Shown here: positions 1-64,000 of the stretch, piece after piece
Numbering within the stretch: position 1 is the first letter of the stretch
Layout: every line of letters begins with the position of its first letter
DNA from: Methanocella arvoryzae MRE50
GTDB lineage: Archaea > Halobacteriota > Methanocellia > Methanocellales > Methanocellaceae
Assembly: GCF_000063445.1 (NCBI RefSeq)
Contig: NC_009464.1
Coordinates: 434,001-498,000 of the forward strand
Reading direction: 5' to 3'
DNA: 64,000 bases
Position numbers and translations under genes: made by a program
Notes under the pieces: generated by a model
Database searches by the model: none
Seen by the model: only the letters and a program-made list of their open reading frames with translations
What the model was told of the DNA's origin: nothing

Positions 1-357
1 CGTGGACATTGCCACGTTCATGGTATTCCGCTCCTCGCTGTCCGTCACTTCGACCAGCCTGCCCTTGAGGATGACACTTCTGTAGTCTGACAGGTCTTTG
101 CTCGCCCAGTCCACTTCCACGGTCACATTCGGGTCCCGGCTCAGCAGGTCCATCTTTTTGCCTGTCGAGGTCAGGTGGAAATACATCGTATCCCCGAAAT
201 AGTAGTACTCCATGGGCAGCGTATACGGATATGGCTGATCGTTGAATGTTATCCGGCACAGCAACTGGCTGTTGAGCAGATCATCAATTTCGCGGTGCGA
301 CATGTCCGGCAGATCGAACCGTTTGATCTCGTAATCCCTCTTTATTTGTTCCTGCAC
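1..357 (-). CDS. Pyridoxamine 5'-phosphate oxidase-like FMN-binding protein, 3' end outside window
   Basis: Read on the minus strand this is an open frame of 119 codons that runs off the left edge, so the C-terminus is missing. The visible part has the features of the split-barrel flavin-binding fold: a short helical N-terminus (residues 5-30), then strands with the pattern ITFNDQPYPYTLPMEYYY and YFHLTSTGKK, followed by DPNVTVEVDW. Such small proteins bind FMN, F420 or haem, and the substrate cannot be told. I chose the GTG at 357 because a GGTG ribosome-binding match lies just upstream (about 364-367) and an AT-rich TATA-like stretch (TTATATTTA) precedes it. The forward frame over the same bases (175-558) has no protein-like composition. 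Family call is moderately sure, function is not. Confidence 0.7.
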   Translation of the reverse strand, partial: MQEQIKRDYEIKRFDLPDMSHREIDDLLNSQLLCRITFNDQPYPYTLPMEYYYFGDTMYFHLTSTGKKMDLLSRDPNVTVEVDWASKDLSDYRSVILKGRLVEVTDSEERNTMNVAMST

Positions 358-524
358 TGCAAACACCAAATAAATATAAGTTTTCAAATAAATAAATACG
401 ATGCACGCAGTTGCCGGAGATTGAGTGCTTATACGGGCTATCGGAATCTTAATTTCCGCCGCTGCGCAGGAGAAAAGCTGGGAGAAACAGGCCGGGCAGT
501 TATAGTCCTCTGGGACGATACTTC

Positions 525-713
525 TTATTCCCCGGTATCCGACTGGGACTCATCGTAGTTGGCCCGGGCATACTCTTCCCTGCGGCGGTCCGCCCGTCGG
601 TTGAAATCTTCGACCCTGTCCGGGCTCTGGCTGCTCTGCTCCCGGTTCAGCCGCTTTTCCCGCTCGATGTCCTCCGCTACGATATCCTCTACACTTCGCT
701 TTTGTTCAGCCAT
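525..713 (-). CDS. Small highly charged hypothetical protein (62 aa)
   Basis: The product is 62 residues, almost entirely Arg, Glu, Asp, Gln and Ser, with no hydrophobic core. It is likely a helical or disordered soluble protein. I see no known domain. No ribosome binding site precedes the ATG, but a TTATAT box lies about 20-25 nt upstream, which would fit a leaderless transcript. The opposite frame (559-825) is Ser/Arg-rich and looks like the shadow. The gene sits between the flavoprotein and the metal-sensor gene, all on the minus strand, with about 75 nt separating it from the sensor. Function unknown, and it could be a non-coding stretch by chance. Confidence 0.45.
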   Translation of the reverse strand: MAEQKRSVEDIVAEDIEREKRLNREQSSQSPDRVEDFNRRADRRREEYARANYDESQSDTGE

Positions 714-790
714 GAATAATCAGGTGGATATAAGGAGCCCGGGAAGAATAATCATCCCCCGTAATCTGGCGATCTATGGCTCTCAATCGA

Positions 791-1168
791 TTACCTGTGC
801 TGTGCGTGCTTCAGGCCTTCGTTGAACAGTGTCAGCATGTGCTCATCATCGAGGGAGTAGATTGCCGATTTGCCCTCTTTCCGGAACTTGACCAGCCGCA
901 TAGCCTTTAAAATTCGGAGCTGGTGGGATATGGCGGAGTTTTCCATACCCAGTGCGCAGGCAATGTCGCAGACGCACATCTCTCCCGCAGAGAGGGCATT
1001 GATTATGCGGAGCCTAGTAGGGTCGCCCATGACCTTGAAAATGTCCGACAGGCGCTGCACGGTCTCCTCGTCGATCGCCCTGGCCCGGGCTCTGCTGACT
1101 GAGCCTTCGTGGACCTGCGTCGCCTCGCAGGAATCATAATCATTGGTGGAATCCGGATGGCCAGCCAT
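791..1168 (-). CDS. ArsR/SmtB-family metal-responsive transcriptional repressor
   Basis: A 125-residue winged-helix protein. The core runs from about residue 35 to 107, with the ArsR signature CVCD at 65-68 and the recognition helix SAISHQLRIL at 78-87. The C-terminal helix carries D108, H110, H121 and H124, with exactly the spacing D-x-H-x10-H-x2-(H/E) that binds Zn(II) between the two subunits in SmtB and CzrA. An N-terminal Cys at 14 in a DSCEATQVHEG context recalls the extra N-terminal arm of CadC, and C65/C67 could form an alpha-3 thiolate site. The predicted role is a dimeric repressor released from DNA by Zn, Cd or a similar ion. No metal transporter gene is adjacent, so the target is not evident. 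The next gene (1216-1971) is on the same strand. Confidence 0.87.
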   Translation of the reverse strand: MAGHPDSTNDYDSCEATQVHEGSVSRARARAIDEETVQRLSDIFKVMGDPTRLRIINALSAGEMCVCDIACALGMENSAISHQLRILKAMRLVKFRKEGKSAIYSLDDEHMLTLFNEGLKHAQHR

Positions 1169-1215
1169 GGAGTATCAATGGAATATGCCTCCGGCCGGCG
1201 ATATAGTTTTTGCGC

Positions 1216-1971
1216 TCAGACGATCTTAAAGTATTCGCACAGCTTCCACCGGACCGCCATCGGCAGGTAAAACAGCTTGACGTGCAGGGGCGACTCTTCC
1301 AGGCCATCGATGAACTCCCGGTACTTGATCAGCATGTCGCCCAGTTCCAGCTGGTAGTACCGGGCGTGGTAGATCATGAGAAAGACTAACCCGACTGCCA
1401 TAAGTCCTAAGACTACGTCCAGGGGTACCGGTATCTGAAGCAAATTACCGGCCACGAGGCCGCCGATGATCAGTGTGTTAAACACGTAGAGCGGAATCGA
1501 TAGTAGTGATGTCTTAAAATGGTATCTCTTATAGAATCCGGTAGTCATGGCCACGTACCAGATCAAAAATACTAGCAGAGCCACTTGCAGGGCCAGTATG
1601 TTAAACAGGACCCCGATCCCGAAGACGATGATCAGGGGGAGCTTGATCAGCCTGCCTACCAGTTCATTTTTCAGGTCGATGCCGGGTTTCTCCGGAATTT
1701 CTTCCGAGCTGACCTTCAGGCCTTCCTTCCCGTACTCGATCTTCACGTCCATAAGGTAGTACCGCTTGACTTTGCGGCTGCCTTCAGCCTCCCAACGGCC
1801 TTCGACGATGCCCTCTTCCTCCATCGCCTTCAGCCGGCGCACTACAAAGGGCTCGCTCAGCCCCATCTCCTGCGCCAGCTCCCGGGGATAGTACGGCCTG
1901 GCTTTGAGCCGGTCCAGGATCTTGAGATTAGACTCGTTGTTCAGCAGGCGGGCGACGTCTTTCGCGGGCAT
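1216..1971 (-). CDS. Winged-helix DNA-binding protein with C-terminal membrane domain
   Basis: 251 residues. Residues 5-72 form an ArsR/MarR-like winged helix (RELAQEMGLSEPFVVRRL is the helix-turn-helix and GSRKVKRYYLMD the wing). After a charged linker (75-105) come about four hydrophobic segments near 110-127, 128-145, 155-180 and 184-202, then a basic, amphipathic tail. A membrane-anchored one-component regulator is the simplest reading. It is divergent from the ABC exporter pair starting near 2272, so it may control that operon in response to a membrane-borne signal. This is inference from context. The start ATG at 1971 gives the complete HTH. Confidence 0.75.
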   Translation of the reverse strand: MPAKDVARLLNNESNLKILDRLKARPYYPRELAQEMGLSEPFVVRRLKAMEEEGIVEGRWEAEGSRKVKRYYLMDVKIEYGKEGLKVSSEEIPEKPGIDLKNELVGRLIKLPLIIVFGIGVLFNILALQVALLVFLIWYVAMTTGFYKRYHFKTSLLSIPLYVFNTLIIGGLVAGNLLQIPVPLDVVLGLMAVGLVFLMIYHARYYQLELGDMLIKYREFIDGLEESPLHVKLFYLPMAVRWKLCEYFKIV

Positions 1972-2210
1972 CAGTGGCTAATATTCAGAGCTATCATATA
2001 TAACTTGTCGGGCGGCAGGTATACTGCTGCTCTACTACCTCTATAAATATATGGGGTGGGAGTTCAGGCATCTCAAGAAGGCCTGTGAAGAATAATATTT
2101 CATCTGGTTTTTCAATAACCATATAATAATATCATATTTTATCACGCTGGCACAGCTTGCCGTATTTCCCACTTGCAGTCAATGATTTACCGGCTTCAGT
2201 CAAAATTTTT

Positions 2211-2218
2211 CTTAAATA
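2211..2218 (+). promoter_or_regulatory. TATA box of the ABC transporter operon
   Basis: CTTAAATA preceded by an A/T tract (CAAAATTTTT) has the archaeal BRE/TATA look. Initiation about 25 nt downstream would fall near 2238-2243. That is at the TTG codon at 2239, so the TTG would be at or outside the transcript start. This bears on the start codon of the next gene. Confidence 0.5.
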
Positions 2219-2271
2219 GATTAGCGTCAGATAAGTAGTTGCCCCAACATGCGGGGCGAGGTGACATCACG

Positions 2272-3180
2272 ATTACCACTAAAGGTCTGACAAAGACTTT
2301 CGACGGAATTCACGGTATCAAAAATATCAACTTGAACATCAGGTCGGGAACCTGCTTCGGGTTCATCGGGGCCAACGGAGCGGGCAAGACTACGACCATT
2401 AAGATACTGGTCGGGCTGCTAAAGCCAGAAACAGGCACAGCAATCGTCAGCGGCTATGACGTACGGGCCGAGCCCGAGAAGGTACGGAAGATCGTAGGGT
2501 ACCTCCCGGATACCTACGGGCTGTACGATTACATGAGCGGCTACGACATCGTCGACTACACTGCGAGGCTGCACGGTTTCAATACAAGGGAGCGAAAAGA
2601 GATCGTTGAATACCTGCTCAAGAAGCTGGACCTCTTCGAGGCCCGGAATCAGAAAGTCGGCAGGTACTCCAAGGGTATGCGGCAAAAAGTCGCCCTCGCC
2701 CGGGCGCTGGTCAACGACCCGGACGTGCTGTTCCTGGACGAGCCCACCTCCGGGCTGGACCCGGTGGCCGCCCGAAACATTGAAGACCTGATCAAGAGCC
2801 TCACCAGGGAGGGAAAAACGATCTTCATCACCTCTCACGTGCTGCCCGAAGTCGAGAAGGTGTGCGGCCACCTGGCAATCATAAAAAGCGGCACAATTGT
2901 GGCAGCGGGCAGCATGGACGACATGCGGCGGAAATTCTATGCGCCTGCCATACGGATCAAGGTCTCCGGGCTGGCAGCAGGCGCCAACAAGGCGCTGGCA
3001 GTGCTCGGCGGGCTGGGTAAGGTGGAACTGGCCGACGACTACATATATATCCATGGCGACCGGGACGCTCTTGCACCCGAGATCAACCGCCGGCTGGCAT
3101 CTGCCGGAATCAGCATCATGGAAATGTCGAGTAACATCCAGAGCCTGGAAGACGTGTACTTCAAGGTCATGGGGGAATAA
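2272..3180 (+). CDS. ABC transporter ATP-binding protein (ABC-2 exporter type)
   Basis: A typical nucleotide-binding subunit. With numbering from the only in-frame standard start (TTG 2239): Walker A GANGAGKTT 44-52, signature YSKGMRQKV from 143, Walker B VLFLDEPTS 163-171, switch His 200. The C-terminal 80 residues resemble the DUF4162-like tail of multidrug or antibiotic exporters. It forms an operon with the permease four bases downstream (3184). There is no in-frame ATG or GTG near the expected N-terminus. A strong GAGGTGA site at 2258-2264 is spaced 7 nt from an ATT at 2272, which would give the very normal beginning (M)TTKGLTKTF. TTG 2239 gives 11 extra unusual residues and lies at the predicted transcription start. 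I list the ATT start, and the TTG is the fallback. Confidence 0.93.
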   Translation: MTTKGLTKTFDGIHGIKNINLNIRSGTCFGFIGANGAGKTTTIKILVGLLKPETGTAIVSGYDVRAEPEKVRKIVGYLPDTYGLYDYMSGYDIVDYTARLHGFNTRERKEIVEYLLKKLDLFEARNQKVGRYSKGMRQKVALARALVNDPDVLFLDEPTSGLDPVAARNIEDLIKSLTREGKTIFITSHVLPEVEKVCGHLAIIKSGTIVAAGSMDDMRRKFYAPAIRIKVSGLAAGANKALAVLGGLGKVELADDYIYIHGDRDALAPEINRRLASAGISIMEMSSNIQSLEDVYFKVMGE

Positions 3181-3183
3181 GCA

Positions 3184-3909
3184 ATGGTCAATATCATATG
3201 GGAAATCGCCCGGAAAGAGCTCTTAGCGTACTTCACAGGGAAATCAGCAATGCTGCGGAACCTGATCATGTTAGGGATCTTCTCCATTGTCCCGATCATG
3301 CAGATCAATAACGCCCTCATGGCAGGAGGATACAGCTCCGCAGCACTTAGCCAGTCACTGGAGGTCTACCTGCTGTTCTCCAGCTTTTACGCCCTCGTCA
3401 TGGCCTCAACGATAGCCGTCATGGCGTTCCCGTACGAAAAGGAGCAGAAGACGATCGAGTATCTCTTTACCCTGCCGCTGAAGGATTACGAGATACTGGC
3501 GGGCAAGATGCTGGCGGCAGTCATCGCAGGCATCGGGGGCCTGGCCTTCGTCATGGCCGTGATCCTGGGCTGCGTACTGGCGCTCAACGGCCACCTGATC
3601 CAGTGGACGACGCCGTTCCCGACACTCTCGCTGGTGCTGACTGTCCTCGTCATAGCCCCCATGATCGTCGTGCTGTCAGTGCTCATCATTGTGGCGATAT
3701 CCGGCTTCATCTCTAACGCGAGGATGACCTACATGCCTGTGTACGTCATCGCAGGCATCGTAATGGGCCTGACCTTTGCCAGGGCGGAGCTCGGGGAATA
3801 CGTCATGCTGGCCAATGCAGTAATAATCGTCCTGCTCGCGGCCGCTATCGCAGTGACCTTTGCGGTGAGCGTGAAAACCTTCAACAGGGAGAGGATTGCG
3901 GGGAACTAA
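3184..3909 (+). CDS. ABC-2 type permease subunit
   Basis: 241 residues with six hydrophobic segments, roughly 19-38, 55-80, 100-130, 140-168, 175-195 and 205-228. It has the cytoplasmic motif FPYEKEQKTIEYLFTLPL (about 81-98), which is characteristic of ABC-2 permeases of the NatB/CcmB-like group. It follows the ATPase gene by 3 nt and is surely its partner, with two copies of each giving an exporter. The substrate is unknown. The divergently transcribed membrane HTH protein (1216-1971) is a plausible regulator. Confidence 0.88.
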   Translation: MVNIIWEIARKELLAYFTGKSAMLRNLIMLGIFSIVPIMQINNALMAGGYSSAALSQSLEVYLLFSSFYALVMASTIAVMAFPYEKEQKTIEYLFTLPLKDYEILAGKMLAAVIAGIGGLAFVMAVILGCVLALNGHLIQWTTPFPTLSLVLTVLVIAPMIVVLSVLIIVAISGFISNARMTYMPVYVIAGIVMGLTFARAELGEYVMLANAVIIVLLAAAIAVTFAVSVKTFNRERIAGN

Positions 3910-4069
3910 GATTCCCTGCCTCTTCTCATCGTGTATAGAAGCTCGCTATTTACTGTAAGCACTTTTTAATGCCTATAAGCCGACATATTCCTGGATACTT
4001 AGTCATATGCAGCGATTGCACCCGGGAAGGCATAATAAATCGGTATCCGGAATATGGGGGTTCTAGTCT

Positions 4070-4495
4070 ATGGGGAAAGCAGAGCACATGAGACCCGTTT
4101 CAGGCCAGGGCACGGAAACACTTGCGGCAACCGTTACCAGAGGCACAATGATCATCCTTATTGCACTCGGCGTGGCCATGGGGCTTTTCAGCCTGCTGGC
4201 CTTAGGGAGCATTAAGCTGATGGCTGGCGATTATCCCCCGGGCTTCATCATGCTTCTCGCCGCCGGATTCATGTTATCCCTGGCCGCCGGCTGGCGTTTC
4301 AAGCGCTACCAGGGACATCTTGCAGTGCTGGGGATTTCCATGCTCGCATTAGCCGGGGTAATATGGGCGATCTTCGAGGACGGCCTCATGGGAAAAGCAT
4401 TCATGCTTCTCCTCGTGGTATCTGCCGGATCTATGGCGGCCATTGGCTTTTATAACCTGTTCGTCAGGAAGAGCCGGCCAGACATGCCCGGATAA
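4070..4495 (+). CDS. Small integral membrane protein, unrecognised
   Basis: 141 residues with four hydrophobic segments near 25-50, 57-76, 83-103 and 108-132. There is a polar 20-residue N-terminus and a basic C-terminus (VRKSRPDMPG). No motif is known to me. A GGGGG tract 9 nt before the ATG may serve as ribosome binding site. It stands alone between the ABC operon and pdxS, with about 160 nt and 150 nt to its neighbours. The codon pattern is like surrounding genes, so a real gene is likely, but no function can be given. Confidence 0.65.
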   Translation: MGKAEHMRPVSGQGTETLAATVTRGTMIILIALGVAMGLFSLLALGSIKLMAGDYPPGFIMLLAAGFMLSLAAGWRFKRYQGHLAVLGISMLALAGVIWAIFEDGLMGKAFMLLLVVSAGSMAAIGFYNLFVRKSRPDMPG

Positions 4496-4596
4496 GCCCT
4501 TTCTATAAAATAGTTCTTTTAATGCCCTGCATCCTGCCACTATGTAAAAGTATATATCGCCACCCTGCCATCTCCTTGTATCCCGGTCGCGCAGGA

Positions 4597-4604
4597 TTTA
4601 AATA
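4597..4604 (+). promoter_or_regulatory. TATA box of pdxS
   Basis: TTTAAATA lies within the inverted repeat GATTTA-AATAC-TAAATC, about 45 nt upstream of the pdxS ATG. A GAGG ribosome-binding match follows at 4636-4639. Confidence 0.5.
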
Positions 4605-4648
4605 CTAAATCATTTTACTAGCGACCAGATATCATAGAGGATACAATC

Positions 4649-5545
4649 ATGAAGATGGAAGAACTACGTCACGGAACTTCTTTAATCAAGCGCGGCTTCG
4701 CCAAAATGCAGAAAGGCGGAGTCATCATGGACGTAACGAACAAGGAACAGGCGCTGATTGCCGAGGAAGCAGGCGCAGTAGCAGTCATGGCTCTCCAGGC
4801 TGTTCCGGCCGACATCCGCAAGGCTGGCGGCGTGGCCCGGATGGCAGACCCGTTCATCGTCCAGGAGATCATCGACGCAGTCACCATCCCGGTCATGGCG
4901 AAAGCGAGGATCGGCCACTTCGTGGAAGCCGAAATCCTCCAGGCCATCGGAGTCGACATGGTCGACGAGTCGGAAGTCCTGACTCCAGCCGACGACAAGT
5001 ACCACATCGATAAGACTAAGTTCACCGTTCCGTTCGTCTGCGGCGCAAGGAACCTCGGAGAGGCCCTTCGCCGGATCGAGGAAGGCGCGGCGATGATCAG
5101 GACCAAGGGCGAAGCCGGCACCGGCGACGTCTCCGAGGCAGTCAAGCACATGAAGCAGATCCAGGGCGAGATCAGGGAGCTCAAGGGCAAGACTCATGAA
5201 GAGCTCAGCAGGTACGCGAGGACCATCGAAGCACCAGCAGCCCTCGTCATCGAAACAGCCCAGATGCAGCGCTTACCGGTCGTCAACTTCGCCGCCGGCG
5301 GCGTGGCCACTCCTGCCGACGCAGCGCTCATGATGAGGCTGGGCGCAGACGGCGTCTTCGTGGGCTCCGGCATCTTCAAGTCAGAGAACCCCGAGAAGAT
5401 GGCAAAGGCGATCGTCGAGGCAGTCAACAACTACGACAATCCCGCCAAGCTTGCCGAAGTGTCCAAGGGCATCGGCAACCCGATGAAGGGTATCGGCGTC
5501 AGCACGATTCCCCAGGAAGAGATTCTCCAGACCCGCGGCTGGTAA
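4649..5545 (+). CDS. pdxS: Pyridoxal 5'-phosphate synthase lyase subunit PdxS
   Basis: PdxS builds pyridoxal phosphate from ribose 5-phosphate, glyceraldehyde 3-phosphate and ammonia. The ammonia comes from the glutaminase partner PdxT, which is not encoded next to it here. The 298-residue product has the usual family length and start ([22 protein letters not shown]). Visible active-site elements are D28 (GGVIMDV), K85 in MAKARIGH and K153 in [11 protein letters not shown], both Schiff-base lysines, and the phosphate loop [12 protein letters not shown] near the C-terminus. It appears monocistronic, with its own TATA box and a GC-rich hairpin immediately after the stop. Confidence 0.97.
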
Positions 5546-5549
5546 GCTG

Positions 5550-5572
5550 GACTGCGGTGGATAACCGCAGTC
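5550..5572. terminator. Hairpin between convergent pdxS and JAMM genes
   Basis: GACTGCGG and CCGCAGTC pair perfectly (8 bp) around a 7-nt loop, directly between two converging stop codons. There is no strong T-run on the plus strand. It may act as a shared terminator or 3'-end stabiliser. Confidence 0.5.
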
Positions 5573-5975
5573 AGGCCTCTTCCATCCTCATTTCTTTTAC
5601 CCCGTCCTGAAAGACGTAAGCCCGTACGTTCCCTGTATCAGGTACTATCATCCAGACGTAGGACGTGTGCTGCATGTACTTCGCATCGAGGCAGGACGGC
5701 ACGTGGCCCGACGGGTGAGAATGATAGCTGCCGAGGACAGTCATGCCCTTATCTTCCGCCTCCTGCAATACTGCATACATTTCTTCCGAGTCGATGCTGA
5801 AGCGCTCGGGCGATCTGCTCACGTTAGCCATTGGCACGACTTCAGTCACTATAGCCTTATCACCCTCCTGACGGCCTATCAGCAGACCGCAGGCTTCTTC
5901 AGGCTTTCTGGCCTGAGCATCCTTGCGCATCGTCTCAAGTCCTGACCGGGTGACAGATACAGATTTTTCTGCCAT
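5571..5975 (-). CDS. JAMM/MPN (Mov34) domain metalloprotease
   Basis: 134 residues, a stand-alone JAB1/MPN+ domain. E27, H85-x-H87 (HSHP), S94 and D97 match the zinc-binding JAMM motif. Archaeal relatives cleave isopeptide or C-terminal bonds of ubiquitin-like SAMP proteins. The spacer between the second His and the Ser is six residues (PSGHVP) where the textbook motif has seven. I chose ATG 5975 rather than the longer frame starting at 6026. A TTTAAAT TATA box sits about 25 nt upstream of 5975, i.e. downstream of the longer start, so the message is probably leaderless from 5975. The gene faces pdxS tail to tail. The biological substrate is not indicated by neighbours. Confidence 0.85.
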   Translation of the reverse strand: MAEKSVSVTRSGLETMRKDAQARKPEEACGLLIGRQEGDKAIVTEVVPMANVSRSPERFSIDSEEMYAVLQEAEDKGMTVLGSYHSHPSGHVPSCLDAKYMQHTSYVWMIVPDTGNVRAYVFQDGVKEMRMEEA

Positions 5976-6132
5976 AGGAATCGATAGCGCGGATAGATTT
6001 AAAAAAATGAGCCGGGAGACAGGCACGTTAAGCTAATCCCGAATGAAAAAGAGCGGGTACCCCTATTCTGAATCGTCAGGCTGACAGATGATACCATAAA
6101 GATTAAGAGTGTGGTAACACTCATAACCGCCT

Positions 6133-7590
6133 ATGAATGGCCGGCTAATCTTCCTGTTGTCGCTCTTGCTGATCGGCATCTCAGCCCTGCCGGCCTCCCC
6201 GGCCACAGCGGCTAACGTATCGGTAAATATGTCCCTGCCTTCAGGAACGCTGCTGCAGGGCCAGATCATGGCAGCAGATCTCGCCGTCCATAACAATGAG
6301 AACTATCCTGTGAGGCTCTACACCATAGGCGTCCACTATGACTGGATGCCGGAGGATACTACCTACATGCTCAATTTCGGCAGCAACTACGTGCAGGTAG
6401 AGTCGAATACCGTCAGCAGGCCCGGCCAGTTCCTTGTCAGCTGCAACAAGAACACCAGCGTGGGCTATCACAAATACTACTTCAAGCTCGACATCACCCG
6501 GTACGACACGGCCTCCTCGTCGTGGGTCAACGACACGGTAGTGACCCCTGAGGGGCACATATACGTGGACTCGCCTTCCCGGCAACAGGCCCTCCGGCTG
6601 TTGCAGGAGGCTAACCAGTCGCTGAACGATGCCCGGGCGATGAACTACTCGAGCAAAGCCGCTAAAGCCGACCTGTTCAACGCGACAAACGTCATGCTTG
6701 ACGGTTGGAGCGCATACAACTCTAACGACTTCGAGATGGCGATCAACAGTACCTTCGACGTCACGCAAATGATCAGGAATGCCAGGGCATCGGAAAACGA
6801 CTACCAGTCCAAAAAGAACGTTATCCTGGATTCAGTCAAAGCCGTCAATGTCAAGATTACGACGCTGTCCGGCGCTGACAGCCCTGAGTCACGGAGGCTG
6901 ATCAACGAGTCGCTCTCTCACCTGCAGCAGGCCAGTATATACCTGGATGCAGAGGACTTCAATAAGGCGAAAGCAGAAGTAACAACTGCAGATATCGCCG
7001 TCAACAATGCAGTCAACGCCCAGTACTACTACCTGATCACGTCAAACCAGACCGACGAGTCCAGGGACGTCGCCCGCCGGGCTATCGATTCTGCTATGGA
7101 GATGATCTCACATACGGACATACTGACCAGCGCGTCAGCCGGAAACCTGCTCACCGAAGCCCGGAATGAGCTTGATCTGGCCATGGCCGCCTTTAACGCG
7201 TCACAGTATCTGAACGCCTCCAATAAGGCGAGCGTCGCTCAGGCTCTCGCACAGCAGGCACTTAAAGCCGAGGCCGACTACCATCTGCAGCAGGCCCGGG
7301 AAAAGATCACGACCGCCGGCAAACTATCGAGCCCTGCGGCGAACGACGAGCTAAATCTATCCCGGGAACACTATAATCTATCCCTTAGCAACTATGCCAG
7401 GGAAGATTATAGAAACGCCATCATCCAGGCTGACCTTGCCTATACTCTGGCGAACAACACCACCGCCACAGAAGCGGCGTGGAAAAAGGACCATCCCCTC
7501 TCAGGCCCGGCACCGGGCTTCGGGCTACTGCAGACAATAACCGTCATACTGGCAGCAGTACTTGCGATAATTGCGACAAGGCGCCGGTAA
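6133..7590 (+). CDS. Secreted surface protein with PGF-CTERM sorting tail
   Basis: 485 residues. A signal peptide (MNGRLIFLLSLLLIGISAL, 1-27) is followed by a beta-rich domain (28-145, NENYPVRLYTIGVHYDW). Next comes a long helical part (150-450) with repeated Asn/Ala-rich segments of the type LLxEAxQSLNDARAMNYSSKA that look like about four 65-residue helical repeats. There are many N-x-S/T glycosylation sequons. The C-terminus reads PGFG, then a hydrophobic segment, then RRR. This is the PGF-CTERM signal, processed by archaeosortase A and linked to lipid in haloarchaea and methanogens. It is therefore likely an anchored S-layer-associated glycoprotein. The following gene encodes a lipoprotein with similar helical repeats, suggesting a functional pair. 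Confidence 0.8.
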   Translation: MNGRLIFLLSLLLIGISALPASPATAANVSVNMSLPSGTLLQGQIMAADLAVHNNENYPVRLYTIGVHYDWMPEDTTYMLNFGSNYVQVESNTVSRPGQFLVSCNKNTSVGYHKYYFKLDITRYDTASSSWVNDTVVTPEGHIYVDSPSRQQALRLLQEANQSLNDARAMNYSSKAAKADLFNATNVMLDGWSAYNSNDFEMAINSTFDVTQMIRNARASENDYQSKKNVILDSVKAVNVKITTLSGADSPESRRLINESLSHLQQASIYLDAEDFNKAKAEVTTADIAVNNAVNAQYYYLITSNQTDESRDVARRAIDSAMEMISHTDILTSASAGNLLTEARNELDLAMAAFNASQYLNASNKASVAQALAQQALKAEADYHLQQAREKITTAGKLSSPAANDELNLSREHYNLSLSNYAREDYRNAIIQADLAYTLANNTTATEAAWKKDHPLSGPAPGFGLLQTITVILAAVLAIIATRRR

Positions 7591-7667
7591 CAGCCGGCTA
7601 TCGCCGATCGGTTATTATGCCGCTTATTCCAGTAGCATAATTTTAAACAATCAGCAGAAATGTTTGA

Positions 7668-8348
7668 ATGACCACATCTTCAGAAGGTGTAAGCTTGTTC
7701 AGAGCCCTAAGAATCACCACAGTAGCACTACTTTTCGTAATCATCGTAGCGCTGTCCGGATGTACAGTGTTGAAGGAACAGCCCCAGCAGCCCACGCCAG
7801 CGCCAACGGCCACCTCGGCCCCGGTACCGTCGAAAACGCCTACAGTAGTTCCCACAGCGACTGCAGTGCCAGGCCCCGCCACCAATGCGACTGTCGAGCA
7901 GCAATATAAGTACACTGAAATGCTCCAGTCCGGCATCGACAAGTACAACGCGGGCATCATTTACATGGACGAAGCCCAGAGGCTGGCCCACAACCAGTCC
8001 GACTGGTCCAATGCCAGCAGCATGATGCTCAAAGCCAAAGAACGCATGGAAGCCGCCAGAGCTGACTTCGAGACGATGGGCGGCTTCTCGATCAACCAGG
8101 ACGAAGTGCTGCTCAGCGAAAAGTGGGTCCAGACGGCCAACTACTCCGCGGCAAGCATGGAATACGCCAGCCTCGCTTACGCCGAAATGGCCGACCAGAT
8201 TGCGACCAAAGGGCCCGGCAACGTGAACCCTGTCAAATATAACAGCTTTGTCAGGCAGGCCAACGATTACAACGCCCTGGCCATGCAGAGCCGGAACGAG
8301 GCAGAAGCGTTAGAAAAGAATCTGGCATTCTTACTGTCGGGCTTGTAA
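7668..8348 (+). CDS. Secreted lipoprotein with helical domain
   Basis: 226 residues. A hydrophobic signal ends in the lipobox LSGC (Cys near residue 32), then comes a Pro/Thr/Ala-rich stalk (35-68) and an Asn/Ala-rich helical domain (75-226) with several N-x-S/T sites. It resembles the helical part of the preceding PGF-CTERM protein, so the two may be related surface proteins. Two starts compete. ATG 7668 lies about 24 nt behind a TTTTAAA box (leaderless). TTG 7695 has a GGTG site 6 nt upstream and would make a compact 23-residue signal peptide. I list the ATG. No enzyme function is visible. Confidence 0.75.
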   Translation: MTTSSEGVSLFRALRITTVALLFVIIVALSGCTVLKEQPQQPTPAPTATSAPVPSKTPTVVPTATAVPGPATNATVEQQYKYTEMLQSGIDKYNAGIIYMDEAQRLAHNQSDWSNASSMMLKAKERMEAARADFETMGGFSINQDEVLLSEKWVQTANYSAASMEYASLAYAEMADQIATKGPGNVNPVKYNSFVRQANDYNALAMQSRNEAEALEKNLAFLLSGL

Positions 8349-8391
8349 ACACAAGCTCACAGTCATCATAAGCCAGAACTACCGGGATTAC

Positions 8392-9123
8392 TCACAATCC
8401 TTTGTCTCTGTGTGAGTGGACGCTGTCGCATTCAGTACGGCCGCATTCCGGCCCTCTGGCAGTCCCGACTTGCCGGGCGTAGTCGCATAAGTCGAGTAAG
8501 AAGCATTGATCGTGACGGGGATTCTGGGCTTTGCAAATCTCCCTCCCAAACTTGATGAGAGCCACGTGGGTCGAGCCTCTCAGGCCTTCGGGGACCTTTT
8601 CCATGAGGATCTGGCGGGCCTTCTCGTGGTCGGCTTTTTCGGGCACGATGCCGAGACGTTTGGTAATGCGGAAGACGTGGGTATCTACAGGTATCACGTC
8701 CCGGTCGCAGGAGAAGAGCAGTACGCAGTCTGCTGTTTTAGGGCCCACGCCTTTGATGGTCAGCAGTTCCTTTCTGGCGACTTCGGGGTCTGTTTCGCAG
8801 ACGAAGTCCAGAGTGCCGTCGTACTCGTCTATCACGAGTTGAGAGATATTTTTGATGAGCTTCGCCTTTTGCTCGTGCAGGCCTCCGATGCGGATCAGAT
8901 CGGCTATTGCGGATTCAGGCGCGCTGGCAAGTTGTTCTGGCGTGTGATATACCTCGTACAGGTTCGCGAACGCCCTGAGGGAATTCCGGTCAGTGGTGTT
9001 CTGCGACAGGATCGTCATAATAAGTACGTCGAAAGGCTTGCCTCTCGACTCATCGTACCTGCCGTAACGGGCGATCAGCCTGCGGGATATCTCGGCTGTT
9101 TTAGGATCGACTGGCGTAGCCAT
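8392..9123 (-). CDS. nth: Endonuclease III-type DNA glycosylase/AP lyase with altered Fe-S motif
   Basis: 243 residues of the HhH-GPD superfamily. The helix-hairpin-helix is LTIKGVGPKTADCVL (121-135). The lyase Lys is K129 and the catalytic Asp is D147 (PVDTHVF), so both glycosylase and AP-lyase chemistry on oxidised bases are expected. The C-terminal [4Fe-4S] loop normally reads C-x6-C-x2-C-x5-C. Here the four positions are C197, H204, C207 and C213, so the second ligand is His (codon CAC). A tail of about 25 residues, with two further Cys, extends past the usual end. The gene is isolated on the minus strand between the lipoprotein and the antiporter. The family call is firm, and the cluster chemistry is the open point. 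Confidence 0.93.
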   Translation of the reverse strand: MATPVDPKTAEISRRLIARYGRYDESRGKPFDVLIMTILSQNTTDRNSLRAFANLYEVYHTPEQLASAPESAIADLIRIGGLHEQKAKLIKNISQLVIDEYDGTLDFVCETDPEVARKELLTIKGVGPKTADCVLLFSCDRDVIPVDTHVFRITKRLGIVPEKADHEKARQILMEKVPEGLRGSTHVALIKFGREICKAQNPRHDQCFLLDLCDYARQVGTARGPECGRTECDSVHSHRDKGL

Positions 9124-9180
9124 AATGACACCCTAATGCCGGCACTGGAGCCGATATACATTTCCGTGGCAGGGAGCTCT

Positions 9181-11169
9181 TCAGGCTACATCCCTGCTGC
9201 GAAGGTCATTGAATGCTTCGGTCAGCCTGTCGTGTCTTCCGAAGGCGTAGACGAGATCTCCGGGTTCCAGGACAGTGCCGGGATCGGGGTTATAGATCTG
9301 CTTATCGTTACGGTATACCATTAGTATGGTGACCCCGTATTTGTTCCTGAGGCCGAGGTCTTTGATCGATTTGCCCATGAGAGGCAAATCTTCCCCGATG
9401 CGTACAGTGGCTATGTCTACGCCGGACTCCCGGGAAACCAGGTCGTCCAGCGAGTATCCTGCCTGCGCAGGGCTCCGGAAGACTTCGTAGTTCTCAGATC
9501 GCAGCTCAGCCGTCAGCTGATCGATCCGGCTCTTCGGGATAAAGTACCTTCTCAGGACGCTGGCGAATATTTCCACAGAGGTCTCGAACTCTTCCGGCAC
9601 CACTTCTGATGCTCCCAGTTCCTTAAGGACCTGGGTTTCGCTCGTATAGCGTGTCCTGACGATGATGTGTAAGTGAGGGAAATGTTTCCGGAGTGTGGAG
9701 GTGATCCTCCGGGTTGCTTCGACGTTGGAGATCGCGATGACTGCGATCTTTGCATTTTCCAGGTTCAGGTGCTCGAGCACGATTTCATTAGTGGCGTCGC
9801 CGTAGTGGATGGGCTCACCCTTTGCCTGCTCTGCGGAAACTGTATCAGGGTTCATCTCTACTATTGTATACGGAATTTTAGCTGCCTTTGCTGCCCGTGC
9901 CAGATTTCTTCCGTTAAGGCCGTAGCCGATGATCACGAGGTGATCGGTAATGTTTTCATGAGGCGTCGCAATGGGGCACGAAGAGGCCTTGAGCCTGGCA
10001 GGAAGGGGCAGTCTGCACAGGGTATCGGATAGCTTCTGCGAGTATGAGATGAGGAATGGCGAAGCTGCCATGGTCAGGATAGCAGTGGCCAGGAAGATCT
10101 GGTAGAGGTCGGCATTGATCATGTCGGCGGCGAGCCCGAGGCTGGCGAGGATGAAGGAGAATTCGCCTACCTGAGCCATGCTGATGCCTTCTATCACAGC
10201 CACGCGGATCGTATACCCGAGGAGCAGGGTAGTGATAGTCCCCGAGAAGAGCTTGATCAGGATTCCTATGATAGCTGCGGCGATGATGATCCACGGGTTG
10301 CTGATGAAAAAGTGCAGGTCCAGCATCATCCCTATCGAGATGAAGAAGAAGCTGGTGAAGACGTACCTGAACGGCAGTATGGTGCCCAGCGCCTGGCGGC
10401 TGTAGGGAGATTCTGAGATGATCAGCCCTGCCAGAAAGGCGCCCAGCGCCAGCGACAGCCCGAACTGAGAGGTCAGTGAGGCCATGGCCAGGCATATGAC
10501 GACGATGCATAGCACAAACAGCTCGTTGCTTCTGGTTCTTGCGATGCGGTGGAGCACTCTCGGGACTACCCATAGAGTCCCGGCAATCAGGATGATACCG
10601 ATGACGATGGCGGCCAGTACCAGGGTTGGGACTGACTCGATTATGTTCCCGGCCTTGCCGGACATGAGCGGGATCGCCAGCATCATGAAGACTGCGATAA
10701 TGTCTTCGAAGATGATGATGCCCATGATGACGTTGCCCTGCGGAGTATCCAGCTCGTCCCGGTCCTGCAGAAGCTTGAGAACGATGGCAGTGCTGCTTAA
10801 AGACAGCATGAAACCGGCGAGTATCGCTGCATTCTGGGACAGCCCGAGCATGCTGGCGATGAGGAAGGTCGCGACGAAGATCAGCGTCATCTGGACCGTT
10901 CCGCCTATGAAGAACTGCTTCTTCAGGTTTATCAGGCTCTTGAAGGAAAATTCGAGGCCTATGGTGAATAACAGCAATACTACGCCGATCTCGGCAATGT
11001 ACTCGATCTCGTGCATATTGGTAAAGACACCGATACCGTGGGGGCCCATCAGCAGGCCGGTGATGAACAGGCCGATGATCTCCGGTAATTTAAACCGGTA
11101 GCAGATCAGCAAAGCCAGGATAGCAAAAGCCAACAATATGCCAAGATTCTTAAGCAGCTCGAATTCCAT
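9181..11169 (-). CDS. Kef-type monovalent cation:proton antiporter (CPA2) with TrkA-N and TrkA-C domains
   Basis: 662 residues from ATG 11167-11169. Residues 1-390 carry about 12 membrane segments of the Na+/H+ exchanger fold (GFMLSLSSTAIVLKLL and QFGLSLALGAFLAGLIISES are typical). A Rossmann RCK domain follows (HLVIIGYGLNGRNLARA, GxGxxG, about 405-520), then a TrkA-C ligand domain (about 575-660, ending near PGDLVYAFGRHDRL). Such proteins exchange K+ or Na+ for H+ and are gated by NAD(H) or other nucleotides. A longer frame starts at 11211, but its extra 14 residues are unlike the family and ATG 11169 begins directly at the first helix. It is transcribed alone. Confidence 0.92.
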   Translation of the reverse strand: MEFELLKNLGILLAFAILALLICYRFKLPEIIGLFITGLLMGPHGIGVFTNMHEIEYIAEIGVVLLLFTIGLEFSFKSLINLKKQFFIGGTVQMTLIFVATFLIASMLGLSQNAAILAGFMLSLSSTAIVLKLLQDRDELDTPQGNVIMGIIIFEDIIAVFMMLAIPLMSGKAGNIIESVPTLVLAAIVIGIILIAGTLWVVPRVLHRIARTRSNELFVLCIVVICLAMASLTSQFGLSLALGAFLAGLIISESPYSRQALGTILPFRYVFTSFFFISIGMMLDLHFFISNPWIIIAAAIIGILIKLFSGTITTLLLGYTIRVAVIEGISMAQVGEFSFILASLGLAADMINADLYQIFLATAILTMAASPFLISYSQKLSDTLCRLPLPARLKASSCPIATPHENITDHLVIIGYGLNGRNLARAAKAAKIPYTIVEMNPDTVSAEQAKGEPIHYGDATNEIVLEHLNLENAKIAVIAISNVEATRRITSTLRKHFPHLHIIVRTRYTSETQVLKELGASEVVPEEFETSVEIFASVLRRYFIPKSRIDQLTAELRSENYEVFRSPAQAGYSLDDLVSRESGVDIATVRIGEDLPLMGKSIKDLGLRNKYGVTILMVYRNDKQIYNPDPGTVLEPGDLVYAFGRHDRLTEAFNDLRSRDVA

Positions 11170-11416
11170 GTTTAAGCCCCGGAGACAGGTGATTTTGATA
11201 AGAGTCCGCAAATACCCAACGATTAAGAGTCGATCTATAGGAAAGTCTAATCACAATTCGCCCTATCCCAGTCCGAGGATACACGAAAAGGCGGATAGAC
11301 TGTTCCTACGCACTTTAGTCAATTCTGGTATAAATACTTTCAGCGCCGAGTGGAATTAGCGATAGGAAGAGTGCCGCAAGTTTGAATATTTTGCGGCTAA
11401 ATAGATATTGCAAAGA

Positions 11417-11626
11417 TTATTTTTTAAAGATCTTTTTCTTCGTTGTGCCGAGATAGATCATGATCAGTCCACAGAAGAAGGAGGCCACGGAGAAGCCAAG
11501 TACTGCCTCTAAACCGGCGCCCGGAGACATGATGTAGAAGAGCACTCCGATCAGGCCGGCGAAGACGAAGACCCAGCCCAGGAGCATGTAAGGGTTTAAA
11601 ATTTCGAGCTTTAGCTTTGGTATCAT
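11417..11626 (-). CDS. Small two-helix membrane protein
   Basis: 69 residues. After a polar start (MIPKLKLEILNPY) there are two hydrophobic helices (about 14-32 and 38-60) and a lysine-rich end (TTKKKIFKK). GGAG six bases before the ATG supports the start. It lies downstream of the aminotransferase/riboflavin cluster on the same strand, after a gap of about 108 nt, and may or may not belong to that transcript. No function is recognised. Confidence 0.6.
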   Translation of the reverse strand: MIPKLKLEILNPYMLLGWVFVFAGLIGVLFYIMSPGAGLEAVLGFSVASFFCGLIMIYLGTTKKKIFKK

Positions 11627-11734
11627 AATAACTCCCGGATAATAGTAAGTGGTTGCTTTTCCGGGTATTTAAAGGTTCCCGGAGATGCGTGCAGCCATAG
11701 ATATGGCTGAGCAGTCCCGGGAAAAAAGGAAAGA

Positions 11735-12859
11735 TCACTGGTTTGCGAAGTACTTCTTCATCCTGGCCAGCCCTTCCACAATCTGCTCCATGGAAGAGGC
11801 GTACGACATCCGCAGGTGGTCGTTGCTGTCCGGTCCGAAAGCGGAGCCGGGCGTCAGGCCGACGCCTGCATCAAGCAGGCCTTCGGCGATCTTCTCGGAG
11901 TTGCCATCCACCTTCGGGTAAGCGTAAAATGCGCCTTCGGGAGTCGGGCATTCCAGGCCGATGTCTTTCAGGCCTTTCATGACTACGTCTCTGCGGGCTT
12001 TAAACTGCTTTACCATCTCGGTAACGCAGTCCTGAGACCCGTTGAGGGCAGCGAGAGCTCCATACTGGACGAAGGTCGTCGGGCTGGAGATCGTGTGCTG
12101 CTGTACCTTCAGCAAATTTTTAAAGACGGGCTTCGGGGCTGTGACGTACCCTATGCGCCAGCCGGCCATCGCGTACGCTTTGGAGAAGCCGTTGACAGTG
12201 ATCGTCCGGTCGGGGATCATCGAGCCGATGCTGTAGTGCTTTTCACCGTAGCTAATCTTCTCGTAGATTTCATCAGAAAGCACGTAGAAATCGTGATCGA
12301 CGGCCAGATCGGCCACGTGCTGCAGATCCTTTTTGGTGAGAACGGCGCCCGAAGGGTTATTGGGACTGTTGAGAATGACCATCCGGGTCTTTTTCGTGAT
12401 GTGCTTCCCGAAGTCGGCCGGAATAGAGCCGTCCTCGTTCGACTTGACCCATACAGTTTTTGCCTCGCTCATCTTGATGCAGGCATCGTAGGAAACCCAC
12501 GACGGCTCCAGCAGGATGGCCTCGTCGCCCTTATTTAGTACGCCGAAGCATGCTTCGAAGATCGCCTGCTTGGCACCGGGGGTCACTATAATGTCTTTGC
12601 CGGTGACGTCGATGGCGTTATCGTTCTTGAGCTTGGCCGCGATGGCATCGCGGAGCTCGGGTATGCCGGCGGAGGGCGCGTAGTGCGTCTTGCCGGTAGA
12701 CATCGCTTCGTTCGCTGCGTCGACAATGTGCCTGGGGGTGTCGAAGTCCGGCTCGCCCAGACTAAAGCTCAGAATGTCTTTACCACGCTTTTTCAGCTCG
12801 TTGGTCAGATCGGCGATCCGCAGCGTCGCCGACTCTTCTACCTGGTCCAGCCGGGACAT
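11735..12859 (-). CDS. Class I PLP-dependent aminotransferase (aspartate aminotransferase type)
   Basis: 374 residues, full length for the aspartate aminotransferase I-gamma group. Key residues are NSPNNPSG (164-171), D196 (SDEIYE), the PLP lysine K227 in NGFSKAYAMAGWR and R235. The C-terminal Arg that binds the substrate carboxylate lies in HLRMSYASSMEQI. It transfers amino groups between aspartate (or an aromatic or alanine substrate) and 2-oxoglutarate; exact specificity cannot be read. It is the last of four minus-strand genes (aminotransferase, ribC, ribH, this gene), with an 18-nt gap after ribH, so co-transcription with the riboflavin genes is likely. Confidence 0.92.
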   Translation of the reverse strand: MSRLDQVEESATLRIADLTNELKKRGKDILSFSLGEPDFDTPRHIVDAANEAMSTGKTHYAPSAGIPELRDAIAAKLKNDNAIDVTGKDIIVTPGAKQAIFEACFGVLNKGDEAILLEPSWVSYDACIKMSEAKTVWVKSNEDGSIPADFGKHITKKTRMVILNSPNNPSGAVLTKKDLQHVADLAVDHDFYVLSDEIYEKISYGEKHYSIGSMIPDRTITVNGFSKAYAMAGWRIGYVTAPKPVFKNLLKVQQHTISSPTTFVQYGALAALNGSQDCVTEMVKQFKARRDVVMKGLKDIGLECPTPEGAFYAYPKVDGNSEKIAEGLLDAGVGLTPGSAFGPDSNDHLRMSYASSMEQIVEGLARMKKYFANQ

Positions 12860-12877
12860 AACAACAGGCTCGGTAAC

Positions 12878-13303
12878 TTAATACTCTTTTATCCTGCGTA
12901 CCATCTTGACGGCGGCTTCGACGGCGCGCTTCGAGTACTCGATGCGGTCGAAGGCTTCCATGCGAGTCATGCCGGGCCCTGCGATGCCGAGGGTGATGGG
13001 CTTGTCGTACTCCAGCGCGAGGTCGGTGATCTTCCTCGTCGCCTGGCTCACGACGACCTGGTCGTGGTCAGTGGCGCCCTCGATGACGCTGCCGATAGTG
13101 ACGATCGCGTCGATTGTCTTGTCCGCCGCCATCTTCTTGACGGCGAGGGGCATGTCGTATACGCCCGGTACATAGAAGACCTTGGTGACCTTCGCGCCCA
13201 GGAAATTTGCGTGTTCTTTGCCTAACAATTCCATCTGCCAGGTCAGGTCACGGTTGAACTCCGCAACCACGAACCCGATCCTGATCTCGTTGTTTGCTGC
13301 CAT
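12878..13303 (-). CDS. ribH: 6,7-dimethyl-8-ribityllumazine synthase
   Basis: 141 residues, the archaeal length of RibH. It condenses 5-amino-6-ribitylaminouracil with 3,4-dihydroxy-2-butanone 4-phosphate to lumazine, the penultimate step of riboflavin synthesis. Visible motifs are VAEFNRDL (ribityl-binding F/N), VPGVYDMPLAVKKM (PGxxE/D-PLA), IGSVIEGATDHDQVV with the catalytic His, and LGIAGPGMTRMEAFDR. The gene follows ribC by 32 nt and precedes the aspartate-type aminotransferase by 18 nt. Flavins matter in methanogens for FMN/FAD and for the F420 chromophore precursor, which also derives from the ribitylaminouracil branch. Confidence 0.95.
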   Translation of the reverse strand: MAANNEIRIGFVVAEFNRDLTWQMELLGKEHANFLGAKVTKVFYVPGVYDMPLAVKKMAADKTIDAIVTIGSVIEGATDHDQVVVSQATRKITDLALEYDKPITLGIAGPGMTRMEAFDRIEYSKRAVEAAVKMVRRIKEY

Positions 13304-13335
13304 TACAATCAGACCTGTATATAAAGAATGTTAAA

Positions 13336-13833
<498 letters not shown>

Positions 13834-13849
13834 CTATGATTTTCCGCTG

Positions 13850-14995
13850 TTAATTTTTATATACCTTTCTCAGGACCTCTACCCCGGCGCCGGGCTTTTC
13901 GATTACCTTGAACTCCGCCAGAGTCTCTTCGAGGGCCGTGAACGTGCGGATGAGATCGTCGCCAGTAAAGGCGTTCATGCTCGGGATGCGGAAGATCTTG
14001 CCGTCCAGCCTGTCCTGGCCGCCCGAGATGGTGATGCCATACTTAGACTTGAGGGTGCCACGGAGGTCCTTGTCAGTGATCGCTGCAGGGGTCTTGATGG
14101 CGGTGACCGTGTTCGACAGGACGGTGTGCTTGTCCGTCACCGGGAAGAGCTCCAGGCCGAGGGCTTTAGCTGCTGCCCTGATGGCCTCTGCGCCCTGCCT
14201 GTGCCTGGCGATGCGGTTTTCCATGCCTTCTTCCCTGATGATCTTCATGGCTTCCTGCATGCCGAAGAAGAGCGTGACTGCCGGAGTGTACGGCGTCTCT
14301 GCCCTGCCTTCCTTATCGGCAGACTTCTTGTACTTCTTCAAGTCCAGATAGTAGGGCGGGTTCTTCACCATGTTGTCCCATGCCTTCTGGCTGACCGTTA
14401 TCGGGGCCAGCCCCGATGGTGCGCCGAGGCTCTTCTGGGAGCCGGTGACCATGATGTCGACGCCCCACTTGTCTACCTCTACCAGGTCGCCGCCGCTCGA
14501 GGTGATGGTGTCGAGTACGAAGAGAGCGTCGTACTTCTTAGCGAGCTTGCCGACTTCCTCTGCCGGGTTCTTGACACCTGCGGAAGTCTCGTTGTGAACC
14601 ATGGAAATGACCTTGGTCGGCGCCCTGGCGAGAGCATCCTCTACTTTTTCGAGGTCGACAGGCGTGCCCCAGTCGAACTCGAGGCTCTCCACCTGGCCAT
14701 AGCGCTGGCCGATGTCTCTGAACCGCTCTCCGAACTTACCGTTGACGATAGAGACCATCCTGTCGCCCTTGACGAGGTTGGAGATGGCGGCTTCCATCGC
14801 GGCAGAACCAGAGCCGGAAATAATGAAAGTGTCATTCCCGGTATTGACTATTTCCTTGATAGTGTTCCGGCATTCGTCGTAGATCGCAGAAAACGCCTTG
14901 TCCCTGTGGCTGATCATCTGCCTCGACATGGCCTGCAGCACGCGGGGGTGCAGCATAACCGGCCCCGGTATCATGAGTAGCGGTTCGTTTGCCAT
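13850..14995 (-). CDS. Class V aminotransferase, alanine-glyoxylate / serine-pyruvate type
   Basis: 381 residues from ATG 14993-14995 (GGAG about 11 nt upstream). A longer frame to 15076 adds 27 non-conserved residues. Family features: MIPGPVMLHPRVLQAMSRQMISHR at the start, GSGSAAMEAAISNL, the aspartate of VLDTITSSGG, and the PLP lysine K188 in GSQKSLGAPSGLAP. Members transfer amino groups between alanine or serine and glyoxylate or pyruvate, or act in methanogens as broad 2-oxoacid aminotransferases. It heads the cluster with ribC, ribH and an aspartate-type aminotransferase. Whether it serves flavin synthesis or only shares the transcript is unknown. Confidence 0.9.
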   Translation of the reverse strand: MANEPLLMIPGPVMLHPRVLQAMSRQMISHRDKAFSAIYDECRNTIKEIVNTGNDTFIISGSGSAAMEAAISNLVKGDRMVSIVNGKFGERFRDIGQRYGQVESLEFDWGTPVDLEKVEDALARAPTKVISMVHNETSAGVKNPAEEVGKLAKKYDALFVLDTITSSGGDLVEVDKWGVDIMVTGSQKSLGAPSGLAPITVSQKAWDNMVKNPPYYLDLKKYKKSADKEGRAETPYTPAVTLFFGMQEAMKIIREEGMENRIARHRQGAEAIRAAAKALGLELFPVTDKHTVLSNTVTAIKTPAAITDKDLRGTLKSKYGITISGGQDRLDGKIFRIPSMNAFTGDDLIRTFTALEETLAEFKVIEKPGAGVEVLRKVYKN

Positions 14996-15149
14996 AAGTG
15001 ACTTTTCTCCATTGATAGGTATGTCTCTAAGAATTTTATACAGATATATTTCTTTCGGAGTCCGGACTATAACCATGGCCTCAAGACATTGCCTGGCAAG
15101 ATTTTATATTCAGGCGCTTCGGATTAGTTGTCATAAGCGGTGACAGGAC

Positions 15150-16166
15150 ATGGCGACGGACACAGGTATCCTCATTATACAGCACGGTGACTTTCCCTTC
15201 GATTTCATAGAGAAGCACCGGGAGATGTACGAGCGAGTCGAAGGAATTATGGAGCACCTGAGCGAGGAGTCGCGAAAGCTGACACATACGCATGAGAACG
15301 ATCCGCACGGTGCTGACACAGAAAAGCTGGCCAGCGTCATCCGGGCCGCTGGATATGATGTAGAGGTCGGCTACCTCGACTTTTCCCTGCCGACCATTGC
15401 CGATGCTGTCGTCGCCCTGACTGCCCGTGGACATAAAAAGCTTGTATTCGCATGCGCTCCCGGCCTGATGATGCGCAGTTCCCACAGCCTGCTGGACGTG
15501 CCAGAGGTACTGCGAGAGATCAAGGAAAAGAATCCAGGTCTAGAGATGCTGTATGCCATGCCAGGGATGCCTTTCGAGCTGATCGCCAGAGCGTTTGTGA
15601 AGAAGGTCAATGCAGCGTCCGGCGCCCCTTCCGATAAGGAGCAGGTTAACCTCAAGGCTATTCATCCTGGGACCGGCGTCGTCCTGATAGCCCACGGTGA
15701 CGTGCCCCACGACTTTATCGTCAGGAATGCCGGAGTAATGGCCGATGCTGAAACTCATGCTCACCGCTGGTCTGAGATGGTGAAGGACTGGCCCCGCTCG
15801 GAGGAGAACGACCCGAACTATTACGATACAATCGTCCTGAAAGTCAAGCTAAGGGAGATGTTCTGGCCCGTCACGGTGGAGGTCGGCTACCTGGAGTTCG
15901 CCTCGCCAGACATAGATGAAGCGTTCGGAAAGCTGCTCGCAGCCGGAGCCAGGAAGATCGTGTTCTGCGGCGGCACAGGCTTCTTCGACAGGAGCTCGCA
16001 CACGTTGATAGACATACCTGAGGCCATCGAAAAGCTGAAAGCCCGGCACCCGGATATCGAGATGGTCTACGCGTACCCGGACGTCGATTTAGTAATGAGC
16101 GAGCTGGCCCGTGCGGTAGTATTCAAGATAGAGCAGGCGATCAACGGGCAGGTGCTGCCGCTGTAA
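15150..16166 (+). CDS. Tandem CbiX-type chelatase-like protein
   Basis: 338 residues made of two similar halves (about 1-152 and 173-330). Each half begins LIIQHGDFPFDFI / LIAHGDVPHDFI and has the strand VEVGYLDFSLP / VEVGYLEFASP. Each also has RSSHSLLDVPE / RSSHTLIDIPE. The paired histidines H12/H112 and H182/H284 match the metal-inserting His pair of small CbiX/CfbA chelatases, which load Co or Ni into sirohydrochlorin. Each half has an insertion rich in His, Asp and Glu after the first motif (HTHENDPHGAD, HAHRWSEM). In CfbA-type enzymes two 130-residue subunits form the site, and here both are in one chain. The substrate metal and tetrapyrrole are not established. GGTGACAGGACATG marks the start. 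Confidence 0.8.
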   Translation: MATDTGILIIQHGDFPFDFIEKHREMYERVEGIMEHLSEESRKLTHTHENDPHGADTEKLASVIRAAGYDVEVGYLDFSLPTIADAVVALTARGHKKLVFACAPGLMMRSSHSLLDVPEVLREIKEKNPGLEMLYAMPGMPFELIARAFVKKVNAASGAPSDKEQVNLKAIHPGTGVVLIAHGDVPHDFIVRNAGVMADAETHAHRWSEMVKDWPRSEENDPNYYDTIVLKVKLREMFWPVTVEVGYLEFASPDIDEAFGKLLAAGARKIVFCGGTGFFDRSSHTLIDIPEAIEKLKARHPDIEMVYAYPDVDLVMSELARAVVFKIEQAINGQVLPL

Positions 16167-16243
16167 GCCACATGCACCCTGCTCTATCACCTCGTTTTTA
16201 TCCGCGACAACGTTAATATAAAAATGCCGCGTACTGCGTTTCA

Positions 16244-16450
16244 ATGACCGAGTCTTACCCCCAGGTCTGCGTGGATTGCGGGCGACCGATCGACATCACC
16301 ATCAGATGCGAAAGCTGCGGTAAAGTACTCTGTCCTTTCGACGTTAGAGTCCTCGACGAATACGAGACGCTTTGCCAGGATTGCTACGAAGGCCTGACCT
16401 TCCAGTACAGGGCTAAAGCGTGCGATGTAGGGAGGCCTGTGAAGAAATGA
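16244..16450 (+). CDS. Small cysteine-rich zinc-finger protein
   Basis: 68 residues with C9-x2-C12, C22-x2-C25, C30 and C44-x2-C47, enough for one or two zinc sites (treble-clef or LIM-like look, ending LCQDCYEGL). A TTAATATAAA box about 25 nt upstream of the ATG suggests a leaderless mRNA. Its stop overlaps the ATG of the DUF362 gene (ATGA), so the two are translationally coupled. A DNA, RNA or protein-binding role is possible, and nothing more specific can be said. Confidence 0.75.
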   Translation: MTESYPQVCVDCGRPIDITIRCESCGKVLCPFDVRVLDEYETLCQDCYEGLTFQYRAKACDVGRPVKK

Positions 16451-17637
16451 AGTTCGACGTTGTTGCGGTTAGCCTGGATTCGGGCTCGCTGGGGGCTACG
16501 GCTTATGATAACACGATGCAGGCGCTGAAAACGCTGGAGGCAGACGGCCAGCTAGATAAGCTCAAGCTGAGCGGCACGGTGATGATAAAGCCGAATTTTA
16601 CCCAGCCTCCGAACCCGTCGCTGAAGTTCGGCCCCCGTAACTCTGATCTGACGATCCATAACCACGTCTGTACCGATCCTTATACAATTAAGGCAGCCTG
16701 CGACTTCGTGATCGATCATGGCGGCAAGGCCCTGATTTGCGAAGGCACCAAGTGGCCTGGCGGAACGAGGGGCGTCTACCTGCAGACCGGCTGCGAGCCG
16801 CTGCTGGAGGGGAGCAAAGCGGTGCTCTTTGATACGAGTACCGAGTCGCCTGCTCAGCGGGTAAAAATACGGCCTGCCAGAGTGTGGCTGGAGGATTTTG
16901 CCGAAATGGACGTGCACGAGGTCTTCAGCCAGGTCGACGTTATCCTGAACCTGGCCAAGCTGAAGTGTCACAGCAACGCCCTGATCACCGGAGCAGTGAA
17001 GAACATGTACGGGTCACTGGAGCCGTCACAGCGGCGGGCTGAAGGCCACTTTTGCGCAGACCCGCTCTGGACCCGCATTTCCCGGCGCAGGATGGCCGAG
17101 GGCTACAAGAAACTGTGCGAAACCTTCGTCCAGGTCCACAGCGGCATCCTGAATACCTTCGGCATGGACGAGATCTGCGTCATAGAAGGCGTGATATCCG
17201 GGGAGGGAGACGGCCCCCTGTTCCAGCCGGCTACACCCAGACAGGAGAACGTCGTGCTGGCGTCGGTCAACAACCCGGCGACGATAGACGCGGCGGAGAG
17301 CTACTACGTGGGCTACTCCCCCGAATTCCTGAGGAACTTTGCCCAGTACGCCCTGCACGAGATGAACTTCGCGGCAGATGACGAGCTACTAGACTCCTAT
17401 GGAGAACAGTATTTCCTGAAGCTGGCCGAAGAGTCGGGCATGGGCAGGACAAGGGACTTCAGCGCTTACGTGATTAGTCCCCAGGCCTCAGAGATCATGC
17501 CCGGCCACATGCTCGGCCTGATGCGCCGGGGAGACGTGTTCGCCCTCCCCACCTTCGTCCGGCATGCGGCCAATACGCCACTCTACGACAGGGTGCCGGA
17601 GCCGGATTACGAGTTCAAGGTAGAGGTCACGGCATAG
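16447..17637 (+). CDS. DUF362 family protein
   Basis: 396 residues from ATG 16447. The longer frame starting at 16420 lies wholly inside the preceding gene. The DUF362 pattern is visible: VMIKPNFTQPPNPSLKFG, DFVIDHGGKALICEGTKWPGG, LNLAKLKCHSNALITGAVKNMYG, and a long C-terminal part containing INPxIxRG-like VEGVISGEGDGPLF. DUF362 proteins often accompany iron-sulfur proteins and their biochemical role is unsettled. No ferredoxin domain is fused here. The ATGA overlap with the zinc-finger gene points to a shared function. Confidence 0.82.
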   Translation: MKFDVVAVSLDSGSLGATAYDNTMQALKTLEADGQLDKLKLSGTVMIKPNFTQPPNPSLKFGPRNSDLTIHNHVCTDPYTIKAACDFVIDHGGKALICEGTKWPGGTRGVYLQTGCEPLLEGSKAVLFDTSTESPAQRVKIRPARVWLEDFAEMDVHEVFSQVDVILNLAKLKCHSNALITGAVKNMYGSLEPSQRRAEGHFCADPLWTRISRRRMAEGYKKLCETFVQVHSGILNTFGMDEICVIEGVISGEGDGPLFQPATPRQENVVLASVNNPATIDAAESYYVGYSPEFLRNFAQYALHEMNFAADDELLDSYGEQYFLKLAEESGMGRTRDFSAYVISPQASEIMPGHMLGLMRRGDVFALPTFVRHAANTPLYDRVPEPDYEFKVEVTA

Positions 17638-17679
17638 AGAATAGCTGATGACCATCGCCACGTTACTATCTTTAAATAT

Positions 17680-17701
17680 TATTACAGTCATAATTGTAAT
17701 A
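17680..17701 (+). promoter_or_regulatory. Inverted repeat upstream of the UPF0173 gene
   Basis: TATTACA and TGTAATA form a perfect 7-bp inverted repeat separated by 8 nt, 25 nt before the ATG and next to TATA-like TTTAAATATT. It is a candidate operator for an unidentified regulator. Confidence 0.4.
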
Positions 17702-17726
17702 TACTTTAAACCGGTGGTTGAAACTC

Positions 17727-18407
17727 ATGAGGATAATCTGGCATGGCCATTCGGCTTTCGAGCTGCAGGATAGCCTGACGACACTGATAGACCCGTTCAT
17801 CCTGGGTAACGTGATGTGCGATGTGGAGCTGGATGATCTGAAGCCCGACGTCATCGCCGTCACCCACGGGCACTCGGACCACCTCGGCGACACCATAACA
17901 CTGGCCCAGCAGACAGGCTGTAAGGTGGTCGCCGTCAACGAAATCGCCAAGTACCTCCAGTCAAAAGGTGTCGATGCCCTTGGCGCCAACATCGGCGGGA
18001 GCATAGAAATCGGAAACGTCCGGTACACGCTGGTGCCGGCAACACACTCTAACGGCATCGACGAAGCGGGATTCGGCTGGGATGCGGGCAGTCCTGCCGG
18101 CTGGGTGATCAGCGATACAGTCGTGGCCTACCATGCAGGAGACACGGGCTTGTTCAGCGACATGGCCCTGGTACACGAGATGTACAAGCCCAAAGCAGTC
18201 ATGCTACCGATCGGCGGCCGGTTCACCATGGACATAAATCAGGCGTTGATTGCCGTCAAAATGCTGAAGCCGCAGCTGGTCCTGCCCATGCACTACAATA
18301 CCTTCGACGTGATCAAGGCAGACGTCGGCAAGTTCCAGCGCATGGTGGAAGAGCAGACTGACGCCGAGGTAGTAATTATGCAGCCGGGCGACTTCATAGA
18401 CATTTGA
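17727..18407 (+). CDS. UPF0173 family metal-dependent hydrolase (metallo-beta-lactamase fold)
   Basis: 226 residues. The N-terminal [11 protein letters not shown] and the metal motif [11 protein letters not shown] (HxHxDH) identify the family. Further ligands are in [19 protein letters not shown] and LPMHYNTFD. Such proteins are stand-alone metallohydrolases of unknown substrate, related to UlaG-like lactonases. I chose ATG 17727, which has GGTGG at 17713-17717 just upstream. The longer TTG start at 17718 would overlap that site. A perfect inverted repeat in the promoter suggests regulation. Confidence 0.88.
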
Positions 18408-18474
18408 GAATTATCGCGACATAAACAGCACTCATTTTTTATTTATAAACAATTATATCTGTACGCGATGGTCC

Positions 18475-19641
18475 ATGACGCCCCATAAAAGCTATGAACT
18501 CAGAAAGTTCGTGTCGCCAGAGTTCGTATTCGGAAGCGGATCTCTCCGCCTCGCCGGACGATACGCGACTAATTTCGGAGCCAGCAAGGTATTCGTGGTC
18601 ACCGATAAGGGAGTGATCGAGGCGGGCTGGACCAGGCAAGTGACGGATTCGCTTGAAGAGGAAGATCTGCCATTTATAGTATTTTCAAACGTCTCTCCTA
18701 ACCCCCGGTCGGATGAGGTCATGCAAGGTGTAAAGCTGTACCGGGAAGCCGGCTGCGACGTGATCGTGGCGGTAGGGGGCGGGAGTCCGATAGACTGCGC
18801 CAAAGGGATCGGCATCGTGAGTACAAATAATAGAGATGTGATGGAGTTCGAGGGCGTGGACCAGATCCCTATACCTGGCCCCCCGCTTATCTGCATCCCC
18901 ACCACTGCAGGCTCTTCGGCCGACCTCTCGCAGTTTGCTATAATCACTGACCTCCCCAGCCACAGGAAAGCCGCCCTGGTCAGCAAAATGCTGGTGCCGG
19001 ATACATCGCTGATAGATCCCGACACTACGCTTACCATGCCGAAAGAGCTGACAGCGATCACTGGACTGGACGCCTTTACTCATGCAGTCGAAGCATACGT
19101 ATCTAACGCCAGCTCTCCTATCACTGATCTATTCGCGCTCAATGCTGTAAGGCTGATAACGTCCAATTTGCTAAAAGCGATCGATGAACCGGATAACATG
19201 GATTACAGGAGTAACATGATGCTGGCCAGCCTGGAGGCAGGCCTGGCTTTTTCTAATGCCAGCCTTGGCGCGACACACGCGATGGCTCACAGCCTGGGTG
19301 GGGTAGAAGATACGCCGCATGGCGAGAGCAATTCGCTTCTTCTCAAGTACGTGATGGAGTTCAACTACGACGCTGTTCCTCAGAAGTATGAGGCAATCGG
19401 GGAGGCTATGGGACTCGACTTGAAGAAGTATGACTATGCTGGTGGAAAGAATGCAGTCCTCGAGGCAGTGGCAAAGCTGATCGAGGCCTGCGGGGTGCGA
19501 GGGACTCTGGCGCAGCGGGGAGTCAGGAGGGAGGATATACCCCGGCTTTCCCGGCAGGCTATAAAAGACGTCTGCATGGTGACTAACCCCCGGCCCATGA
19601 GCCTGGAGGACGTGGAGAGGATTTATGAAAGAGCGCTATAG
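18475..19641 (+). CDS. Iron-containing alcohol dehydrogenase family protein
   Basis: 388 residues, full length for group III alcohol dehydrogenases. The nucleotide loop GGGSPIDCAKG lies near residue 100. All four metal ligands are present: Asp and His in DAFTHAVEAY, His in HAMAHSLGG and His in TPHGESN. The enzyme should interconvert an alcohol and aldehyde or ketone with NAD(P)H, and the substrate is unknown. An ATG at 18468 is in another frame, and ATG 18475 begins MTPHKSYELRKFVSPEFVFG, as in relatives. Its 3' end overlaps the following kinase gene by 17 nt, so the two are co-transcribed. This is an unusual pairing that could link alcohol metabolism to sensing. Confidence 0.92.
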   Translation: MTPHKSYELRKFVSPEFVFGSGSLRLAGRYATNFGASKVFVVTDKGVIEAGWTRQVTDSLEEEDLPFIVFSNVSPNPRSDEVMQGVKLYREAGCDVIVAVGGGSPIDCAKGIGIVSTNNRDVMEFEGVDQIPIPGPPLICIPTTAGSSADLSQFAIITDLPSHRKAALVSKMLVPDTSLIDPDTTLTMPKELTAITGLDAFTHAVEAYVSNASSPITDLFALNAVRLITSNLLKAIDEPDNMDYRSNMMLASLEAGLAFSNASLGATHAMAHSLGGVEDTPHGESNSLLLKYVMEFNYDAVPQKYEAIGEAMGLDLKKYDYAGGKNAVLEAVAKLIEACGVRGTLAQRGVRREDIPRLSRQAIKDVCMVTNPRPMSLEDVERIYERAL

Positions 19642-20839
19642 CCAGGGTGAAGATGCGGAGAGGCTGCGTGACAGAATCATCGGGCTCGGAGAACGATCAT
19701 ACAGGAAGAGCTACTACCCCCAGCTCCAGCAGAAGCTTGCCGATCTGGAGAGGTTCAAAACTCTGCTGGACCAGATAGGCGACGCGATATTCATGATCGA
19801 CATGTCGTCGAAGAAAGTGGCCGATGCAAACCAGTCTGCCTGCATGCAGATGGGATATTCGATGGCTGAGTTAAGTAAGATGACATTATACGATATCATG
19901 CCCGATAAACGGGAGGAACTGGATAAACTATTTTCAGGGGAAGCGGATTCGCTGATCGTAGAGACAAAGCTGGCAAGAAAAGACCGCTTGAGCAACATAT
20001 ACGAGATCAGAATGCGCAGGGTCCGCTTTAAAGACATGCCATACATCATCGCAGTATGCAGAGATATCACTTCCCGAAAAGAGTCTGAAAGGGAGCTTTT
20101 GATAGCCAAGTCTCAGGCAGAGCTCTACCTCGACCTGATGGGCCACGATATCAACAACTTGAACCAGGCAGCAATGGGTTTCCTGGAGCTTGCGCTGGAG
20201 AGGCTGCGCAAAGTCTGCCCCATGAGCAAAGATGACGAACTGCTGATCAACCAGGCGATCGAGGATCTGCAGAACAGCTCTATGCTTATAGATAACGTGA
20301 GAAAGCTCAGGAAAGCAGGATCAGGCTCACTCAAACCGGTGGAGATCAATGTGGCGGAAATGCTGAGAAGCATCAGGGACACAATTCCGCTACCCCAGGG
20401 CAGGGATGTGACGATCAGCCTCGACCTGGCCGGGGAGTGCAAAGTTTGTGCAAGCGAAATGCTCAAGGACGTCTTTATCAACATTGTGGGCAATGCTATC
20501 CGCCACTCGGCAGGCCCTGTAGAAGTCTGCATCAGGCTGGATACACAGGAGATCAATGGAGAGAAATATTGCAGGATTGCTGTGGAGGATAACGGCCCGG
20601 GCATTCCTGATGCAGTAAAGCAAGGCCTTTTTGACATCCGGCAGCGGGGAAAAGCGAGGGTTTCAGGAAAGGGTCTCGGCCTGTACATTGTCAAGACGCT
20701 CGTCGACGACCTGTACGGGCAGGTATGGGTGGAGGACCGGGTGCCGGGCGATTACACGAAAGGCAGCCGGTTCGTAGTACTCCTCCCCGCCATAGATAAT
20801 CTGGAAGAAAAGAATACCGACAGGACCTGCACCTCATGA
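19625..20839 (+). CDS. PAS-domain sensor histidine kinase
   Basis: 404 residues, soluble, with no membrane segment. Domains: coiled start 30-45, PAS 41-150 (ending VCRDITSRKESERE), dimerisation/phospho-acceptor helix with H174 in DLMGHDINNLNQ, and HATPase 250-395 with the N-box MLKDVFINIVGNAIRHS, G1 VEDNGPGIPD and G2 GKGLGLYIV. The acceptor motif is typical of archaeal kinases. No response regulator gene is near. It overlaps the upstream alcohol dehydrogenase by 17 nt, so starting within that gene is required. The stop overlaps the convergent lrp gene by 6 nt. The kinase part closely resembles the product at 48323-49798, so the two are paralogues. Confidence 0.9.
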   Translation: MKERYSQGEDAERLRDRIIGLGERSYRKSYYPQLQQKLADLERFKTLLDQIGDAIFMIDMSSKKVADANQSACMQMGYSMAELSKMTLYDIMPDKREELDKLFSGEADSLIVETKLARKDRLSNIYEIRMRRVRFKDMPYIIAVCRDITSRKESERELLIAKSQAELYLDLMGHDINNLNQAAMGFLELALERLRKVCPMSKDDELLINQAIEDLQNSSMLIDNVRKLRKAGSGSLKPVEINVAEMLRSIRDTIPLPQGRDVTISLDLAGECKVCASEMLKDVFINIVGNAIRHSAGPVEVCIRLDTQEINGEKYCRIAVEDNGPGIPDAVKQGLFDIRQRGKARVSGKGLGLYIVKTLVDDLYGQVWVEDRVPGDYTKGSRFVVLLPAIDNLEEKNTDRTCTS

Positions 20840-21325
20840 CTGTTCCTGGTATGGCGCCCACTCGTCAGGACTCTTGTAAAAGTTCAGCACAACGTGGCTC
20901 TTGCTGTCTTTAAGCATATGCCCCATGCTCAGCCGGATATGACTGATGTAAGACTCGTACTCTCTCACGTCTTTGAATGCGAGCAGCAACATTGCATCCC
21001 ACTCCCCAGTCACTGATACATCCATGATGACGTGCGGATCCTCTTTGAGCGTGTCGATAAAGCTCTTAATAGTCGCCTGGTCGGTCACGTCCAGCTTCAG
21101 GAACAGGATAAAGAAGGAGTTGAGGCCGATCTTTTCCATGTCCACCACTGCCCGGTAGCCTTTGATGATGCCTTCTTTCTCCAGCCTGCGGATGCGTGAA
21201 GCCACAGTCTGGCGGGTTATCCCACATTCTGCAGCAATATCAACGTGAGGAGTGCGGCCGTCTCTGGCCAGTGCGGAAAGAATCTTTTTATCTACTTCGT
21301 CGGGGACATTTCCAGACATGATCAT
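20834..21325 (-). CDS. Lrp/AsnC family transcriptional regulator
   Basis: 163 residues. The N-terminal helix-turn-helix (about 8-58, DGRTPHVDIAAECGITRQTVASRIRRLEKEGII) is followed by a RAM effector domain (about 70-150, FFILFLKLDV, VTGEWDAMLLLAF). A TATA-like AGTATTTAAC about 15-25 nt upstream makes a leaderless start at 21325 or at ATG 21319 likely. It is divergent from ahcY, and a 14-base direct repeat (CATCATGTARATTA) occurs near both gene starts. That suggests it controls itself and ahcY, perhaps in response to an amino acid such as methionine. The ligand is a guess from context. Confidence 0.9.
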   Translation of the reverse strand: MIMSGNVPDEVDKKILSALARDGRTPHVDIAAECGITRQTVASRIRRLEKEGIIKGYRAVVDMEKIGLNSFFILFLKLDVTDQATIKSFIDTLKEDPHVIMDVSVTGEWDAMLLLAFKDVREYESYISHIRLSMGHMLKDSKSHVVLNFYKSPDEWAPYQEQS

Positions 21326-21357
21326 TTTACGCGAAGTTAAATACTACAGGTCTGACT

Positions 21358-21371
21358 CATCATGTAGATTA
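21358..21371 (+). promoter_or_regulatory. Repeat 1 of CATCATGTARATTA, near the lrp start
   Basis: CATCATGTAGATTA lies 33 nt upstream of the Lrp-family gene. The same 14-mer with one change recurs at 21489-21502 before ahcY. Candidate operator. Confidence 0.4.
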
Positions 21372-21488
21372 CCTCGTGTAAAGCCTCCGAACGTATATGA
21401 TACGGGATATTACATAATTCTTTTGCATTATGTTAAATTTAACAGTATTCAAAGTAACATGAAGAAAGATTTTTATAGTAACTTGAGC

Positions 21489-21502
21489 CATCATGTAAAT
21501 TA
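21489..21502 (+). promoter_or_regulatory. Repeat 2 of CATCATGTARATTA, in the ahcY leader
   Basis: CATCATGTAAATTA lies just after the TATA-like TTTTTATAG (about 21470-21480), at the likely transcription start of ahcY. Its position fits repression. GGTGATCTTATG marks the ahcY start further down. Confidence 0.4.
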
Positions 21503-21535
21503 AAATCATCTATCACTTTACTTTATGGTGATCTT

Positions 21536-22795
21536 ATGGCAAAGGATTATGCAGTAAAAGACATTGGCCTTGCACAGCAAGGCCTGGACAGGATCGAATG
21601 GGCACGCAGGCACATGCCGGTGCTTAACCTGATCAAGGCAGAGTTCGAGAAGAACAAGCCCCTGAAGGGCGTCAACGTGATCGCCTGCCTGCACGTGACC
21701 GTGGAGACAGCCAACCTGATCGAGACCCTGCTCGCAGGCGGAGCTAATGTGGCGCTCACCGCATCCAATCCGCTCTCGACCCAGGACGACGTGGCGGCAG
21801 CGCTCGCGAAGAAGGGCGTCAAGGTCTACGCTATCCGCGGCGAGGACGAAAAGACGTACTACAAGCACATTGAGGCAGCTCTCAAGATCAAGCCCAACGT
21901 GACGCTGGACGACGGCGCAGACGTGATTGCCACAGTCCACAGCAAGCACAAGGAATACCTGAAGGATATTTACGGCGGCTGCGAAGAGACCACCACCGGC
22001 GTCATCAGGCTCAGAGCCATGGCAGCGGACAAGGCCCTCAAGTACCCCGTGATAGCTGTCAACGACGCAGAGACCAAGATGATGTTCGACAACCGGTACG
22101 GCACCGGCCAGAGCACCCTGCACGGCATCCTGAACGCTACCAACATCCTGCTCGCCGGCAAGACTGTTGTCGTAGTCGGCTACGGCTGGTGCGGCAGAGG
22201 CGTCGCAGCCCGGGCCAAGGGCATGGGCGCCAACGTAGTCGTCGTAGAAATCCAGCCGCGCAAGGCGCTGGAAGCAGCCATGGACGGCTTCTGGGTCATG
22301 GACATGACTGAGGCAGCAAAGGTCGGCGACCTGTTCATCACGGTCACCGGCGACATCAACGTCATCCGCAAGGAGCACTTCCAGCTCATGAAGGACCAGG
22401 CGATCGTTTGCAACTCCGGCCACTTCAACGTAGAGCTGGATCTGCCTTCCCTGAAGAAGATGGCGAAGAAGGTCTCCACGGTCAAGACCGACGTCGAGGA
22501 ATACCTGCTCAAGGACGGCCGCAGGATCTACGTACTGGGCGAAGGCCGCCTGGTAAACCTGGCCTGCGCTTTCGGCCACCCGCCCGAAGTCATGGACATG
22601 AGCTTCGCCAACCAGGCCCTCTCGGTCAAGTACATCGTCGAGAACCACAAGAAGCTAAAGAAGGACGTCTACAAGGTGCCCGAAGACATCGACAACCGGG
22701 TCGCAAAGCTCAAGCTGGAGTCGATGGGCATCAAGCTGGAACAGCTGACCAAGGAGCAGGAGAACTACCTGAGCTCCTGGAACATGGGGACATAA
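21536..22795 (+). CDS. ahcY: Adenosylhomocysteinase
   Basis: 419 residues, normal archaeal length. It splits S-adenosylhomocysteine into homocysteine and adenosine using bound NAD, removing the product inhibitor of methyltransferases. Signature parts: [38 protein letters not shown], the catalytic K/D region [19 protein letters not shown], and the NAD site [23 protein letters not shown]. The C-terminal end lacks the bacterial extension, as usual in archaea. GGTGATCTTATG is a good ribosome binding site. It is followed 20 nt later by a PfkB-type kinase that could dispose of the adenosine. The divergent Lrp regulator probably controls it. Confidence 0.97.
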
Positions 22796-22815
22796 GCTCG
22801 CACGGGTGACAGGAC

Positions 22816-23718
22816 ATGGTCGATGTCATCATGGTCGGCACTGTGGCGCTGGACACAGTGCGCACACCTTTCGGCCTCGCCGAGGAGACGCTGGGCGGCT
22901 CTGCCGTCTACGCCTCCGTCGCCGCGAGCCTGTTCGCCAGCGTGGGCCTGGTAGGCGTAGTGGGCAAAGACTTCCCACAGAAACACGTAGACTTTTTAAG
23001 AGCAAAAGGCGTCGATATGGCGGGCCTCGAAACTCTGGACGGGGAAACGTTCAGGTGGAAGGGCTACTACGAGTACGACATGAATCAGGCACATACCCAG
23101 GACACCCAGCTGAACGTGCTGTCCAGGTTCGACCCCGTGCTACCCCCGGAATACCGGGACTGCAAGTACGTCTTCCTGGCTAACACGGACCCGGAGATCC
23201 AGATGCGGGTCTACGAGCAGATCAACAAGCCGAAGCTGGTCATGATGGACACCATGAACTTCTGGATCGAGAGCAAGAAAGAAGCGCTGTCCAGGATGAT
23301 CGAGAAGGTCGACGTCATGCTCACCAACGACGCCGAAGCCCGGCAGTTCTTCGACACGCCCAGCCTGGTCAAAGCGGGCAAAGCGTTCCTCGAGATGGGG
23401 CCGAAAGCCGTCATCATCAAGAAAGGCGAGCACGGCGCACTCATGTTCACCGAAGACCAGTGCTTCAGCGCCCCCGCCTACCCGCTGGAAAAGCTGACCG
23501 ACCCGACCGGCGCTGGCGACTCCTTCGCGGGCGGCTTCATCGGCTGGCTGGCCAGGACCGACGACATCTCGCCCCGGAATATGAGAAAGGCAGTCATCTT
23601 TGGCAGCACGATTGCCTCGTACAATGCCGAAGCGTTCAGTCTTGACAAGCTGAAGACGATATCCCGCGATGACGTCTTCAACAGGTACATGAGATTCCAG
23701 GACATTGCCTCGTTTTAA
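22816..23718 (+). CDS. PfkB-family (ribokinase-like) nucleoside or sugar kinase
   Basis: 300 residues of the PfkB family. The N-terminal glycine pair and substrate region appear in ALDTVRTPFG and LGGSAVYASVAASLF. The anion hole and catalytic base are in LTDPTGAGDSFAGGFIGWL (about 230-250). Archaeal relatives include nucleoside kinases that phosphorylate adenosine, inosine or guanosine. Because the gene directly follows ahcY (20-nt gap, own GGTGACAGGACATG site), adenosine is an attractive substrate: SAH to adenosine to AMP. This specificity is inferred from context, and a sugar kinase is the alternative. Confidence 0.85.
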   Translation: MVDVIMVGTVALDTVRTPFGLAEETLGGSAVYASVAASLFASVGLVGVVGKDFPQKHVDFLRAKGVDMAGLETLDGETFRWKGYYEYDMNQAHTQDTQLNVLSRFDPVLPPEYRDCKYVFLANTDPEIQMRVYEQINKPKLVMMDTMNFWIESKKEALSRMIEKVDVMLTNDAEARQFFDTPSLVKAGKAFLEMGPKAVIIKKGEHGALMFTEDQCFSAPAYPLEKLTDPTGAGDSFAGGFIGWLARTDDISPRNMRKAVIFGSTIASYNAEAFSLDKLKTISRDDVFNRYMRFQDIASF

Positions 23719-23876
23719 ATGTAGCAGGGCTGTCACTTCCTCTCAGGAGTGAAGGTCAGCCCCGGCAACATTTCATTTTTTCTTCCTGCATGCGCTGCAG
23801 ATAAAAGCCCCCGGTCGGCAGGAGTTCCATGGCATACATTCATTTAAATGACCACTAATATATTTCTGGAGAGATT

Positions 23877-24968
23877 ATGGACGACCAGATCGAGAAAGTG
23901 AGTGACTACCTGAACGATCTGTTCGGGAAGCCCGCCGAAGTCATACGGATCATCCCCCTGGGAGCAGAGCCCGGGGAGACAGAGCTTAAGGGGTTCGGCT
24001 ACGGCAAGCCGTACCTCATCGATTTTATCTGTGAGGGAGAGCAGCGATCCGCCGTCCTGTCGTCCATGCGCGTCCAGAAGGGCTTCGGCCACGATCATTT
24101 TTCAGACAGGGCCGCCATCATGCTCTGGCAGAACGCCACCTTCAACGTGCTGCCCAGACACGTGCGCTCCCTGGACGTCGGCTACTTCACTAAATATGGC
24201 AGGCTGAAAAGTGCCGGGGACGCGGACGAGTTCTTCATCCTCATGGACAGGGTCAGCGGCATAGAGTACTACCGGGACCTTGACAGGATTGCCGAAGCCG
24301 GATTCTTTGGCCACCTGGACCTCGACAGGGCTAAAGCGCTGTCGGATAATCTGGTGTACATACACCAGCAGAAGCATGACGATCGCACGCTCTGGGACCG
24401 CAGAATCCGGGAGCTGGTAGGTTCGGGCGAGTGCATCATGGGCCTGGTAGACAGTTACCCTGAAGATTTCGAGTTTTACGGCAGGGACCGCTTCGAGCGC
24501 CTGGAGAAAGAGTGCGTGCGGTGGCGGTGGAAGCTGAAGCCTAAATATCACCGTCTCTCGGTTGTCCACGGCGACTACCACCCGTGGAACATCATGTTCA
24601 GGAACGGCATCGACTACACTCTGCTCGATCGCAGCCGGGGCGAGTATGGCGAGCCTGCAGACGATGTTTCGTGCCTGAGCCTGAACTACCTTTTTTACAG
24701 CCTGCGGAAATACGGCAGACTGAAAGGCGAGTTCAAGCAGCTCTACGATACGTTCATGGAAAACTATCTTCTGCAGTCGGGCGACTTCGAGATGCTGACA
24801 CTGATTCAGCCGTTCTACGTGTTCCGGGCTCTGGTAGTGGCCAGCCCAATCTGGTATCCGGGCCTGACTCCGGAAGTGCGCACTAAGCTCTTTAACTTTA
24901 TCGACAACGTGATTGCCGCGGAAGAGTTCGACTACAAGAACGTCAACCAGTATCTGCAGGAGAGGTAA
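23877..24968 (+). CDS. Aminoglycoside-phosphotransferase-fold kinase
   Basis: 363 residues of the APH/choline-kinase-like superfamily. The catalytic loop is HGDYHPWN (231-238), the metal-binding Asp is in LLDRSRG (D251) and a downstream EPADDVS (259-265) completes the active site. The N-lobe lysine region is SAVLSSMRVQKGFGHDHF. The substrate is not apparent: a small polar molecule, not an antibiotic, is most likely. GGAG precedes the ATG. One nucleotide separates its stop from the APS-kinase-like gene, which itself overlaps the IMPase-like gene. The three thus form a tight operon of two kinases and a phosphatase. Confidence 0.8.
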   Translation: MDDQIEKVSDYLNDLFGKPAEVIRIIPLGAEPGETELKGFGYGKPYLIDFICEGEQRSAVLSSMRVQKGFGHDHFSDRAAIMLWQNATFNVLPRHVRSLDVGYFTKYGRLKSAGDADEFFILMDRVSGIEYYRDLDRIAEAGFFGHLDLDRAKALSDNLVYIHQQKHDDRTLWDRRIRELVGSGECIMGLVDSYPEDFEFYGRDRFERLEKECVRWRWKLKPKYHRLSVVHGDYHPWNIMFRNGIDYTLLDRSRGEYGEPADDVSCLSLNYLFYSLRKYGRLKGEFKQLYDTFMENYLLQSGDFEMLTLIQPFYVFRALVVASPIWYPGLTPEVRTKLFNFIDNVIAAEEFDYKNVNQYLQER

Positions 24969-24969
24969 G

Positions 24970-25521
24970 ATGGCCTGGGCGGTCTGGTTTACAGGTTTGC
25001 CGGGCAGCGGAAAAACTACTGTGGCAAGGGAAGCTGAAAAACAGCTCACGGCTGCAGGCATCCGGGTAAGGCGCCTGGAGCTGGACCAGATCAGAAAGGT
25101 GATCACCCCGGAGCCTGAGTATACGGAGGAAGAGCGCCGCATTGTGTATGCTGCACTGGCATATATGGCAAAGCTGCTAACTGAAGAAAACATCAACGTC
25201 CTGATAGACGCTACGGGAAACCTGCGCCAGTACAGGGACGTTGCCCGGAGCCTGATACCGGCTTACGCGGAGGTGTATGTCAGGTGCCCGCTGGACATCA
25301 GCATGGAGCGGGAAGCTCGCCGAAGGGCAGGCCATGCCCCCCGGGGCATATACGAGAAGGGAAAGACAGGACAGAGCCAGACAGTCCCGGGGCTTAACGT
25401 CCCGTACGAAGAGCCCCTGGAACCCATTATCACCGTAGATACGTCGAAGATGTCGCCGGAAGAGTCGGGTAAGAAGGCTGCCGGTGCGATACTGAAAAAG
25501 TTCGGAGGCAGCCATGGATGA
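24970..25521 (+). CDS. Adenylylsulfate kinase-like P-loop kinase
   Basis: 183 residues from ATG 24970; a longer frame beginning at 24913 overlaps the previous gene and is not needed. Walker A is GLPGSGKTT (9-17). The C-terminal APS-kinase motifs GIYEKGKTG (126-134) and PGLNVPYEEP (140-149) are preserved. Deviations: the canonical LDGDxxR region reads LELDQIRKV, and the FISP loop is replaced by IDATGNLRQYRD. The family makes PAPS from APS and ATP, but these changes allow another substrate. With a CysQ/IMPase-like phosphatase downstream, a PAPS/PAP cycle or a phospho-metabolite pathway can be imagined. The PAPS-reductase-like gene at 38237-40162 is not linked. Confidence 0.82.
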   Translation: MAWAVWFTGLPGSGKTTVAREAEKQLTAAGIRVRRLELDQIRKVITPEPEYTEEERRIVYAALAYMAKLLTEENINVLIDATGNLRQYRDVARSLIPAYAEVYVRCPLDISMEREARRRAGHAPRGIYEKGKTGQSQTVPGLNVPYEEPLEPIITVDTSKMSPEESGKKAAGAILKKFGGSHG

Positions 25522-26329
25522 TCTGTCCCTGGTCCGCCGGATGGCTGAGCAGGTCAGAGATGCCACGGCAGATTATGCCGCAGATCACAAAGATTTTACA
25601 GACATTATTACCCATCGGCCCCGGGACGTGACCCGGAGGATAGACATGGCGGCGGAGGAAGCGCTTGACGAGGCAGTTATCAGGGAGGGTCTCAAAGCCA
25701 GAATCATCTCAGAGGAGATCGGCGAGCGCATCGTGCCGGCGGGGGCTATGCCAGAGCTGACTCTGCTGTGCGATCCGGTAGACGGCTCAAACAATTTTGT
25801 CTCGGGCATAACGTATTACTGCACCACCCTGACGCTCTCCAGAAAACCGGATGGGGCCACCTTTGCAGACCTTGATGCGGCTGCAGTTTCCAGCCCTCAC
25901 ATGGGCACCTTTTATGCTGCCAGGGACAGAGGAGCTTTTCTGGGCGACCGGCCGATAAAAGCCGTGCGGACGGGTTATAAGCCGATCTATTCGATCTACG
26001 TGTACGGGTCTGGCACGATACCCCTGGGGATCATCAAACTGCAGGAGAGAGACTGCATTGTCAGGACCATGGGCAGCATAGCGCTGGACATCTGCATGGT
26101 CGCCAGAGGCTCTTTTGATGCCGTGATTGACACCAGAAACAAGGTCAGCGGCTACGACGTGATGGCTGCAGGGCTCATCCTGCAAGAGTCGGGCGGCAAC
26201 TTTTCGCTGCTGAACGGGTGGAGCCCCGATGACCTGCCGCTCAATTCAGCAGGACTGTCAATCATAGGCGCAGTTGATGAAAAGACGCGGGACCGGATCC
26301 TGCTGGAGCTTGAGAAATATCCAGATTAG
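25514..26329 (+). CDS. Inositol monophosphatase/fructose-bisphosphatase-like phosphatase
   Basis: 271 residues. Metal ligands of the Li-sensitive phosphatase fold are seen: EE at 67-68 (ISEEIGE), DPVDGSNNF (87-95; the usual form is DPIDGT) and D215 in SGYDVMAAGLILQESGG (usual W-D). Substrates in this superfamily are inositol phosphates, fructose 1,6-bisphosphate, PAP and NADP. It overlaps the APS-kinase-like gene by 8 nt and is the last gene of the three-gene operon. CysQ-type PAP hydrolysis would make sense beside an APS kinase but is not proven by the sequence. Confidence 0.85.
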   Translation: MDDLSLVRRMAEQVRDATADYAADHKDFTDIITHRPRDVTRRIDMAAEEALDEAVIREGLKARIISEEIGERIVPAGAMPELTLLCDPVDGSNNFVSGITYYCTTLTLSRKPDGATFADLDAAAVSSPHMGTFYAARDRGAFLGDRPIKAVRTGYKPIYSIYVYGSGTIPLGIIKLQERDCIVRTMGSIALDICMVARGSFDAVIDTRNKVSGYDVMAAGLILQESGGNFSLLNGWSPDDLPLNSAGLSIIGAVDEKTRDRILLELEKYPD

Positions 26330-26345
26330 GCTTGATCAGGAAGAA

Positions 26346-27074
26346 TCAGTGGCTCTGCAAGGGGAAGCCCCACTTCTGCTGAACTCTTGCGCGCTCTTTC
26401 TCGAACTCCTGCGGGTCGTCCTCAAGCCTCTTTATCTTTCTGTACCCCGCGGCCACGGCGGCTCTTGCCGGCACAGAAGTCAAAGGCCAGTATCGGTCGT
26501 CGTCGATCCGGGTGAACTCCTCGGAGAAAATCTCACAGATCACATCCAGCGTGCCATAAGTGCAGCTGATCATCGAAAACTTGTTAGCGACCGCATCTCC
26601 GAAAGCCATTGCGAACAGCCTGCTCTTAAACCCGAGCCTGCCGGCAGCCAGCTCACACAGCTTGGTCATCGTGTCGTGAATGCTTTTCCGAATGTCTTCC
26701 TTGTCCCAGTCTACAGGTTTGGTATGGTATAGTCTCCTGTGGGTGAGCACTTCCGCTGCAGAGATAGGCACCGGCCCCTCGGCAGCCTCGTGAACCTCCC
26801 ACACGATAACGACGTCGTCCCACGGCATTTCGCCGACGTCGGCGATTTCTGAAAACAGCAGGCGCAAATCCCGCCATAACTCATTAACCGTCTCTTTTAC
26901 CGCCGGCTCCACTTCCGGCCTGACCAGGAGAACCAGACGGCCGTCATCCACGGCAGACTCCAGCACCGCAGAAAAGCCCTCAAGCTTTTCATATTCGACA
27001 GGCAGGGAGATGCCTACAGAGTCAGAGTCTCCAAGCCTGGTAATGCGTACTTTCGTCATGTCGAAGATTTTCAT
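26346..27074 (-). CDS. Unrecognised conserved-looking soluble protein
   Basis: 242 residues. The first 45 residues (KVRITRLGDSDSVGISLPVEYEKL) look like a small beta domain of AbrB/SpoVT or PhoU-regulator N-terminal type. The middle is acidic and helical (PAVKETVNELWRDLRLLFSE). The C-terminal half (about 125-215) is helical with single Cys residues (MTKLCELA, MISCTYGTLDVICEIF). No catalytic motif is obvious. It faces the preceding phosphatase gene tail to tail with 16 nt between stops, and its upstream side is the repeat-rich gene-free region. Coding is convincing, and the function is unknown. Confidence 0.7.
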   Translation of the reverse strand: MKIFDMTKVRITRLGDSDSVGISLPVEYEKLEGFSAVLESAVDDGRLVLLVRPEVEPAVKETVNELWRDLRLLFSEIADVGEMPWDDVVIVWEVHEAAEGPVPISAAEVLTHRRLYHTKPVDWDKEDIRKSIHDTMTKLCELAAGRLGFKSRLFAMAFGDAVANKFSMISCTYGTLDVICEIFSEEFTRIDDDRYWPLTSVPARAAVAAGYRKIKRLEDDPQEFEKERARVQQKWGFPLQSH

Positions 27075-27164
27075 GCTGACAGAAAGTAGACCGCTGTCGA
27101 TTTAACGGGTATGCGCGTTGAGAGCGGGCAGGTATAGTTAATCTTGAACTTTTAGGACTCTCAG

Positions 27165-27294
27165 GTACCGTTTACACTAAGTACGCAATGTACGCGAGAT
27201 ACACGAAGTTATATTATAAGATCATATTACAGCATGCCGTTATTATCGAACTTTGAGTACCTCGTGTACTTCGGGTACTTCGTGTAAACGGTAC
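27165..27294. repeat. Large imperfect inverted repeat A (GTAC/CGA units)
   Basis: Arms 27165-27209 and 27250-27294 are reverse complements at 37 of 45 positions, with a perfect 13-bp outer stem (GTACCGTTTACAC) and a 40-nt loop. Inside each arm short units such as AAGTAC and CGAG recur every 8-10 nt. It is the first of three such structures in the 27075-27983 gap, which holds no convincing gene. Confidence 0.75.
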
Positions 27295-27452
27295 GGGTAC
27301 TCGTACAAAACGTTCAGTAATGACCCGTGGATGAAAAGGGTATTTTCAAGTAGGGGTACGAAAAATTGAAAGTTGACCCTGAATAGTCGAAAATATCGCC
27401 AAACACTCGCCTCATGAAAACTGGTTTTTCAAGTTAAGCCGGTGAAAAACTC

Positions 27453-27718
27453 CTGGAGGTCGGGGAGTTCCCGGGAGGCGGGGGAGGATTTTCAGGCTGG
27501 GAGGTTGGGGAGGGTGGAGAGGTCTGAGAGGAGGATTGGGAGTGTGGAAAGGTTTGGGAGGATTTTTTAAGTTAATTCTCTCTGACCTCCGGGTACTCAC
27601 ATGACCTCCTCTCTGATCTCCATGACCTCCATGACCTCCCAGCTTGAAAGTTCTCTCTGAACTCCGTGAACCTCTCCGACCTCCTCCCCGACCTCTCAAT
27701 ACCTTCCGGACCCAGATT
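27453..27718. repeat. Large imperfect inverted repeat B (purine tract / pyrimidine tract)
   Basis: The plus strand is strongly purine-rich to about 27564 (units like GGGAGGT) and strongly pyrimidine-rich from about 27576 (units like ATGACCTCC, directly repeated every 9 nt). The pyrimidine half is an imperfect reverse complement of the purine half. For example, AGGCTGGGAGGT at about 27494-27505 matches ACCTCCCAGCTT at 27633-27644. The junction AAGTTAATT lies near 27570. Minus-strand frames here give only Pro/Arg-rich nonsense. Confidence 0.7.
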
Positions 27719-27724
27719 TTTTAT

Positions 27725-27817
27725 GGAACGCCAAGGAGCCAGGAGCGCCAAGGTTTTTGGCGATATCTTCTGATCCTGATCACAAAATCCTTGGCGAACC
27801 TGGCCTCTTGGCGAGCC
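27725..27817. repeat. Large imperfect inverted repeat C (CGCCAAGG units)
   Basis: The left arm (27725-27757) contains CGCCAAGG-AGCCAGG-AGCGCCAAGG. The right arm (about 27783-27817) contains CCTTGGCGAACCTGGCCTCTTGGCG, its imperfect reverse complement (about 27 of 34 match), with a loop of about 25 nt. It directly follows repeat B. Confidence 0.7.
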
Positions 27818-27983
27818 TGGCGGCCTTATAACCATAGCCGATAAAACACATTTTTCATAAGACTATACAATCAGAAACACGCAGTGAAGCGCTCTCAGAG
27901 CCTGATTCCCGAAGCCCAATAAAGTTATCATATATCAGGGGCAGTAATGATTACTTTCAGAGAACGAGGAGAAAGAGGAGACC

Positions 27984-28691
27984 ATGAAGAAGCTTCGTAT
28001 CGCCTGGGGTATCACTGGTGCAGGGCACTACTTGCGAGAATCTTATGCTGTGATGGGAGAGCTAAAGAAAGAAGGCCACTCCATAACCACATTTGTATCC
28101 CGGGCAGGAGAAGAGGTCTCCAGAATGTATGGCCTGTTTGACGATCTCAAAGAAATTTCTGACGGCACCTACCTGAACGAGATATTTCTCGATTCAGCCC
28201 AGGGTGCCAGCTTCCCGAAGATCGGCAGGTTCAACCTGAAACGCTACGACTTATTCGTACTGACTCCTGCGACGTCCAACACTGTGGCAAAAATAGTCTT
28301 CGGCATCGCCGATACGCTGGTGACGAACTGCGCGGCGCAGGCGATGAAAAGCGACGTTCCGTGCCTGATCGTGCCTGTAGACCAGGAAAGCGACGTCGTC
28401 TCTGAGTTACCATATACACTGGACAGGTCCAGATGCGAAAGTTGTGCGGAATGCCCGCCGAAAGCCGCATGCCCGGGCGAGGCCATCCAGGATCACATCG
28501 ACTTACTTAAGTGCCAGGGCTGCGGCACGTGCGTAGATCTTTGCCTGCATGGGGCCATCTCCGGAGGCGATCCAGTACCACTGACCATCCGCCAGGTCGA
28601 TGCTAGAAATACGAGGATGCTGGCGGAGATGGAGCACGTCCAGGTCATCAGCAGGCCAAAGCGGCTGCTCGAGACCGTCCGAAAAATGTAG
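27984..28691 (+). CDS. Archaeoflavoprotein with two [4Fe-4S] clusters (MJ0208/AfpA-DmrX type)
   Basis: 235 residues. The N-terminal 145 residues are a flavodoxin-like flavoprotein fold (IAWGITGAGHYLRES, LTPATSNTVAKIVFGIADTL), as in the phosphopantothenoylcysteine-decarboxylase-like group. The C-terminal part has C151, C154, C157, C163 and C177, C180, C183, C187: two cluster sites, the second with the CxxCxxCxxxC ferredoxin pattern. The archaeoflavoprotein family includes AfpA and the Methanosarcina dihydromethanopterin reductase DmrX, which transfers electrons from ferredoxin to FMN to reduce dihydromethanopterin. That role suits a methanogen but cannot be told apart from AfpA by motif. The ATG is preceded by a purine-rich AGAGGAGACC. 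Confidence 0.85.
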   Translation: MKKLRIAWGITGAGHYLRESYAVMGELKKEGHSITTFVSRAGEEVSRMYGLFDDLKEISDGTYLNEIFLDSAQGASFPKIGRFNLKRYDLFVLTPATSNTVAKIVFGIADTLVTNCAAQAMKSDVPCLIVPVDQESDVVSELPYTLDRSRCESCAECPPKAACPGEAIQDHIDLLKCQGCGTCVDLCLHGAISGGDPVPLTIRQVDARNTRMLAEMEHVQVISRPKRLLETVRKM

Positions 28692-28744
28692 CGCAATCGG
28701 AAACAACAATTATGCACCTGCATATTCTATAAAATGAATAATAG

Positions 28745-28765
28745 TGGAGATCGACGTAATCTCCA
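28745..28765 (+). promoter_or_regulatory. Inverted repeat in the promoter/leader of the PAP2 gene
   Basis: TGGAGAT and ATCTCCA form a 7-bp inverted repeat around CGACGTA, 20 nt before the ATG. A TATAAAA box lies at 28728-28734, so the repeat sits around the transcription start. The right arm ATCTCC can also pair with the ribosome-binding GGAGAT at 28775-28780. Confidence 0.45.
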
Positions 28766-28784
28766 TTCGGAGCAGGAGATCTAA

Positions 28785-29528
28785 ATGCCGGACGTAAACC
28801 AGGTAGACCAGTATTTACTGGAGCTGATAAACAGGCATGCGATCCCCGGTTTCGACGGCTTTTTCAGAGTGTCCACACACTTCGGCAGCGTAGCTTTCTG
28901 GCTGGCCGCCTTCGCAGCGTACTCCCTCATCGGTAAAAAGAAGCTCATAGCTGCTATCTTCATCCTGGCCCTGCTCTTCGGGACGGTGATCAACGAGGAC
29001 ATAAAAAATATCGTCCAGCGGGAACGACCCGAAGGAGCTATAGTAGGAGCATCACTTACGCCAGTGAACTACTCCTTCCCGAGCCAGCACGCACAAACTG
29101 CGTTCATGCTGGCAGCGCTGGCCACTGCGCTTTTAGGCATAAAATATGGCCTGTACGCGTATCTCTTCGCAGGATATGTTGCCTTAAGCCGGATGTATCT
29201 CGGAGTCCATTATCTGACAGACGTTGCGGCCGGTGCAGTGATCGGGATCGTGATTGCAGAACTGGTCATGCTCGCCCTGTATTTTAACGGAGTGACGAAA
29301 AAAACTGGGCTTACAGGGCGGTTTATTCAGCTTGGTGGCATCACGCCTCCTGTAGAGATCGCAACCAGAGGACAGATGATTGTTGGGCTTATTATTTTCC
29401 TGACCGGGACGGGTATAGCTACTCTGGCAATGTTAACGAGCCAGTATATCGTATCGCTGGTATTCATCGCTCTGACGTATATCGCAATACTCAAGCTACC
29501 GCTGGCTTATGCGTTCTTTAAAGCCTGA
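28785..29528 (+). CDS. PAP2-family membrane phosphatase
   Basis: 247 residues with about six to seven membrane segments. The three PAP2 motifs are intact: K74-x6-RP (KNIVQRERP), PSQH at 99-102 (usual PSGH) and SR-x5-H-x3-D (SRMYLGVHYLTD, 135-146). The enzyme would dephosphorylate lipid phosphates or polyprenyl diphosphates on the outer side of the membrane, for example dolichyl or archaeal lipid carriers. An extra C-terminal hydrophobic pair (205-245) follows the catalytic core. Its start has GGAGAT five bases upstream. It converges with the gene at 29548. Confidence 0.9.
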   Translation: MPDVNQVDQYLLELINRHAIPGFDGFFRVSTHFGSVAFWLAAFAAYSLIGKKKLIAAIFILALLFGTVINEDIKNIVQRERPEGAIVGASLTPVNYSFPSQHAQTAFMLAALATALLGIKYGLYAYLFAGYVALSRMYLGVHYLTDVAAGAVIGIVIAELVMLALYFNGVTKKTGLTGRFIQLGGITPPVEIATRGQMIVGLIIFLTGTGIATLAMLTSQYIVSLVFIALTYIAILKLPLAYAFFKA

Positions 29529-29547
29529 GGCAGCACGGCAGGGGCGT

Positions 29548-30465
29548 TCATACAGGCAGCCGGGCAGCAAGCTTATCCAGCTCTTCGACGATGCGTTCGG
29601 GCGTATAAGCTGTCAGATCATCTAGTATGTCAGAACTCAGCATATCACCGGTCAAGGGCACTGAAACGCCTCGCAAAGTCGTGCCGTCGGCCATGTCGAG
29701 GCACCCGAGGGGCACCGGGCAGAGCTTTCCTGGTAACGTGGGCTCTGAGTTGATCAATACCGCTCCTTTGCGGCGTCCGGTGCCTCCCACGATCTTACTA
29801 CCAGTGCTCGCTGTGGCCAGATCGGTCCAGAGGTCAGCCATGGTACGACCCTTGCCAGTACATTCGAGATGACTGCGGTAAAAGGTGGCGGGTTGCACCT
29901 CGCGGGTAAACAGCATCACCTGAAAAGAGCTTCCGGTCCAGTAGACGAACGGTTCTCTCCTGAACAGCTCTTGATAGCCTGTGTCGGAGACGGCAGCCCG
30001 GATGAATTCCTGCGCTGCCTCAAGCGCCTCTGCCAACGTCGAGCCGAAGCTGCGCTCGATCTGGAAGACAACACGATCGATCTCTCTGGCCGGGCCGATC
30101 CGGTTGAGAGAATAATAGAAGCCGATGTACCTGCGCTGGGGGAAGTATTGCCATACCAGCTGCTGCTCAGGTGATAGCCGGCCTCTTACCTCATCCAGAT
30201 TGGAATACTGTTCCCTGGCCCGGATGATCTGCGGAGTGACGGCTTCCGACATCTGCCGGATATAGAGCGGCGGCGCCGTCTGCCCTGTGACGACCACTGA
30301 TCTGATACGCCCGTGGGGTGTCCAGATCCGGGAAGCGAGCTCTCGCCCGTGCAGAAAGCCTGTCAGCTTCTCAGCAATTCTCCCGTAATAAGGTAGCACG
30401 TCCAGCTCGCCGTAAGGCCTGATAACGTCGCCCGATAAGCCGATCAGCCCCGCCTGTTCAGTCAT
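29548..30465 (-). CDS. Unrecognised protein, possibly a degenerate primase-polymerase (AEP/LigD-Pol-like)
   Basis: 305 residues, soluble. Parts of the layout recall the polymerase domain of LigD and small primases: a central strand VVFQIER (132-138) where active enzymes have FDLDP, then a helix (GSTLAEALEAAQEFIRAA), then WTGSSFQVMLFTRE (176-188) where they have TSGxxGxHV. A C-terminal GRRKGAVLINSEPTLPGKLCPVPL could equal the nucleotide-binding end. If so, the catalytic acidic pair is lost and the protein would be inactive or altered. The similarity is by eye and weak, so the gene may be something else. The coding sequence itself is convincing. A strong hairpin terminator for the neighbouring gene lies upstream. 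Confidence 0.4.
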   Translation of the reverse strand: MTEQAGLIGLSGDVIRPYGELDVLPYYGRIAEKLTGFLHGRELASRIWTPHGRIRSVVVTGQTAPPLYIRQMSEAVTPQIIRAREQYSNLDEVRGRLSPEQQLVWQYFPQRRYIGFYYSLNRIGPAREIDRVVFQIERSFGSTLAEALEAAQEFIRAAVSDTGYQELFRREPFVYWTGSSFQVMLFTREVQPATFYRSHLECTGKGRTMADLWTDLATASTGSKIVGGTGRRKGAVLINSEPTLPGKLCPVPLGCLDMADGTTLRGVSVPLTGDMLSSDILDDLTAYTPERIVEELDKLAARLPV

Positions 30466-30514
30466 ATATTACGATCAGGGCTTCAGTTTCAAAAAGGCTC
30501 TCCAAAAAGAAAAT

Positions 30515-30539
30515 GCATAGCATTAAAATTATGCTATGC
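30515..30539 (-). terminator. Terminator hairpin of the 1126-aa poly-Ala protein gene
   Basis: GCATAGCAT and ATGCTATGC pair perfectly (9 bp) around TAAAATT. On the minus strand the stem is followed by TTTTCTTTTTGG. It begins about 20 nt after the stop codon at 30559. Confidence 0.7.
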
Positions 30540-30558
30540 CCTCCACTGTAAGCTATTT

Positions 30559-33500
30559 TTAACGTCTTCTCAGGCTGCCCGGAGACCCGCCCGATATGGA
30601 TGGGGCTCCGCCGCTCACTCTTGACGGAGAGCTTATTCTACTCGCCGGCTGGGTAAATTTGGCTCCTCCTCCGCCGGACGGAGCACTAATCCTCTGAGCA
30701 GGCTGAGTAAACTGGGCTCCACCACTCGGCCCGGATGGAGTAGTAATCCTCTGAGCAGGCTGCGCAAACTGAGCCCCGCCACCTCTCGTAGATGGTGTGC
30801 TAATACGCTGGGGTTGCGCAAACTGGGCACCGCCACTTGGCCCGGTGGGTGTACTGATCCTCTGAGCAGGCTGAGTAAACTGAGCCCCGCCACCCATGCT
30901 CGAAGGTGTGCTTACCCTCTGAGGCTGGGCGATCTGAGGAGCGCCACCAGTTCCTGATGGCGTACTAATCCTCTGAGCAGGCTGCGCAAACTGAGCCCCT
31001 CCACCACTCGGGGCACTAATGCGCCCGCCGGAAGGTTGTGTGAATTGAGCTCCGCCACCGCCGGAAGGCCCAGTGATCCTCTGAGCAGGCTGCTGGGCAA
31101 ACTGAGCCCCGCCACTTGGCCCGGTGGGTGTACTGATCCTCTGAGCAGGCTGAGTAAACTGAGCCCCGCCACCCATGCTCGAAGGTGTGCTTACCCTCTG
31201 AGGCTGGGCGATCTGAGGAGCGCCACCAGTTCCTGATGGCGTACTAATCCTCTGAGCAGGCTGCGCAAACTGAGCCCCTCCACCACTCGGGGCACTAATG
31301 CGCCCGCCGGAAGGTTGTGTGAATTGAGCTCCGCCACCGCCGGAAGGCCCAGTGATCCTCTGAGCAGGCTGCTGGGCAAACTGAGCCCCGCCAGCACCCG
31401 CCGGTGTAGTCCCCCTGCCAGTAACTGGCTGAGCGATCTGTTGAGCGCCACCAGCACCGGACGGAGTACTAATCCTCTGAGCAGGCTGCTGGGCAAACTG
31501 CTGACCCGCACCAGAAGGCGTCGTTACTCTACCAGCACCCGGTTCAGCGATCTGAGCTCCTCCGGGCCCGGTCGGAGCAGTTACTCTGCCTGCAGGTCCG
31601 GTAATCTGCTGACCAGCCGGCCCGCCCGGAGTAGTAATCCTACCGGTGCCCGGTTCTGTAACAGGGGCACCTCCGACGCCGGAAGGCGTTGTAATCCTGC
31701 CGGCAGGTCCGGTAATCTGCTGACCTCCAGGCCCGCCCGGAGTGGTCACTCTGCCTTCAGGTCCGGTAACCTGTGCACCGCCAGGACCACCAGGCGTAGT
31801 TACTCTTCCGGCAGGTCCAGTAATCTGCTGACCTCCAGGCCCGCCTGGAGTTGTAATCCGGCCAGTGCCAGGCTCACTGATCTGTGCACCCGGCCCGCCC
31901 GGCCCTGTCGGAGTGGTTACTCTGCCGCCGGGTCCGGCAATCTGCCCGCCCGGACCCACGCCGGTCTTGATGGTTTCAGGCAGCCTGCTGGCGAACTGCT
32001 GCGGAGCAATGCCCTGCTGCTTTGCCTGCTGGGCTGCCCGTAGTACTTTTTGTACTCCCGGGCTGCTTCCGAAGTCTTTCGACTGGGACAGGGTCTGGGC
32101 TGCCCGTAGCGGATCACCACCGCTGGCAGCAGCCGCAGCAGCCGCAGCAGCAGCCGCAGCGGCACCAGGATCGTTTCCTGCAGCAGATGCGGCAGCAGCC
32201 GCAGCTGAAGCAGCGGATGAGACGCCGGGGCCTCCGCCGGCGGCAGACGCGGCAGCACTGGCCGCAGCCGCGGCATTACCGCCACTGGCCGCAGCAGCAG
32301 CAGCCGCAGCCGCAGCAGCCGCACCACCTGCGCCAGCACCACCGGCAGCAGCCGCACTAGCCGCAGCAGCAGCCGCAGCCGCACCACCAGCACCACCTAC
32401 AGCAGAGCTCGCCGCTGCAGCAGCTGCCGCAGCATCACCACCACCCGCGGCAGCCGCAGCGGCAGCCGCAGCAGCCGCTACACCGCCCGGTGCTACGCCG
32501 GCGGATGCGGCCGCACTGGCCGCACTGGCCACACTGGATGCTCCACCGATGCCGCCTAATGCAGACGCTGCTGCACTGGCCGCAGCAGCCGCATTACCGC
32601 CACCGGCAGCAGCCGCAGTTGCTGCAGCAGCAGCCGCAGCCGCGCCCGGGCCGCCCGCAGCAGCCGCACTAGCTGCAGCAGCAGCCGCAGACGCACCACC
32701 GGCACCGCCTAAGGCAGAGGCCGTTGCGCTGGCCGCAGCAGCCGCATTACCGCCACCGGCAGCAGCGGCCGATGCTGCTGCTACAGCTGCCGCTGCTCCT
32801 GGCCCTGCGCCGTTGGACGCCGCAGCAGCCGCAGCAGCCGCAGCCGCAGACGCCCCACTTGCACCTCCTGATGCAGCAGCCGCAGCAGCCGCAGCAGAAG
32901 CAACATTACCGCCAGTGGCCGCAGCAGCAGCCGCAGCAGCCGCAGCAGCGACACCGCCAGGCCCGGCCCCGCTTGAAGCTGCAGCAGCAGCCGCAGCAGC
33001 AGCCGCGCCGCCACCACCGGCCACCGCAGATGCCACAGCAGAAGCTGCAGCCGCTGCGTTACCGCCGAAAGCTGCAGCAGATGCCGCAGCAGCAGCCACG
33101 GCAAACTGGTTCACGAAGATCGATGGCGTGAATATATTGGTCACAAACGCGCTCGGAAACGCGAAAGCAAACGGTACCGGCGCAAACACGATCGGTATAG
33201 GCACCACGTACGGTACGAAGATCGGCGGCGTAATCAGGATCGGGCTGGCAAAGACGATCGGACCCAGTACTGAGTACGGGGTGCTGAAGAACGTGCCGAA
33301 AACACTGAACATCTGCGGGAACGCCACCATGTAAATACGGTAAGACATCGCGTCGATGACGAGTTGCGTCGGCTGCTGCATCTGGAAAACCCGTGCGCTT
33401 CCGTCAGGCGTGATCATACGGATGGCGTTCACGTTGAAAATGGTCTGCAAGCCCTGGGTCCCGGCGTAATTCATGTTCAGCTCTAAGACCATGATGCTCG

Positions 33501-33939
33501 GATCGACCCTGAGCACGTTGTAGATCTGATTACTGTTGACGTAGCCTGCCGATCCGACCGCAGTGGGAAGATAAGACAAATCAATCTGCATCGTGTTCTG
33601 AGACGGGTCAGCAACGCCCATGATAGGCGTCTTCAGCGCGTAAGCCACAGCCTGGCCCGACGCAGGGCTCGAAATGGTAAAACCGACCACCTGGAAATAC
33701 AGCTGGCTGCCCTGTTGCCGGACAGGCTGGATAGCGAGACTTAAAACGTTTTCACCGGTAGAAAAGCCTTGCAGGCCTTCGAGGCCCTGGATAGTTAATC
33801 CACCGTACTGCCCTGCCCCGGCGTAAGTGCCGGAGTAGACGGGCTGACTATGAGCTATACCCGTAAACTGGGTAGCACATAAAACCGTGATAAGGACGCA
33901 TAATACAGAAGTTATACTTATGCATCTTCGTTTATTCAA
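30559..33939 (-). CDS. Secreted silk-like poly-Ala/Gly repeat protein (1126 aa)
   Basis: Order of parts: signal peptide 1-32 (LCVLITVLCATQFTGIAHS), then a beta-rich, Pro-rich and hydrophobic N-domain 33-280 (VVPIPIVFAPVPFAFAFPSAF). Next is an Ala/Gly block region about 281-610 with runs of 5-12 Ala broken by GG, GGN, GPG or GAGG. Then comes a linker about 610-665 (GDPLRAAQTLSQSKDFGSSPGVQKVL...), and a tail 665-1126 of imperfect repeats around QPAQRISTPSGxGGAQF. The chain ends GSLRRR. There is no Cys after the signal peptide, few charges in the Ala region, and low complexity throughout. The layout resembles spidroins. Start is TTG 33939 behind GGGGGTGGAG. It is paralogous to 34263-36512. A fibre-forming sheath or extracellular matrix role is inference. 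Confidence 0.85.
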   Translation of the reverse strand: MNKRRCISITSVLCVLITVLCATQFTGIAHSQPVYSGTYAGAGQYGGLTIQGLEGLQGFSTGENVLSLAIQPVRQQGSQLYFQVVGFTISSPASGQAVAYALKTPIMGVADPSQNTMQIDLSYLPTAVGSAGYVNSNQIYNVLRVDPSIMVLELNMNYAGTQGLQTIFNVNAIRMITPDGSARVFQMQQPTQLVIDAMSYRIYMVAFPQMFSVFGTFFSTPYSVLGPIVFASPILITPPIFVPYVVPIPIVFAPVPFAFAFPSAFVTNIFTPSIFVNQFAVAAAAASAAAFGGNAAAAASAVASAVAGGGGAAAAAAAAAASSGAGPGGVAAAAAAAAAAATGGNVASAAAAAAAASGGASGASAAAAAAAAAASNGAGPGAAAAVAAASAAAAGGGNAAAAASATASALGGAGGASAAAAAASAAAAGGPGAAAAAAAATAAAAGGGNAAAAASAAASALGGIGGASSVASAASAAASAGVAPGGVAAAAAAAAAAAGGGDAAAAAAAASSAVGGAGGAAAAAAAASAAAAGGAGAGGAAAAAAAAAAAASGGNAAAAASAAASAAGGGPGVSSAASAAAAAASAAGNDPGAAAAAAAAAAAAASGGDPLRAAQTLSQSKDFGSSPGVQKVLRAAQQAKQQGIAPQQFASRLPETIKTGVGPGGQIAGPGGRVTTPTGPGGPGAQISEPGTGRITTPGGPGGQQITGPAGRVTTPGGPGGAQVTGPEGRVTTPGGPGGQQITGPAGRITTPSGVGGAPVTEPGTGRITTPGGPAGQQITGPAGRVTAPTGPGGAQIAEPGAGRVTTPSGAGQQFAQQPAQRISTPSGAGGAQQIAQPVTGRGTTPAGAGGAQFAQQPAQRITGPSGGGGAQFTQPSGGRISAPSGGGAQFAQPAQRISTPSGTGGAPQIAQPQRVSTPSSMGGGAQFTQPAQRISTPTGPSGGAQFAQQPAQRITGPSGGGGAQFTQPSGGRISAPSGGGAQFAQPAQRISTPSGTGGAPQIAQPQRVSTPSSMGGGAQFTQPAQRISTPTGPSGGAQFAQPQRISTPSTRGGGAQFAQPAQRITTPSGPSGGAQFTQPAQRISAPSGGGGAKFTQPASRISSPSRVSGGAPSISGGSPGSLRRR
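30831..31388 (-). repeat. Perfect 279-bp tandem duplication inside the silk-like gene
   Basis: 30831-31109 and 31110-31388 read identical base for base as far as I can follow by eye, and identity continues about 5 nt further. Each copy codes for 93 residues of the QPAQRIS-type tail. The surrounding repeats are diverged, so this copy is recent. Confidence 0.85.
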
Positions 33940-33983
33940 GACTCCACCCCCATGTTGACACTGAACTGAAAAACGAATTGTAA

Positions 33984-33998
33984 CGATAATACGTTTAA
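33984..33998 (-). promoter_or_regulatory. Shared promoter element, silk-like gene 1
   Basis: On the minus strand TTAAACGTATTATCG, 45 nt before the TTG start. The paralogous gene has TTAAAAATATTATCG at 36565-36579 (13 of 15 identical). It probably contains the TATA box. Confidence 0.5.
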
Positions 33999-34207
33999 GG
34001 AGTTCTATAGCGAATTTTGATGAAATTTATCCAATTATATGGTATTATTGAGTAATGTGGCGATATATAGCCCTGTTTTCGATTATAACAGTAAATTAAC
34101 GGCCGTATGCTAAATGCGGTCATATTAATAATGATTAGTATTGATCTATATGCGATGAATATAGAGTCGATAACCAGATGCACAAGACTATTCCTTATGA
34201 CACATGT

Positions 34208-34241
34208 AAAAAAGAAAGGCTGGCGGAAGAAGTCCCGCCAG
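34208..34241 (-). terminator. Terminator hairpin of the 749-aa poly-Ala protein gene
   Basis: CTGGCGG (34220-34226) and CCGCCAG (34235-34241) pair perfectly. On the minus strand the stem is followed by CCTTTCTTTTTT. It lies 22 nt after the stop at 34263. Confidence 0.75.
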
Positions 34242-34262
34242 TGGATTTTTCATCGTACAACA

Positions 34263-36512
34263 CTAGCGTCTCAGGCCACCCATGCCGCCCATGCCGCCCA
34301 TGCCACTTAAACCGGCGGGCTGGCTAAACTGCCTGACGGGCTGCTGGAAGGCCTGCTGCCCCATCGGCTGCTGGAAAGCCTGCTGCCCCATCGGCCGTAA
34401 GGGCTGCTGGAAAGCCTGCTGCTGCAGAGGCTGCTGAGTAAACTGTCCGGCAGGCTGCTGGAAAGCCTGTTGACCCAGTGGCTGCTGGAAAGTTTGTTGC
34501 TGTCCGAGAGGCCTCGTGGGCTGCTGCAAACCCTGTTGCTGACCCACAGGCGGGAGCTGCTGTTGTCCAGCCTGTTGCTGGAGAGGCTGTTTAGCAATCT
34601 GCTGACCCGTAGGCTGTTGCTGCAGAAGCTGCTGACCTGGCTGCTGACCCGCCTGAGTTCCAGAAGGCATCTGACCAGGAGCCTGAGTACCCGGAGCCTG
34701 AGATCCTGTCGGAGCCTGAGTACCCGGAGCCTGAGTACCCGCAGGCTGCTGACCCGCCTGAGTACCCGGAGCCTGAGTACCCGGAGCCTGAGTACCCGGA
34801 GCCTGAGTACCCGGAGCCTGAGTACCCGGAGCCTGAGTACCCGGAGCCTGAGTACCCGCAGGCTGCTGACCCATCTGAGTACCCGGAGCCTGAGTACCCG
34901 GAGCCTGAGTACCCGCAGGCTGCTGACCCGCCTGAGTACCCGCAGGCTGCTGACCCATCTGAGTACCCGCAGGCTGCTGACCCGCCTGAGTTCCTGTCGG
35001 AGCTCCGGTCGTAGTTTTCAGCGTGTCGGATAACCGGGTTCCGAGCTGCTGGCCAGTGATACCCTGCTGTTTCAGCTGCTGAGTCGTCTGTAATACATTC
35101 TTGACGCCCGGGCTATCGGCGAACTGCTTATTTTGAGCCACATTCTGCGCTGCCAGAGTGGGATCACCACCAGTAGCGCCGGCCGCAGCAGCAGCCGCAG
35201 CAGCCGCAGCAGCACCAGGATCATTTCCTGCAGCCGTAGCCGCAGCAGCAGCCGCAGCAGCAGCCGCGGAACCACCGGCACCACCGGCAGCAGCAGCCGA
35301 AGCCGCAGCAGCCGCAGCAGACTGTGAGCCGCCACCAGCTGCAACCGCAGCAGCAGCCGCAGCAGCAGCCGCACCGCCAACACCGGCGCCACCTGATGCA
35401 GCAGCCGCAGCAGCAGCCGCAGCAGCCGCACCACCGGGACCGCCCGCAGCAGCAGCCGAAGCTGCAGCAGCAGCCGCGGAGGCACTACCGCCGCCAGCAG
35501 ACACCGCAGCAGCAGCCGCAGCAGCAGCCGCACCACCTACACCGGCACCACCAGTGGCCGCAGCAGCAGCCGCAGCAGCAGCCGCAGCACCGCCTGGAGC
35601 GCCGCTGGCAGCAGCCGCAGCAGCCGCAGCAGCAGCCGCAGAGCTACCGCCACCCGCGGAAACTGCAGCAGCAGCCGCAGCAGCAGCCGCACCACCGGCA
35701 CCTGCGCCACCGGCAGCTGCAGCAGCAGCAGCAGCCGCAGCAGCAGAACCGGATCCACCCGCAGCCGCAGCAGCAGCCGCGACAGCGGAGGCACTACCTC
35801 CACCCGAAGCAACCGCAGCAGCAGCCGCAGCAGCAGCCGCACCACCGGCACCGCCAGCAGCAGCCGCAGCAGCAGCCGCAGCAGCAGCAGAACCGCCTGC
35901 GCCACCGGCAGCAGCCGCAGCAGCAGCCGCAGCAGCAGCCTCACCAGTGCCGCCACCGGCAGACACCGCAGCAGCAGCCGCAGCAGCAGCCGCACCACCT
36001 ACACCGGCACCACCATTAGCCGCAGCAGCAGCCGCAGCAGCCGCAGCAGCACCGCCAGGCCCTACTGCAGCAGCGGATGCAGCCGCAGCAGCAGCCGCAG
36101 CGTCACCGCCACCGGCAGACACCGCAGCAGCAGCCGCAGCAGCAGCCACACCACCGGCACCGGCACCGCCGGCAGCAGCAGCCGCAGCCGCAGCAGCAGC
36201 CGCACCACCGGCACCGCCGGCAGCAGCAGCCGCAGCAGCCGCAGCAGCCGCAGCATCTTGACCGGCAGCCGCAGCAGCAGCCGCAGCAGCAGCCGCAGCC
36301 GCATCACCAGAGCTGGCTCCGCCTGCCGCTGCAGCGGATGATACAGCGCTGGAGATCGCGGCCGGGTCTAAAGTACCGGCCCCGGTTGCGCCAGCAACCG
36401 CAGTGCCAGTACCCTGTCCAAAAACAATACCTGTGAACTGCGTCGAGCATAATAGCATGACTGTAACAAAAATGCCTAACGCAGCTAATATATTACTACA
36501 TCTTCGTCTCAA
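34263..36512 (-). CDS. Secreted silk-like poly-Ala/Gly repeat protein (749 aa)
   Basis: Signal peptide 1-33 (IFVTVMLLCSTQFTGIVFG), then from about 40 to 448 some thirteen blocks of 8-13 Ala, each closed by GGAGG, GGAGAGG, VSAGGGD or similar. These are followed by the linker module (GDPTLAAQNVAQNKQFADSPGVKNVL..., about 450-505), a GTQAP/AGQQPAG array (505-625) and a Gln-rich end (FQQPLGQQA units) finishing GGMGGLRR. Unlike its paralogue it lacks the N-terminal globular domain. There is no Cys in the mature chain. The start is TTG 36512 after GGGGTGGAG, the same start context as the paralogue. Antisense frames in this region are Pro/Ala or Gln/His repeats and are shadows. Composition suggests beta-sheet-forming poly-Ala as in silk. 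The role is unknown. Confidence 0.85.
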   Translation of the reverse strand: MRRRCSNILAALGIFVTVMLLCSTQFTGIVFGQGTGTAVAGATGAGTLDPAAISSAVSSAAAAGGASSGDAAAAAAAAAAAAAGQDAAAAAAAAAAAAGGAGGAAAAAAAAAAAGGAGAGGVAAAAAAAAVSAGGGDAAAAAAAASAAAVGPGGAAAAAAAAAAANGGAGVGGAAAAAAAAAVSAGGGTGEAAAAAAAAAAAGGAGGSAAAAAAAAAAAGGAGGAAAAAAAAAVASGGGSASAVAAAAAAAGGSGSAAAAAAAAAAAGGAGAGGAAAAAAAAAVSAGGGSSAAAAAAAAAAASGAPGGAAAAAAAAAAATGGAGVGGAAAAAAAAAVSAGGGSASAAAAAASAAAAGGPGGAAAAAAAAAAASGGAGVGGAAAAAAAAAVAAGGGSQSAAAAAASAAAAGGAGGSAAAAAAAAAATAAGNDPGAAAAAAAAAAAGATGGDPTLAAQNVAQNKQFADSPGVKNVLQTTQQLKQQGITGQQLGTRLSDTLKTTTGAPTGTQAGQQPAGTQMGQQPAGTQAGQQPAGTQAPGTQAPGTQMGQQPAGTQAPGTQAPGTQAPGTQAPGTQAPGTQAPGTQAGQQPAGTQAPGTQAPTGSQAPGTQAPGQMPSGTQAGQQPGQQLLQQQPTGQQIAKQPLQQQAGQQQLPPVGQQQGLQQPTRPLGQQQTFQQPLGQQAFQQPAGQFTQQPLQQQAFQQPLRPMGQQAFQQPMGQQAFQQPVRQFSQPAGLSGMGGMGGMGGLRR
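34757..34861 (-). repeat. 15-bp tandem array coding for GTQAP
   Basis: Six perfect copies of a 15-nt unit (plus strand CCTGAGTACCCGGAG) from 34757 to 34846, then a seventh ending in GCAG. Looser copies continue on both sides between about 34680 and 34990. A likely site of length variation. Confidence 0.85.
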
Positions 36513-36564
36513 GTCTCCACCCCTATTTCGATGTAAAACTTACAGATAATGACATATGAGATGT

Positions 36565-36579
36565 CGATAATATTTTTAA
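36565..36579 (-). promoter_or_regulatory. Shared promoter element, silk-like gene 2
   Basis: On the minus strand TTAAAAATATTATCG, 53 nt upstream of the TTG start. It matches the element before the paralogous gene at 13 of 15 positions. The rest of the 36513-36793 gap is AT-rich with no gene seen. Confidence 0.5.
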
Positions 36580-36793
36580 CAAAGAATTGAGCGAAATTCT
36601 ATGAAAACAGACCGTAAAAGCCTTAGATTGAATAAACAACAATAAATTTTGGACAATAGTAGATTATACATTAAAATAGATGGCTAAATCGGATATTAAC
36701 CAATATTACCAGGAATCGGATTGTTAATGTAGATATGCGAATCGGCCGCTGAAGCTAAATAAGCTTATACTAAACGAAAATAGTAAAAAAATT

Positions 36794-37300
36794 TTAGCTG
36801 CACCGGCGACAGACGTACTCGATGTCGTACTCGCCTACGCCGTCTTCGATGCGGCCCTTGAGAACCTTCTTCCCGATCATCAGATGCAGCCTGCCGCATC
36901 TGGCGCACTTTTTCAGCTTGAACTCGTCGTACCACGCGGGCACTACGTCGAACTCGAAAGAGGCCTCGTCCATGTCGACCACCTGGCGGGCGACATTCCG
37001 GGCCTGCTTGATCTCGAGGCCGGTGTTCTGGGAGATATCGTATGCCATGTAGCTGATGAGCAGCGTGCGTTCGACTCCGCTGAAGATGTCCTCGAAGATA
37101 TCGTTGATGATGTCACGCACGGGTCCGTCACCGAAATCCAGAGGTGACTCTTCGTAGTCTGATATGCACTTGATGAAAGGCTCAGACGCAGACTGGGGAG
37201 GAGTGTCTCGGGCTTCCATAACCTTGGTACCGCATAGCGGGCACTTACCCTGTATCAGCTCCTCTTCAAAGGTCTCCTCTTTACAGCCGGGACAGCGCAT
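36794..37300 (-). CDS. Zinc-ribbon protein with N- and C-terminal Cys pairs
   Basis: 168 residues from ATG 37300, chosen because GGTGAT lies 7 nt upstream. A TTG start at 37315 adds five residues that would cover that site. C3-x2-C6 with C20-x2-C23 forms one zinc ribbon near the N-terminus. CARC and CRRC flank the last 40 residues and form a second (the pattern of CpXC-type proteins). The middle is helical and acidic. Function unknown. The gene follows pdaD on the same strand with only 15 nt between, so they are likely co-transcribed. Confidence 0.7.
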   Translation of the reverse strand: MRCPGCKEETFEEELIQGKCPLCGTKVMEARDTPPQSASEPFIKCISDYEESPLDFGDGPVRDIINDIFEDIFSGVERTLLISYMAYDISQNTGLEIKQARNVARQVVDMDEASFEFDVVPAWYDEFKLKKCARCGRLHLMIGKKVLKGRIEDGVGEYDIEYVCRRCS

Positions 37301-37315
37301 AGGGTTAATCACCAA

Positions 37316-37816
37316 TTATAATATAAACACGGCAGCAGATATAACTGTCGTCCAGTTTCCCTCGTCGTCGACTTCTGCAGTCTTCGAGATGTTCATAGTT
37401 TTCCCCGGCTTTTCCTTTGTCCAGGTGAAGAGCATGTTTTCGGCGAGCTTTTCTGCATACATGCCTGCGTACTGCTCAGTTTCACCGTAGGAGTGGTGCT
37501 CCGATAAGTAACCGAAATTTTTAACCGGGTCTTTGGGGATAGCGCAGCCTATCGAAGCAGCGATCCGCCTGCTCGGCTCGTTAGAGGAATTCCGGGACAT
37601 GACGGTAAACACGATCTCCCCCGGGTACAGTGACGGGAGACCTTCGCTCTTCTGTACGATCTCGCAGTCTGGCGGCAGAATCGAGCTGACAGTGACGAGG
37701 TTGAACTTCTCTATCCCTGCATCCCGTAGCGCCATCTCGAACGATTCCAGCATTTCCCTGTGTCTGCCAACGCCACTGGTGAAAAACACTTTCTTTGGTA
37801 CCAGACCCTGTCTCAT
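37316..37816 (-). CDS. pdaD: Pyruvoyl-dependent arginine decarboxylase
   Basis: 166 residues from ATG 37816, with GGAG 7 nt upstream. The longer frame to 38104 adds 96 residues of non-family sequence and is discounted. The proenzyme cleaves itself between S44 and S45 in VTVSSILPP, turning the second Ser into the pyruvoyl cofactor. Other family segments are FFTSGVGRHREMLESFE, YPGEIVFTVMSRNSSNEPSRRIAASIG and GYLSEHHSYGETEQYAG. It makes agmatine from arginine, the first step to putrescine and spermidine in most euryarchaea, which also supplies agmatine for tRNA-Ile2 agmatidine. It is likely co-transcribed with the downstream zinc-ribbon gene. Confidence 0.96.
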   Translation of the reverse strand: MRQGLVPKKVFFTSGVGRHREMLESFEMALRDAGIEKFNLVTVSSILPPDCEIVQKSEGLPSLYPGEIVFTVMSRNSSNEPSRRIAASIGCAIPKDPVKNFGYLSEHHSYGETEQYAGMYAEKLAENMLFTWTKEKPGKTMNISKTAEVDDEGNWTTVISAAVFIL

Positions 37817-37876
37817 CTTGTTATCTCCAATCCTCGTCCATCGTAAAGCATAAGTCCGAGTACGCACCTGTATAGA

Positions 37877-38080
37877 ATGGTGCATAGTGTGGACAACGTC
37901 AATATTAAACTTATTGAGTTCGGCGTTTCGATCGTCATTCTTGCGATTTTCATCGCGCTTTTCGCGCTTGCTGAAAGCATCTTCGGGCAGTGGACAAACC
38001 TGGGCTACATTGCGATCATAATCGCTTTCACGGTCGTCATCAGCCTGTTTGGTCTGAAACTTGCGCCGCACCTGTATTGA
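37877..38080 (+). CDS. Small two-helix membrane protein divergent from pdaD
   Basis: 67 residues. After a short polar start come two hydrophobic helices (about 13-35 and 43-62) separated by GQWTNLG. The reading frame shows ordinary third-base preference and ends cleanly. It starts 60 nt from the pdaD ATG on the other strand, so the promoters must overlap. No ribosome binding site is evident. It may be a real small membrane protein; function unknown. Confidence 0.55.
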   Translation: MVHSVDNVNIKLIEFGVSIVILAIFIALFALAESIFGQWTNLGYIAIIIAFTVVISLFGLKLAPHLY

Positions 38081-38236
38081 CGTGAACGACGGTGCATAAC
38101 GCACCGTTATTCTGCAAGTGCTAATATACGCATTGCATTTTTAAACTTTTCGAGTGAACTGAACTGCTTTTGTATCATGCTTCACTCCCGGCTCACGATT
38201 CCGGGCAAATTCTGATACCACGTGTTAATATTAGAA

Positions 38237-40162
38237 TTACGATATACTTTTAGGATAATTTTCCTTGTTACCGGTTAATTTGTCGTAATAACGGGCAATA
38301 ACGCATGCCCGGGTGCATTTTCCACAACGGTTGCATTTTGACTCATCAACGCGTAAATAGCCATCTATACGAATCGCCCTGCGGTTGCAGGCTTTCACGC
38401 AGATCTTGCACTTGCTGCACAGAGCAGCTCGCAATACCTGCCTGACAGTGTCACCGAACAGCCGCTGTGCATACGCCCTGTCGTCGGAAGAGGCATAGAT
38501 CTGGCCGCCGGCGAACATCTTGCTCGTGCCTTTGCCGGCCCTGAGGAGCATGACATCGAGGTCTTCGGAATAGGACGGGGTGCCGATAGTCTTGAGCATC
38601 TCCTTGAGCGCATCCGGCTCCGGCCACTTACCTGAAGACAGGACCCCCTCGAGACTGTAGCCGCCCGCAGTACAGGGGCTGATACCCTTGATCATAGACA
38701 GGGACATCCCCGTACCTGCCCGGGGCTTAAGCGAGAGGCCCTTTTCCCTGGCGACGTTGAGCATCTTGGGCGGATGGGCTTTCCACCGCCAGAAGCCTAA
38801 GTCGACGTATTCCGGGGAGAGCCCGGAAGCCTTCGCCCACTGGTGTAGCCGCCCCTGCCATTCGTCGAACCGGTCAGGGTGAAGGTCTTTCATCCTCACG
38901 TACTCTGCCTGCAAGGCAGCAGGGCAGAGCCAGCAGCCGATCCTCTCGAAGCCAAGGTCGTACAGTGGGTTGTAAGGCAGCTTTTCCATGTAGATGTATA
39001 GCCAGACTTCGATAGCCCTCCAGTCCTTAACAGGAAAGACTCCAATCTGGCCGGGCACGAACGGGTTTCTCTCCACAGTGCCGATGTGACCCCGCTGGAA
39101 GGACTCGTACCGGCGCTTGCCGTCGATGGTGATGACGCCCTTTGAGTTGTTGAGCAGGCTGGTGATCGGGCCGAGCTTACAGACCTTGCAGCACCACCGG
39201 AAATCCTTTGCGGGCGGGCCGAAGGCAGGGAAGTTCTGATCGAAGGCGTCACCTGCCCGCTGGACGGTGATCTCGACGCCCGTGTCGTGGGCGAAGCGCT
39301 CGACAAACTCGGAGGTCTCCGGGAATTCTAAGCCGGTGTCTACGAAGAACGCCTTGAGCTTGTTTACAGCTTTTCGGGCGATGTTGAAGACGACCAGGCT
39401 GTCCTTGCCGCCGCTGAAGGAGACCGTGACGGGCAGGTTCTTGTGTTGCCCGGCAACGCCCCGGATGACGCTGATCGCGTCGGCTTCCATGGACTGCAGC
39501 CGCTTCCGGTTAGCTTCCACCGCGTCGGCCATCGTGGCTACGCGATCGTTCAGCCGGACCTTGCTGCTGCCGATCTTCCTGACCTTGAGGGTGTTCTCGA
39601 CGGGATTGGCCAGCCGGTCGGCATCGACCCTTGCCACGCCCAGGCCGTTGAAGGACTCGCTGACCTTGAGCAGCACGACGTCTCCCGCTTTCACGTCGGG
39701 AGTGCTGCCAGTAACGCAGCTTCCGCTGAGGCCTTTGCCGTTCAGGTGCTTCTCCCGGGGGACATCGACGTTGACGATCTTCTTCGTAGCGTGAGGCATT
39801 AGCACCTTAGCGCCATCCGGCCTTAAATCGAGGACATAGCCCTGCTTAACCAGGTCGTAAGCCATGACAGCGAGTGTCCTGCCGTCTACGATCACTTCGT
39901 CAGTCTTGTCGTCTCCGGGAATCTTGTTCAGCAGGACAAGCCGGTCCCCTATCGGATCGGCCCCGTACATGTCTGTTAAAAGCCGGTGGAGGATGTCTCT
40001 CTCGAACGGAGAGCAAAACCGAACGTCGCCGGGCGGAGAGAGTTGTACAGCCCTTGCAGGCCCACCGCAGGCTCCGCATACATCAGTGATCAACGGCACG
40101 TTGCACGCGTCGCACCAGAAAATGTGATCTAAGGCCTCTTCGAAGGGCTTTCTTCCGCTCAT
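38237..40162 (-). CDS. Zn-ribbon / PUA / PAPS-reductase-like / ferredoxin fusion protein
   Basis: 641 residues. Order: zinc ribbon C17, C20, C29, C32; a PUA-like RNA-binding domain about 85-215; a PP-loop domain with SGGKDS (250-255) and Cys-rich segments WCCKVCKLGPI (about 334-344) and GCWLCPAAL; and a C-terminal two-cluster ferredoxin (CSKCKICVKACN and CNRCGKCTRAC). This is an archaeal architecture often annotated as phosphoadenosine phosphosulfate reductase. The PUA domain and the absence of a sulfate pathway nearby make RNA thiolation or another sulfur-transfer role at least as likely as sulfate assimilation. It stands alone on the minus strand. Confidence 0.85.
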   Translation of the reverse strand: MSGRKPFEEALDHIFWCDACNVPLITDVCGACGGPARAVQLSPPGDVRFCSPFERDILHRLLTDMYGADPIGDRLVLLNKIPGDDKTDEVIVDGRTLAVMAYDLVKQGYVLDLRPDGAKVLMPHATKKIVNVDVPREKHLNGKGLSGSCVTGSTPDVKAGDVVLLKVSESFNGLGVARVDADRLANPVENTLKVRKIGSSKVRLNDRVATMADAVEANRKRLQSMEADAISVIRGVAGQHKNLPVTVSFSGGKDSLVVFNIARKAVNKLKAFFVDTGLEFPETSEFVERFAHDTGVEITVQRAGDAFDQNFPAFGPPAKDFRWCCKVCKLGPITSLLNNSKGVITIDGKRRYESFQRGHIGTVERNPFVPGQIGVFPVKDWRAIEVWLYIYMEKLPYNPLYDLGFERIGCWLCPAALQAEYVRMKDLHPDRFDEWQGRLHQWAKASGLSPEYVDLGFWRWKAHPPKMLNVAREKGLSLKPRAGTGMSLSMIKGISPCTAGGYSLEGVLSSGKWPEPDALKEMLKTIGTPSYSEDLDVMLLRAGKGTSKMFAGGQIYASSDDRAYAQRLFGDTVRQVLRAALCSKCKICVKACNRRAIRIDGYLRVDESKCNRCGKCTRACVIARYYDKLTGNKENYPKSIS

Positions 40163-40291
40163 TGCGATATACAGTGTAGATGGAGACTATATACCTTATG
40201 AGTGGCCGTGAGTCTGCAAGAATCTTGCCTGCATACGAAGGATCGATACCGGGATATATTTAAATGTAATCAGCCTATAGAGAGGAACTAT

Positions 40292-40347
40292 CGGGGGCAT
40301 GAGTGGGTATCTAATGCAACGGGGGCAGGAGTGAGTATCTAATGCCA
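40292..40347 (+). repeat. 28-bp tandem duplication of the yjbQ ribosome-binding/start region
   Basis: CGGGGGCATGAGTGGGTATC (40292 on) and CGGGGGCAGGAGTGAGTATC (40320 on) start two 28-bp copies, each ending CTAATGC and thus each carrying an ATG. They differ at about three positions. A TATA-like ATATATTTAAATG at 40254-40266 would start the transcript at about the beginning of copy 1. Confidence 0.8.
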
Positions 40348-40761
40348 GTGTTTACCAGAACGCTATCGCTCGAAAGCAAAGGCTATAGCAATATGATCAA
40401 TATCACGGATCAGGTAGAGCAGGTGCTGGCTTCGGGCGGGATAAACGAAGGCATCGCCACAATCTTCGTTCCGGGCAGCACTGCGTCGATCACCACCATC
40501 GAGTTCGAGCCCGGCTTACAGCAGGACTTACCGAGAGCGCTGGAGCGCCTCGCCCCGTCGGACGCCTCTTACGAGCACGACCTGAAATGGGGAGACGGCA
40601 ATGGAATGTCCCACATCAGGGCTGCGGTGATGGGGCCGGGCATTGTAGTCCCGTTCAAAGACAAGTCGCTGCTCCTGGGCACCTGGCAGCAGATCGTCCT
40701 TGTGGACTTCGACATGCGCCCCCGGCGCCGGGAAGTAATCGTCCAGGTCCTCGGGTTTTAG
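40342..40761 (+). CDS. YjbQ/UPF0047 family protein (secondary thiamine-phosphate synthase type)
   Basis: 139 residues. The family signature GDGNGMSHIRAAVMGPG (about 83-99), the His of YEHDLKWGDGN, and the C-terminal LLLGTWQQIVLVDFDMRPRRREVIVQV are typical. Members have weak thiamine-phosphate synthase activity in E. coli, but the true role is uncertain. The gene has its own TATA box and a leader made of two 28-bp copies. The first copy's ATG (40313) opens a 6-codon frame whose TGA lies within the ribosome-binding part of the second copy. The 3' end converges on and overlaps the rubrerythrin-like gene by 4 nt. Confidence 0.9.
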   Translation: MPVFTRTLSLESKGYSNMINITDQVEQVLASGGINEGIATIFVPGSTASITTIEFEPGLQQDLPRALERLAPSDASYEHDLKWGDGNGMSHIRAAVMGPGIVVPFKDKSLLLGTWQQIVLVDFDMRPRRREVIVQVLGF

Positions 40762-41309
40762 ACGACGAGAATATAGTTTTCTGCACTGCTGTTACAGCAT
40801 GGGCATGCTTCCGGCGGCTGATCGAGGGCGATAAAGCCGCAAATCGAGCAGAGGTAGATATCCCCGATACTGGGTTCCTCATCCATATGCTTAAGCTGCT
40901 GTAGTAGGGGATCTATTGTATTAACAATAATCCTGCTTATCATTATGGACTTATCCAGGCATTTCATGGCAGCTGACTCCGCCTCAGAGGATGCAACTGC
41001 GTAATATGGCTCGAAAACTTCTTTGACGCTGAGGGCTTCCATATCCTTCGCTTTGATCAGGTGGTCAATAGTCCGCTCGAGGATGAAGTACGAGTTCGCA
41101 TTCACAGCCGGGTTTTCCAGCATGTCCCGGGACAGGAAATATAACTCGGAGGCCCGGAGGTACTTGGCAAGGGCGAACGCCCTGAAAAGGCGGGAAGTGC
41201 CGGGAAAGGCCTCGTCCTGGGCATGGCCTGCAAAAATGAGGTACCGGACGTGGGACATGCTTTCGCTGCAGAAGGCATCCCTGAGACACCGGGCGGTCGC
41301 ATCTCTCAT
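40758..41309 (-). CDS. Rubrerythrin-like protein (ferritin-like helices plus rubredoxin)
   Basis: 183 residues. Residues 1-140 are four helices with acidic residues in a rubrerythrin-like arrangement (SESMSHVRYLIFAGHAQDE, ASELYFLSRDML, AVASSEAESAAMKCL). The last 35 residues are a rubredoxin-type knuckle pair (YLCSICG and CPCC). Rubrerythrins reduce H2O2 in anaerobes. Here the helical part departs from the usual ExxH spacing, so the di-iron site may be incomplete. The start overlaps the stop of the upstream TPR membrane gene by 4 nt (ATGA type), which suggests a stress-related pair. Confidence 0.8.
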   Translation of the reverse strand: MRDATARCLRDAFCSESMSHVRYLIFAGHAQDEAFPGTSRLFRAFALAKYLRASELYFLSRDMLENPAVNANSYFILERTIDHLIKAKDMEALSVKEVFEPYYAVASSEAESAAMKCLDKSIMISRIIVNTIDPLLQQLKHMDEEPSIGDIYLCSICGFIALDQPPEACPCCNSSAENYILVV

Positions 41310-43213
41310 AAAACGTCCTCCGTCAGGGATATAGACTTCGTTTTGCCTTTACCGATCATCATGAAGGTGTTAAAGAGATCGCTTGCCTGCTTCAGGCGCT
41401 TCCGGACATCTGCTGCCAGCTTTTCCTTACCTGCACCCTCGTACAGTTTCACTGCTTCGTTGTAGGCCTGGATGGCGCTGTCACAGGCCGATATCGCTTC
41501 TTCGTACCGCTTTTCCTTGAAGCAGATCTCCGACATGCTGGCATAGGCCAGACCGATGCTTACTTTCATGGACGCATATGCTTCGGGCGCGTACTCCCGG
41601 TCGATCATGCCGATCGAAGAATTATAGCAGCTGATAGCCATAGAAGCGTGCTTCAGGGCATTATCCAGCTCGTGAGACCTCAGGAAAATCTCACTGATGA
41701 CCGTGTGAGCCAGACCGGCGTCAGACATGATTTTGCCGTGAAGCTCTTTTGACCTGCGGGGAGTGAAGAATCTGGCAGCCACAGTATAATGCTCGATGGC
41801 TCCCCTTGCGCTCGCCAGTGCATCGTCATACCGACGCAGCCGGTAGTATTCGTCTGCGAGCAGAACGCAGGCATTTCCGGTATCCGCCTCCAGAGAGGAC
41901 GCGTCCCAGGGAGACAGGGCTTCCGTCAATATTTTACCAGCCTCTTCAAAGGCAGCCAGGGCTTTCTTATAGCTCTTCACCGGATTACGGGACGAGGCCA
42001 GCACTACATACGCCCGGCCAACCTCGGCGTTGATCAGTGCCCGGTCCAGCACCCCGGGCTCTCCGGTGTTCTGCGCCTGCTCCAGCAGAGATATGGAAAG
42101 TAACGCCTTGTCTGCCGATTTATCAGCTTTCGCAAGCCGGGTATACACGTGGCCGGCCACGAACAGCAGGTGGGACTTTTCCTCCGGCATCAGTTCGTCC
42201 TTACGGGCCAGGGCCCGTTCCACCACCTGTACAGCTTTGTCGAGAGCCTCTCTCCGGCCCATGCTATCATATATGGTCGTATAGACCCGGGCAAGCCACG
42301 GATCAAACACAGAGGCCCGGACGCAGTCGCCGAATTTTATGCACGCGCTGGCCACGTACCCGATTCCCCTGAAAGCCATGGAGGATATCTCTATGCGCCG
42401 GGACATGACGGTGATCTCCCTGAGCCGGTCGATCGAGTGGCAGACTACGCCGGGATTACGGGCTTCTGCGCCAATCGCCCCTGTTTCTACGATGTCGCAG
42501 ACCATACTGCGGGCTAACGCCAGGTCCTTGATACTCGCCCTGCCAGTAACGCCTAAGGCTATCGAAGCCATAGAATCGACAGCGGCGTTCACGACAGAAG
42601 TATCTCCTGCCACGGATAGCTTCTTCAACAGGCTGATCAGCGAGATAGTGGTGGAAGAGACCAATGGCTGTTGCATGGCGATGGAAGCCGTAGACCCGGC
42701 AGCCCCGGACTGGCGGAATTCCTGGCAGATCCTCTCGATCAGGCGCCTGACTCGCACCTGGGGCTGAACGGACCGGATGGCGTACAGTACCAGCATGACT
42801 GCAGTCAGCAACGACATCACTGAAAGCAGTCCCGAGACACTCACAGAATACTGGTAAAGGCCGGGCGGCTTATAGGCCATCATACACCCGATGAATACCA
42901 GCGGCGCTATGAGGAAGATGATGAAGACTGCATAGGTATCATAAGAAATTTCTTTCAGGCTGCCGCCTGATAACGATGAGAGATAAAGGATCAGAAGGGC
43001 GATCACTACAGAGATTGTCAGGAAGATAGTATCGCAGATGAAGAGCATGTTTAAGATGGCACTCTGCTCGGCCGGGCTGACGTAGGTACGGGCAGCGACG
43101 GCCTGCCAGACGAAGATCAGTGCAGCGAGGAATGCTGCTGACAGAAGGATAATTATGCTGAGGTTATCTTTTATGTAGTTGATCAACCCTCGTGCGCCCG
43201 GCAAAAAGTCCAT
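41306..43213 (-). CDS. Four-helix membrane protein with C-terminal TPR repeats
   Basis: 635 residues. Four membrane segments lie near 17-41, 50-78, 90-112 and 118-147. A Ser/Val-rich helical part follows (150-330), then about six to seven TPR-like repeats (330-610, e.g. KSHLLFVAGHVYTRLAKADKSADKALLSISLLEQA and CFKEKRYEEAISACDSAIQAYNEAVKLYEGAGK). The TPR part should be cytoplasmic and bind partner proteins. TTAAATATATAAA some 25 nt upstream of the ATG suggests a leaderless start. The gene is translationally coupled to the rubrerythrin-like gene downstream. No known family was recognised. Confidence 0.8.
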   Translation of the reverse strand: MDFLPGARGLINYIKDNLSIIILLSAAFLAALIFVWQAVAARTYVSPAEQSAILNMLFICDTIFLTISVVIALLILYLSSLSGGSLKEISYDTYAVFIIFLIAPLVFIGCMMAYKPPGLYQYSVSVSGLLSVMSLLTAVMLVLYAIRSVQPQVRVRRLIERICQEFRQSGAAGSTASIAMQQPLVSSTTISLISLLKKLSVAGDTSVVNAAVDSMASIALGVTGRASIKDLALARSMVCDIVETGAIGAEARNPGVVCHSIDRLREITVMSRRIEISSMAFRGIGYVASACIKFGDCVRASVFDPWLARVYTTIYDSMGRREALDKAVQVVERALARKDELMPEEKSHLLFVAGHVYTRLAKADKSADKALLSISLLEQAQNTGEPGVLDRALINAEVGRAYVVLASSRNPVKSYKKALAAFEEAGKILTEALSPWDASSLEADTGNACVLLADEYYRLRRYDDALASARGAIEHYTVAARFFTPRRSKELHGKIMSDAGLAHTVISEIFLRSHELDNALKHASMAISCYNSSIGMIDREYAPEAYASMKVSIGLAYASMSEICFKEKRYEEAISACDSAIQAYNEAVKLYEGAGKEKLAADVRKRLKQASDLFNTFMMIGKGKTKSISLTEDVL

Positions 43214-43328
43214 GCAGTTTTATTAAATTTTTTATATATTTAACTCTTATCGCTTAATAATAAGCTTTCATGGCGCTAAAACAAGGGACGGTAGGCCAAC
43301 AGTATCTTGCTGGCCAGAGGGTGACAGA

Positions 43329-44924
43329 TTACAGCATCTTAGACATATAAGGTCCATCATGCCTGTATCCAAGTTTCTGGTAATACTGCCTGGCTCCGAT
43401 GCCGCTGATGATGGCCAGTTTCTTAAAGCCGGCTTCGGTGGCGAGCTCTTCAGCCCTTGCAAGGAGCTTTTTACCATAGCCCTGGTGTTGCCATGCATCG
43501 TCCTTTTCTCCGATAGGCACCATCCGCCCGTAGACGTGCAGTTCCCGGACGATGGCTGCGTCGGCGAGTTCCGGCCGGTGGGGCCTGTGAGGGAACCTGA
43601 GGCGGAGGAATCCCACGAGAGCGTCGATGCTCTCGTCGTCGAAGGACAGGAAGTGTTCGGTGCCGCCGCAGACGGCCATTTTGTGCTCGTGGAGCCGAAC
43701 AGCTGCCGGATCTGGTTTCGAGCCCTGGAGCACTTTGTGCCCGATCTCCCGGCACCGGATACAGCGGCATTTAAGGTGTGAGTCCTTAAGCAGATCTCCC
43801 GAAAGCTGGCGGACATTGCTCTTGACTACTCCGTCTACGATATGCTTGATCGGGATATCCCGCTGGATACGCTGCAGCCTCACCCACGGCGGCAGCGATG
43901 CCTTGATCTGAGCGATCAGTACTGCGGCGTCGTCGCTTGACAGGGGTTTATATTCGCCCCGCTCCCACATGTCATGGAGTTTTGTCCCCTCGGTCACCAG
44001 GGTCGGATAGATTTTCAGGTAGTCGGGACAGAACCGGCTGTCCTCGAACAGCTCTTTGAACATCCTGAGATCCCGCTCGAAGTCCGAGCCGGGAAGGCCG
44101 GGCATCATGTGGAAGCCGATCTTGAAGCCTGAGTCCCGGAGGATACGGTTCGCTTCGACCGAATCCGCGACCGAGTGGCCCCGCTCAATCCTCTTCAGGA
44201 CGAAGTCGTAGGTGCTCTGCACCCCTAATTCGACCTTGGTGCCGCCCATGTTCAGCATCCGGTCGACGTGGATTTCCCGGCACCAGTCGGGGCGGGTTTC
44301 GAAAGTCATAGCCACGTTGCGGATGCTTGCTGTTTCGTTGGCCTTCTGTGCTTCTTCGATGAAGTAAGTGGGATGCGGCTCGCCTCCGAAGTCGTTCATC
44401 GCTTCGAGGCACCGGCGTACGAACCATTCCTGATAATCGAGACTGCGGGCAGTCATCGTGCCGCCCATGATGATGAGCTCGCATTTATCAAGATCATGGC
44501 CGATCTGCTTGAGTTGAGATAAACGGACTGTGACCTGCCTGTAGGGATCGTAGTCCTCCTGCTTCGCCCTCAATGCGGCTGGCTCTGTCCCGGTATAGCT
44601 CTGAGGGGAATTAAAGACAGAATCGACGCCGCCCGGGCAGGGCACGCACTTGCCGTGGGGGCACTTCTCGGGTGAGGTCATGACAGCCACGACGGCTACG
44701 CCGGAAATTGTGCGGATAGGGCGTTTCTGGAGGAGCCCGAGTACAACGTCACGCTCGGCGTCGGTAGCGGCTGCTGCCAGAATGTCGGAGTTCCGGGGCA
44801 GCTTGGAGAGCCGGTGGGCTATGCTGACGTTCTTCTTCGCCTTATTTAGCTCATCCTGGGTGGCCACGTTGCCGGATAGAATAAGATCAATCAACTCTCG
44901 GCAGGCAATCTGGATTTCATCCAT
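43329..44924 (-). CDS. elp3: tRNA uridine(34) acetyltransferase, Elp3 family
   Basis: 531 residues, the archaeal stand-alone Elp3 length. A radical-SAM domain with C88, C93 and C96 (CPHGKCVPCPGG) occupies about 75-370. A GNAT domain at 385-531 has the acetyl-CoA loop HQGYGKKLL and ends YYQKLGYRHDGPYMSKML. The enzyme makes carboxymethyl-type modifications at the wobble uridine of tRNA using acetyl-CoA and SAM. Typical Elp3 stretches YTGTEPAALRAKQEDYDPY, MGGTMTA and GFHMMPGLPGS are visible. It is divergent from the M24 peptidase genes. Confidence 0.96.
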   Translation of the reverse strand: MDEIQIACRELIDLILSGNVATQDELNKAKKNVSIAHRLSKLPRNSDILAAAATDAERDVVLGLLQKRPIRTISGVAVVAVMTSPEKCPHGKCVPCPGGVDSVFNSPQSYTGTEPAALRAKQEDYDPYRQVTVRLSQLKQIGHDLDKCELIIMGGTMTARSLDYQEWFVRRCLEAMNDFGGEPHPTYFIEEAQKANETASIRNVAMTFETRPDWCREIHVDRMLNMGGTKVELGVQSTYDFVLKRIERGHSVADSVEANRILRDSGFKIGFHMMPGLPGSDFERDLRMFKELFEDSRFCPDYLKIYPTLVTEGTKLHDMWERGEYKPLSSDDAAVLIAQIKASLPPWVRLQRIQRDIPIKHIVDGVVKSNVRQLSGDLLKDSHLKCRCIRCREIGHKVLQGSKPDPAAVRLHEHKMAVCGGTEHFLSFDDESIDALVGFLRLRFPHRPHRPELADAAIVRELHVYGRMVPIGEKDDAWQHQGYGKKLLARAEELATEAGFKKLAIISGIGARQYYQKLGYRHDGPYMSKML

Positions 44925-45156
44925 GTGATGATTGAAAAGTGGTGCAACGTGATATGTACTTTTCGGATTAGTAGAACAATGGCTCTTTTCCTATAGGAGA
45001 TGTATTGGTCAGATTACCCCCTCCACGATGGCTACATTTACCCGGAATCATAATCTGAAATATGGAGAAGAACCTCTTTTCTTTTAGATTAGTGTAAGTT
45101 TTATCAATGAGAATCGCCGTATTATTCCCTATTATTAGAATTCTGGATCGATTCTG

Positions 45157-46299
45157 ATGACGTGTAAAAAAGACGATATGCCGGTCTTGATGGTCGGCAA
45201 AAGCATGGATAACGCAAATCTCTATTACGCTACGCATTTTCTGGCTCCCGATTCGTTTGCGTACATTTGCGCCGGGGGTAAATCGTATGTCATAGTATCC
45301 TCTATGGAGCGGGGCCGGGCAGAGAAAGAGGCGAGGGTAGACCAGGTCATTTCCGACGAAGAGTACGGCTACATGGATAAGGTCAGGGCGACCAACGACC
45401 CGGACGGCGCCTACGCTGACATGCTCTCCGAAATATTGAGGGATCTGTCCGCGAAAAGCGTTGCAGTCCCGGCGCTGTTCCCGCTGAAGCTGGCCGACAG
45501 CCTTCGCTCACGGGGCATCGAAGTGACTCCTGCGGAAATGCAGATCGAAGAGAGCAGGCTGATCAAGTCGAAGGAAGAGATCGCCCTGATCCAGAAGGCT
45601 CAGCGGGTCAACGAGAAGGGCATGGCAAAAGCTGAAAGCCTGCTGAGGAAAGCCACGGTCAAAGACGGCATACTCTACTACAGGGGCAAGCCTCTGACAT
45701 CAGAGCAGATTCAGCGTGAAATTGAGGTTGTCTTTGTCAGGAATGGCTATGAGACGACTGACTCGATAGTAGCGGCAGGCCCTGGCGCAGCAGACCCCCA
45801 CTTCACGGGCGCGGGCCCCATCCCGGCTGATCAGCTTATAGTCATAGATATATTCCCGTTCGGTAAAAAGGAGCGGTACTGGGCGGACATGACCCGCACG
45901 TTCGTCAGGGGCGAGCCCACGAAGCAGATGCGTGAGATGTACGATCTCGTGCTAAAGGCACAGGAAGCCGCCCTCGGGGCAATCAAAGAAGGCGTGACCG
46001 GCAAGTCGGTGGACGATAAGGTCTGCGACGTCTTCGAAAAGCATGGCTATGGCACCCCCAGGACTAAGTCGAAGACCGGGTATATACACTCCACCGGCCA
46101 CGGCGTCGGCCTGGAGATTCATGAGGCCCCCAGGCTGAGCCAGACTGGCACAAAGGCGCTGAAAGCGGGCATGGTCGTCACGGTCGAGCCCGGACTTTAC
46201 CTCCCGGACGTCGGCGGCGTCCGGATAGAAGACATTGTTGTGGTCGAGAAAAAGGGCTGCAAGAACCTGACTAAGTATCCCAAGGAGCTAATCATATGA
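45157..46299 (+). CDS. M24-family aminopeptidase (Xaa-Pro dipeptidase type)
   Basis: 380 residues. A creatinase-like N-domain (1-130) precedes a pita-bread fold with all five metal ligands: the two Asp in VIDIFPFGKKERYWADMTRTF, His in HSTGHGVGLEIHEAP, Glu in VVTVEPGLYLP and Glu in GGVRIEDIVVV. It should remove an N-terminal residue before proline or split Xaa-Pro dipeptides. ATG 45157 is listed, and MPVLMVGKSMDNANLYYATHF from ATG 45178 is an equally good start. Its stop overlaps the next gene's ATG by 4 nt, so the two M24 enzymes are made together. Confidence 0.9.
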   Translation: MTCKKDDMPVLMVGKSMDNANLYYATHFLAPDSFAYICAGGKSYVIVSSMERGRAEKEARVDQVISDEEYGYMDKVRATNDPDGAYADMLSEILRDLSAKSVAVPALFPLKLADSLRSRGIEVTPAEMQIEESRLIKSKEEIALIQKAQRVNEKGMAKAESLLRKATVKDGILYYRGKPLTSEQIQREIEVVFVRNGYETTDSIVAAGPGAADPHFTGAGPIPADQLIVIDIFPFGKKERYWADMTRTFVRGEPTKQMREMYDLVLKAQEAALGAIKEGVTGKSVDDKVCDVFEKHGYGTPRTKSKTGYIHSTGHGVGLEIHEAPRLSQTGTKALKAGMVVTVEPGLYLPDVGGVRIEDIVVVEKKGCKNLTKYPKELII

Positions 46300-47174
46300 G
46301 CGGTGACGCAATTCTGGACAAATACCGCGAAGCGGGGCGTATCCTCAAGGAAGTCCGGCTGGCGGCAGTGCCGCTGGTGAAGAAGGGAGCGAAGATGCTC
46401 GACGTAGCAGAGGCCATCGAGAACGACATCTTCAAGAGAGGCGGCAGGCCGGCGTTTCCGGTGAACATCTCGCTGGATGAGGAGGCTGCGCACGATACTC
46501 CCGCGCCCGGCGATACGAGGGTCTTCGAGGACAACATCGTCAAGCTGGATATCGGAGTCCACGTAGACGGGTACATTGCGGATACTGCGATCACAGTCGA
46601 CCTGAAGGGGGACGCCAACCTGGTCAAAGCCTCGGAAAAAGCGCTGGAAGAAGCGATCAAGGTGGTCAGGGCAGGCGTATCCACGGCTGAGATTGGTGAA
46701 GTCATCGAGCAGACCATCGAGGGCTTCGACCTGAAGCCGGTCTACAACCTGACCGGCCACGGGCTGGAGCGGTTCGTCCAGCACGCGGCGCCTTCCATCC
46801 CGAACAAGAGAATTGGACAGGGCATAGTGCTCAAGGCAGGACAGGTCATCGCCATCGAGCCTTTCGCCACCGATGGAATTGGAATGGTCGGCGAAGGCGA
46901 GCTGATGGAGATCTTCGGCATTACGGCGGTCAAGCCGGTTCGTATGCCCTCGGACAGAGACATGCTCAAGGCGATCCAGAAGTTCAACGGGCTGCCGTTC
47001 GCCAGAAGATGGGTGGCAGGCCAGAAGAGGGCTGATGCGACGCTAAATAACCTGATGCGCATGGGGATCATCCACGCGTACCCGGTCCTCGTAGAGGAGA
47101 GGGGTGGCATGGTGTCCCAGGCCGAGCACACGTTGATCGTCACCGAAGACGGGTGCGAAGTAACGACGATGTAA
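46296..47174 (+). CDS. map: Methionine aminopeptidase, type II
   Basis: 292 residues of archaeal MAP type II, with the extra helical insert near the C-terminus. Metal ligands appear in LDIGVHVDGYIADTAIT (two Asp), NLTGHGLERFVQH (His), AIEPFATDG (Glu) and QAEHTLIV (Glu). It removes the initiator Met from nascent proteins. It overlaps the upstream M24 gene (ATGA). The following membrane-protein gene starts 20 nt after the stop. Confidence 0.96.
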   Translation: MSGDAILDKYREAGRILKEVRLAAVPLVKKGAKMLDVAEAIENDIFKRGGRPAFPVNISLDEEAAHDTPAPGDTRVFEDNIVKLDIGVHVDGYIADTAITVDLKGDANLVKASEKALEEAIKVVRAGVSTAEIGEVIEQTIEGFDLKPVYNLTGHGLERFVQHAAPSIPNKRIGQGIVLKAGQVIAIEPFATDGIGMVGEGELMEIFGITAVKPVRMPSDRDMLKAIQKFNGLPFARRWVAGQKRADATLNNLMRMGIIHAYPVLVEERGGMVSQAEHTLIVTEDGCEVTTM

Positions 47175-47194
47175 ACAGCAGACAGGTTGTAACG

Positions 47195-47938
47195 ATGGCG
47201 AGAGTCGGCTGGAAGGTGGCCCTGGGCACGGGGCTGGTATTCATATCCATCGCAGTATTCGGGCTGCACCTGCTACTCTTCCACGACGCCCACTGGCTGG
47301 AAAAGTACCTGGTATTTCACCTGGGCTTCCTGCCCATCGAAGTCATCCTGGTAACACTCATCCTCGACCACCTGATAGAGATGCGGGAAAGGCGGGAGCG
47401 CCTGGAGAAGATGAACATGGTGATCGGCCTGTTCTTCAGCGAGATAGGCACGTCTCTGCTGAGGATGATGGTGATCGAGGACCGGTCGGCCAGTGAGCTT
47501 CGCAGCTGCCTGCGGATAACTGGCCAATGCAAGCCTGACGACTTTATCAGGATCAGACAGACCATGAAGGGCCACGAGTTCCGGGCGGAGTTCGACGCGG
47601 GAGAACTGTCCGCCATCAAGGAGCTCCTGTGCAGCAAGCGGCCCACCCTGGTCAGGCTGCTGGAAAATCCGGTCCTGCTGGAGCACGAAGCTTTCACCAG
47701 CTTACTCCGGGCAGTCTTCCACCTCGCCGAGGAGCTGGACTATAGGGGCCCGCTGGACCAGCTGCCGGATTCAGACATCGCCCACCTGTCGAAAGATACG
47801 AGCAGAGCCTACGAGTTGCTCGCGCTGCAGTGGCTGGACTACATCCAGTATCTGGAAGGCCACTACCCATACCTGTTCTCCCTCGCGCTGCGGACCAACC
47901 CGTTCGACGAGAAAGCTTCGGTCGTCGTAGTCGATTAA
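47195..47938 (+). CDS. Membrane-anchored hypothetical protein
   Basis: 247 residues from ATG 47195. A longer frame from 47153 lies inside map. Two hydrophobic segments (about 7-30 and 38-60) are followed by a basic, coiled helix (LIEMRERRERLEKMNMVIGLFFSEI) and a 180-residue helical cytoplasmic part. No catalytic motif was seen, and no known family is recognised with certainty. It probably shares the transcript with the two M24 peptidases. Confidence 0.72.
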   Translation: MARVGWKVALGTGLVFISIAVFGLHLLLFHDAHWLEKYLVFHLGFLPIEVILVTLILDHLIEMRERRERLEKMNMVIGLFFSEIGTSLLRMMVIEDRSASELRSCLRITGQCKPDDFIRIRQTMKGHEFRAEFDAGELSAIKELLCSKRPTLVRLLENPVLLEHEAFTSLLRAVFHLAEELDYRGPLDQLPDSDIAHLSKDTSRAYELLALQWLDYIQYLEGHYPYLFSLALRTNPFDEKASVVVVD

Positions 47939-47992
47939 ACGCAGCTAACATTTTTATCGCCAGTAGTAAACCTCACCTGCGGAGGAATTCCT

Positions 47993-48175
47993 ATAGACCC
48001 GGAGCTCAGCAAGCGCGCTTTCAAGATCACTCATACCGACGCTTACACGAATATGAAACAGGAGGACAGGCTCAGGTTCATCCACGAGGTGGAAAAAGTA
48101 GACAGTTACGAGGAGCTGCCGGATAAGTGCAAAGAAGTCCTCAAGGCCGGGGAACGAGAGATCCAGGGCTATTAA
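47993..48175 (+). CDS. 60-codon gene without a standard start codon
   Basis: An open frame of 60 codons plus TAA codes for a soluble, charged, helical-looking chain (DPELSKRAFKITHTDAYTN..., RLRFIHEVEKVDSYEELPDK..., ending EREIQGY). No ATG, GTG or TTG occurs in frame before an internal ATG at codon 21. GGAGGA at 47981-47986 stands 6 nt before ATA at 47993, and an ATT at 47987 abuts it. A TTTTTATC box at 47951-47958 would start transcription at about 47980. Initiation at ATA, or a base error for ATG, is the simplest reading. I recognise no family. Confidence 0.6.
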   Translation: MDPELSKRAFKITHTDAYTNMKQEDRLRFIHEVEKVDSYEELPDKCKEVLKAGEREIQGY

Positions 48176-48322
48176 GTATAAAAGGACGAGCACATGGGAG
48201 ATACAAGCCTTGCAGACTATGGTAGTATCTCCCCCTGTTATTTAACCGGATTTACCGGTAGCGCTAACTATTTCGTCTCTTCGATATGACATGAATAGTG
48301 ATATCTGTTCCGAGGATTATCG

Positions 48323-49798
48323 ATGCACGATGATTTGAGCCTATATCAAGAGATATACCGGCAATCTCACGACGGGATCGTCATACATACGGGAGAACAG
48401 ATTGTCTATACAAACAGCTCATATGCGAGAATTATGGGAGCCGACAGCCCGGCCTGTTTAATCGGCAGGAGCATCTACGATTTTATTCCGGCATACTCCC
48501 GTGAACTGGCCAGGCAGCGTTTCAAGCTCATACTGGAAAAGGGCATTAACATCCCCCTGATCGAAGATAATATGATCGGGCTTGACGGCAATCCGGTTAG
48601 TCTTCAGATCTCAGCATGTCGAGTAGGTGACAATAGCGAGCCTCTGGTGCAGGTTATTGTCCGGGATGTCACGGATATAAAACGGATGGAGAAGAGCCTT
48701 AAGGCCAGTATAGCGGAGCTCGACCGGGCGCAGAAGATCGCCCGCATGGGTAGCTGGGAGTGGGATCTGCGCCAGCGGAGACTCTACTGGTCCGATGAGA
48801 CTTACAGAATTCTTGGCATGGAGCCTTCGGAAAAAACTCCATCCACCGAAGCGTTGTTGAAGCACGTTCATCCCGAAGACCGTAACAGGGTCCGAAAATT
48901 CCTATCGACGGCGAAAGCCCGGATGACTGACGGAAAGATCGATTTCAGGATCGTAACCCCGGATGGTAATCTTAAGCACATTTACCTCGAAGGAGACGTC
49001 GAATTCGACAAGCTGGGAAACCCCATCAGGGCGTTCGGAGTCTTCCACGACATCACCGAGAGAAAAATGATCGAGGCAGAGCTGCAAAATGCCAGAGCTC
49101 AGGCAGAACTGTACCTTGATCTGATGGGCCACGACATCAACAACATGAACCAGATAGCGATGGGTTACCTGGAACTGGCGATCGACATAGTAAAAGCAGG
49201 AGGCTCGATTACGGAGGAGAACCTGTTCTTAATCGAGAAGCCGATGGTAACACTCCAGAGCAGTTCCCGCCTGATAAGCAACGTCAGAAAAGTCAGAAAC
49301 GAACAGGCGGGCGCTTATAAGTCGCAGATCATAGACGTAGGTAAACTGCTCAGGGAAGTAAAAGCTGAGTTTTCGGGCATTACCGGCCGCTATGTGGAGA
49401 TAAACATAGCGATCAGGCATTCTCCGAAAGTCAGGGCAAACGAACTCCTGAAGGACGTTTTCGTGAACCTGGTGGGAAACGCCATCAAGCACTCCGACCC
49501 CGGAAAAGCCCTGACCATCAACATCTCCGCCGGAGTAGCCCTGAGTAACGGTAAACCGTACTGCAAGGTCGCCATAGAGGATAATGGTCCCGGCATACCC
49601 GACGATTATAAAAGGCAGCTCTTTGATCTCCAGTCGCTCGATAAGGCGAGAACCAACGGCAAAGGCCTCGGGCTCTGCCTTACAGACATGCTTGTCCGGG
49701 ACTTCGGCGGCTACCTCAGAGTGGAAAATCGGATGACGGAGGATTACAGGCAGGGCAGCCGGTTTATCGTCATACTGCCGGTGGCTGAAACAGATTAA
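48323..49798 (+). CDS. Double-PAS sensor histidine kinase
   Basis: 491 residues, soluble. PAS-1 about 8-120 (ending VIVRDVTDIKRMEK), PAS-2 about 135-250 (GSWEWDLRQRRLYWSDE... FHDITERKM), phospho-acceptor helix with H270 in DLMGHDINNMNQ, HATPase 345-488 with N-box LLKDVFVNLVGNAIKHS, G1 IEDNGPGIPD and G2 GKGLGLCLTDML. The kinase half closely follows the product of 19625-20839, including AQAELYLDLMGHDIN. No response regulator is adjacent, so it is an orphan kinase. GAGGATTATCG precedes the ATG. Confidence 0.92.
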   Translation: MHDDLSLYQEIYRQSHDGIVIHTGEQIVYTNSSYARIMGADSPACLIGRSIYDFIPAYSRELARQRFKLILEKGINIPLIEDNMIGLDGNPVSLQISACRVGDNSEPLVQVIVRDVTDIKRMEKSLKASIAELDRAQKIARMGSWEWDLRQRRLYWSDETYRILGMEPSEKTPSTEALLKHVHPEDRNRVRKFLSTAKARMTDGKIDFRIVTPDGNLKHIYLEGDVEFDKLGNPIRAFGVFHDITERKMIEAELQNARAQAELYLDLMGHDINNMNQIAMGYLELAIDIVKAGGSITEENLFLIEKPMVTLQSSSRLISNVRKVRNEQAGAYKSQIIDVGKLLREVKAEFSGITGRYVEINIAIRHSPKVRANELLKDVFVNLVGNAIKHSDPGKALTINISAGVALSNGKPYCKVAIEDNGPGIPDDYKRQLFDLQSLDKARTNGKGLGLCLTDMLVRDFGGYLRVENRMTEDYRQGSRFIVILPVAETD

Positions 49799-49814
49799 AA
49801 ACCGGAACTCCGGA

Positions 49815-50477
49815 CTATTCCAGCCACGCCTCCTTCACAATGATCTTCCCCGAGTGCACCCGCCATTCTTTCTCGTAGTCCACGCAGATGCGCCGCTGCA
49901 TGTGGGGCCCGCCGATCACCATGGACTCGTATTCGCCACCCTCGCCAGCGACGTGTATGCCATACTTTGCGTGTAGCCGGTCCAGTTCAGCCAGCGCCGC
50001 CTTATCCAGCACCCGGCCGAGCCACTTCTCGTCCAGGCCTTCGGCCATGCAGCCTACGATCATGATCTCGAAGCCCTGATCGACCATGTCACCCAGCAGT
50101 TCTCGCGGGTTCTTGTGCCACAGAGGCGCGAAAGACTTGACGCCGGCATCCTGGCATATCTGATCCAGTCGTCTGCGCTGATATTCTGACTCGAGCGCGC
50201 CAGATACAATGCCGTCGACGCCCAGTTTGGATATCGTGTCTCGCAGCGGGATCAGCTCTGCCTCCGGTTCCGGCGGAGTGACTACTTCGACCAGGGGAAT
50301 GCCGATCGACTCGGCGGCCAGCCTCGTGAGCTCTACTGCGGGCACATGGTACATGTACGACTCCGGGGATTGCGAGAATACGGTGACGAGGCGGGACACC
50401 TCCCAGCCGTAGTGCCGGGCGATAAAGACCGCATAGCTGGAGTCCTTGCCACCGGAGAAGAGGGCGGCCACTTTCAT
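49815..50477 (-). CDS. dph6: Diphthine--ammonia ligase (Dph6/MJ0570 family)
   Basis: 220 residues. The PP-loop is ALFSGGKDSSYA (5-16) and the family-specific GEGGEYESMVIGGP is near the C-terminus. Dph6 performs the last, ATP-dependent amidation step of diphthamide on elongation factor 2. The length and archaeal form match the single-domain enzyme. Its ATG overlaps the stop of the upstream deaminase gene by 4 nt, so the two are coupled. The link between translation-factor modification and nucleoside deamination is probably only shared expression. Confidence 0.92.
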   Translation of the reverse strand: MKVAALFSGGKDSSYAVFIARHYGWEVSRLVTVFSQSPESYMYHVPAVELTRLAAESIGIPLVEVVTPPEPEAELIPLRDTISKLGVDGIVSGALESEYQRRRLDQICQDAGVKSFAPLWHKNPRELLGDMVDQGFEIMIVGCMAEGLDEKWLGRVLDKAALAELDRLHAKYGIHVAGEGGEYESMVIGGPHMQRRICVDYEKEWRVHSGKIIVKEAWLE

Positions 50478-51649
50478 TTCAACAGCTCCGTCGCGGCCTC
50501 CAGGAACTCTTTCTTGATCTTGGCCTCGTCAAATGTAGTGATGACGCCGTCCTTCATGACCAGCCGGTCGTCGACGAGCAGGTCAGTCACTGCTCCGCCC
50601 GAGTAGACAAGGTTGGCGATCAGATCGTGGTGAGGCAGCATCCGTACGTCGTTCAGGTCAATAAAGGCCAGGTCTTTGCTATCCTGAGTGGCCATCTTGA
50701 AAACCACAGGTGCGGGGGCAGCAGTGGCGTCCCACCGGTGCGCCTTTTGCAGCAGGCTCGCGAACTTCATCTCCTGCATCATGTTGAGCGAGTTGTTGCT
50801 GGCGGCGCCGTCGGTGCCCAGCGCGATTTTTACTCCTGCGTCCAGCAGCTCATGCACTGGCATGACTCCGCCGGAGGCGAGCTTCATGTTAGAGGTCGGG
50901 CAGTGAACCACTGTACTGTGCCTATCCCCAAGAATCCTGACCTCCATTTTGGTCAGCCAGGCGGCATGGGACATGACGGTGTTTTCGTCTAAGAGGCCGA
51001 TGCTGTCGAGATATTCCACAGGCCAGAGGCCTGTTTCCTTATGGCAATCCACGCACTCCTTGCGGGTTTCGGAGATGTGGGTGGTCAGCTTTACGCCGTA
51101 CTTGCGGGCGAGGTCTTTAGCCTTCAGCAGCGTCTCCTTCGAGCACAGGTAGATTGAATGAGGGGCCACGCAATAGTCTACTCTGCCCCCGGGTACTGCG
51201 TTTTTCAGCTGGCGCTCTGCCAGCCGCAGCGCGTGCCCTGCGTCGTCATAATAGGCGGTGCCGAACTCTGTGATCGGAGTGCCGAGGGTGCCCCGGATGC
51301 CGGATGCCTCGACGGCTTTCGCCACGCTTTCCGCGAAGTAGTACATGTCGATGAAGTGCGACGTACCAGTACGGATCATTTCCGCCAGGCCCAGCATCGC
51401 CCCTTTATAGACCAGATCCGGGGTCAGGCGCCGCTCCATGGGAAAGATCGTGTTGTTCAGCCAGTCCTGCAGCTTTTCGCCTTCTCCGGCGCCTCGCATG
51501 AGCGTCATGGATAGGTGGGTATGCCAGTTGCTAAAGGCGGGGATGACGAATTTTCCCGTGGCGTCGAACTCCTCGTCAGACGGGCCGTGGTGCAGATCGC
51601 CCTTCGCGATCTTACCGCCGTCAAAGTAAGTGGCGTTTCTGATAATCAT
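50474..51649 (-). CDS. Amidohydrolase, 5'-deoxyadenosine/SAH/MTA deaminase type, with internal deletion
   Basis: 391 residues. Metal and catalytic residues are complete: HTHLSM (HxH), the His in VAPHSIY, TTHISET, SHAAWL and LGTDGAASNN. The family deaminates S-adenosylhomocysteine, methylthioadenosine or 5'-deoxyadenosine, the last being a product of radical-SAM enzymes in methanogens. Near residue 330, where relatives read ATxxGAxALG...GxIxxGKxADL, this protein goes straight from MATQ-DSK to DLAFIDLN. About 20 residues of that conserved stretch are therefore missing and the protein is shorter than the usual 420-430. It is the first gene of a pair with dph6. Confidence 0.88.
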   Translation of the reverse strand: MIIRNATYFDGGKIAKGDLHHGPSDEEFDATGKFVIPAFSNWHTHLSMTLMRGAGEGEKLQDWLNNTIFPMERRLTPDLVYKGAMLGLAEMIRTGTSHFIDMYYFAESVAKAVEASGIRGTLGTPITEFGTAYYDDAGHALRLAERQLKNAVPGGRVDYCVAPHSIYLCSKETLLKAKDLARKYGVKLTTHISETRKECVDCHKETGLWPVEYLDSIGLLDENTVMSHAAWLTKMEVRILGDRHSTVVHCPTSNMKLASGGVMPVHELLDAGVKIALGTDGAASNNSLNMMQEMKFASLLQKAHRWDATAAPAPVVFKMATQDSKDLAFIDLNDVRMLPHHDLIANLVYSGGAVTDLLVDDRLVMKDGVITTFDEAKIKKEFLEAATELLK

Positions 51650-51790
51650 AAAACATCGCCGTAATTGTTTGCAGTAATTAGCATCCTGCCATAATAATTA
51701 TTTCCTGCTGCCCAGTGTCCAATCAAATGAACCATATGATTATGAGGAGTTAAAAATAGCACCGGCTCCGGGACGCCGGTTGCGGTAAGA

Positions 51791-53023
51791 TTACTGTGTG
51801 GATACAGAGACAACCGTACCTTCTTCTGAGGCCTTCCCGGAACCCCTCATTACGATCAGCAGAAGCATTGCGTATCCGATCATGAATGCGCCGCCGATCC
51901 CGAGACCCGCTGTGATCCCGAAGGAACCCGCAAGCAGGCCGCCGGCTATCGGTCCGGCCATCATGCCGAAGGACAGGGCCAGGTTATATATCGCGTATAC
52001 GGCCCCGTATCCGCCCTGCCCGAGGCGGTCGATGACGTCGGTCATCTCCAGCGGCACCGAGGCGAGCCCTATGGCGAGGACTCCACCCAGCGCTGCCATT
52101 AGTACCACTTCGAGGATGAAGGACCCGCTGAGGGCCAGCGTCGGCAGGATGAGGGCGGAGCAGATGAGGCCGGCGATAATCACTCTCTTGCGGCCGAAGC
52201 GCTCTGCGACCTTATATGACAGCGGAGACGCGATCAGGCTGGCGACCACGGTTACTGCGAACAGCAGGCCGATCATCGTCGGGGATACCTTCAGGACATC
52301 TGAGAGGTACAGTGGCAGGACCGGCTCGAGCAGGGCAGTTGCAGCGGAGACAAGCACGATGACTCCGGCCATGAGCAGGATGGTGCGATTTTTCAGCATG
52401 GACTTCAGCGATACCTGCTGCTCTGCTGGCAGCCTGGGCGGATCCTTGAGCAGCAGTAGTCGGGCGATGCCGTCTATCAGCACCAGGCCGGCGGCTGCGA
52501 GGAAAGGCAGTGCATAGCCACCGTATTCGTAGAGGGCTCCCCCGAACAGCGGGCCGAGCAAGGTGCCTGCAAAGCTGCCGCTGATGCCTATGCCGATAGC
52601 CTGCTGGCGCATCTTTGGAGGGAACAGGTCCGATAGCAGCGCCAGACCGGCTGTCCAGGTTGCGCCTGCGGAGACGCCCTGCAGCGCCCGGGCGACGAAC
52701 AGCATGGTGAGATCGCTGGAAAATGCGAAGAGCAGCGTGGAGCCGAACAGGCCCAGTAAGCCGACGAGCATCGGGAGCTTTCTGCCGACCCGGTCGGACA
52801 GGACGCCGACCACAGGCGCGGCGAGCAGGAAAGTGATGGCGTAGCTTGCGAACAGCAGGCCGATCATTTGCTGAGAGGCGCCCAGTCCGGAAGCATATTC
52901 AGGCAGTATCGGCACGATCATGCAGTAGATGAGCATGTCGGTAAAGATGGCGATAAATACGACCAGAAGCGCGAGCTTCTGGTTTTTGTCCATGTTCAAC
53001 AGTCCTTCTTTTTTCGTCTCCAT
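51791..53023 (-). CDS. MFS efflux transporter (multidrug/TetA-like)
   Basis: 410 residues with 12 predicted membrane helices. The motif-A loop between helices 2 and 3 is GVLSDRVGRKLPMLVG. The 6-7 loop and second-half repeat (YKVAERFGRKRVII) are also clear. Helix 4-5 region QGVSAGATWTAGLALLSDLFP fits drug:H+ antiporters of the 12-helix group. The ATG at 53023 has GAGGT 7 nt upstream, better than ATG 52993. It lies downstream of, and on the same strand as, a TetR regulator gene. Palindromes in the 119-nt gap suggest that TetR represses it. Confidence 0.92.
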   Translation of the reverse strand: METKKEGLLNMDKNQKLALLVVFIAIFTDMLIYCMIVPILPEYASGLGASQQMIGLLFASYAITFLLAAPVVGVLSDRVGRKLPMLVGLLGLFGSTLLFAFSSDLTMLFVARALQGVSAGATWTAGLALLSDLFPPKMRQQAIGIGISGSFAGTLLGPLFGGALYEYGGYALPFLAAAGLVLIDGIARLLLLKDPPRLPAEQQVSLKSMLKNRTILLMAGVIVLVSAATALLEPVLPLYLSDVLKVSPTMIGLLFAVTVVASLIASPLSYKVAERFGRKRVIIAGLICSALILPTLALSGSFILEVVLMAALGGVLAIGLASVPLEMTDVIDRLGQGGYGAVYAIYNLALSFGMMAGPIAGGLLAGSFGITAGLGIGGAFMIGYAMLLLIVMRGSGKASEEGTVVSVSTQ

Positions 53024-53039
53024 AAAGTAACCTCATTAT

Positions 53040-53057
53040 ACATTCATGTTTGTATGT
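53040..53057 (-). promoter_or_regulatory. Putative TetR operator O1 before the MFS gene
   Basis: ACATTCA-TGTT-TGTATGT is an 18-bp near-palindrome (6 of 7 half-site bases), 17 nt upstream of the transporter ATG. It shares its half-site with O2 at 53116-53133. Confidence 0.55.
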
Positions 53058-53115
53058 AAATTATCAATACGAGATTTTGGTATAGTAGTTGTGAGGGCAG
53101 AACCCTCAGAAATTT

Positions 53116-53133
53116 ACATACATACGTGTATGT
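53116..53133 (-). promoter_or_regulatory. Putative TetR operator O2 downstream of tetR
   Basis: ACATACA-TACG-TGTATGT is a perfect 7-bp inverted repeat with a 4-bp spacer, between the tetR stop codon and the MFS promoter. The spacing is the same as in O1. Confidence 0.6.
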
Positions 53134-53142
53134 TAATTGTAT

Positions 53143-53793
53143 TTATACCTTGCTCCTGCAGCCGGCAGGAGTAGTAATCCCCTGCAAATAAAGCTTCACG
53201 AACGACGCTGCCTGATCTTTCAGCGAGAACTGTGGAGTGTCGGTCACCGAGCGCTCGATCATCCAGAGCAGCACGATGCCGTTAAGCATGCCATAAGCCG
53301 TGATGGCGGCGGTCATCGGGTCTACATCCGGGCGCACTTCTCCGGCCTCTCTGGCCTGTTTGATCAGATCGGCGATATACAGCACAGATTCTTCCTGCGC
53401 GTGCTTTTTATCCTCCAGCTTTAACGAGAGTTCCGGGTCTTCCGACATCTTAAAAATAGTGATCTCCTGCAACGCCCGGTAGTCATCGTCCTCTTCGCAG
53501 AACTGCATCAGGCGGACCATCATTCGCTCCAGCAGCTCGAGCGGTGTGCCGCCTTCGGCCATCAGTTTTTCCACAAGGTCGCCGATGCGGGCGAAGCCGG
53601 TATCCACAATAGCGTTGAAAACGTCAGCTTTTCCGCCCTTGAAGTGCCAGTAGATAGCGCCCCGGGTAACACCGGCCTCTCTGGCTATGTCGTCCAGCGT
53701 CGTCGTAGCGTAGCCCTTTTTACTGAAGACTTTCAGGGCGGCGCTCAACAGCTTATCCCGGGTGACTTCGGCTTCCTCTTTGGTGCGTCGCAT
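53143..53793 (-). CDS. TetR/AcrR family transcriptional repressor
   Basis: 216 residues. The N-terminal helix-turn-helix is TTLDDIAREAGVTRGAIYWHF (about 27-47) with the basic start RRTKEEAEVTRDKLLSAAL. The remaining helices form the ligand-binding and dimer part, with a C-terminal region like AcrR/TtgR repressors. It should repress the downstream MFS exporter and be released by a toxic or hydrophobic ligand. Degenerate ACATAC/GTATGT half-sites also occur just upstream of its own start (about 53791-53820), compatible with autoregulation. Confidence 0.93.
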   Translation of the reverse strand: MRRTKEEAEVTRDKLLSAALKVFSKKGYATTTLDDIAREAGVTRGAIYWHFKGGKADVFNAIVDTGFARIGDLVEKLMAEGGTPLELLERMMVRLMQFCEEDDDYRALQEITIFKMSEDPELSLKLEDKKHAQEESVLYIADLIKQAREAGEVRPDVDPMTAAITAYGMLNGIVLLWMIERSVTDTPQFSLKDQAASFVKLYLQGITTPAGCRSKV

Positions 53794-53865
53794 ACATTAA
53801 GCATACATGCCAGTACGTATATAAATTTTACAATGACGACTGACCCGAAAAAAGATAAAAAGAGA

Positions 53866-54258
53866 TTATTGAGCAGGCTGCTGCTCTACAGTATGCCCAT
53901 CCTTGCGGAGCACTTCGATGGCCTTGTCCAGGTCGTAGTTTTTGACCATGATGTAGTCGGTGTCGTAAGACGAGAGCACGAAGATGCTCACACCTTCGCT
54001 GGCCAGGGGCAGGGAGAGCGAGGCCAGGATGCCGACGATGTCGAAGCCGAGCGGGCCCTGGACTTTCAGGCAGCGCCAGCCTTTGTTGATCTTGACGTCC
54101 TGCGGTATGCTCTCCTGCAGGCACACGATGGATAGCTCATCGTAGGTCCTGGTGATCGAGAAGAAGTCGCTGGACAGAGCCCATTCGGGTAACGGGGCAT
54201 CCCTTTCCAGGGTACAGATCGCGAACACAGGGTTCAATACTAAGAGTGACAGCTTCAT
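53866..54258 (-). CDS. ACT-domain protein
   Basis: 130 residues with two ACT-like halves. The second half carries KVQGPLGFDIVGILASLSLPLASEGVSIFVLSSYDTDYIMVK, the typical ligand-binding ACT pattern of the COG3603 group. ACT domains bind amino acids. No enzyme domain is attached, so it may regulate a partner. The N-terminal part (PEWALSSDFFSITRTYDELSIVC) is the family's own. It sits alone between tetR and the transglutaminase-like gene. Confidence 0.88.
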   Translation of the reverse strand: MKLSLLVLNPVFAICTLERDAPLPEWALSSDFFSITRTYDELSIVCLQESIPQDVKINKGWRCLKVQGPLGFDIVGILASLSLPLASEGVSIFVLSSYDTDYIMVKNYDLDKAIEVLRKDGHTVEQQPAQ

Positions 54259-54299
54259 TTATACCTACGTTATGAAATTTGATACGATCGGTTATAAAG

Positions 54300-54902
54300 C
54301 TAATCGTATGGCGGCAGATCGCCTGGCAGCTTGATAATTACCGAGCTTACGTCAGGCCCTGCCCGCAGCACCCTCAGCACGGCCGGCGAAGGGTCAGGAT
54401 AGACTCCGGGGAACTCCATCTCCCCGGCGCTGGCATCGGGCGGATATGCCAGCATATCCCGGGCAGGTGTAAAGTAGACTCTTACCCGGTCGTTGTTGCC
54501 CCTCGCGTCGATCTTTCTCCACTGCCCGTCTATGACTACGGCGTTATAACCGTGGAGCACGAAACCCCCTTCATCTCGCCGGACCCGCTCATAGCAGAAC
54601 CCCGTAGGTATGTGGTGGTACCGGAGCAGGGCTGCGAGCAGGTTCGACTTGGCAAAGCAGAGGCCGTGCCCGAGCCGGATCACATCTGAAGCGGTACATG
54701 CCACTTCTTCGGAGCCCGCGTCACATGAGTGGGGATACTGGTCCCGGACCATCTCGAAAGCCCGTCTGATAGTATCCTGTTTAGTATCTCCCTCTACTGC
54801 CCCGGCCAGCAGGGCTACTGAGTGGTCGTCATAGTCGATGACGTCTGTAGGCCGGAGATATGCTCCAATGTTATCGAGGTGGTGTGACTCTAACCGATTC
54901 AC
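54300..54902 (-). CDS. Transglutaminase-like cysteine protease domain protein
   Basis: 200 residues. The catalytic triad of the transglutaminase/protease fold is visible as C82 (GHGLCFAKSNLLAALLR), H117 (LHGYNAV) and D132 (WRKIDARG). There is no signal peptide, so it acts in the cytoplasm. Archaeal members are probably peptidases or amidases and not cross-linkers. Its ATG overlaps the stop of the upstream aminotransferase gene by 4 nt, so the two are translationally coupled. Confidence 0.85.
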   Translation of the reverse strand: MNRLESHHLDNIGAYLRPTDVIDYDDHSVALLAGAVEGDTKQDTIRRAFEMVRDQYPHSCDAGSEEVACTASDVIRLGHGLCFAKSNLLAALLRYHHIPTGFCYERVRRDEGGFVLHGYNAVVIDGQWRKIDARGNNDRVRVYFTPARDMLAYPPDASAGEMEFPGVYPDPSPAVLRVLRAGPDVSSVIIKLPGDLPPYD

Positions 54903-56083
54903 TTCTTCTGCTCCATTAGCCTGTGAATGGCGTTCCCGAGACGGGCGATGCCGGTTTCGATCGCTTCCTCGCCCGAGTTCGTGTAGTTCAGCCTCAGGGT
55001 GTTCTGGCCTGAGCCGTCGGCGAAGAACGCCTGGCCGGGCACGAACGCCACCTTCTCCTTGATGGCGATGTCGAACAGCTCCAGGGAAGATATGCCTTCG
55101 GGCAGCGTGGCCCAGAGGAACATGCCGCCTTCCGGCCTGGTATACCGGACCTCTTCGGGGAAGTGCTTTTCGATGGCACGCACCATGGTATCCCGCTGTT
55201 TCCTGTACATCGCCCGGATCTTCATGATGTGGGAATCCACATCGTTAGTGATCAGGTACTGGTACACCACCCGTTGGGTGAAGAAGTTGGTGTGCAGATC
55301 TGTGGCCTGCTTGGCGATCACGATATTTTCCATCACTTCCTTCGGCGCCACCAGCCAGCCGAGACGCATGCCGGGGGACACGATCTTGGAGAACGAGCCG
55401 AGTAGAACACCGTTCTCCATGTACTTTTTAACCGGAGGCATATCATCGCCCATGTAGCGAATCTCTCCGTAGGGGTCGTCTTCGACGAAAGCCGTGCCGT
55501 GCTCGTTCAGCAGAGCCGCCACATCTTCTCTTTTGCGTTGGGAGTAAGTGATGCCAGTCGGGTTCTGGAAGTTTGGCACGGCGTAGAATAGCTTGATCTT
55601 TTTTGTGGCAAGCTCCTCCGCCATCTCCGCCGTATCCGGGCCATCGTCCCTCAGCGAGATTGATCGGAACTCTGGCTGGTAGAGGCCGAACGCCTGCAGT
55701 GTGGCCAGGTAGGTCGGCCGCTCGACCAGGACTTTATCACCCTTGTCGATAAACACCTTGCCGGCAAGATCGATGCCCTGCTGGGAGCCGCTGGTGATCA
55801 TGACCTCGTCAGGATCGACCTTGAGTCCTCTGCGGGCATACCGCTCTGCCACGTACTCCCGCAGCGGCCCGTATCCTTCAGTGGTGCTGTACTGGAGCAC
55901 GCTCTCGCCGCTCTCGTTCAGTACGGCAGTAGCCGCTTCAGAGATCTCCCTGACGGGAAAAGAGGCCGGGTTCGGCAGGCCGCCGGCAAACGAGATGATC
56001 GAGGGGTCCTGGGTCACTTTCAGGATCTCCCTGATGAACGACTTATGCACGTTAGACATTCTGTCAGCGAAGGCTATGCTCAT
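54899..56083 (-). CDS. PLP-dependent aminotransferase of the 2-aminoadipate/MocR-like group
   Basis: 394 residues from ATG 56083, with AGGT about 7 nt upstream. A longer start at 56107 is less likely. Key features: ISFAGGLPNPASFP, YSTTEGYGPLREYVAERYARRG, the PLP lysine K233 in GSFSKIVSPGMRLGW, and the C-terminal LRLNYTNSGEE. The group includes LysN-type 2-aminoadipate and aromatic or branched-chain aminotransferases. There is no attached GntR domain. It is coupled to the transglutaminase-like gene. Substrate not determinable here. Confidence 0.9.
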   Translation of the reverse strand: MSIAFADRMSNVHKSFIREILKVTQDPSIISFAGGLPNPASFPVREISEAATAVLNESGESVLQYSTTEGYGPLREYVAERYARRGLKVDPDEVMITSGSQQGIDLAGKVFIDKGDKVLVERPTYLATLQAFGLYQPEFRSISLRDDGPDTAEMAEELATKKIKLFYAVPNFQNPTGITYSQRKREDVAALLNEHGTAFVEDDPYGEIRYMGDDMPPVKKYMENGVLLGSFSKIVSPGMRLGWLVAPKEVMENIVIAKQATDLHTNFFTQRVVYQYLITNDVDSHIMKIRAMYRKQRDTMVRAIEKHFPEEVRYTRPEGGMFLWATLPEGISSLELFDIAIKEKVAFVPGQAFFADGSGQNTLRLNYTNSGEEAIETGIARLGNAIHRLMEQKK

Positions 56084-56179
56084 AATAATACCTGTATAAT
56101 TAATCATCTGAGATGTTGTCTAAAAAATTGGGCCGAATCTGTGCGGCCAAAGCACGATAAATAAAAGAAGGCTGGTTCT

Positions 56180-56884
56180 CTAAGGTTTTTTGGCCTTTTC
56201 CATCGCGTCGAGGAGCGCACACATGTGGCAGTAAATCGTCCGGAGCTTCTCATCCTGCCCGATCAGCTCTGCCTTTTTCTGGATATGTTTGCCGTCGACG
56301 AGCTCGTCTCCGCAGTTCTTGGCGAGACGGTTGATGCTGTCGTCAGACGACTCCAGGTGGAACTGTAAGCCCAGCACTTTTCCGCCGTTGTACTCAAAAG
56401 CCTGGTTCTCGCAGGCCTCGCTGTAGGCCAGTCGCGTTGCGCCCGCAGGGATGCCGAACGTGTCGCCGTGCCAGTGGAAGGCTATGAACCTGTCGGGCAG
56501 TGCTCCGAAAACGGGGGAAGCCTTGCCCTCCGGCGTCTTCACGACCTCGTACCACCCGATCTCCTTTTCCTTGTTAGGTGTCACCTTAGCGCCGAGCACG
56601 TCGGCGATCATCTGTGCGCCGAGGCAGACGCCGAGGACCAGCTTTCCGGCATCGATGGCTTCTTTGATGAACTTTTTCTCCCGCACCAGCCAGGGGTAGT
56701 CCTTTTCCTCGTAGATGTTCATTGGGCCGCCCATGACGATGAGCCAGTCGAAGCTCTTCAGGTCAGGCAGGGCTTCGTCGTAGTACAGGACAGTCTTGGT
56801 GACGGTATGGCCCTTGTTTTTAGCCCATACCTGAATGTTGGCGATGTTTTCGAACGGGACGTGCTGAAGGTAATGCAGGCGCAT
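56180..56884 (-). CDS. Class I glutamine amidotransferase-like protein
   Basis: 234 residues from ATG 56884, directly behind GGGAGGAGATCTAC. The longer frame to 56953 overlaps the neighbouring gene. The triad is C87 (VLGVCLGAQM), H176 and E178 (LQFHLES). The fold is that of stand-alone GMP-synthase-like amidotransferases that hydrolyse glutamine or gamma-glutamyl bonds. No synthetase partner is adjacent. It ends the operon PhzF - C_GCAxxG_C_C - GATase. Confidence 0.9.
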   Translation of the reverse strand: MRLHYLQHVPFENIANIQVWAKNKGHTVTKTVLYYDEALPDLKSFDWLIVMGGPMNIYEEKDYPWLVREKKFIKEAIDAGKLVLGVCLGAQMIADVLGAKVTPNKEKEIGWYEVVKTPEGKASPVFGALPDRFIAFHWHGDTFGIPAGATRLAYSEACENQAFEYNGGKVLGLQFHLESSDDSINRLAKNCGDELVDGKHIQKKAELIGQDEKLRTIYCHMCALLDAMEKAKKP

Positions 56885-56901
56885 GTAGATCTCCTCCCTC
56901 T

Positions 56902-57351
56902 TTACAAAATATTTTCGAGTATCTGCACCGCATCCCTGACACAGGCTGTGCACTTGACGTTGATCAGGTTCCTGCTGGCGAACTCTGCCTTGCCCTCAGG
57001 GGTGTTCAGGTCGCAGCCCAGAACCTCCTTACAGACGACAGATCCGTGGCGAGCCTTGAACTCGTCCATGAACCGCCGGGAAATCTCGTAGGTCTTTTCC
57101 TTAGCTTTGAGGTCGTCGATCGTGCACCGCCCGTGCCTGAGGCCGATGGCCATCAGCCCTCCGGAGACTGCGCCGCAGACGTTACCCGTGCTGGCGATCC
57201 CGCCGCCGAAGGCAGTAGCCACTTTTAGGGCTGTACAGGAGTCCATACCCATGTCGCCTGAAAATGCAGTGAACACTGACTGCGAGCAGTTGAAGCCTGA
57301 TTTGAAACACTCGACCGCCAGGTCGCTCTTGCTTTTTCCATCGCCGCTCAT
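56902..57351 (-). CDS. C_GCAxxG_C_C family redox-type protein
   Basis: 149 residues with the family's spaced cysteines: FNCSQSVF, GMDSCTAL, GNVCGAVSGGLMAIG, VVCKEVLGCDL and VKCTACV. The family is often found near redox or metal proteins in anaerobes, and its biochemical role is unproven. The central motif here is CGAVSGG. It lies 12 nt downstream of the PhzF gene and 17 nt upstream of the amidotransferase, within one operon. Confidence 0.88.
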   Translation of the reverse strand: MSGDGKSKSDLAVECFKSGFNCSQSVFTAFSGDMGMDSCTALKVATAFGGGIASTGNVCGAVSGGLMAIGLRHGRCTIDDLKAKEKTYEISRRFMDEFKARHGSVVCKEVLGCDLNTPEGKAEFASRNLINVKCTACVRDAVQILENIL

Positions 57352-57363
57352 GTAATACCACTT

Positions 57364-58239
57364 CTAGAGTAACTGGCCTTTCGAGACCATAATAACTTTG
57401 CCACCCACCTTCACTGCAATATGGCCAGGCTGCCGGGAAGCTTTGAGCCGCAGCAGGGATGGCCGGCCCATATCGTACCCCTGCTCTACTCGCACGTCAA
57501 CATTTACTTCTCCGAAATACCGGTGCTCGACCAGATATCCCCCAAGACAGCCGCAAGCGCTGCCGGTTGCCGGATCCTCCGGCATGGTCTGGAAGATGGT
57601 GAGCATGCGGGCTGCCAGCTGGTTTTCGCTGCTTCCGGGCTCGGCGGAGAACAGGTAGATCATGTCTCGCCCGTGAGTCTTAGAAAAGGCCTCGAAAGCA
57701 GGCATGTTGCGTTTAGCCCGGTGGAGAGCGCCGTTACTCTTTAAAGCGACGATGACGAAGGGCAATCCGGTGGACACCTCCTGCACAGGGAACCTCGTAT
57801 CGATGTCGGATAACTCGAGGCTGAGCACACTGGCGATTTCGGCCGGCTCAAAGAGCCTCCCGAAGGCCGGGGGCTTCTGGTCCATCCACAGCACGCCGTC
57901 AGGCTGCACTGATACTGGTATCTGGCCGACTTTCAGGTTCAGCTTAACCTGAGGGCCAGGCGTACCCATAATCTCGTGGAGGATGACGTAGGCTGTCCCG
58001 AGCGTGGGATGGCCGGCGAAGGGAAGCTCTTCCTCAGGAGTAAATATCCTCACATCGTAGCCGCCGTCCCGGGGAGTATCCGACAGGATGAAGGTAGTTT
58101 CTGAATAGTTCATCTCCCGTGCGATCTTCTGCATGATTTCCGGGGAAAGATCGGCCGCATTGCGGAAAACGGCAAGCTGGTTGCCCGCATATCGCTCTTC
58201 AGCGAAGACGTCGAGCGTATACATTGGATGAGGGGCCAT
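57364..58239 (-). CDS. PhzF-family isomerase/epimerase-like protein
   Basis: 291 residues with the duplicated PhzF fold. GNQLAVF, the catalytic Glu in MNYSETTFI (E47), PFAGHPTLGTAYVI and the second-half DPATGSACGCLGGYL are all present. PhzF in Pseudomonas isomerises a phenazine precursor, but members in archaea without phenazine genes have unknown substrates. It leads a three-gene minus-strand operon. Confidence 0.93.
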   Translation of the reverse strand: MAPHPMYTLDVFAEERYAGNQLAVFRNAADLSPEIMQKIAREMNYSETTFILSDTPRDGGYDVRIFTPEEELPFAGHPTLGTAYVILHEIMGTPGPQVKLNLKVGQIPVSVQPDGVLWMDQKPPAFGRLFEPAEIASVLSLELSDIDTRFPVQEVSTGLPFVIVALKSNGALHRAKRNMPAFEAFSKTHGRDMIYLFSAEPGSSENQLAARMLTIFQTMPEDPATGSACGCLGGYLVEHRYFGEVNVDVRVEQGYDMGRPSLLRLKASRQPGHIAVKVGGKVIMVSKGQLL

Positions 58240-58326
58240 AAAGATACCGATGAAGTAGTATCATGGCCATAAATAATAAGTGTGTCCGATCAGACTGCTG
58301 ATCGGAAGAGTGCCGATACACTCTGC

Positions 58327-58803
58327 TCAGGCATAGGTGTGCTGCAATAAAACGGCGTCCCGCTTTCTGCCACCGCACATGCCAGCATCTCTTAGCATAC
58401 CAAGCGCTTTGAAACCGCAGGACTTGTGCAGCATCACCGCAGGCAGGTTATCGGGCACAATGCCGCAGATCAGCGAGTCTATGCCCTGTTCTTCCGAGTA
58501 CTGGATGGCTGAGTTTAACAGCAGGCGGCCGATGCCTTTACCCCGGTATTCCGGATCTACGAAGACGCCGATACGACCGACGCCCTGAGGCAACTCCGCC
58601 TCCTCCAGCGGTGTAACGATTGCCCAGCCCACTACCTTATCGTCCAGCTTGGCCACCAGGTTTTCCCCGCGCTCGAAATCGATCCATTCCGCCGGATCAT
58701 CGGCATCCAGCACATGATCGCCGGAGGCCACACCATTCCTGAAAATCGAGCAGACCTGATCCTGATCGGAGACCGACATCTCCTGAATAATGTAATGTTC
58801 CAT
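58327..58803 (-). CDS. GNAT-family N-acetyltransferase
   Basis: 158 residues from ATG 58803. The acetyl-CoA binding segment is VFVDPEYRGKGIGRLLLNSAI, followed by GIVPDNLPAVMLHKSCGFKALGMLRDAGMCGGRKRDAVLLQ, typical of phosphinothricin-type GNATs. A much longer frame to 58989 adds 62 residues including a hydrophobic stretch. I reject it because the purine-rich GGGGGAAGAAGAAAAG immediately precedes ATG 58803, and because the family starts there. The substrate amine is unknown. Confidence 0.87.
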   Translation of the reverse strand: MEHYIIQEMSVSDQDQVCSIFRNGVASGDHVLDADDPAEWIDFERGENLVAKLDDKVVGWAIVTPLEEAELPQGVGRIGVFVDPEYRGKGIGRLLLNSAIQYSEEQGIDSLICGIVPDNLPAVMLHKSCGFKALGMLRDAGMCGGRKRDAVLLQHTYA

Positions 58804-58987
58804 CTTTTCTTCTTCCCCCGTTATTATGAGACAAACCGGGACATTTGTTCTTTCCCGGAGATTCGGCGGAAAACTGAGAGCCAGAGATTTCCGGGCCCGG
58901 TAAAGTTGATAGCTGATCAGGGCTATTGGAATAGCCAGAGGTATTATCCTGGTTACGCCGACACCCACTATCGACCCTGCCACTGCC

Positions 58988-59125
58988 ATGTGCTGCGGGG
59001 GCGGGATATGTATAACCGTACTGCTGGTGGCTTCGATAGTGGCGATACTCGCGTCCTGCGGTATCTCGACCGGGCTGGCCCTGTGGTTTTTTAAAATGTT
59101 CGGATCGAGGTCAGGTAAGAAGTAA
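58988..59125 (+). CDS. Possible small one-helix membrane protein (45 aa)
   Basis: A 45-codon frame begins MCCGGGICIT, continues as one hydrophobic helix of about 25 residues and ends with the basic tail KMFGSRSGKK and TAA. The layout (Cys/Gly start, helix, positive end) is that of a small membrane protein. There is no clear ribosome binding site, and the 5' end touches the alternative long start of the GNAT gene on the other strand. It could be chance. Confidence 0.4.
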   Translation: MCCGGGICITVLLVASIVAILASCGISTGLALWFFKMFGSRSGKK

Positions 59126-59274
59126 CCACTGCCCGGACATGTTTACCTCGGACAGATCGATCGCTAAAGCTGGCAGCAGTCGAGTGATAGCCGCCTGCTA
59201 CGTGATAAGAATTATATACATACACAGTAAAGAAGGAATGGTGTTACCCACACACATTTATAAAGGTGTCGGAC

Positions 59275-60306
59275 ATGCATAGCAACGCATCATCGAAGCC
59301 GTCCGTTCTCCCCTACAAGGAGCTCGAAGAGTCGGTCTGGAAAAAGGACGTGTGTGCAGGCTGCAGAGCTTGCATCACGATATGTCCGGGCAACACGCTT
59401 GCCTACGACGTCGAAGAGCACAAGCCATACCAGCACACGCCGTGCGTGGACTGCAAAGCATGCCTGGAAGTGTGCCCGAGGACGCCGGCTAACTATGCGG
59501 CCTTCAGGTCACCCGAAATCATCGGCCCGTACCTGGACATCAAGAGCGCCAGGGCAGGAATCGAAGTCGAGCGGAGCCAGAACGGCGGAGTCGTCACAGC
59601 GCTCCTGACCGCTGCCCTGGAGGAAGGACTCGTCGACTGTGCGCTTGTGATGGGATCCGACCGCTGGGTCCAGAAAGCTCACCCGATGATCGCCTATTAC
59701 CCTGAAGACCTGAGCAAAGCTGCAGGCAGCAAGTATGACTCCAACGGCATCCTCGAAGCGCTGAAAACGGTCGCTGGCGATGACAGTATTCGCAGTGTAG
59801 CCGTTGTTGGCACTCCTTGCGCCATCCAGGCCATCGGCCTGCTCCGTGCCTCTACAAATGAGTACGCCATGAAGCTCGCCCGGAAAGTCAGGTTTGCCAT
59901 AGGGTTGTTCTGCTTCGAAGTCTTCGATGACTCCATGGTTGGAGAGGTCTCGAAGCGCCTCGGTGTGCCTACCTGGCGGATCACGAAGATGAACGCCGCA
60001 GAAGGCAAGATGACGGTCACCCTCCGGGGCGGGGAAGTTAAGGAGATCCCACTGTCGAGCCTCGAAGGCTTCGTGCGGAAAGGCTGTAAAGCATGCCCTG
60101 ACTTCACTGCGAAGTCGGCCGACATCAGCGTCGGCAGCGTCGGCAGCAAGCCGGGCTTGAGCACAGTCATCGTCAGAACTGCCGCAGGCCTGGGCTTGTA
60201 TGAAATAGCAGAGGACATGCAGTACATAGAAGCTGTCCCCGGCATCAATGCGGCAGCCATCGAAAAAGTCGGCAGGCTCAAGCTTAAGAGGAATGGCTTA
60301 CTATAA
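59275..60306 (+). CDS. F420 hydrogenase/dehydrogenase beta-subunit (FrhB) family protein
   Basis: 343 residues from ATG 59275, with GGTG at 59265-59268. The GTG at 59266 overlaps that site. Two ferredoxin-type clusters: C27, C30, C33, C37 and C57, C60, C63, C67. Then FrhB N- and C-domains with the flavin/F420 stretch RSQNGGVVTALLTAALEEG, GTPCAIQA, and a later GCKACPDFTAKSADISVGSVGS. FrhB-type proteins carry FAD and pass electrons between Fe-S clusters and coenzyme F420. With no hydrogenase or formate dehydrogenase gene nearby, its partner is unknown; it could be a ferredoxin:F420 oxidoreductase-like protein. Confidence 0.9.
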   Translation: MHSNASSKPSVLPYKELEESVWKKDVCAGCRACITICPGNTLAYDVEEHKPYQHTPCVDCKACLEVCPRTPANYAAFRSPEIIGPYLDIKSARAGIEVERSQNGGVVTALLTAALEEGLVDCALVMGSDRWVQKAHPMIAYYPEDLSKAAGSKYDSNGILEALKTVAGDDSIRSVAVVGTPCAIQAIGLLRASTNEYAMKLARKVRFAIGLFCFEVFDDSMVGEVSKRLGVPTWRITKMNAAEGKMTVTLRGGEVKEIPLSSLEGFVRKGCKACPDFTAKSADISVGSVGSKPGLSTVIVRTAAGLGLYEIAEDMQYIEAVPGINAAAIEKVGRLKLKRNGLL

Positions 60307-60348
60307 GCCTTTCCTTAAATAACTGAGTGGCGGTACCTTTGTCATCAG

Positions 60349-61362
60349 CTATGGCGAACCGCCGTACTTCTCCCGGAACTGCTCTTTTCTGAGCCCGGTC
60401 AGGATGACGAGTAATTTAATTCTGCAGTCGTTGGTTTTTTCGAGCCTGGCACCGTACAGGACACGTATTGTCGGGTTGCACTTATTGTAAATGTACTCGA
60501 CGATCTGGATCACGCCTTCCACCGACATATCTCTGCCGCTGGCCACATGTATGAGGGCGCCCGTTGCTTCTTTGTAGTCCAGGGCGGAGAGGGGGTGGTC
60601 CATCGCTCGTTTGATCACCGTGAGGAGATTGTCATCGCTCCGGTCCCGGCAGGTGAGCATGACGCTGAGGCCGCCTTCTTTGAGCAGTTTCTGCAAGTCG
60701 AGCAGGTTCATGTGGACGAGGGGCCGCTGGGTGCTCGACTCCACGATGGTCTTGATCTTTTCGGCAATCAGTTCGTCTGCAATACCGTACGCGTTCTGCT
60801 TCGGCATTTCGGGGTCGTAGCCAGGGAGACGGTCGAAGTCGATCACGATCGTGGTGCTGGCGATATCCAGCATCTTCTCAACCCCTTCCACGGCCTTTTT
60901 CCTCGCCTCGACCTCGTCGCTGAACGGCAGGGTCACGATAGCGACCACTACTGCGCCGTATTCTTTCGCTATCCGGGCGACGACAGGTGCTGCTCCGGTG
61001 CCGGTGCCGCCGCCCATGCCGGCCACGAGGAACATGAGCTTCGTCGCCCTGAATGACTCGTCCAGCTTCCAGCCTGACTTCTCCGCGGCCAGCCTGCCGA
61101 TTTCGACGTCTCCCGCTGCCCCGGACTCCTTGATCACAGACTGGCCGATGAGGAACTTTTCATCCGCCCTGATCACGCTCAGGCGACGCTCGTCAGTGTC
61201 GATGGCAATCAGGTGAGCGCCGAAGGCGCCGATGCTGTACAGGTAGTTGAGGACGTTGCAGCCGGCACTCCCGACTCCTGCGATCCTGATCTGCTTGGGG
61301 AAGTAGTTGTATACTGCTTCGTCTCCCATCGTGGTCTGCTTTATGGGGTCCGGAACAAACAT
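60349..61362 (-). CDS. FtsZ-superfamily protein, divergent paralogue
   Basis: 337 residues from ATG 61362 (GAGGTG about 9 nt upstream). A frame to 61503 adds 47 residues and ATG 61440 is an alternative. The tubulin-type GTP loop AGMGGGTGTGAAPVV (GGGTGTG 117-123) and the N-terminal IAGVGSAGCNVLNYL (usual GxGGxGxN, here GVGSAGCN) identify the family. The T7 synergy loop, normally NxDFxD, reads N219-LLDLQ, so neither acidic position is kept, and the base-contact NDRL reads DFDRL. It also lacks the C-terminal acidic FtsZ tail. It may bind GTP but hydrolyse poorly. A regulatory or non-divisional role is inference. Confidence 0.85.
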   Translation of the reverse strand: MFVPDPIKQTTMGDEAVYNYFPKQIRIAGVGSAGCNVLNYLYSIGAFGAHLIAIDTDERRLSVIRADEKFLIGQSVIKESGAAGDVEIGRLAAEKSGWKLDESFRATKLMFLVAGMGGGTGTGAAPVVARIAKEYGAVVVAIVTLPFSDEVEARKKAVEGVEKMLDIASTTIVIDFDRLPGYDPEMPKQNAYGIADELIAEKIKTIVESSTQRPLVHMNLLDLQKLLKEGGLSVMLTCRDRSDDNLLTVIKRAMDHPLSALDYKEATGALIHVASGRDMSVEGVIQIVEYIYNKCNPTIRVLYGARLEKTNDCRIKLLVILTGLRKEQFREKYGGSP

Positions 61363-61521
61363 ATGCGTCAGCACCTCGGGAAGAAAACTGCTCTCGGGGC
61401 AGATAATTGCCCATTCGCAATGGCTTAGTTTGCAGATCATAGAATAAAAATTTTCCCGGACAAACTGTAGGAAAACATGATAGTGGCAGATTACCCCTCG
61501 CATGAATCAAAAACAATAAAT

Positions 61522-61557
61522 CAAGTAAACTTGAGTTAAGGTAAATAAAATTTATAT
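61522..61557 (+). promoter_or_regulatory. thiC promoter with CAAGT-AA-ACTTG palindrome
   Basis: CAAGTAAACTTG (61522-61533) is a perfect 5-bp inverted repeat with a 2-bp spacer. GTTAA and AAA tracts follow, then TTTATAT (61551-61557), the TATA box. A 36-bp copy of this whole block with 30 matches lies at 62953-62988. Candidate operator for a thiamine regulator such as archaeal ThiR. Confidence 0.6.
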
Positions 61558-61598
61558 ATGATAATCGCTTAAAGGCCAGACAGCAGGTGCATTATCGT

Positions 61599-62873
61599 AT
61601 GAGTTTTCTTGAGCAGGCTAAAAGAGGAGAAATTACCGAAGAGATGAAGATCGTTGCCCGGGACGAGGGCGTTACCCCCGAGTTTGTCCAGCGTGGCGTC
61701 GCCGCAGGGAGGATCGTCATCCCCGTGACACCGTACCGGAACATCAGGCCGGTGGGCATAGGGGAAGGCCTCCGGACCAAGGTCAATGCTTCGATCGGCA
61801 CCTCCTCGGACATCGTCGACGTCGATACTGAAGTCAGAAAAGCGATCGCGGCAGAGCAGGCCGGAGCCGATACCCTGATGGAGCTGTCTACCGGCGGCGA
61901 CTTCTCCGAAATCCGCAAAAAGGTGTGTGCCGCGACGTCGCTGTCGGTGGGCAGCGTGCCGCTGTACCAGGCATTCATCGAGGCCGCCCGCAAATACGGC
62001 GCTGTGGTGCATATGAAAGAGGATGACCTGTTCAGGATTACGGAGGAGCAGGCTAAGCTGGGCACGAACTTTATGGCTATCCACACCGGCATCAACCGTA
62101 TTACTGTGGAGCGGCTGAAGAAGCAGGGCAGGCATGGCGGCCTCTGCAGCAGAGGCGGAGCCTTCATGACTGCCTGGATGATCCACAACGACAAAGAGAA
62201 CCCCCTGTACAGCGAGTTCGACTACCTGCTGGAAATCCTGAAAAAGCACGAGGTCACCCTTTCGATGGGTAATGGCATGCGCGCCGGCGCGGTGCACGAT
62301 GCGACCGACCGGGCTCAGATTCAGGAGCTGGTGATGAACTCCGAGCTGTCCGACCAGGCCTACGACTTTGGCGTCCAGGTCATAGTGGAAGGCCCCGGCC
62401 ACGTCCCCCTGAACGAGATCGAGGCCAACGTTATCCTGATGAAGCGCATGTCGGGGAACAAGCCATTCTACATGCTGGGACCCCTTGTTACGGACATCGC
62501 CCCGGGCATGGACAACATAGTGGCCGCAATCGGGGCGTCGATGTCAGCGGCATACGGCGCTGATTTCATCTGCTATGTCACCCCGGCGGAGCACCTGGCG
62601 CTGCCCAACGTGGAAGACGTCAAAACCGGCGTCATGTCAGCGAGACTCGCCGCCCACATAGGAGACATGATCAAGTACGGCAAGCGTGACAGGGACCTAG
62701 AAATGGCCCACGCCAGGAAGAACCTCGACTGGAACCGCATGTACGAGCTCTCGCTGAACCCGGAACTGGCGAGAGAAATCAGGTCGAGCCGGATGCCGGA
62801 AGACAAGGAAGCATGTACAATGTGCGGAGACTACTGTGCGGTAAAAATCGTCCAGCAGACCTTTAACTTCTGA
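61599..62873 (+). CDS. thiC: Phosphomethylpyrimidine synthase ThiC
   Basis: 424 residues. ThiC is a radical-SAM-type enzyme that turns aminoimidazole ribotide into the HMP-phosphate pyrimidine of thiamine. The C-terminal cluster motif C-x2-C-x4-C is seen in CTMCGDYC. Also present are VNASIGTSS, MAIHTGINRIT, SRGGAFMTAWM, VEGPGHVPLNEIEANV and GPLVTDIAPGMDNI. I chose ATG 61599, with AGGTG at 61585-61589; the longer GTG at 61587 lies in that site. The promoter has a palindrome that is repeated downstream of the gene. A strong hairpin follows the stop. Confidence 0.97.
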   Translation: MSFLEQAKRGEITEEMKIVARDEGVTPEFVQRGVAAGRIVIPVTPYRNIRPVGIGEGLRTKVNASIGTSSDIVDVDTEVRKAIAAEQAGADTLMELSTGGDFSEIRKKVCAATSLSVGSVPLYQAFIEAARKYGAVVHMKEDDLFRITEEQAKLGTNFMAIHTGINRITVERLKKQGRHGGLCSRGGAFMTAWMIHNDKENPLYSEFDYLLEILKKHEVTLSMGNGMRAGAVHDATDRAQIQELVMNSELSDQAYDFGVQVIVEGPGHVPLNEIEANVILMKRMSGNKPFYMLGPLVTDIAPGMDNIVAAIGASMSAAYGADFICYVTPAEHLALPNVEDVKTGVMSARLAAHIGDMIKYGKRDRDLEMAHARKNLDWNRMYELSLNPELAREIRSSRMPEDKEACTMCGDYCAVKIVQQTFNF

Positions 62874-62898
62874 CCAGAGATGGTATGATCGTTCGCTG

Positions 62899-62931
62899 GC
62901 AGCCGGGGCAACCAGCTACATCCCCGGCTGC
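62899..62931 (+). terminator. Hairpin after thiC
   Basis: GCAGCCGGGG and CCCCGGCTGC are perfect 10-bp complements around a 13-nt loop, 26 nt after the thiC stop. No T-run follows, so it may stabilise the 3' end and not terminate alone. Confidence 0.6.
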
Positions 62932-62952
62932 AACCGAGGTTCGCAGGGTGTA

Positions 62953-62988
62953 CAAGTAAACTTGCGTTAAATCAAAGAAAGTTTATAT
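62953..62988 (+). promoter_or_regulatory. Second copy of the thiC promoter block
   Basis: CAAGTAAACTTG at 62953-62964 and TTTATAT at 62982-62988 stand at exactly the same spacing as before thiC. 30 of 36 bases are identical. It would start a transcript near 63011. Confidence 0.65.
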
Positions 62989-63010
62989 GGGTTGAGAACT
63001 TACTTAGCAA

Positions 63011-63234
63011 TCGGAACGGATCGTTCTCCAGGTGTTATACCCCCTTTAAATCAGAATGTCAGTTTGAAAAACGGGACGGGTGGTCTGCCGGCGAGTGTTG
63101 CCGGCACCATTCTTTGTCTGGTTGTGCGTATGTTTAGTCTGGCACGACGATCTTTTGTTCTGCTGCACCGCCGAAGCCCGAGCCGAAGGCTCCATGGTCA
63201 TTAGTATGCTATATACCAGCCGAAGGCTCCGTCA
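63011..63234 (+). ncRNA. Candidate non-coding transcript or gene remnant behind the second thiC-type promoter
   Basis: Within the 62874-63234 gap no frame has a good start or protein-like composition; the first ATG gives MSV and a stop. The stretch holds a hairpin (TGGT-CT-GCCGGC, loop GAGTGTT, GCCGGC-ACCA, 63081-63109) followed by a T-rich TTCTTTGTC. It also has a 13-bp direct repeat AGCCGAAGGCTCC at 63181-63193 and 63218-63230. It may be a small RNA or a decayed gene. Confidence 0.35.
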
Positions 63235-63906
63235 TTATTTACCATATTTCAATCTGTCAGCCATCATCTGGGGAAGGCCTGCCTCTTTGATCTTTTCCTG
63301 CACTTTAGTGTAGTCGTAGCTGACCCTGCGCACGGTGAACTCCTGCTTTTCAGTGTCCCATATGCCGTAGCTTGCCCGGGGATCTCCGTCTCTCGGCTGG
63401 CCTACGCTGCCCGGGTTCAGGATGATCTTGCTGCCGCAGACCTTTTTGAGGGGTACGTGAGTGTGTCCGAAGACCACTACCTGAACGTCGTAGGGGTCGA
63501 AAACCTGGCAAAACCGCTCGTGGTCGTTCTCGAAGATGAACTCCTCGAGCCTGCTCGGGCTTCCGTGGTAGATCGTGATGCCGTTCAGATCGATATGGTC
63601 TGGCAGCGTCTCCAGAAATCTCAGGTTGTCTCTGGTGATGTTCTCGGTAGTCCACCGTACTGTCTGTATGGCCACGGGGTTGAACCACTGCGTGTCTCCC
63701 GTGACGACCGCGTTATCGTAGTTGCCCTTGACACACTTAACCCGGTATTTCTTCAGCAGTTCGACGGTCTCGTTAGGGTAAGGATTATAGCCTACAATGT
63801 CGCCTGCACATAAGATAACATCGACGTCCTTCATATCGTCCAGGACCGCCTGTAATGCGACGACATTGGCATGTATGTCCGAAATGAGGCCGATCTTCAT
63901 TTCCAT
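63235..63906 (-). CDS. YfcE/MJ0936-type metallophosphoesterase
   Basis: 223 residues. The calcineurin-like motifs are in order: SDIHANVVAL, CAGDIVGYNPYP, KGNYDNAV, YHGSPSRL and FGHTHVPL, giving the two-metal site. Relatives cleave phosphodiesters such as 2',3'-cyclic nucleotides or unknown small molecules. GGAG lies 7 nt before ATG 63906, and ATG 63900 (MKIGLISD) is the minimal start. A TATA-like AATATTTAAAC is upstream (about 63937-63947). The remaining bases to the window end hold no gene that I can see. Confidence 0.92.
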   Translation of the reverse strand: MEMKIGLISDIHANVVALQAVLDDMKDVDVILCAGDIVGYNPYPNETVELLKKYRVKCVKGNYDNAVVTGDTQWFNPVAIQTVRWTTENITRDNLRFLETLPDHIDLNGITIYHGSPSRLEEFIFENDHERFCQVFDPYDVQVVVFGHTHVPLKKVCGSKIILNPGSVGQPRDGDPRASYGIWDTEKQEFTVRRVSYDYTKVQEKIKEAGLPQMMADRLKYGK

Positions 63907-64000
63907 CTCTCAGCTCCAGCTTTTAATTGGCCGCGGTTGTTTAAATATTTGTCAGGCCGTTTTATTTAAAAAGGGCAGGGAAAAGCCGCTTAAACGATAA

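Follow-up and report, generated by a model that had tools for sequence, protein, structure and literature searches.

Alanine-block proteins of Methanocella arvoryzae belong to an undescribed modular family of predicted-secreted proteins in Methanocellales

Does an archaeon encode proteins built like silk? The question is raised by two neighbouring genes of Methanocella arvoryzae MRE50, which an earlier note had read as a pair of exported poly-alanine/glycine proteins that might assemble into extracellular fibres or a sheath. The genes lie within the window, a 64-kb stretch of DNA corresponding to C1:434001-498000 of the single-contig, 3,179,916-base genome, in which mcrA is present. Both open reading frames were found at exactly the positions the note had given them, and each is preceded by a Shine-Dalgarno-like site:

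30559..33939, minus strand: P0001, 1126 aa, TTG start; predicted-exported protein with signal peptide, beta-rich head, hydrophobic Pro-rich linker, Ala/Gly array, three-helix mini-domain, basic Gly/Pro/Thr/Gln tail and C-terminal RRR
34263..36512, minus strand: P0002, 749 aa, TTG start; predicted-exported protein with signal peptide, Ala/Gly array, mini-domain, Gln/Pro/Gly/Thr tail and C-terminal RR, without the head domain
33942..33950, minus strand: Shine-Dalgarno-like site of P0001, GGGGTGGAG, just 5' of the TTG start (sequence)
36515..36523, minus strand: Shine-Dalgarno-like site of P0002, GGGGTGGAG, just 5' of the TTG start (sequence)
33844..33939, minus strand: P0001 signal peptide, about residues 1-32, with CATQFTGI, a stretch conserved with P0002 (read by eye)
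36414..36512, minus strand: P0002 signal peptide, about residues 1-33, with an RRR n-region and CSTQFTGI (read by eye)
34220..34241, minus strand: terminator-like hairpin and T run 3' of P0002 (consensus match only)
30515..30539, minus strand: terminator-like hairpin and T run 3' of P0001 (consensus match only)

A basic n-region and a hydrophobic core are clear by eye in both N-termini, in agreement with the signal peptides proposed earlier, and sequence comparison revealed a CSTQFTGI-like stretch in P0002 and in the orthologues from a sister Methanocella MAG. As the note had also stated, the chains contain no Cys past the signal peptide and end in arginines (LRRR in P0001, LRR in P0002). Since each gene has its own terminator-like hairpin at its 3' side, P0001 and P0002 probably represent separate transcription units; these hairpins are consensus matches only, and the scan returned about as many of them as in shuffled sequences. 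Coding on the opposite strand was considered as well, as long Ala/Pro reading frames (31865-33334 and 35158-36261, plus strand) run opposite both arrays. We rejected this possibility because the Shine-Dalgarno-like sites, the signal peptides, the head homology and the mini-domain are all in the minus frame; the antisense frames arise because a GCN repeat again yields GCN codons when the complementary strand is read in a shifted frame, and they are a likely source of spurious gene calls in annotation.

The most conspicuous part of both proteins is the central Ala/Gly region, earlier put at 330-400 residues and measured here as follows:

32125..33096, minus strand: P0001 Ala/Gly block array, residues 282-605, 324 aa; 19 blocks mostly of 12-14 residues, turns of 3-7 (composition, block count; 159-nt period by TRF)
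35181..36335, minus strand: P0002 Ala/Gly block array, residues 60-444, 385 aa; 22 blocks of 11-14 residues (composition, block count)

Alanine, glycine and serine make up 62%, 18% and 10% of the P0001 array, and alanine and glycine 66% and 20% of that of P0002. The earlier description of Ala runs of 5-13 residues with Gly separators holds insofar as pure Ala runs are long (4-13 residues in either array), but the variable length it implied does not. When Ser/Val/Thr/Leu/Ile substitutions are allowed inside the blocks, block length becomes nearly constant: 11-14 residues in 89% of 99 blocks from three species (Ser/Val/Thr substitutions counted within blocks), with a mode of 12 and a mean of 12.2-12.6 in P0001 and P0002. 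The Gly turns between blocks are mostly 3-8 residues long and in P0002 often cycle through GGAGG, GGAGVGG and GGGS. Superimposed on this pattern is a super-period, detected by autocorrelation, of 53 residues in P0002 and of both 53 and 104 residues in P0001. The arrays are hydrophobic, nearly uncharged and Cys-free, and a single Phe in P0001 is their only aromatic residue. Genome-wide counts show that the pattern is not a matter of chance. Exact (GCN)8 occurs 92 times per strand in the whole 3.18-Mb genome and its reversed-pattern control not once; among the listed plus-strand places, all but one (C1:692742) are in P0001 or P0002. The peptide Ala8-X-Gly-Gly has 14 occurrences in the M. arvoryzae genome and 23 in the sister MAG; the other 392 sampled Halobacteriota genomes together have one.

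Arrays of this kind might simply be a product of DNA-level processes, that is, of neutral or nearly neutral expansion of GC-rich GCTGCTGCG-like repeats tolerated in a secreted protein. Periods of 9, 12 and 51-54 nt reported by TRF in the arrays speak for such a process, as does the skew of Ala codons in both genes to GCT (46-61% compared with 15% in the other genes of the window). In P0002 the T-ending preference extends to four-fold codons generally: GCT 61%, GGT 64% and ACT 67%, against 15%, 10% and 21% in other window genes. Nevertheless, block length and block order have been kept across species despite diverged synonymous sites. In an in-frame alignment with the sister MAG orthologues, amino acid identity in the array is 79-85%, higher than in the head (70%), the tail (32-43%) or the mini-domain (31-45%), while synonymous positions are diverged to saturated and the frame is kept. 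For the P0001 array pN is 0.14 and pS 0.73; for the 5' part of the P0002 array the values are 0.10 and 0.46. Because alignment of poly-Ala is ambiguous and inflates identity, we ran three controls. First, identity between P0002 and its MAG orthologue in the pattern of non-Ala/Ala positions is 0.60, whereas 30 shuffles of block and turn order averaged 0.42 and never exceeded 0.52. Second, when neutral mutation was simulated to the same divergence, the Ala content fell to 0.36 (observed, 0.65) and all but 21 of 200 copies acquired a stop. Third, third-base matches between super-repeat copies (0.33 in P0001 against 0.32 expected by composition; 0.52 against 0.43 in P0002) are at or slightly above the expectation from composition, and the array is thus old. 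The earlier note had named a broken frame, with Ala runs varying out of frame in relatives, as grounds for abandoning its reading; in the sister MAG both frame and block length are kept. Taken together, the pN/pS values, shuffles, simulation and third bases rule out chance or slippage as the origin of the arrays and indicate that their pattern is old and held by protein-level selection within the genus, and we consider the neutral explanation very improbable. A separate feature is a two-copy 279-nt tandem duplication in the P0001 tail (30818-31393), which at 99% identity is a recent in-frame expansion, unlike the old Ala array.

How widespread are these proteins? Outside the arrays, the following modules could be delimited:

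33265..33804, minus strand: P0001 head domain, about residues 46-225; Methanocellales-specific, mostly beta (alignment of 10 homologues; AlphaFold pLDDT ~55-80, nine strands)
33100..33264, minus strand: P0001 hydrophobic Pro-rich linker ending in F-x-P-x-I-x-x-N-Q-F-A (conserved in Ala/Gly relatives; similar P-rich linkers in several other relatives)
31966..32124, minus strand: P0001 mini-domain, about residues 606-658 (profile matches confined to Ala/Gly members; helices with pLDDT ~73-83)
35013..35180, minus strand: P0002 mini-domain, about residues 445-500; three predicted helices, pLDDT ~74-87 (profile search, AlphaFold)
30562..31965, minus strand: P0001 tail, residues 659-1126; Arg recurs regularly within repeats some 15-20 residues long; 30 K/R and 4 D/E; tandem repeats including a 279-nt unit at 99%
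34266..35012, minus strand: P0002 low-complexity Gln/Pro/Gly/Thr tail, residues 501-749; no acidic residues; 15-, 30- and 57-nt tandem repeats

Homologues of the P0001 head are present in all four Methanocellales genomes sampled. Every family member examined whose start is intact opens with a sequence resembling a signal peptide. P0001 is related to the family over about 200 residues of the head; the headless P0002 is joined to it through the signal peptide, array and mini-domain. A search of the kind that the earlier note had proposed, run over 394 Halobacteriota genomes, was productive within the order, where it revealed arrays in the sister MAG and a shortened one in a third genome (G001), and yielded no convincing match elsewhere among them. 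In those genomes the 10-member head profile found nothing beyond Methanocellales save a stop-interrupted fragment, a weak match in one genome (G389) with four stops within it, which we take as chance. No close head-family copy besides P0001 was detected by this profile in the M. arvoryzae genome itself. Four distant, shorter secreted relatives of the head were seen in Methanocellales (L030 1153-2337, L034 1351-2172, L035 1030-1797 and L036 1429-2139; head-profile E 2e-8 to 8e-5). Strict peptide patterns were also run against 84,980 GTDB species representatives, using the narrower pattern set A2, as the first profile, A1, was too diverse. Only contigs of the MAG Methanocella sp. PtaU1.Bin125 matched in a scan from which records of the organism's own or very near genomes may be left out. 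Neither protein matched any Pfam family up to E 1 or any NCBIfam family, and a PDB sequence search returned nothing apart from a designed Ala-rich helix protein and one weak match to a hemolysin.

Synteny is retained at the Ala/Gly locus in the relatives that carry it. There is one gene, with a short and degenerate array, in G001, and there are three consecutive genes on MAG contig C177, the third of which is truncated where the contig stops. The 5' portion of this third gene is very probably on contig C32, which breaks off within an Ala array and has the genes that flank the locus on the P0002 side. The MAG assembly is broken inside the Ala array (L049 end, L018 end), and short-read genomes will therefore tend to split or miss such genes. 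Paralogue pairs are known from two species, M. arvoryzae and the sister MAG. Another genome (G003) has head proteins and neither an Ala array nor the mini-domain. Family members outside the Ala/Gly branch share the signal peptide, the head, a low-complexity module and a mostly basic, acid-poor tail, but lack Ala blocks and the mini-domain and have a Pro/Thr, GYG or Lys/Ser/Thr module behind the same head instead. The GYG-rich segments (L016 10288-12708, L017 13839-17381 and the L014/L015 junction) resemble glycine-tyrosine-rich structural proteins. At a locus conserved in three Methanocellales genomes (L014 5929-9707, L016 12829-18026, L020 5155-9541), a head-family gene with a Pro/Thr tail is paired with a gene whose product begins KxVPDTSxIIxGxIT, by eye a PIN-type ATPase. 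Judged by these comparisons, the family is specific to Methanocellales, undescribed and modular, consisting of a predicted signal peptide, a beta-rich head, a Pro-rich hydrophobic linker, an interchangeable low-complexity module and an acid-poor basic tail.

Two of these modules deserve a closer look. All six array-bearing members that extend far enough contain the mini-domain, which was seen in nothing else sampled among the 394 Halobacteriota genomes. The tails agree with the low-complexity Gln/Pro/Gly/Thr composition noticed earlier (Gly/Pro/Thr/Gln in P0001 residues 659-1126), and the last 250 residues of 12 family members carry a net charge of +4 to +48, with Asp and Glu almost absent in most. 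A module order of head, array, mini-domain and basic tail, as in P0001, is what might be expected if the array were a monomeric stalk or spacer in which Ala helices, as a rigid rod or solenoid, keep the head at a distance from a surface-fixed tail without self-assembly. The presence of the same head on quite different spacers (Pro/Thr, GYG, Lys/Ser/Thr), as if only length mattered, points in the same direction. However, P0002 has an array and a mini-domain yet no head to present, and the arrays are more conserved than the heads, with block order kept beyond the needs of a spacer. We therefore regard a stalk as a credible but rather unlikely solution.

Whether the arrays are helical or form sheets bears directly on the silk question. 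In the AlphaFold model of P0001, computed with four sequences, the head is beta-rich and mostly at pLDDT 55-80, the mini-domain reaches 73-83, and helices cover nearly the whole array at pLDDT 34-67, a result to be read in light of the tendency of AlphaFold to call poly-Ala helical. For P0002 alone (single sequence) the three-helix mini-domain is confident and the array is mostly coil at pLDDT ~30-40. Foldseek against the PDB gave no match for the P0001 model at E <= 0.001 and none for the P0002 model at E <= 10; accordingly, neither head nor mini-domain matched a solved structure. The non-Ala residues within blocks offer an independent hint, as they favour i,i+4 spacing (z 4.0; 4.4 on unique blocks, both inflated because blocks are related by descent), whereas spacing 2 is neutral and spacings 3 and 5 are depleted, the depletion at 3 not being expected from a helix. 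Asp or Asn stands just before a block 20 times and just after one 8 times, in the manner of an N-cap. On balance, model and sequence lean towards short helices rather than beta-sheet fibres for the array monomer; this is a lean and not proof, given the inflated z-score and the depletion at spacing 3. The designed Ala-rich helical repeat protein C2HR4_8r (PDB 8erw, E 0.0078) has a similar composition of short Ala-rich helices, but the match is one of low complexity only and does not imply homology.

The likeness to silk itself has two sides. Spider major ampullate spidroins combine poly-Ala with GGX/GPGXX segments between folded terminal regions (PMC5000749), and the spidroin organisation that the earlier note saw in P0001 and P0002 is at most partly there, with Ala blocks and some GPG/GGX turns present. 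In other respects the likeness is not supported: spidroin N- and C-terminal domains are absent (Pfam, up to E 1), blocks are ~12 residues and spacers 3-8, Ala (62-66%) far exceeds Gly (18-20%), and the substitution spacing is of the helix type. A closer counterpart is the fibroin heavy chain of saturniid silkworms (Samia, Antheraea), a secreted protein with Ala12-13 blocks alternating with Gly-rich segments, helical in the gland and converted to beta-sheet on spinning (PMC6832210). The same alternation, with blocks of the same length, is found here in proteins whose export is predicted, although the Gly segments are short turns, aromatics are almost lacking, and head, mini-domain and tail are all different. 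Homology to fibroin heavy chain was not detected (Pfam and NCBIfam for both proteins, PDB sequence search for P0001). The resemblance is, in terms of sequence design, closer to wild-silkworm than to spider silk.

Could P0001 and P0002 nevertheless form a true silk-like system, in which helical Ala blocks would convert to stacked poly-Ala beta-sheets, the Gly turns and tails would supply the amorphous phase, and the product would be a sheath or insoluble fibres outside the cell? The block length shared with saturniid fibroin, hydrophobic, nearly uncharged and Cys-free arrays, folded terminal domains flanking the P0001 array and paired paralogues in two species all speak for it. Yet spacers of 3-8 residues leave little amorphous phase, substitutions follow a helical and not an i,i+2 spacing, aromatics are confined to the one Phe of the P0001 array, and spidroin domains are missing. 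We know of no spinning or shear step in a single cell. Nor does codon use indicate mass production: codon adaptation of the two genes, 0.45 and 0.47, is the lowest among 28 window genes compared (others 0.48-0.77) and gives no hint of a very abundant product, but for repeats this measure is unreliable, and it was computed with a crude reference set. We thus consider a silk-like system unlikely. The fuller proposal, in which the two proteins constitute the first known archaeal silk, convergent with the saturniid design, and their helical Ala12 blocks co-assemble into a sheath or extracellular fibres stabilised by beta-sheets, seems to us more doubtful still. In the open-access literature searched we found no report of an archaeal silk-like protein, in line with the earlier note, and no expression data for either gene.

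A soluble Ala-rich helical protein might also serve some other surface chemistry, such as ice-binding-like, mineral or humic binding. Type I antifreeze proteins are indeed built on a scaffold of Ala-rich short helices, and the basic tails would suit such a role. As a regular Thr-bearing 11-residue repeat is absent and M. arvoryzae is moderately thermophilic, we find this hardly probable at all.

The best explanation we can offer, one we would stop just short of calling probable, assigns P0001 and P0002 a structural role as secreted matrix or surface-coat proteins of a modular Methanocellales family, cohesive and built of Ala-helix hairpins. Both proteins would be exported through Sec. Each block of about 12 residues would form a short alpha-helix closed by Gly turns, and the resulting helical hairpins would line up in a regular array with small-residue faces, capped by the mini-domain. 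Through Ala-Ala contacts, arrays of P0001 and P0002 could then pack together and surround the cell with a cohesive layer or fibre resistant to proteases. The beta head of P0001 may bind a partner in the matrix or on the cell surface, and the basic tail, poor in acidic residues, may keep the protein on polyanionic surfaces such as S-layer glycans, extracellular DNA or, in paddy soil, humic matter or clay. The arrays might, like eri silk, convert from alpha to beta at a later stage, but this explanation does not need such a step. Surface attachment and self-association are what we infer from the sequences. A structural role is favoured by the export signals, block regularity, selection, the hints of helix, the restriction of the mini-domain to array members, the basic tails and the structural-looking modules of relatives. 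Against it stand the low AlphaFold confidence of the array, the inflated i,i+4 signal, low codon adaptation, the lack of a match to a solved structure and the lack of any obvious surface-assembly gene among the neighbours in the 64-kb window.

One of the two proteins has in all likelihood been seen before. In a survey of 102 archaeal proteomes (NAR 2019), the longest low-complexity region was 390 aa, or 52%, of UniProt Q0W1C5 from M. arvoryzae (PMC6821194). Q0W1C5 is very probably P0002, because 390 aa at 52% corresponds to ~750 aa, compared with 749 for P0002, in the same species. The section of the survey used here lists it only as an uncharacterised protein, without family, modules, paralogue or conservation, and the open-access literature searched yielded no other paper naming it or giving it a function. 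What is very probably the longest low-complexity array of that survey is thus no slippage artefact: it is regular and old, and selection acts on it at the protein level.

Overall, our comparisons reveal a real, conserved and previously undescribed family of archaeal proteins with predicted export. With them, convergent poly-Ala block design gains a defined example outside animals, and compact Ala-helix or silk-like material might be obtained from them. For the ecologically important rice-field methanogens, they add a new lineage-specific family of predicted-secreted modular proteins.
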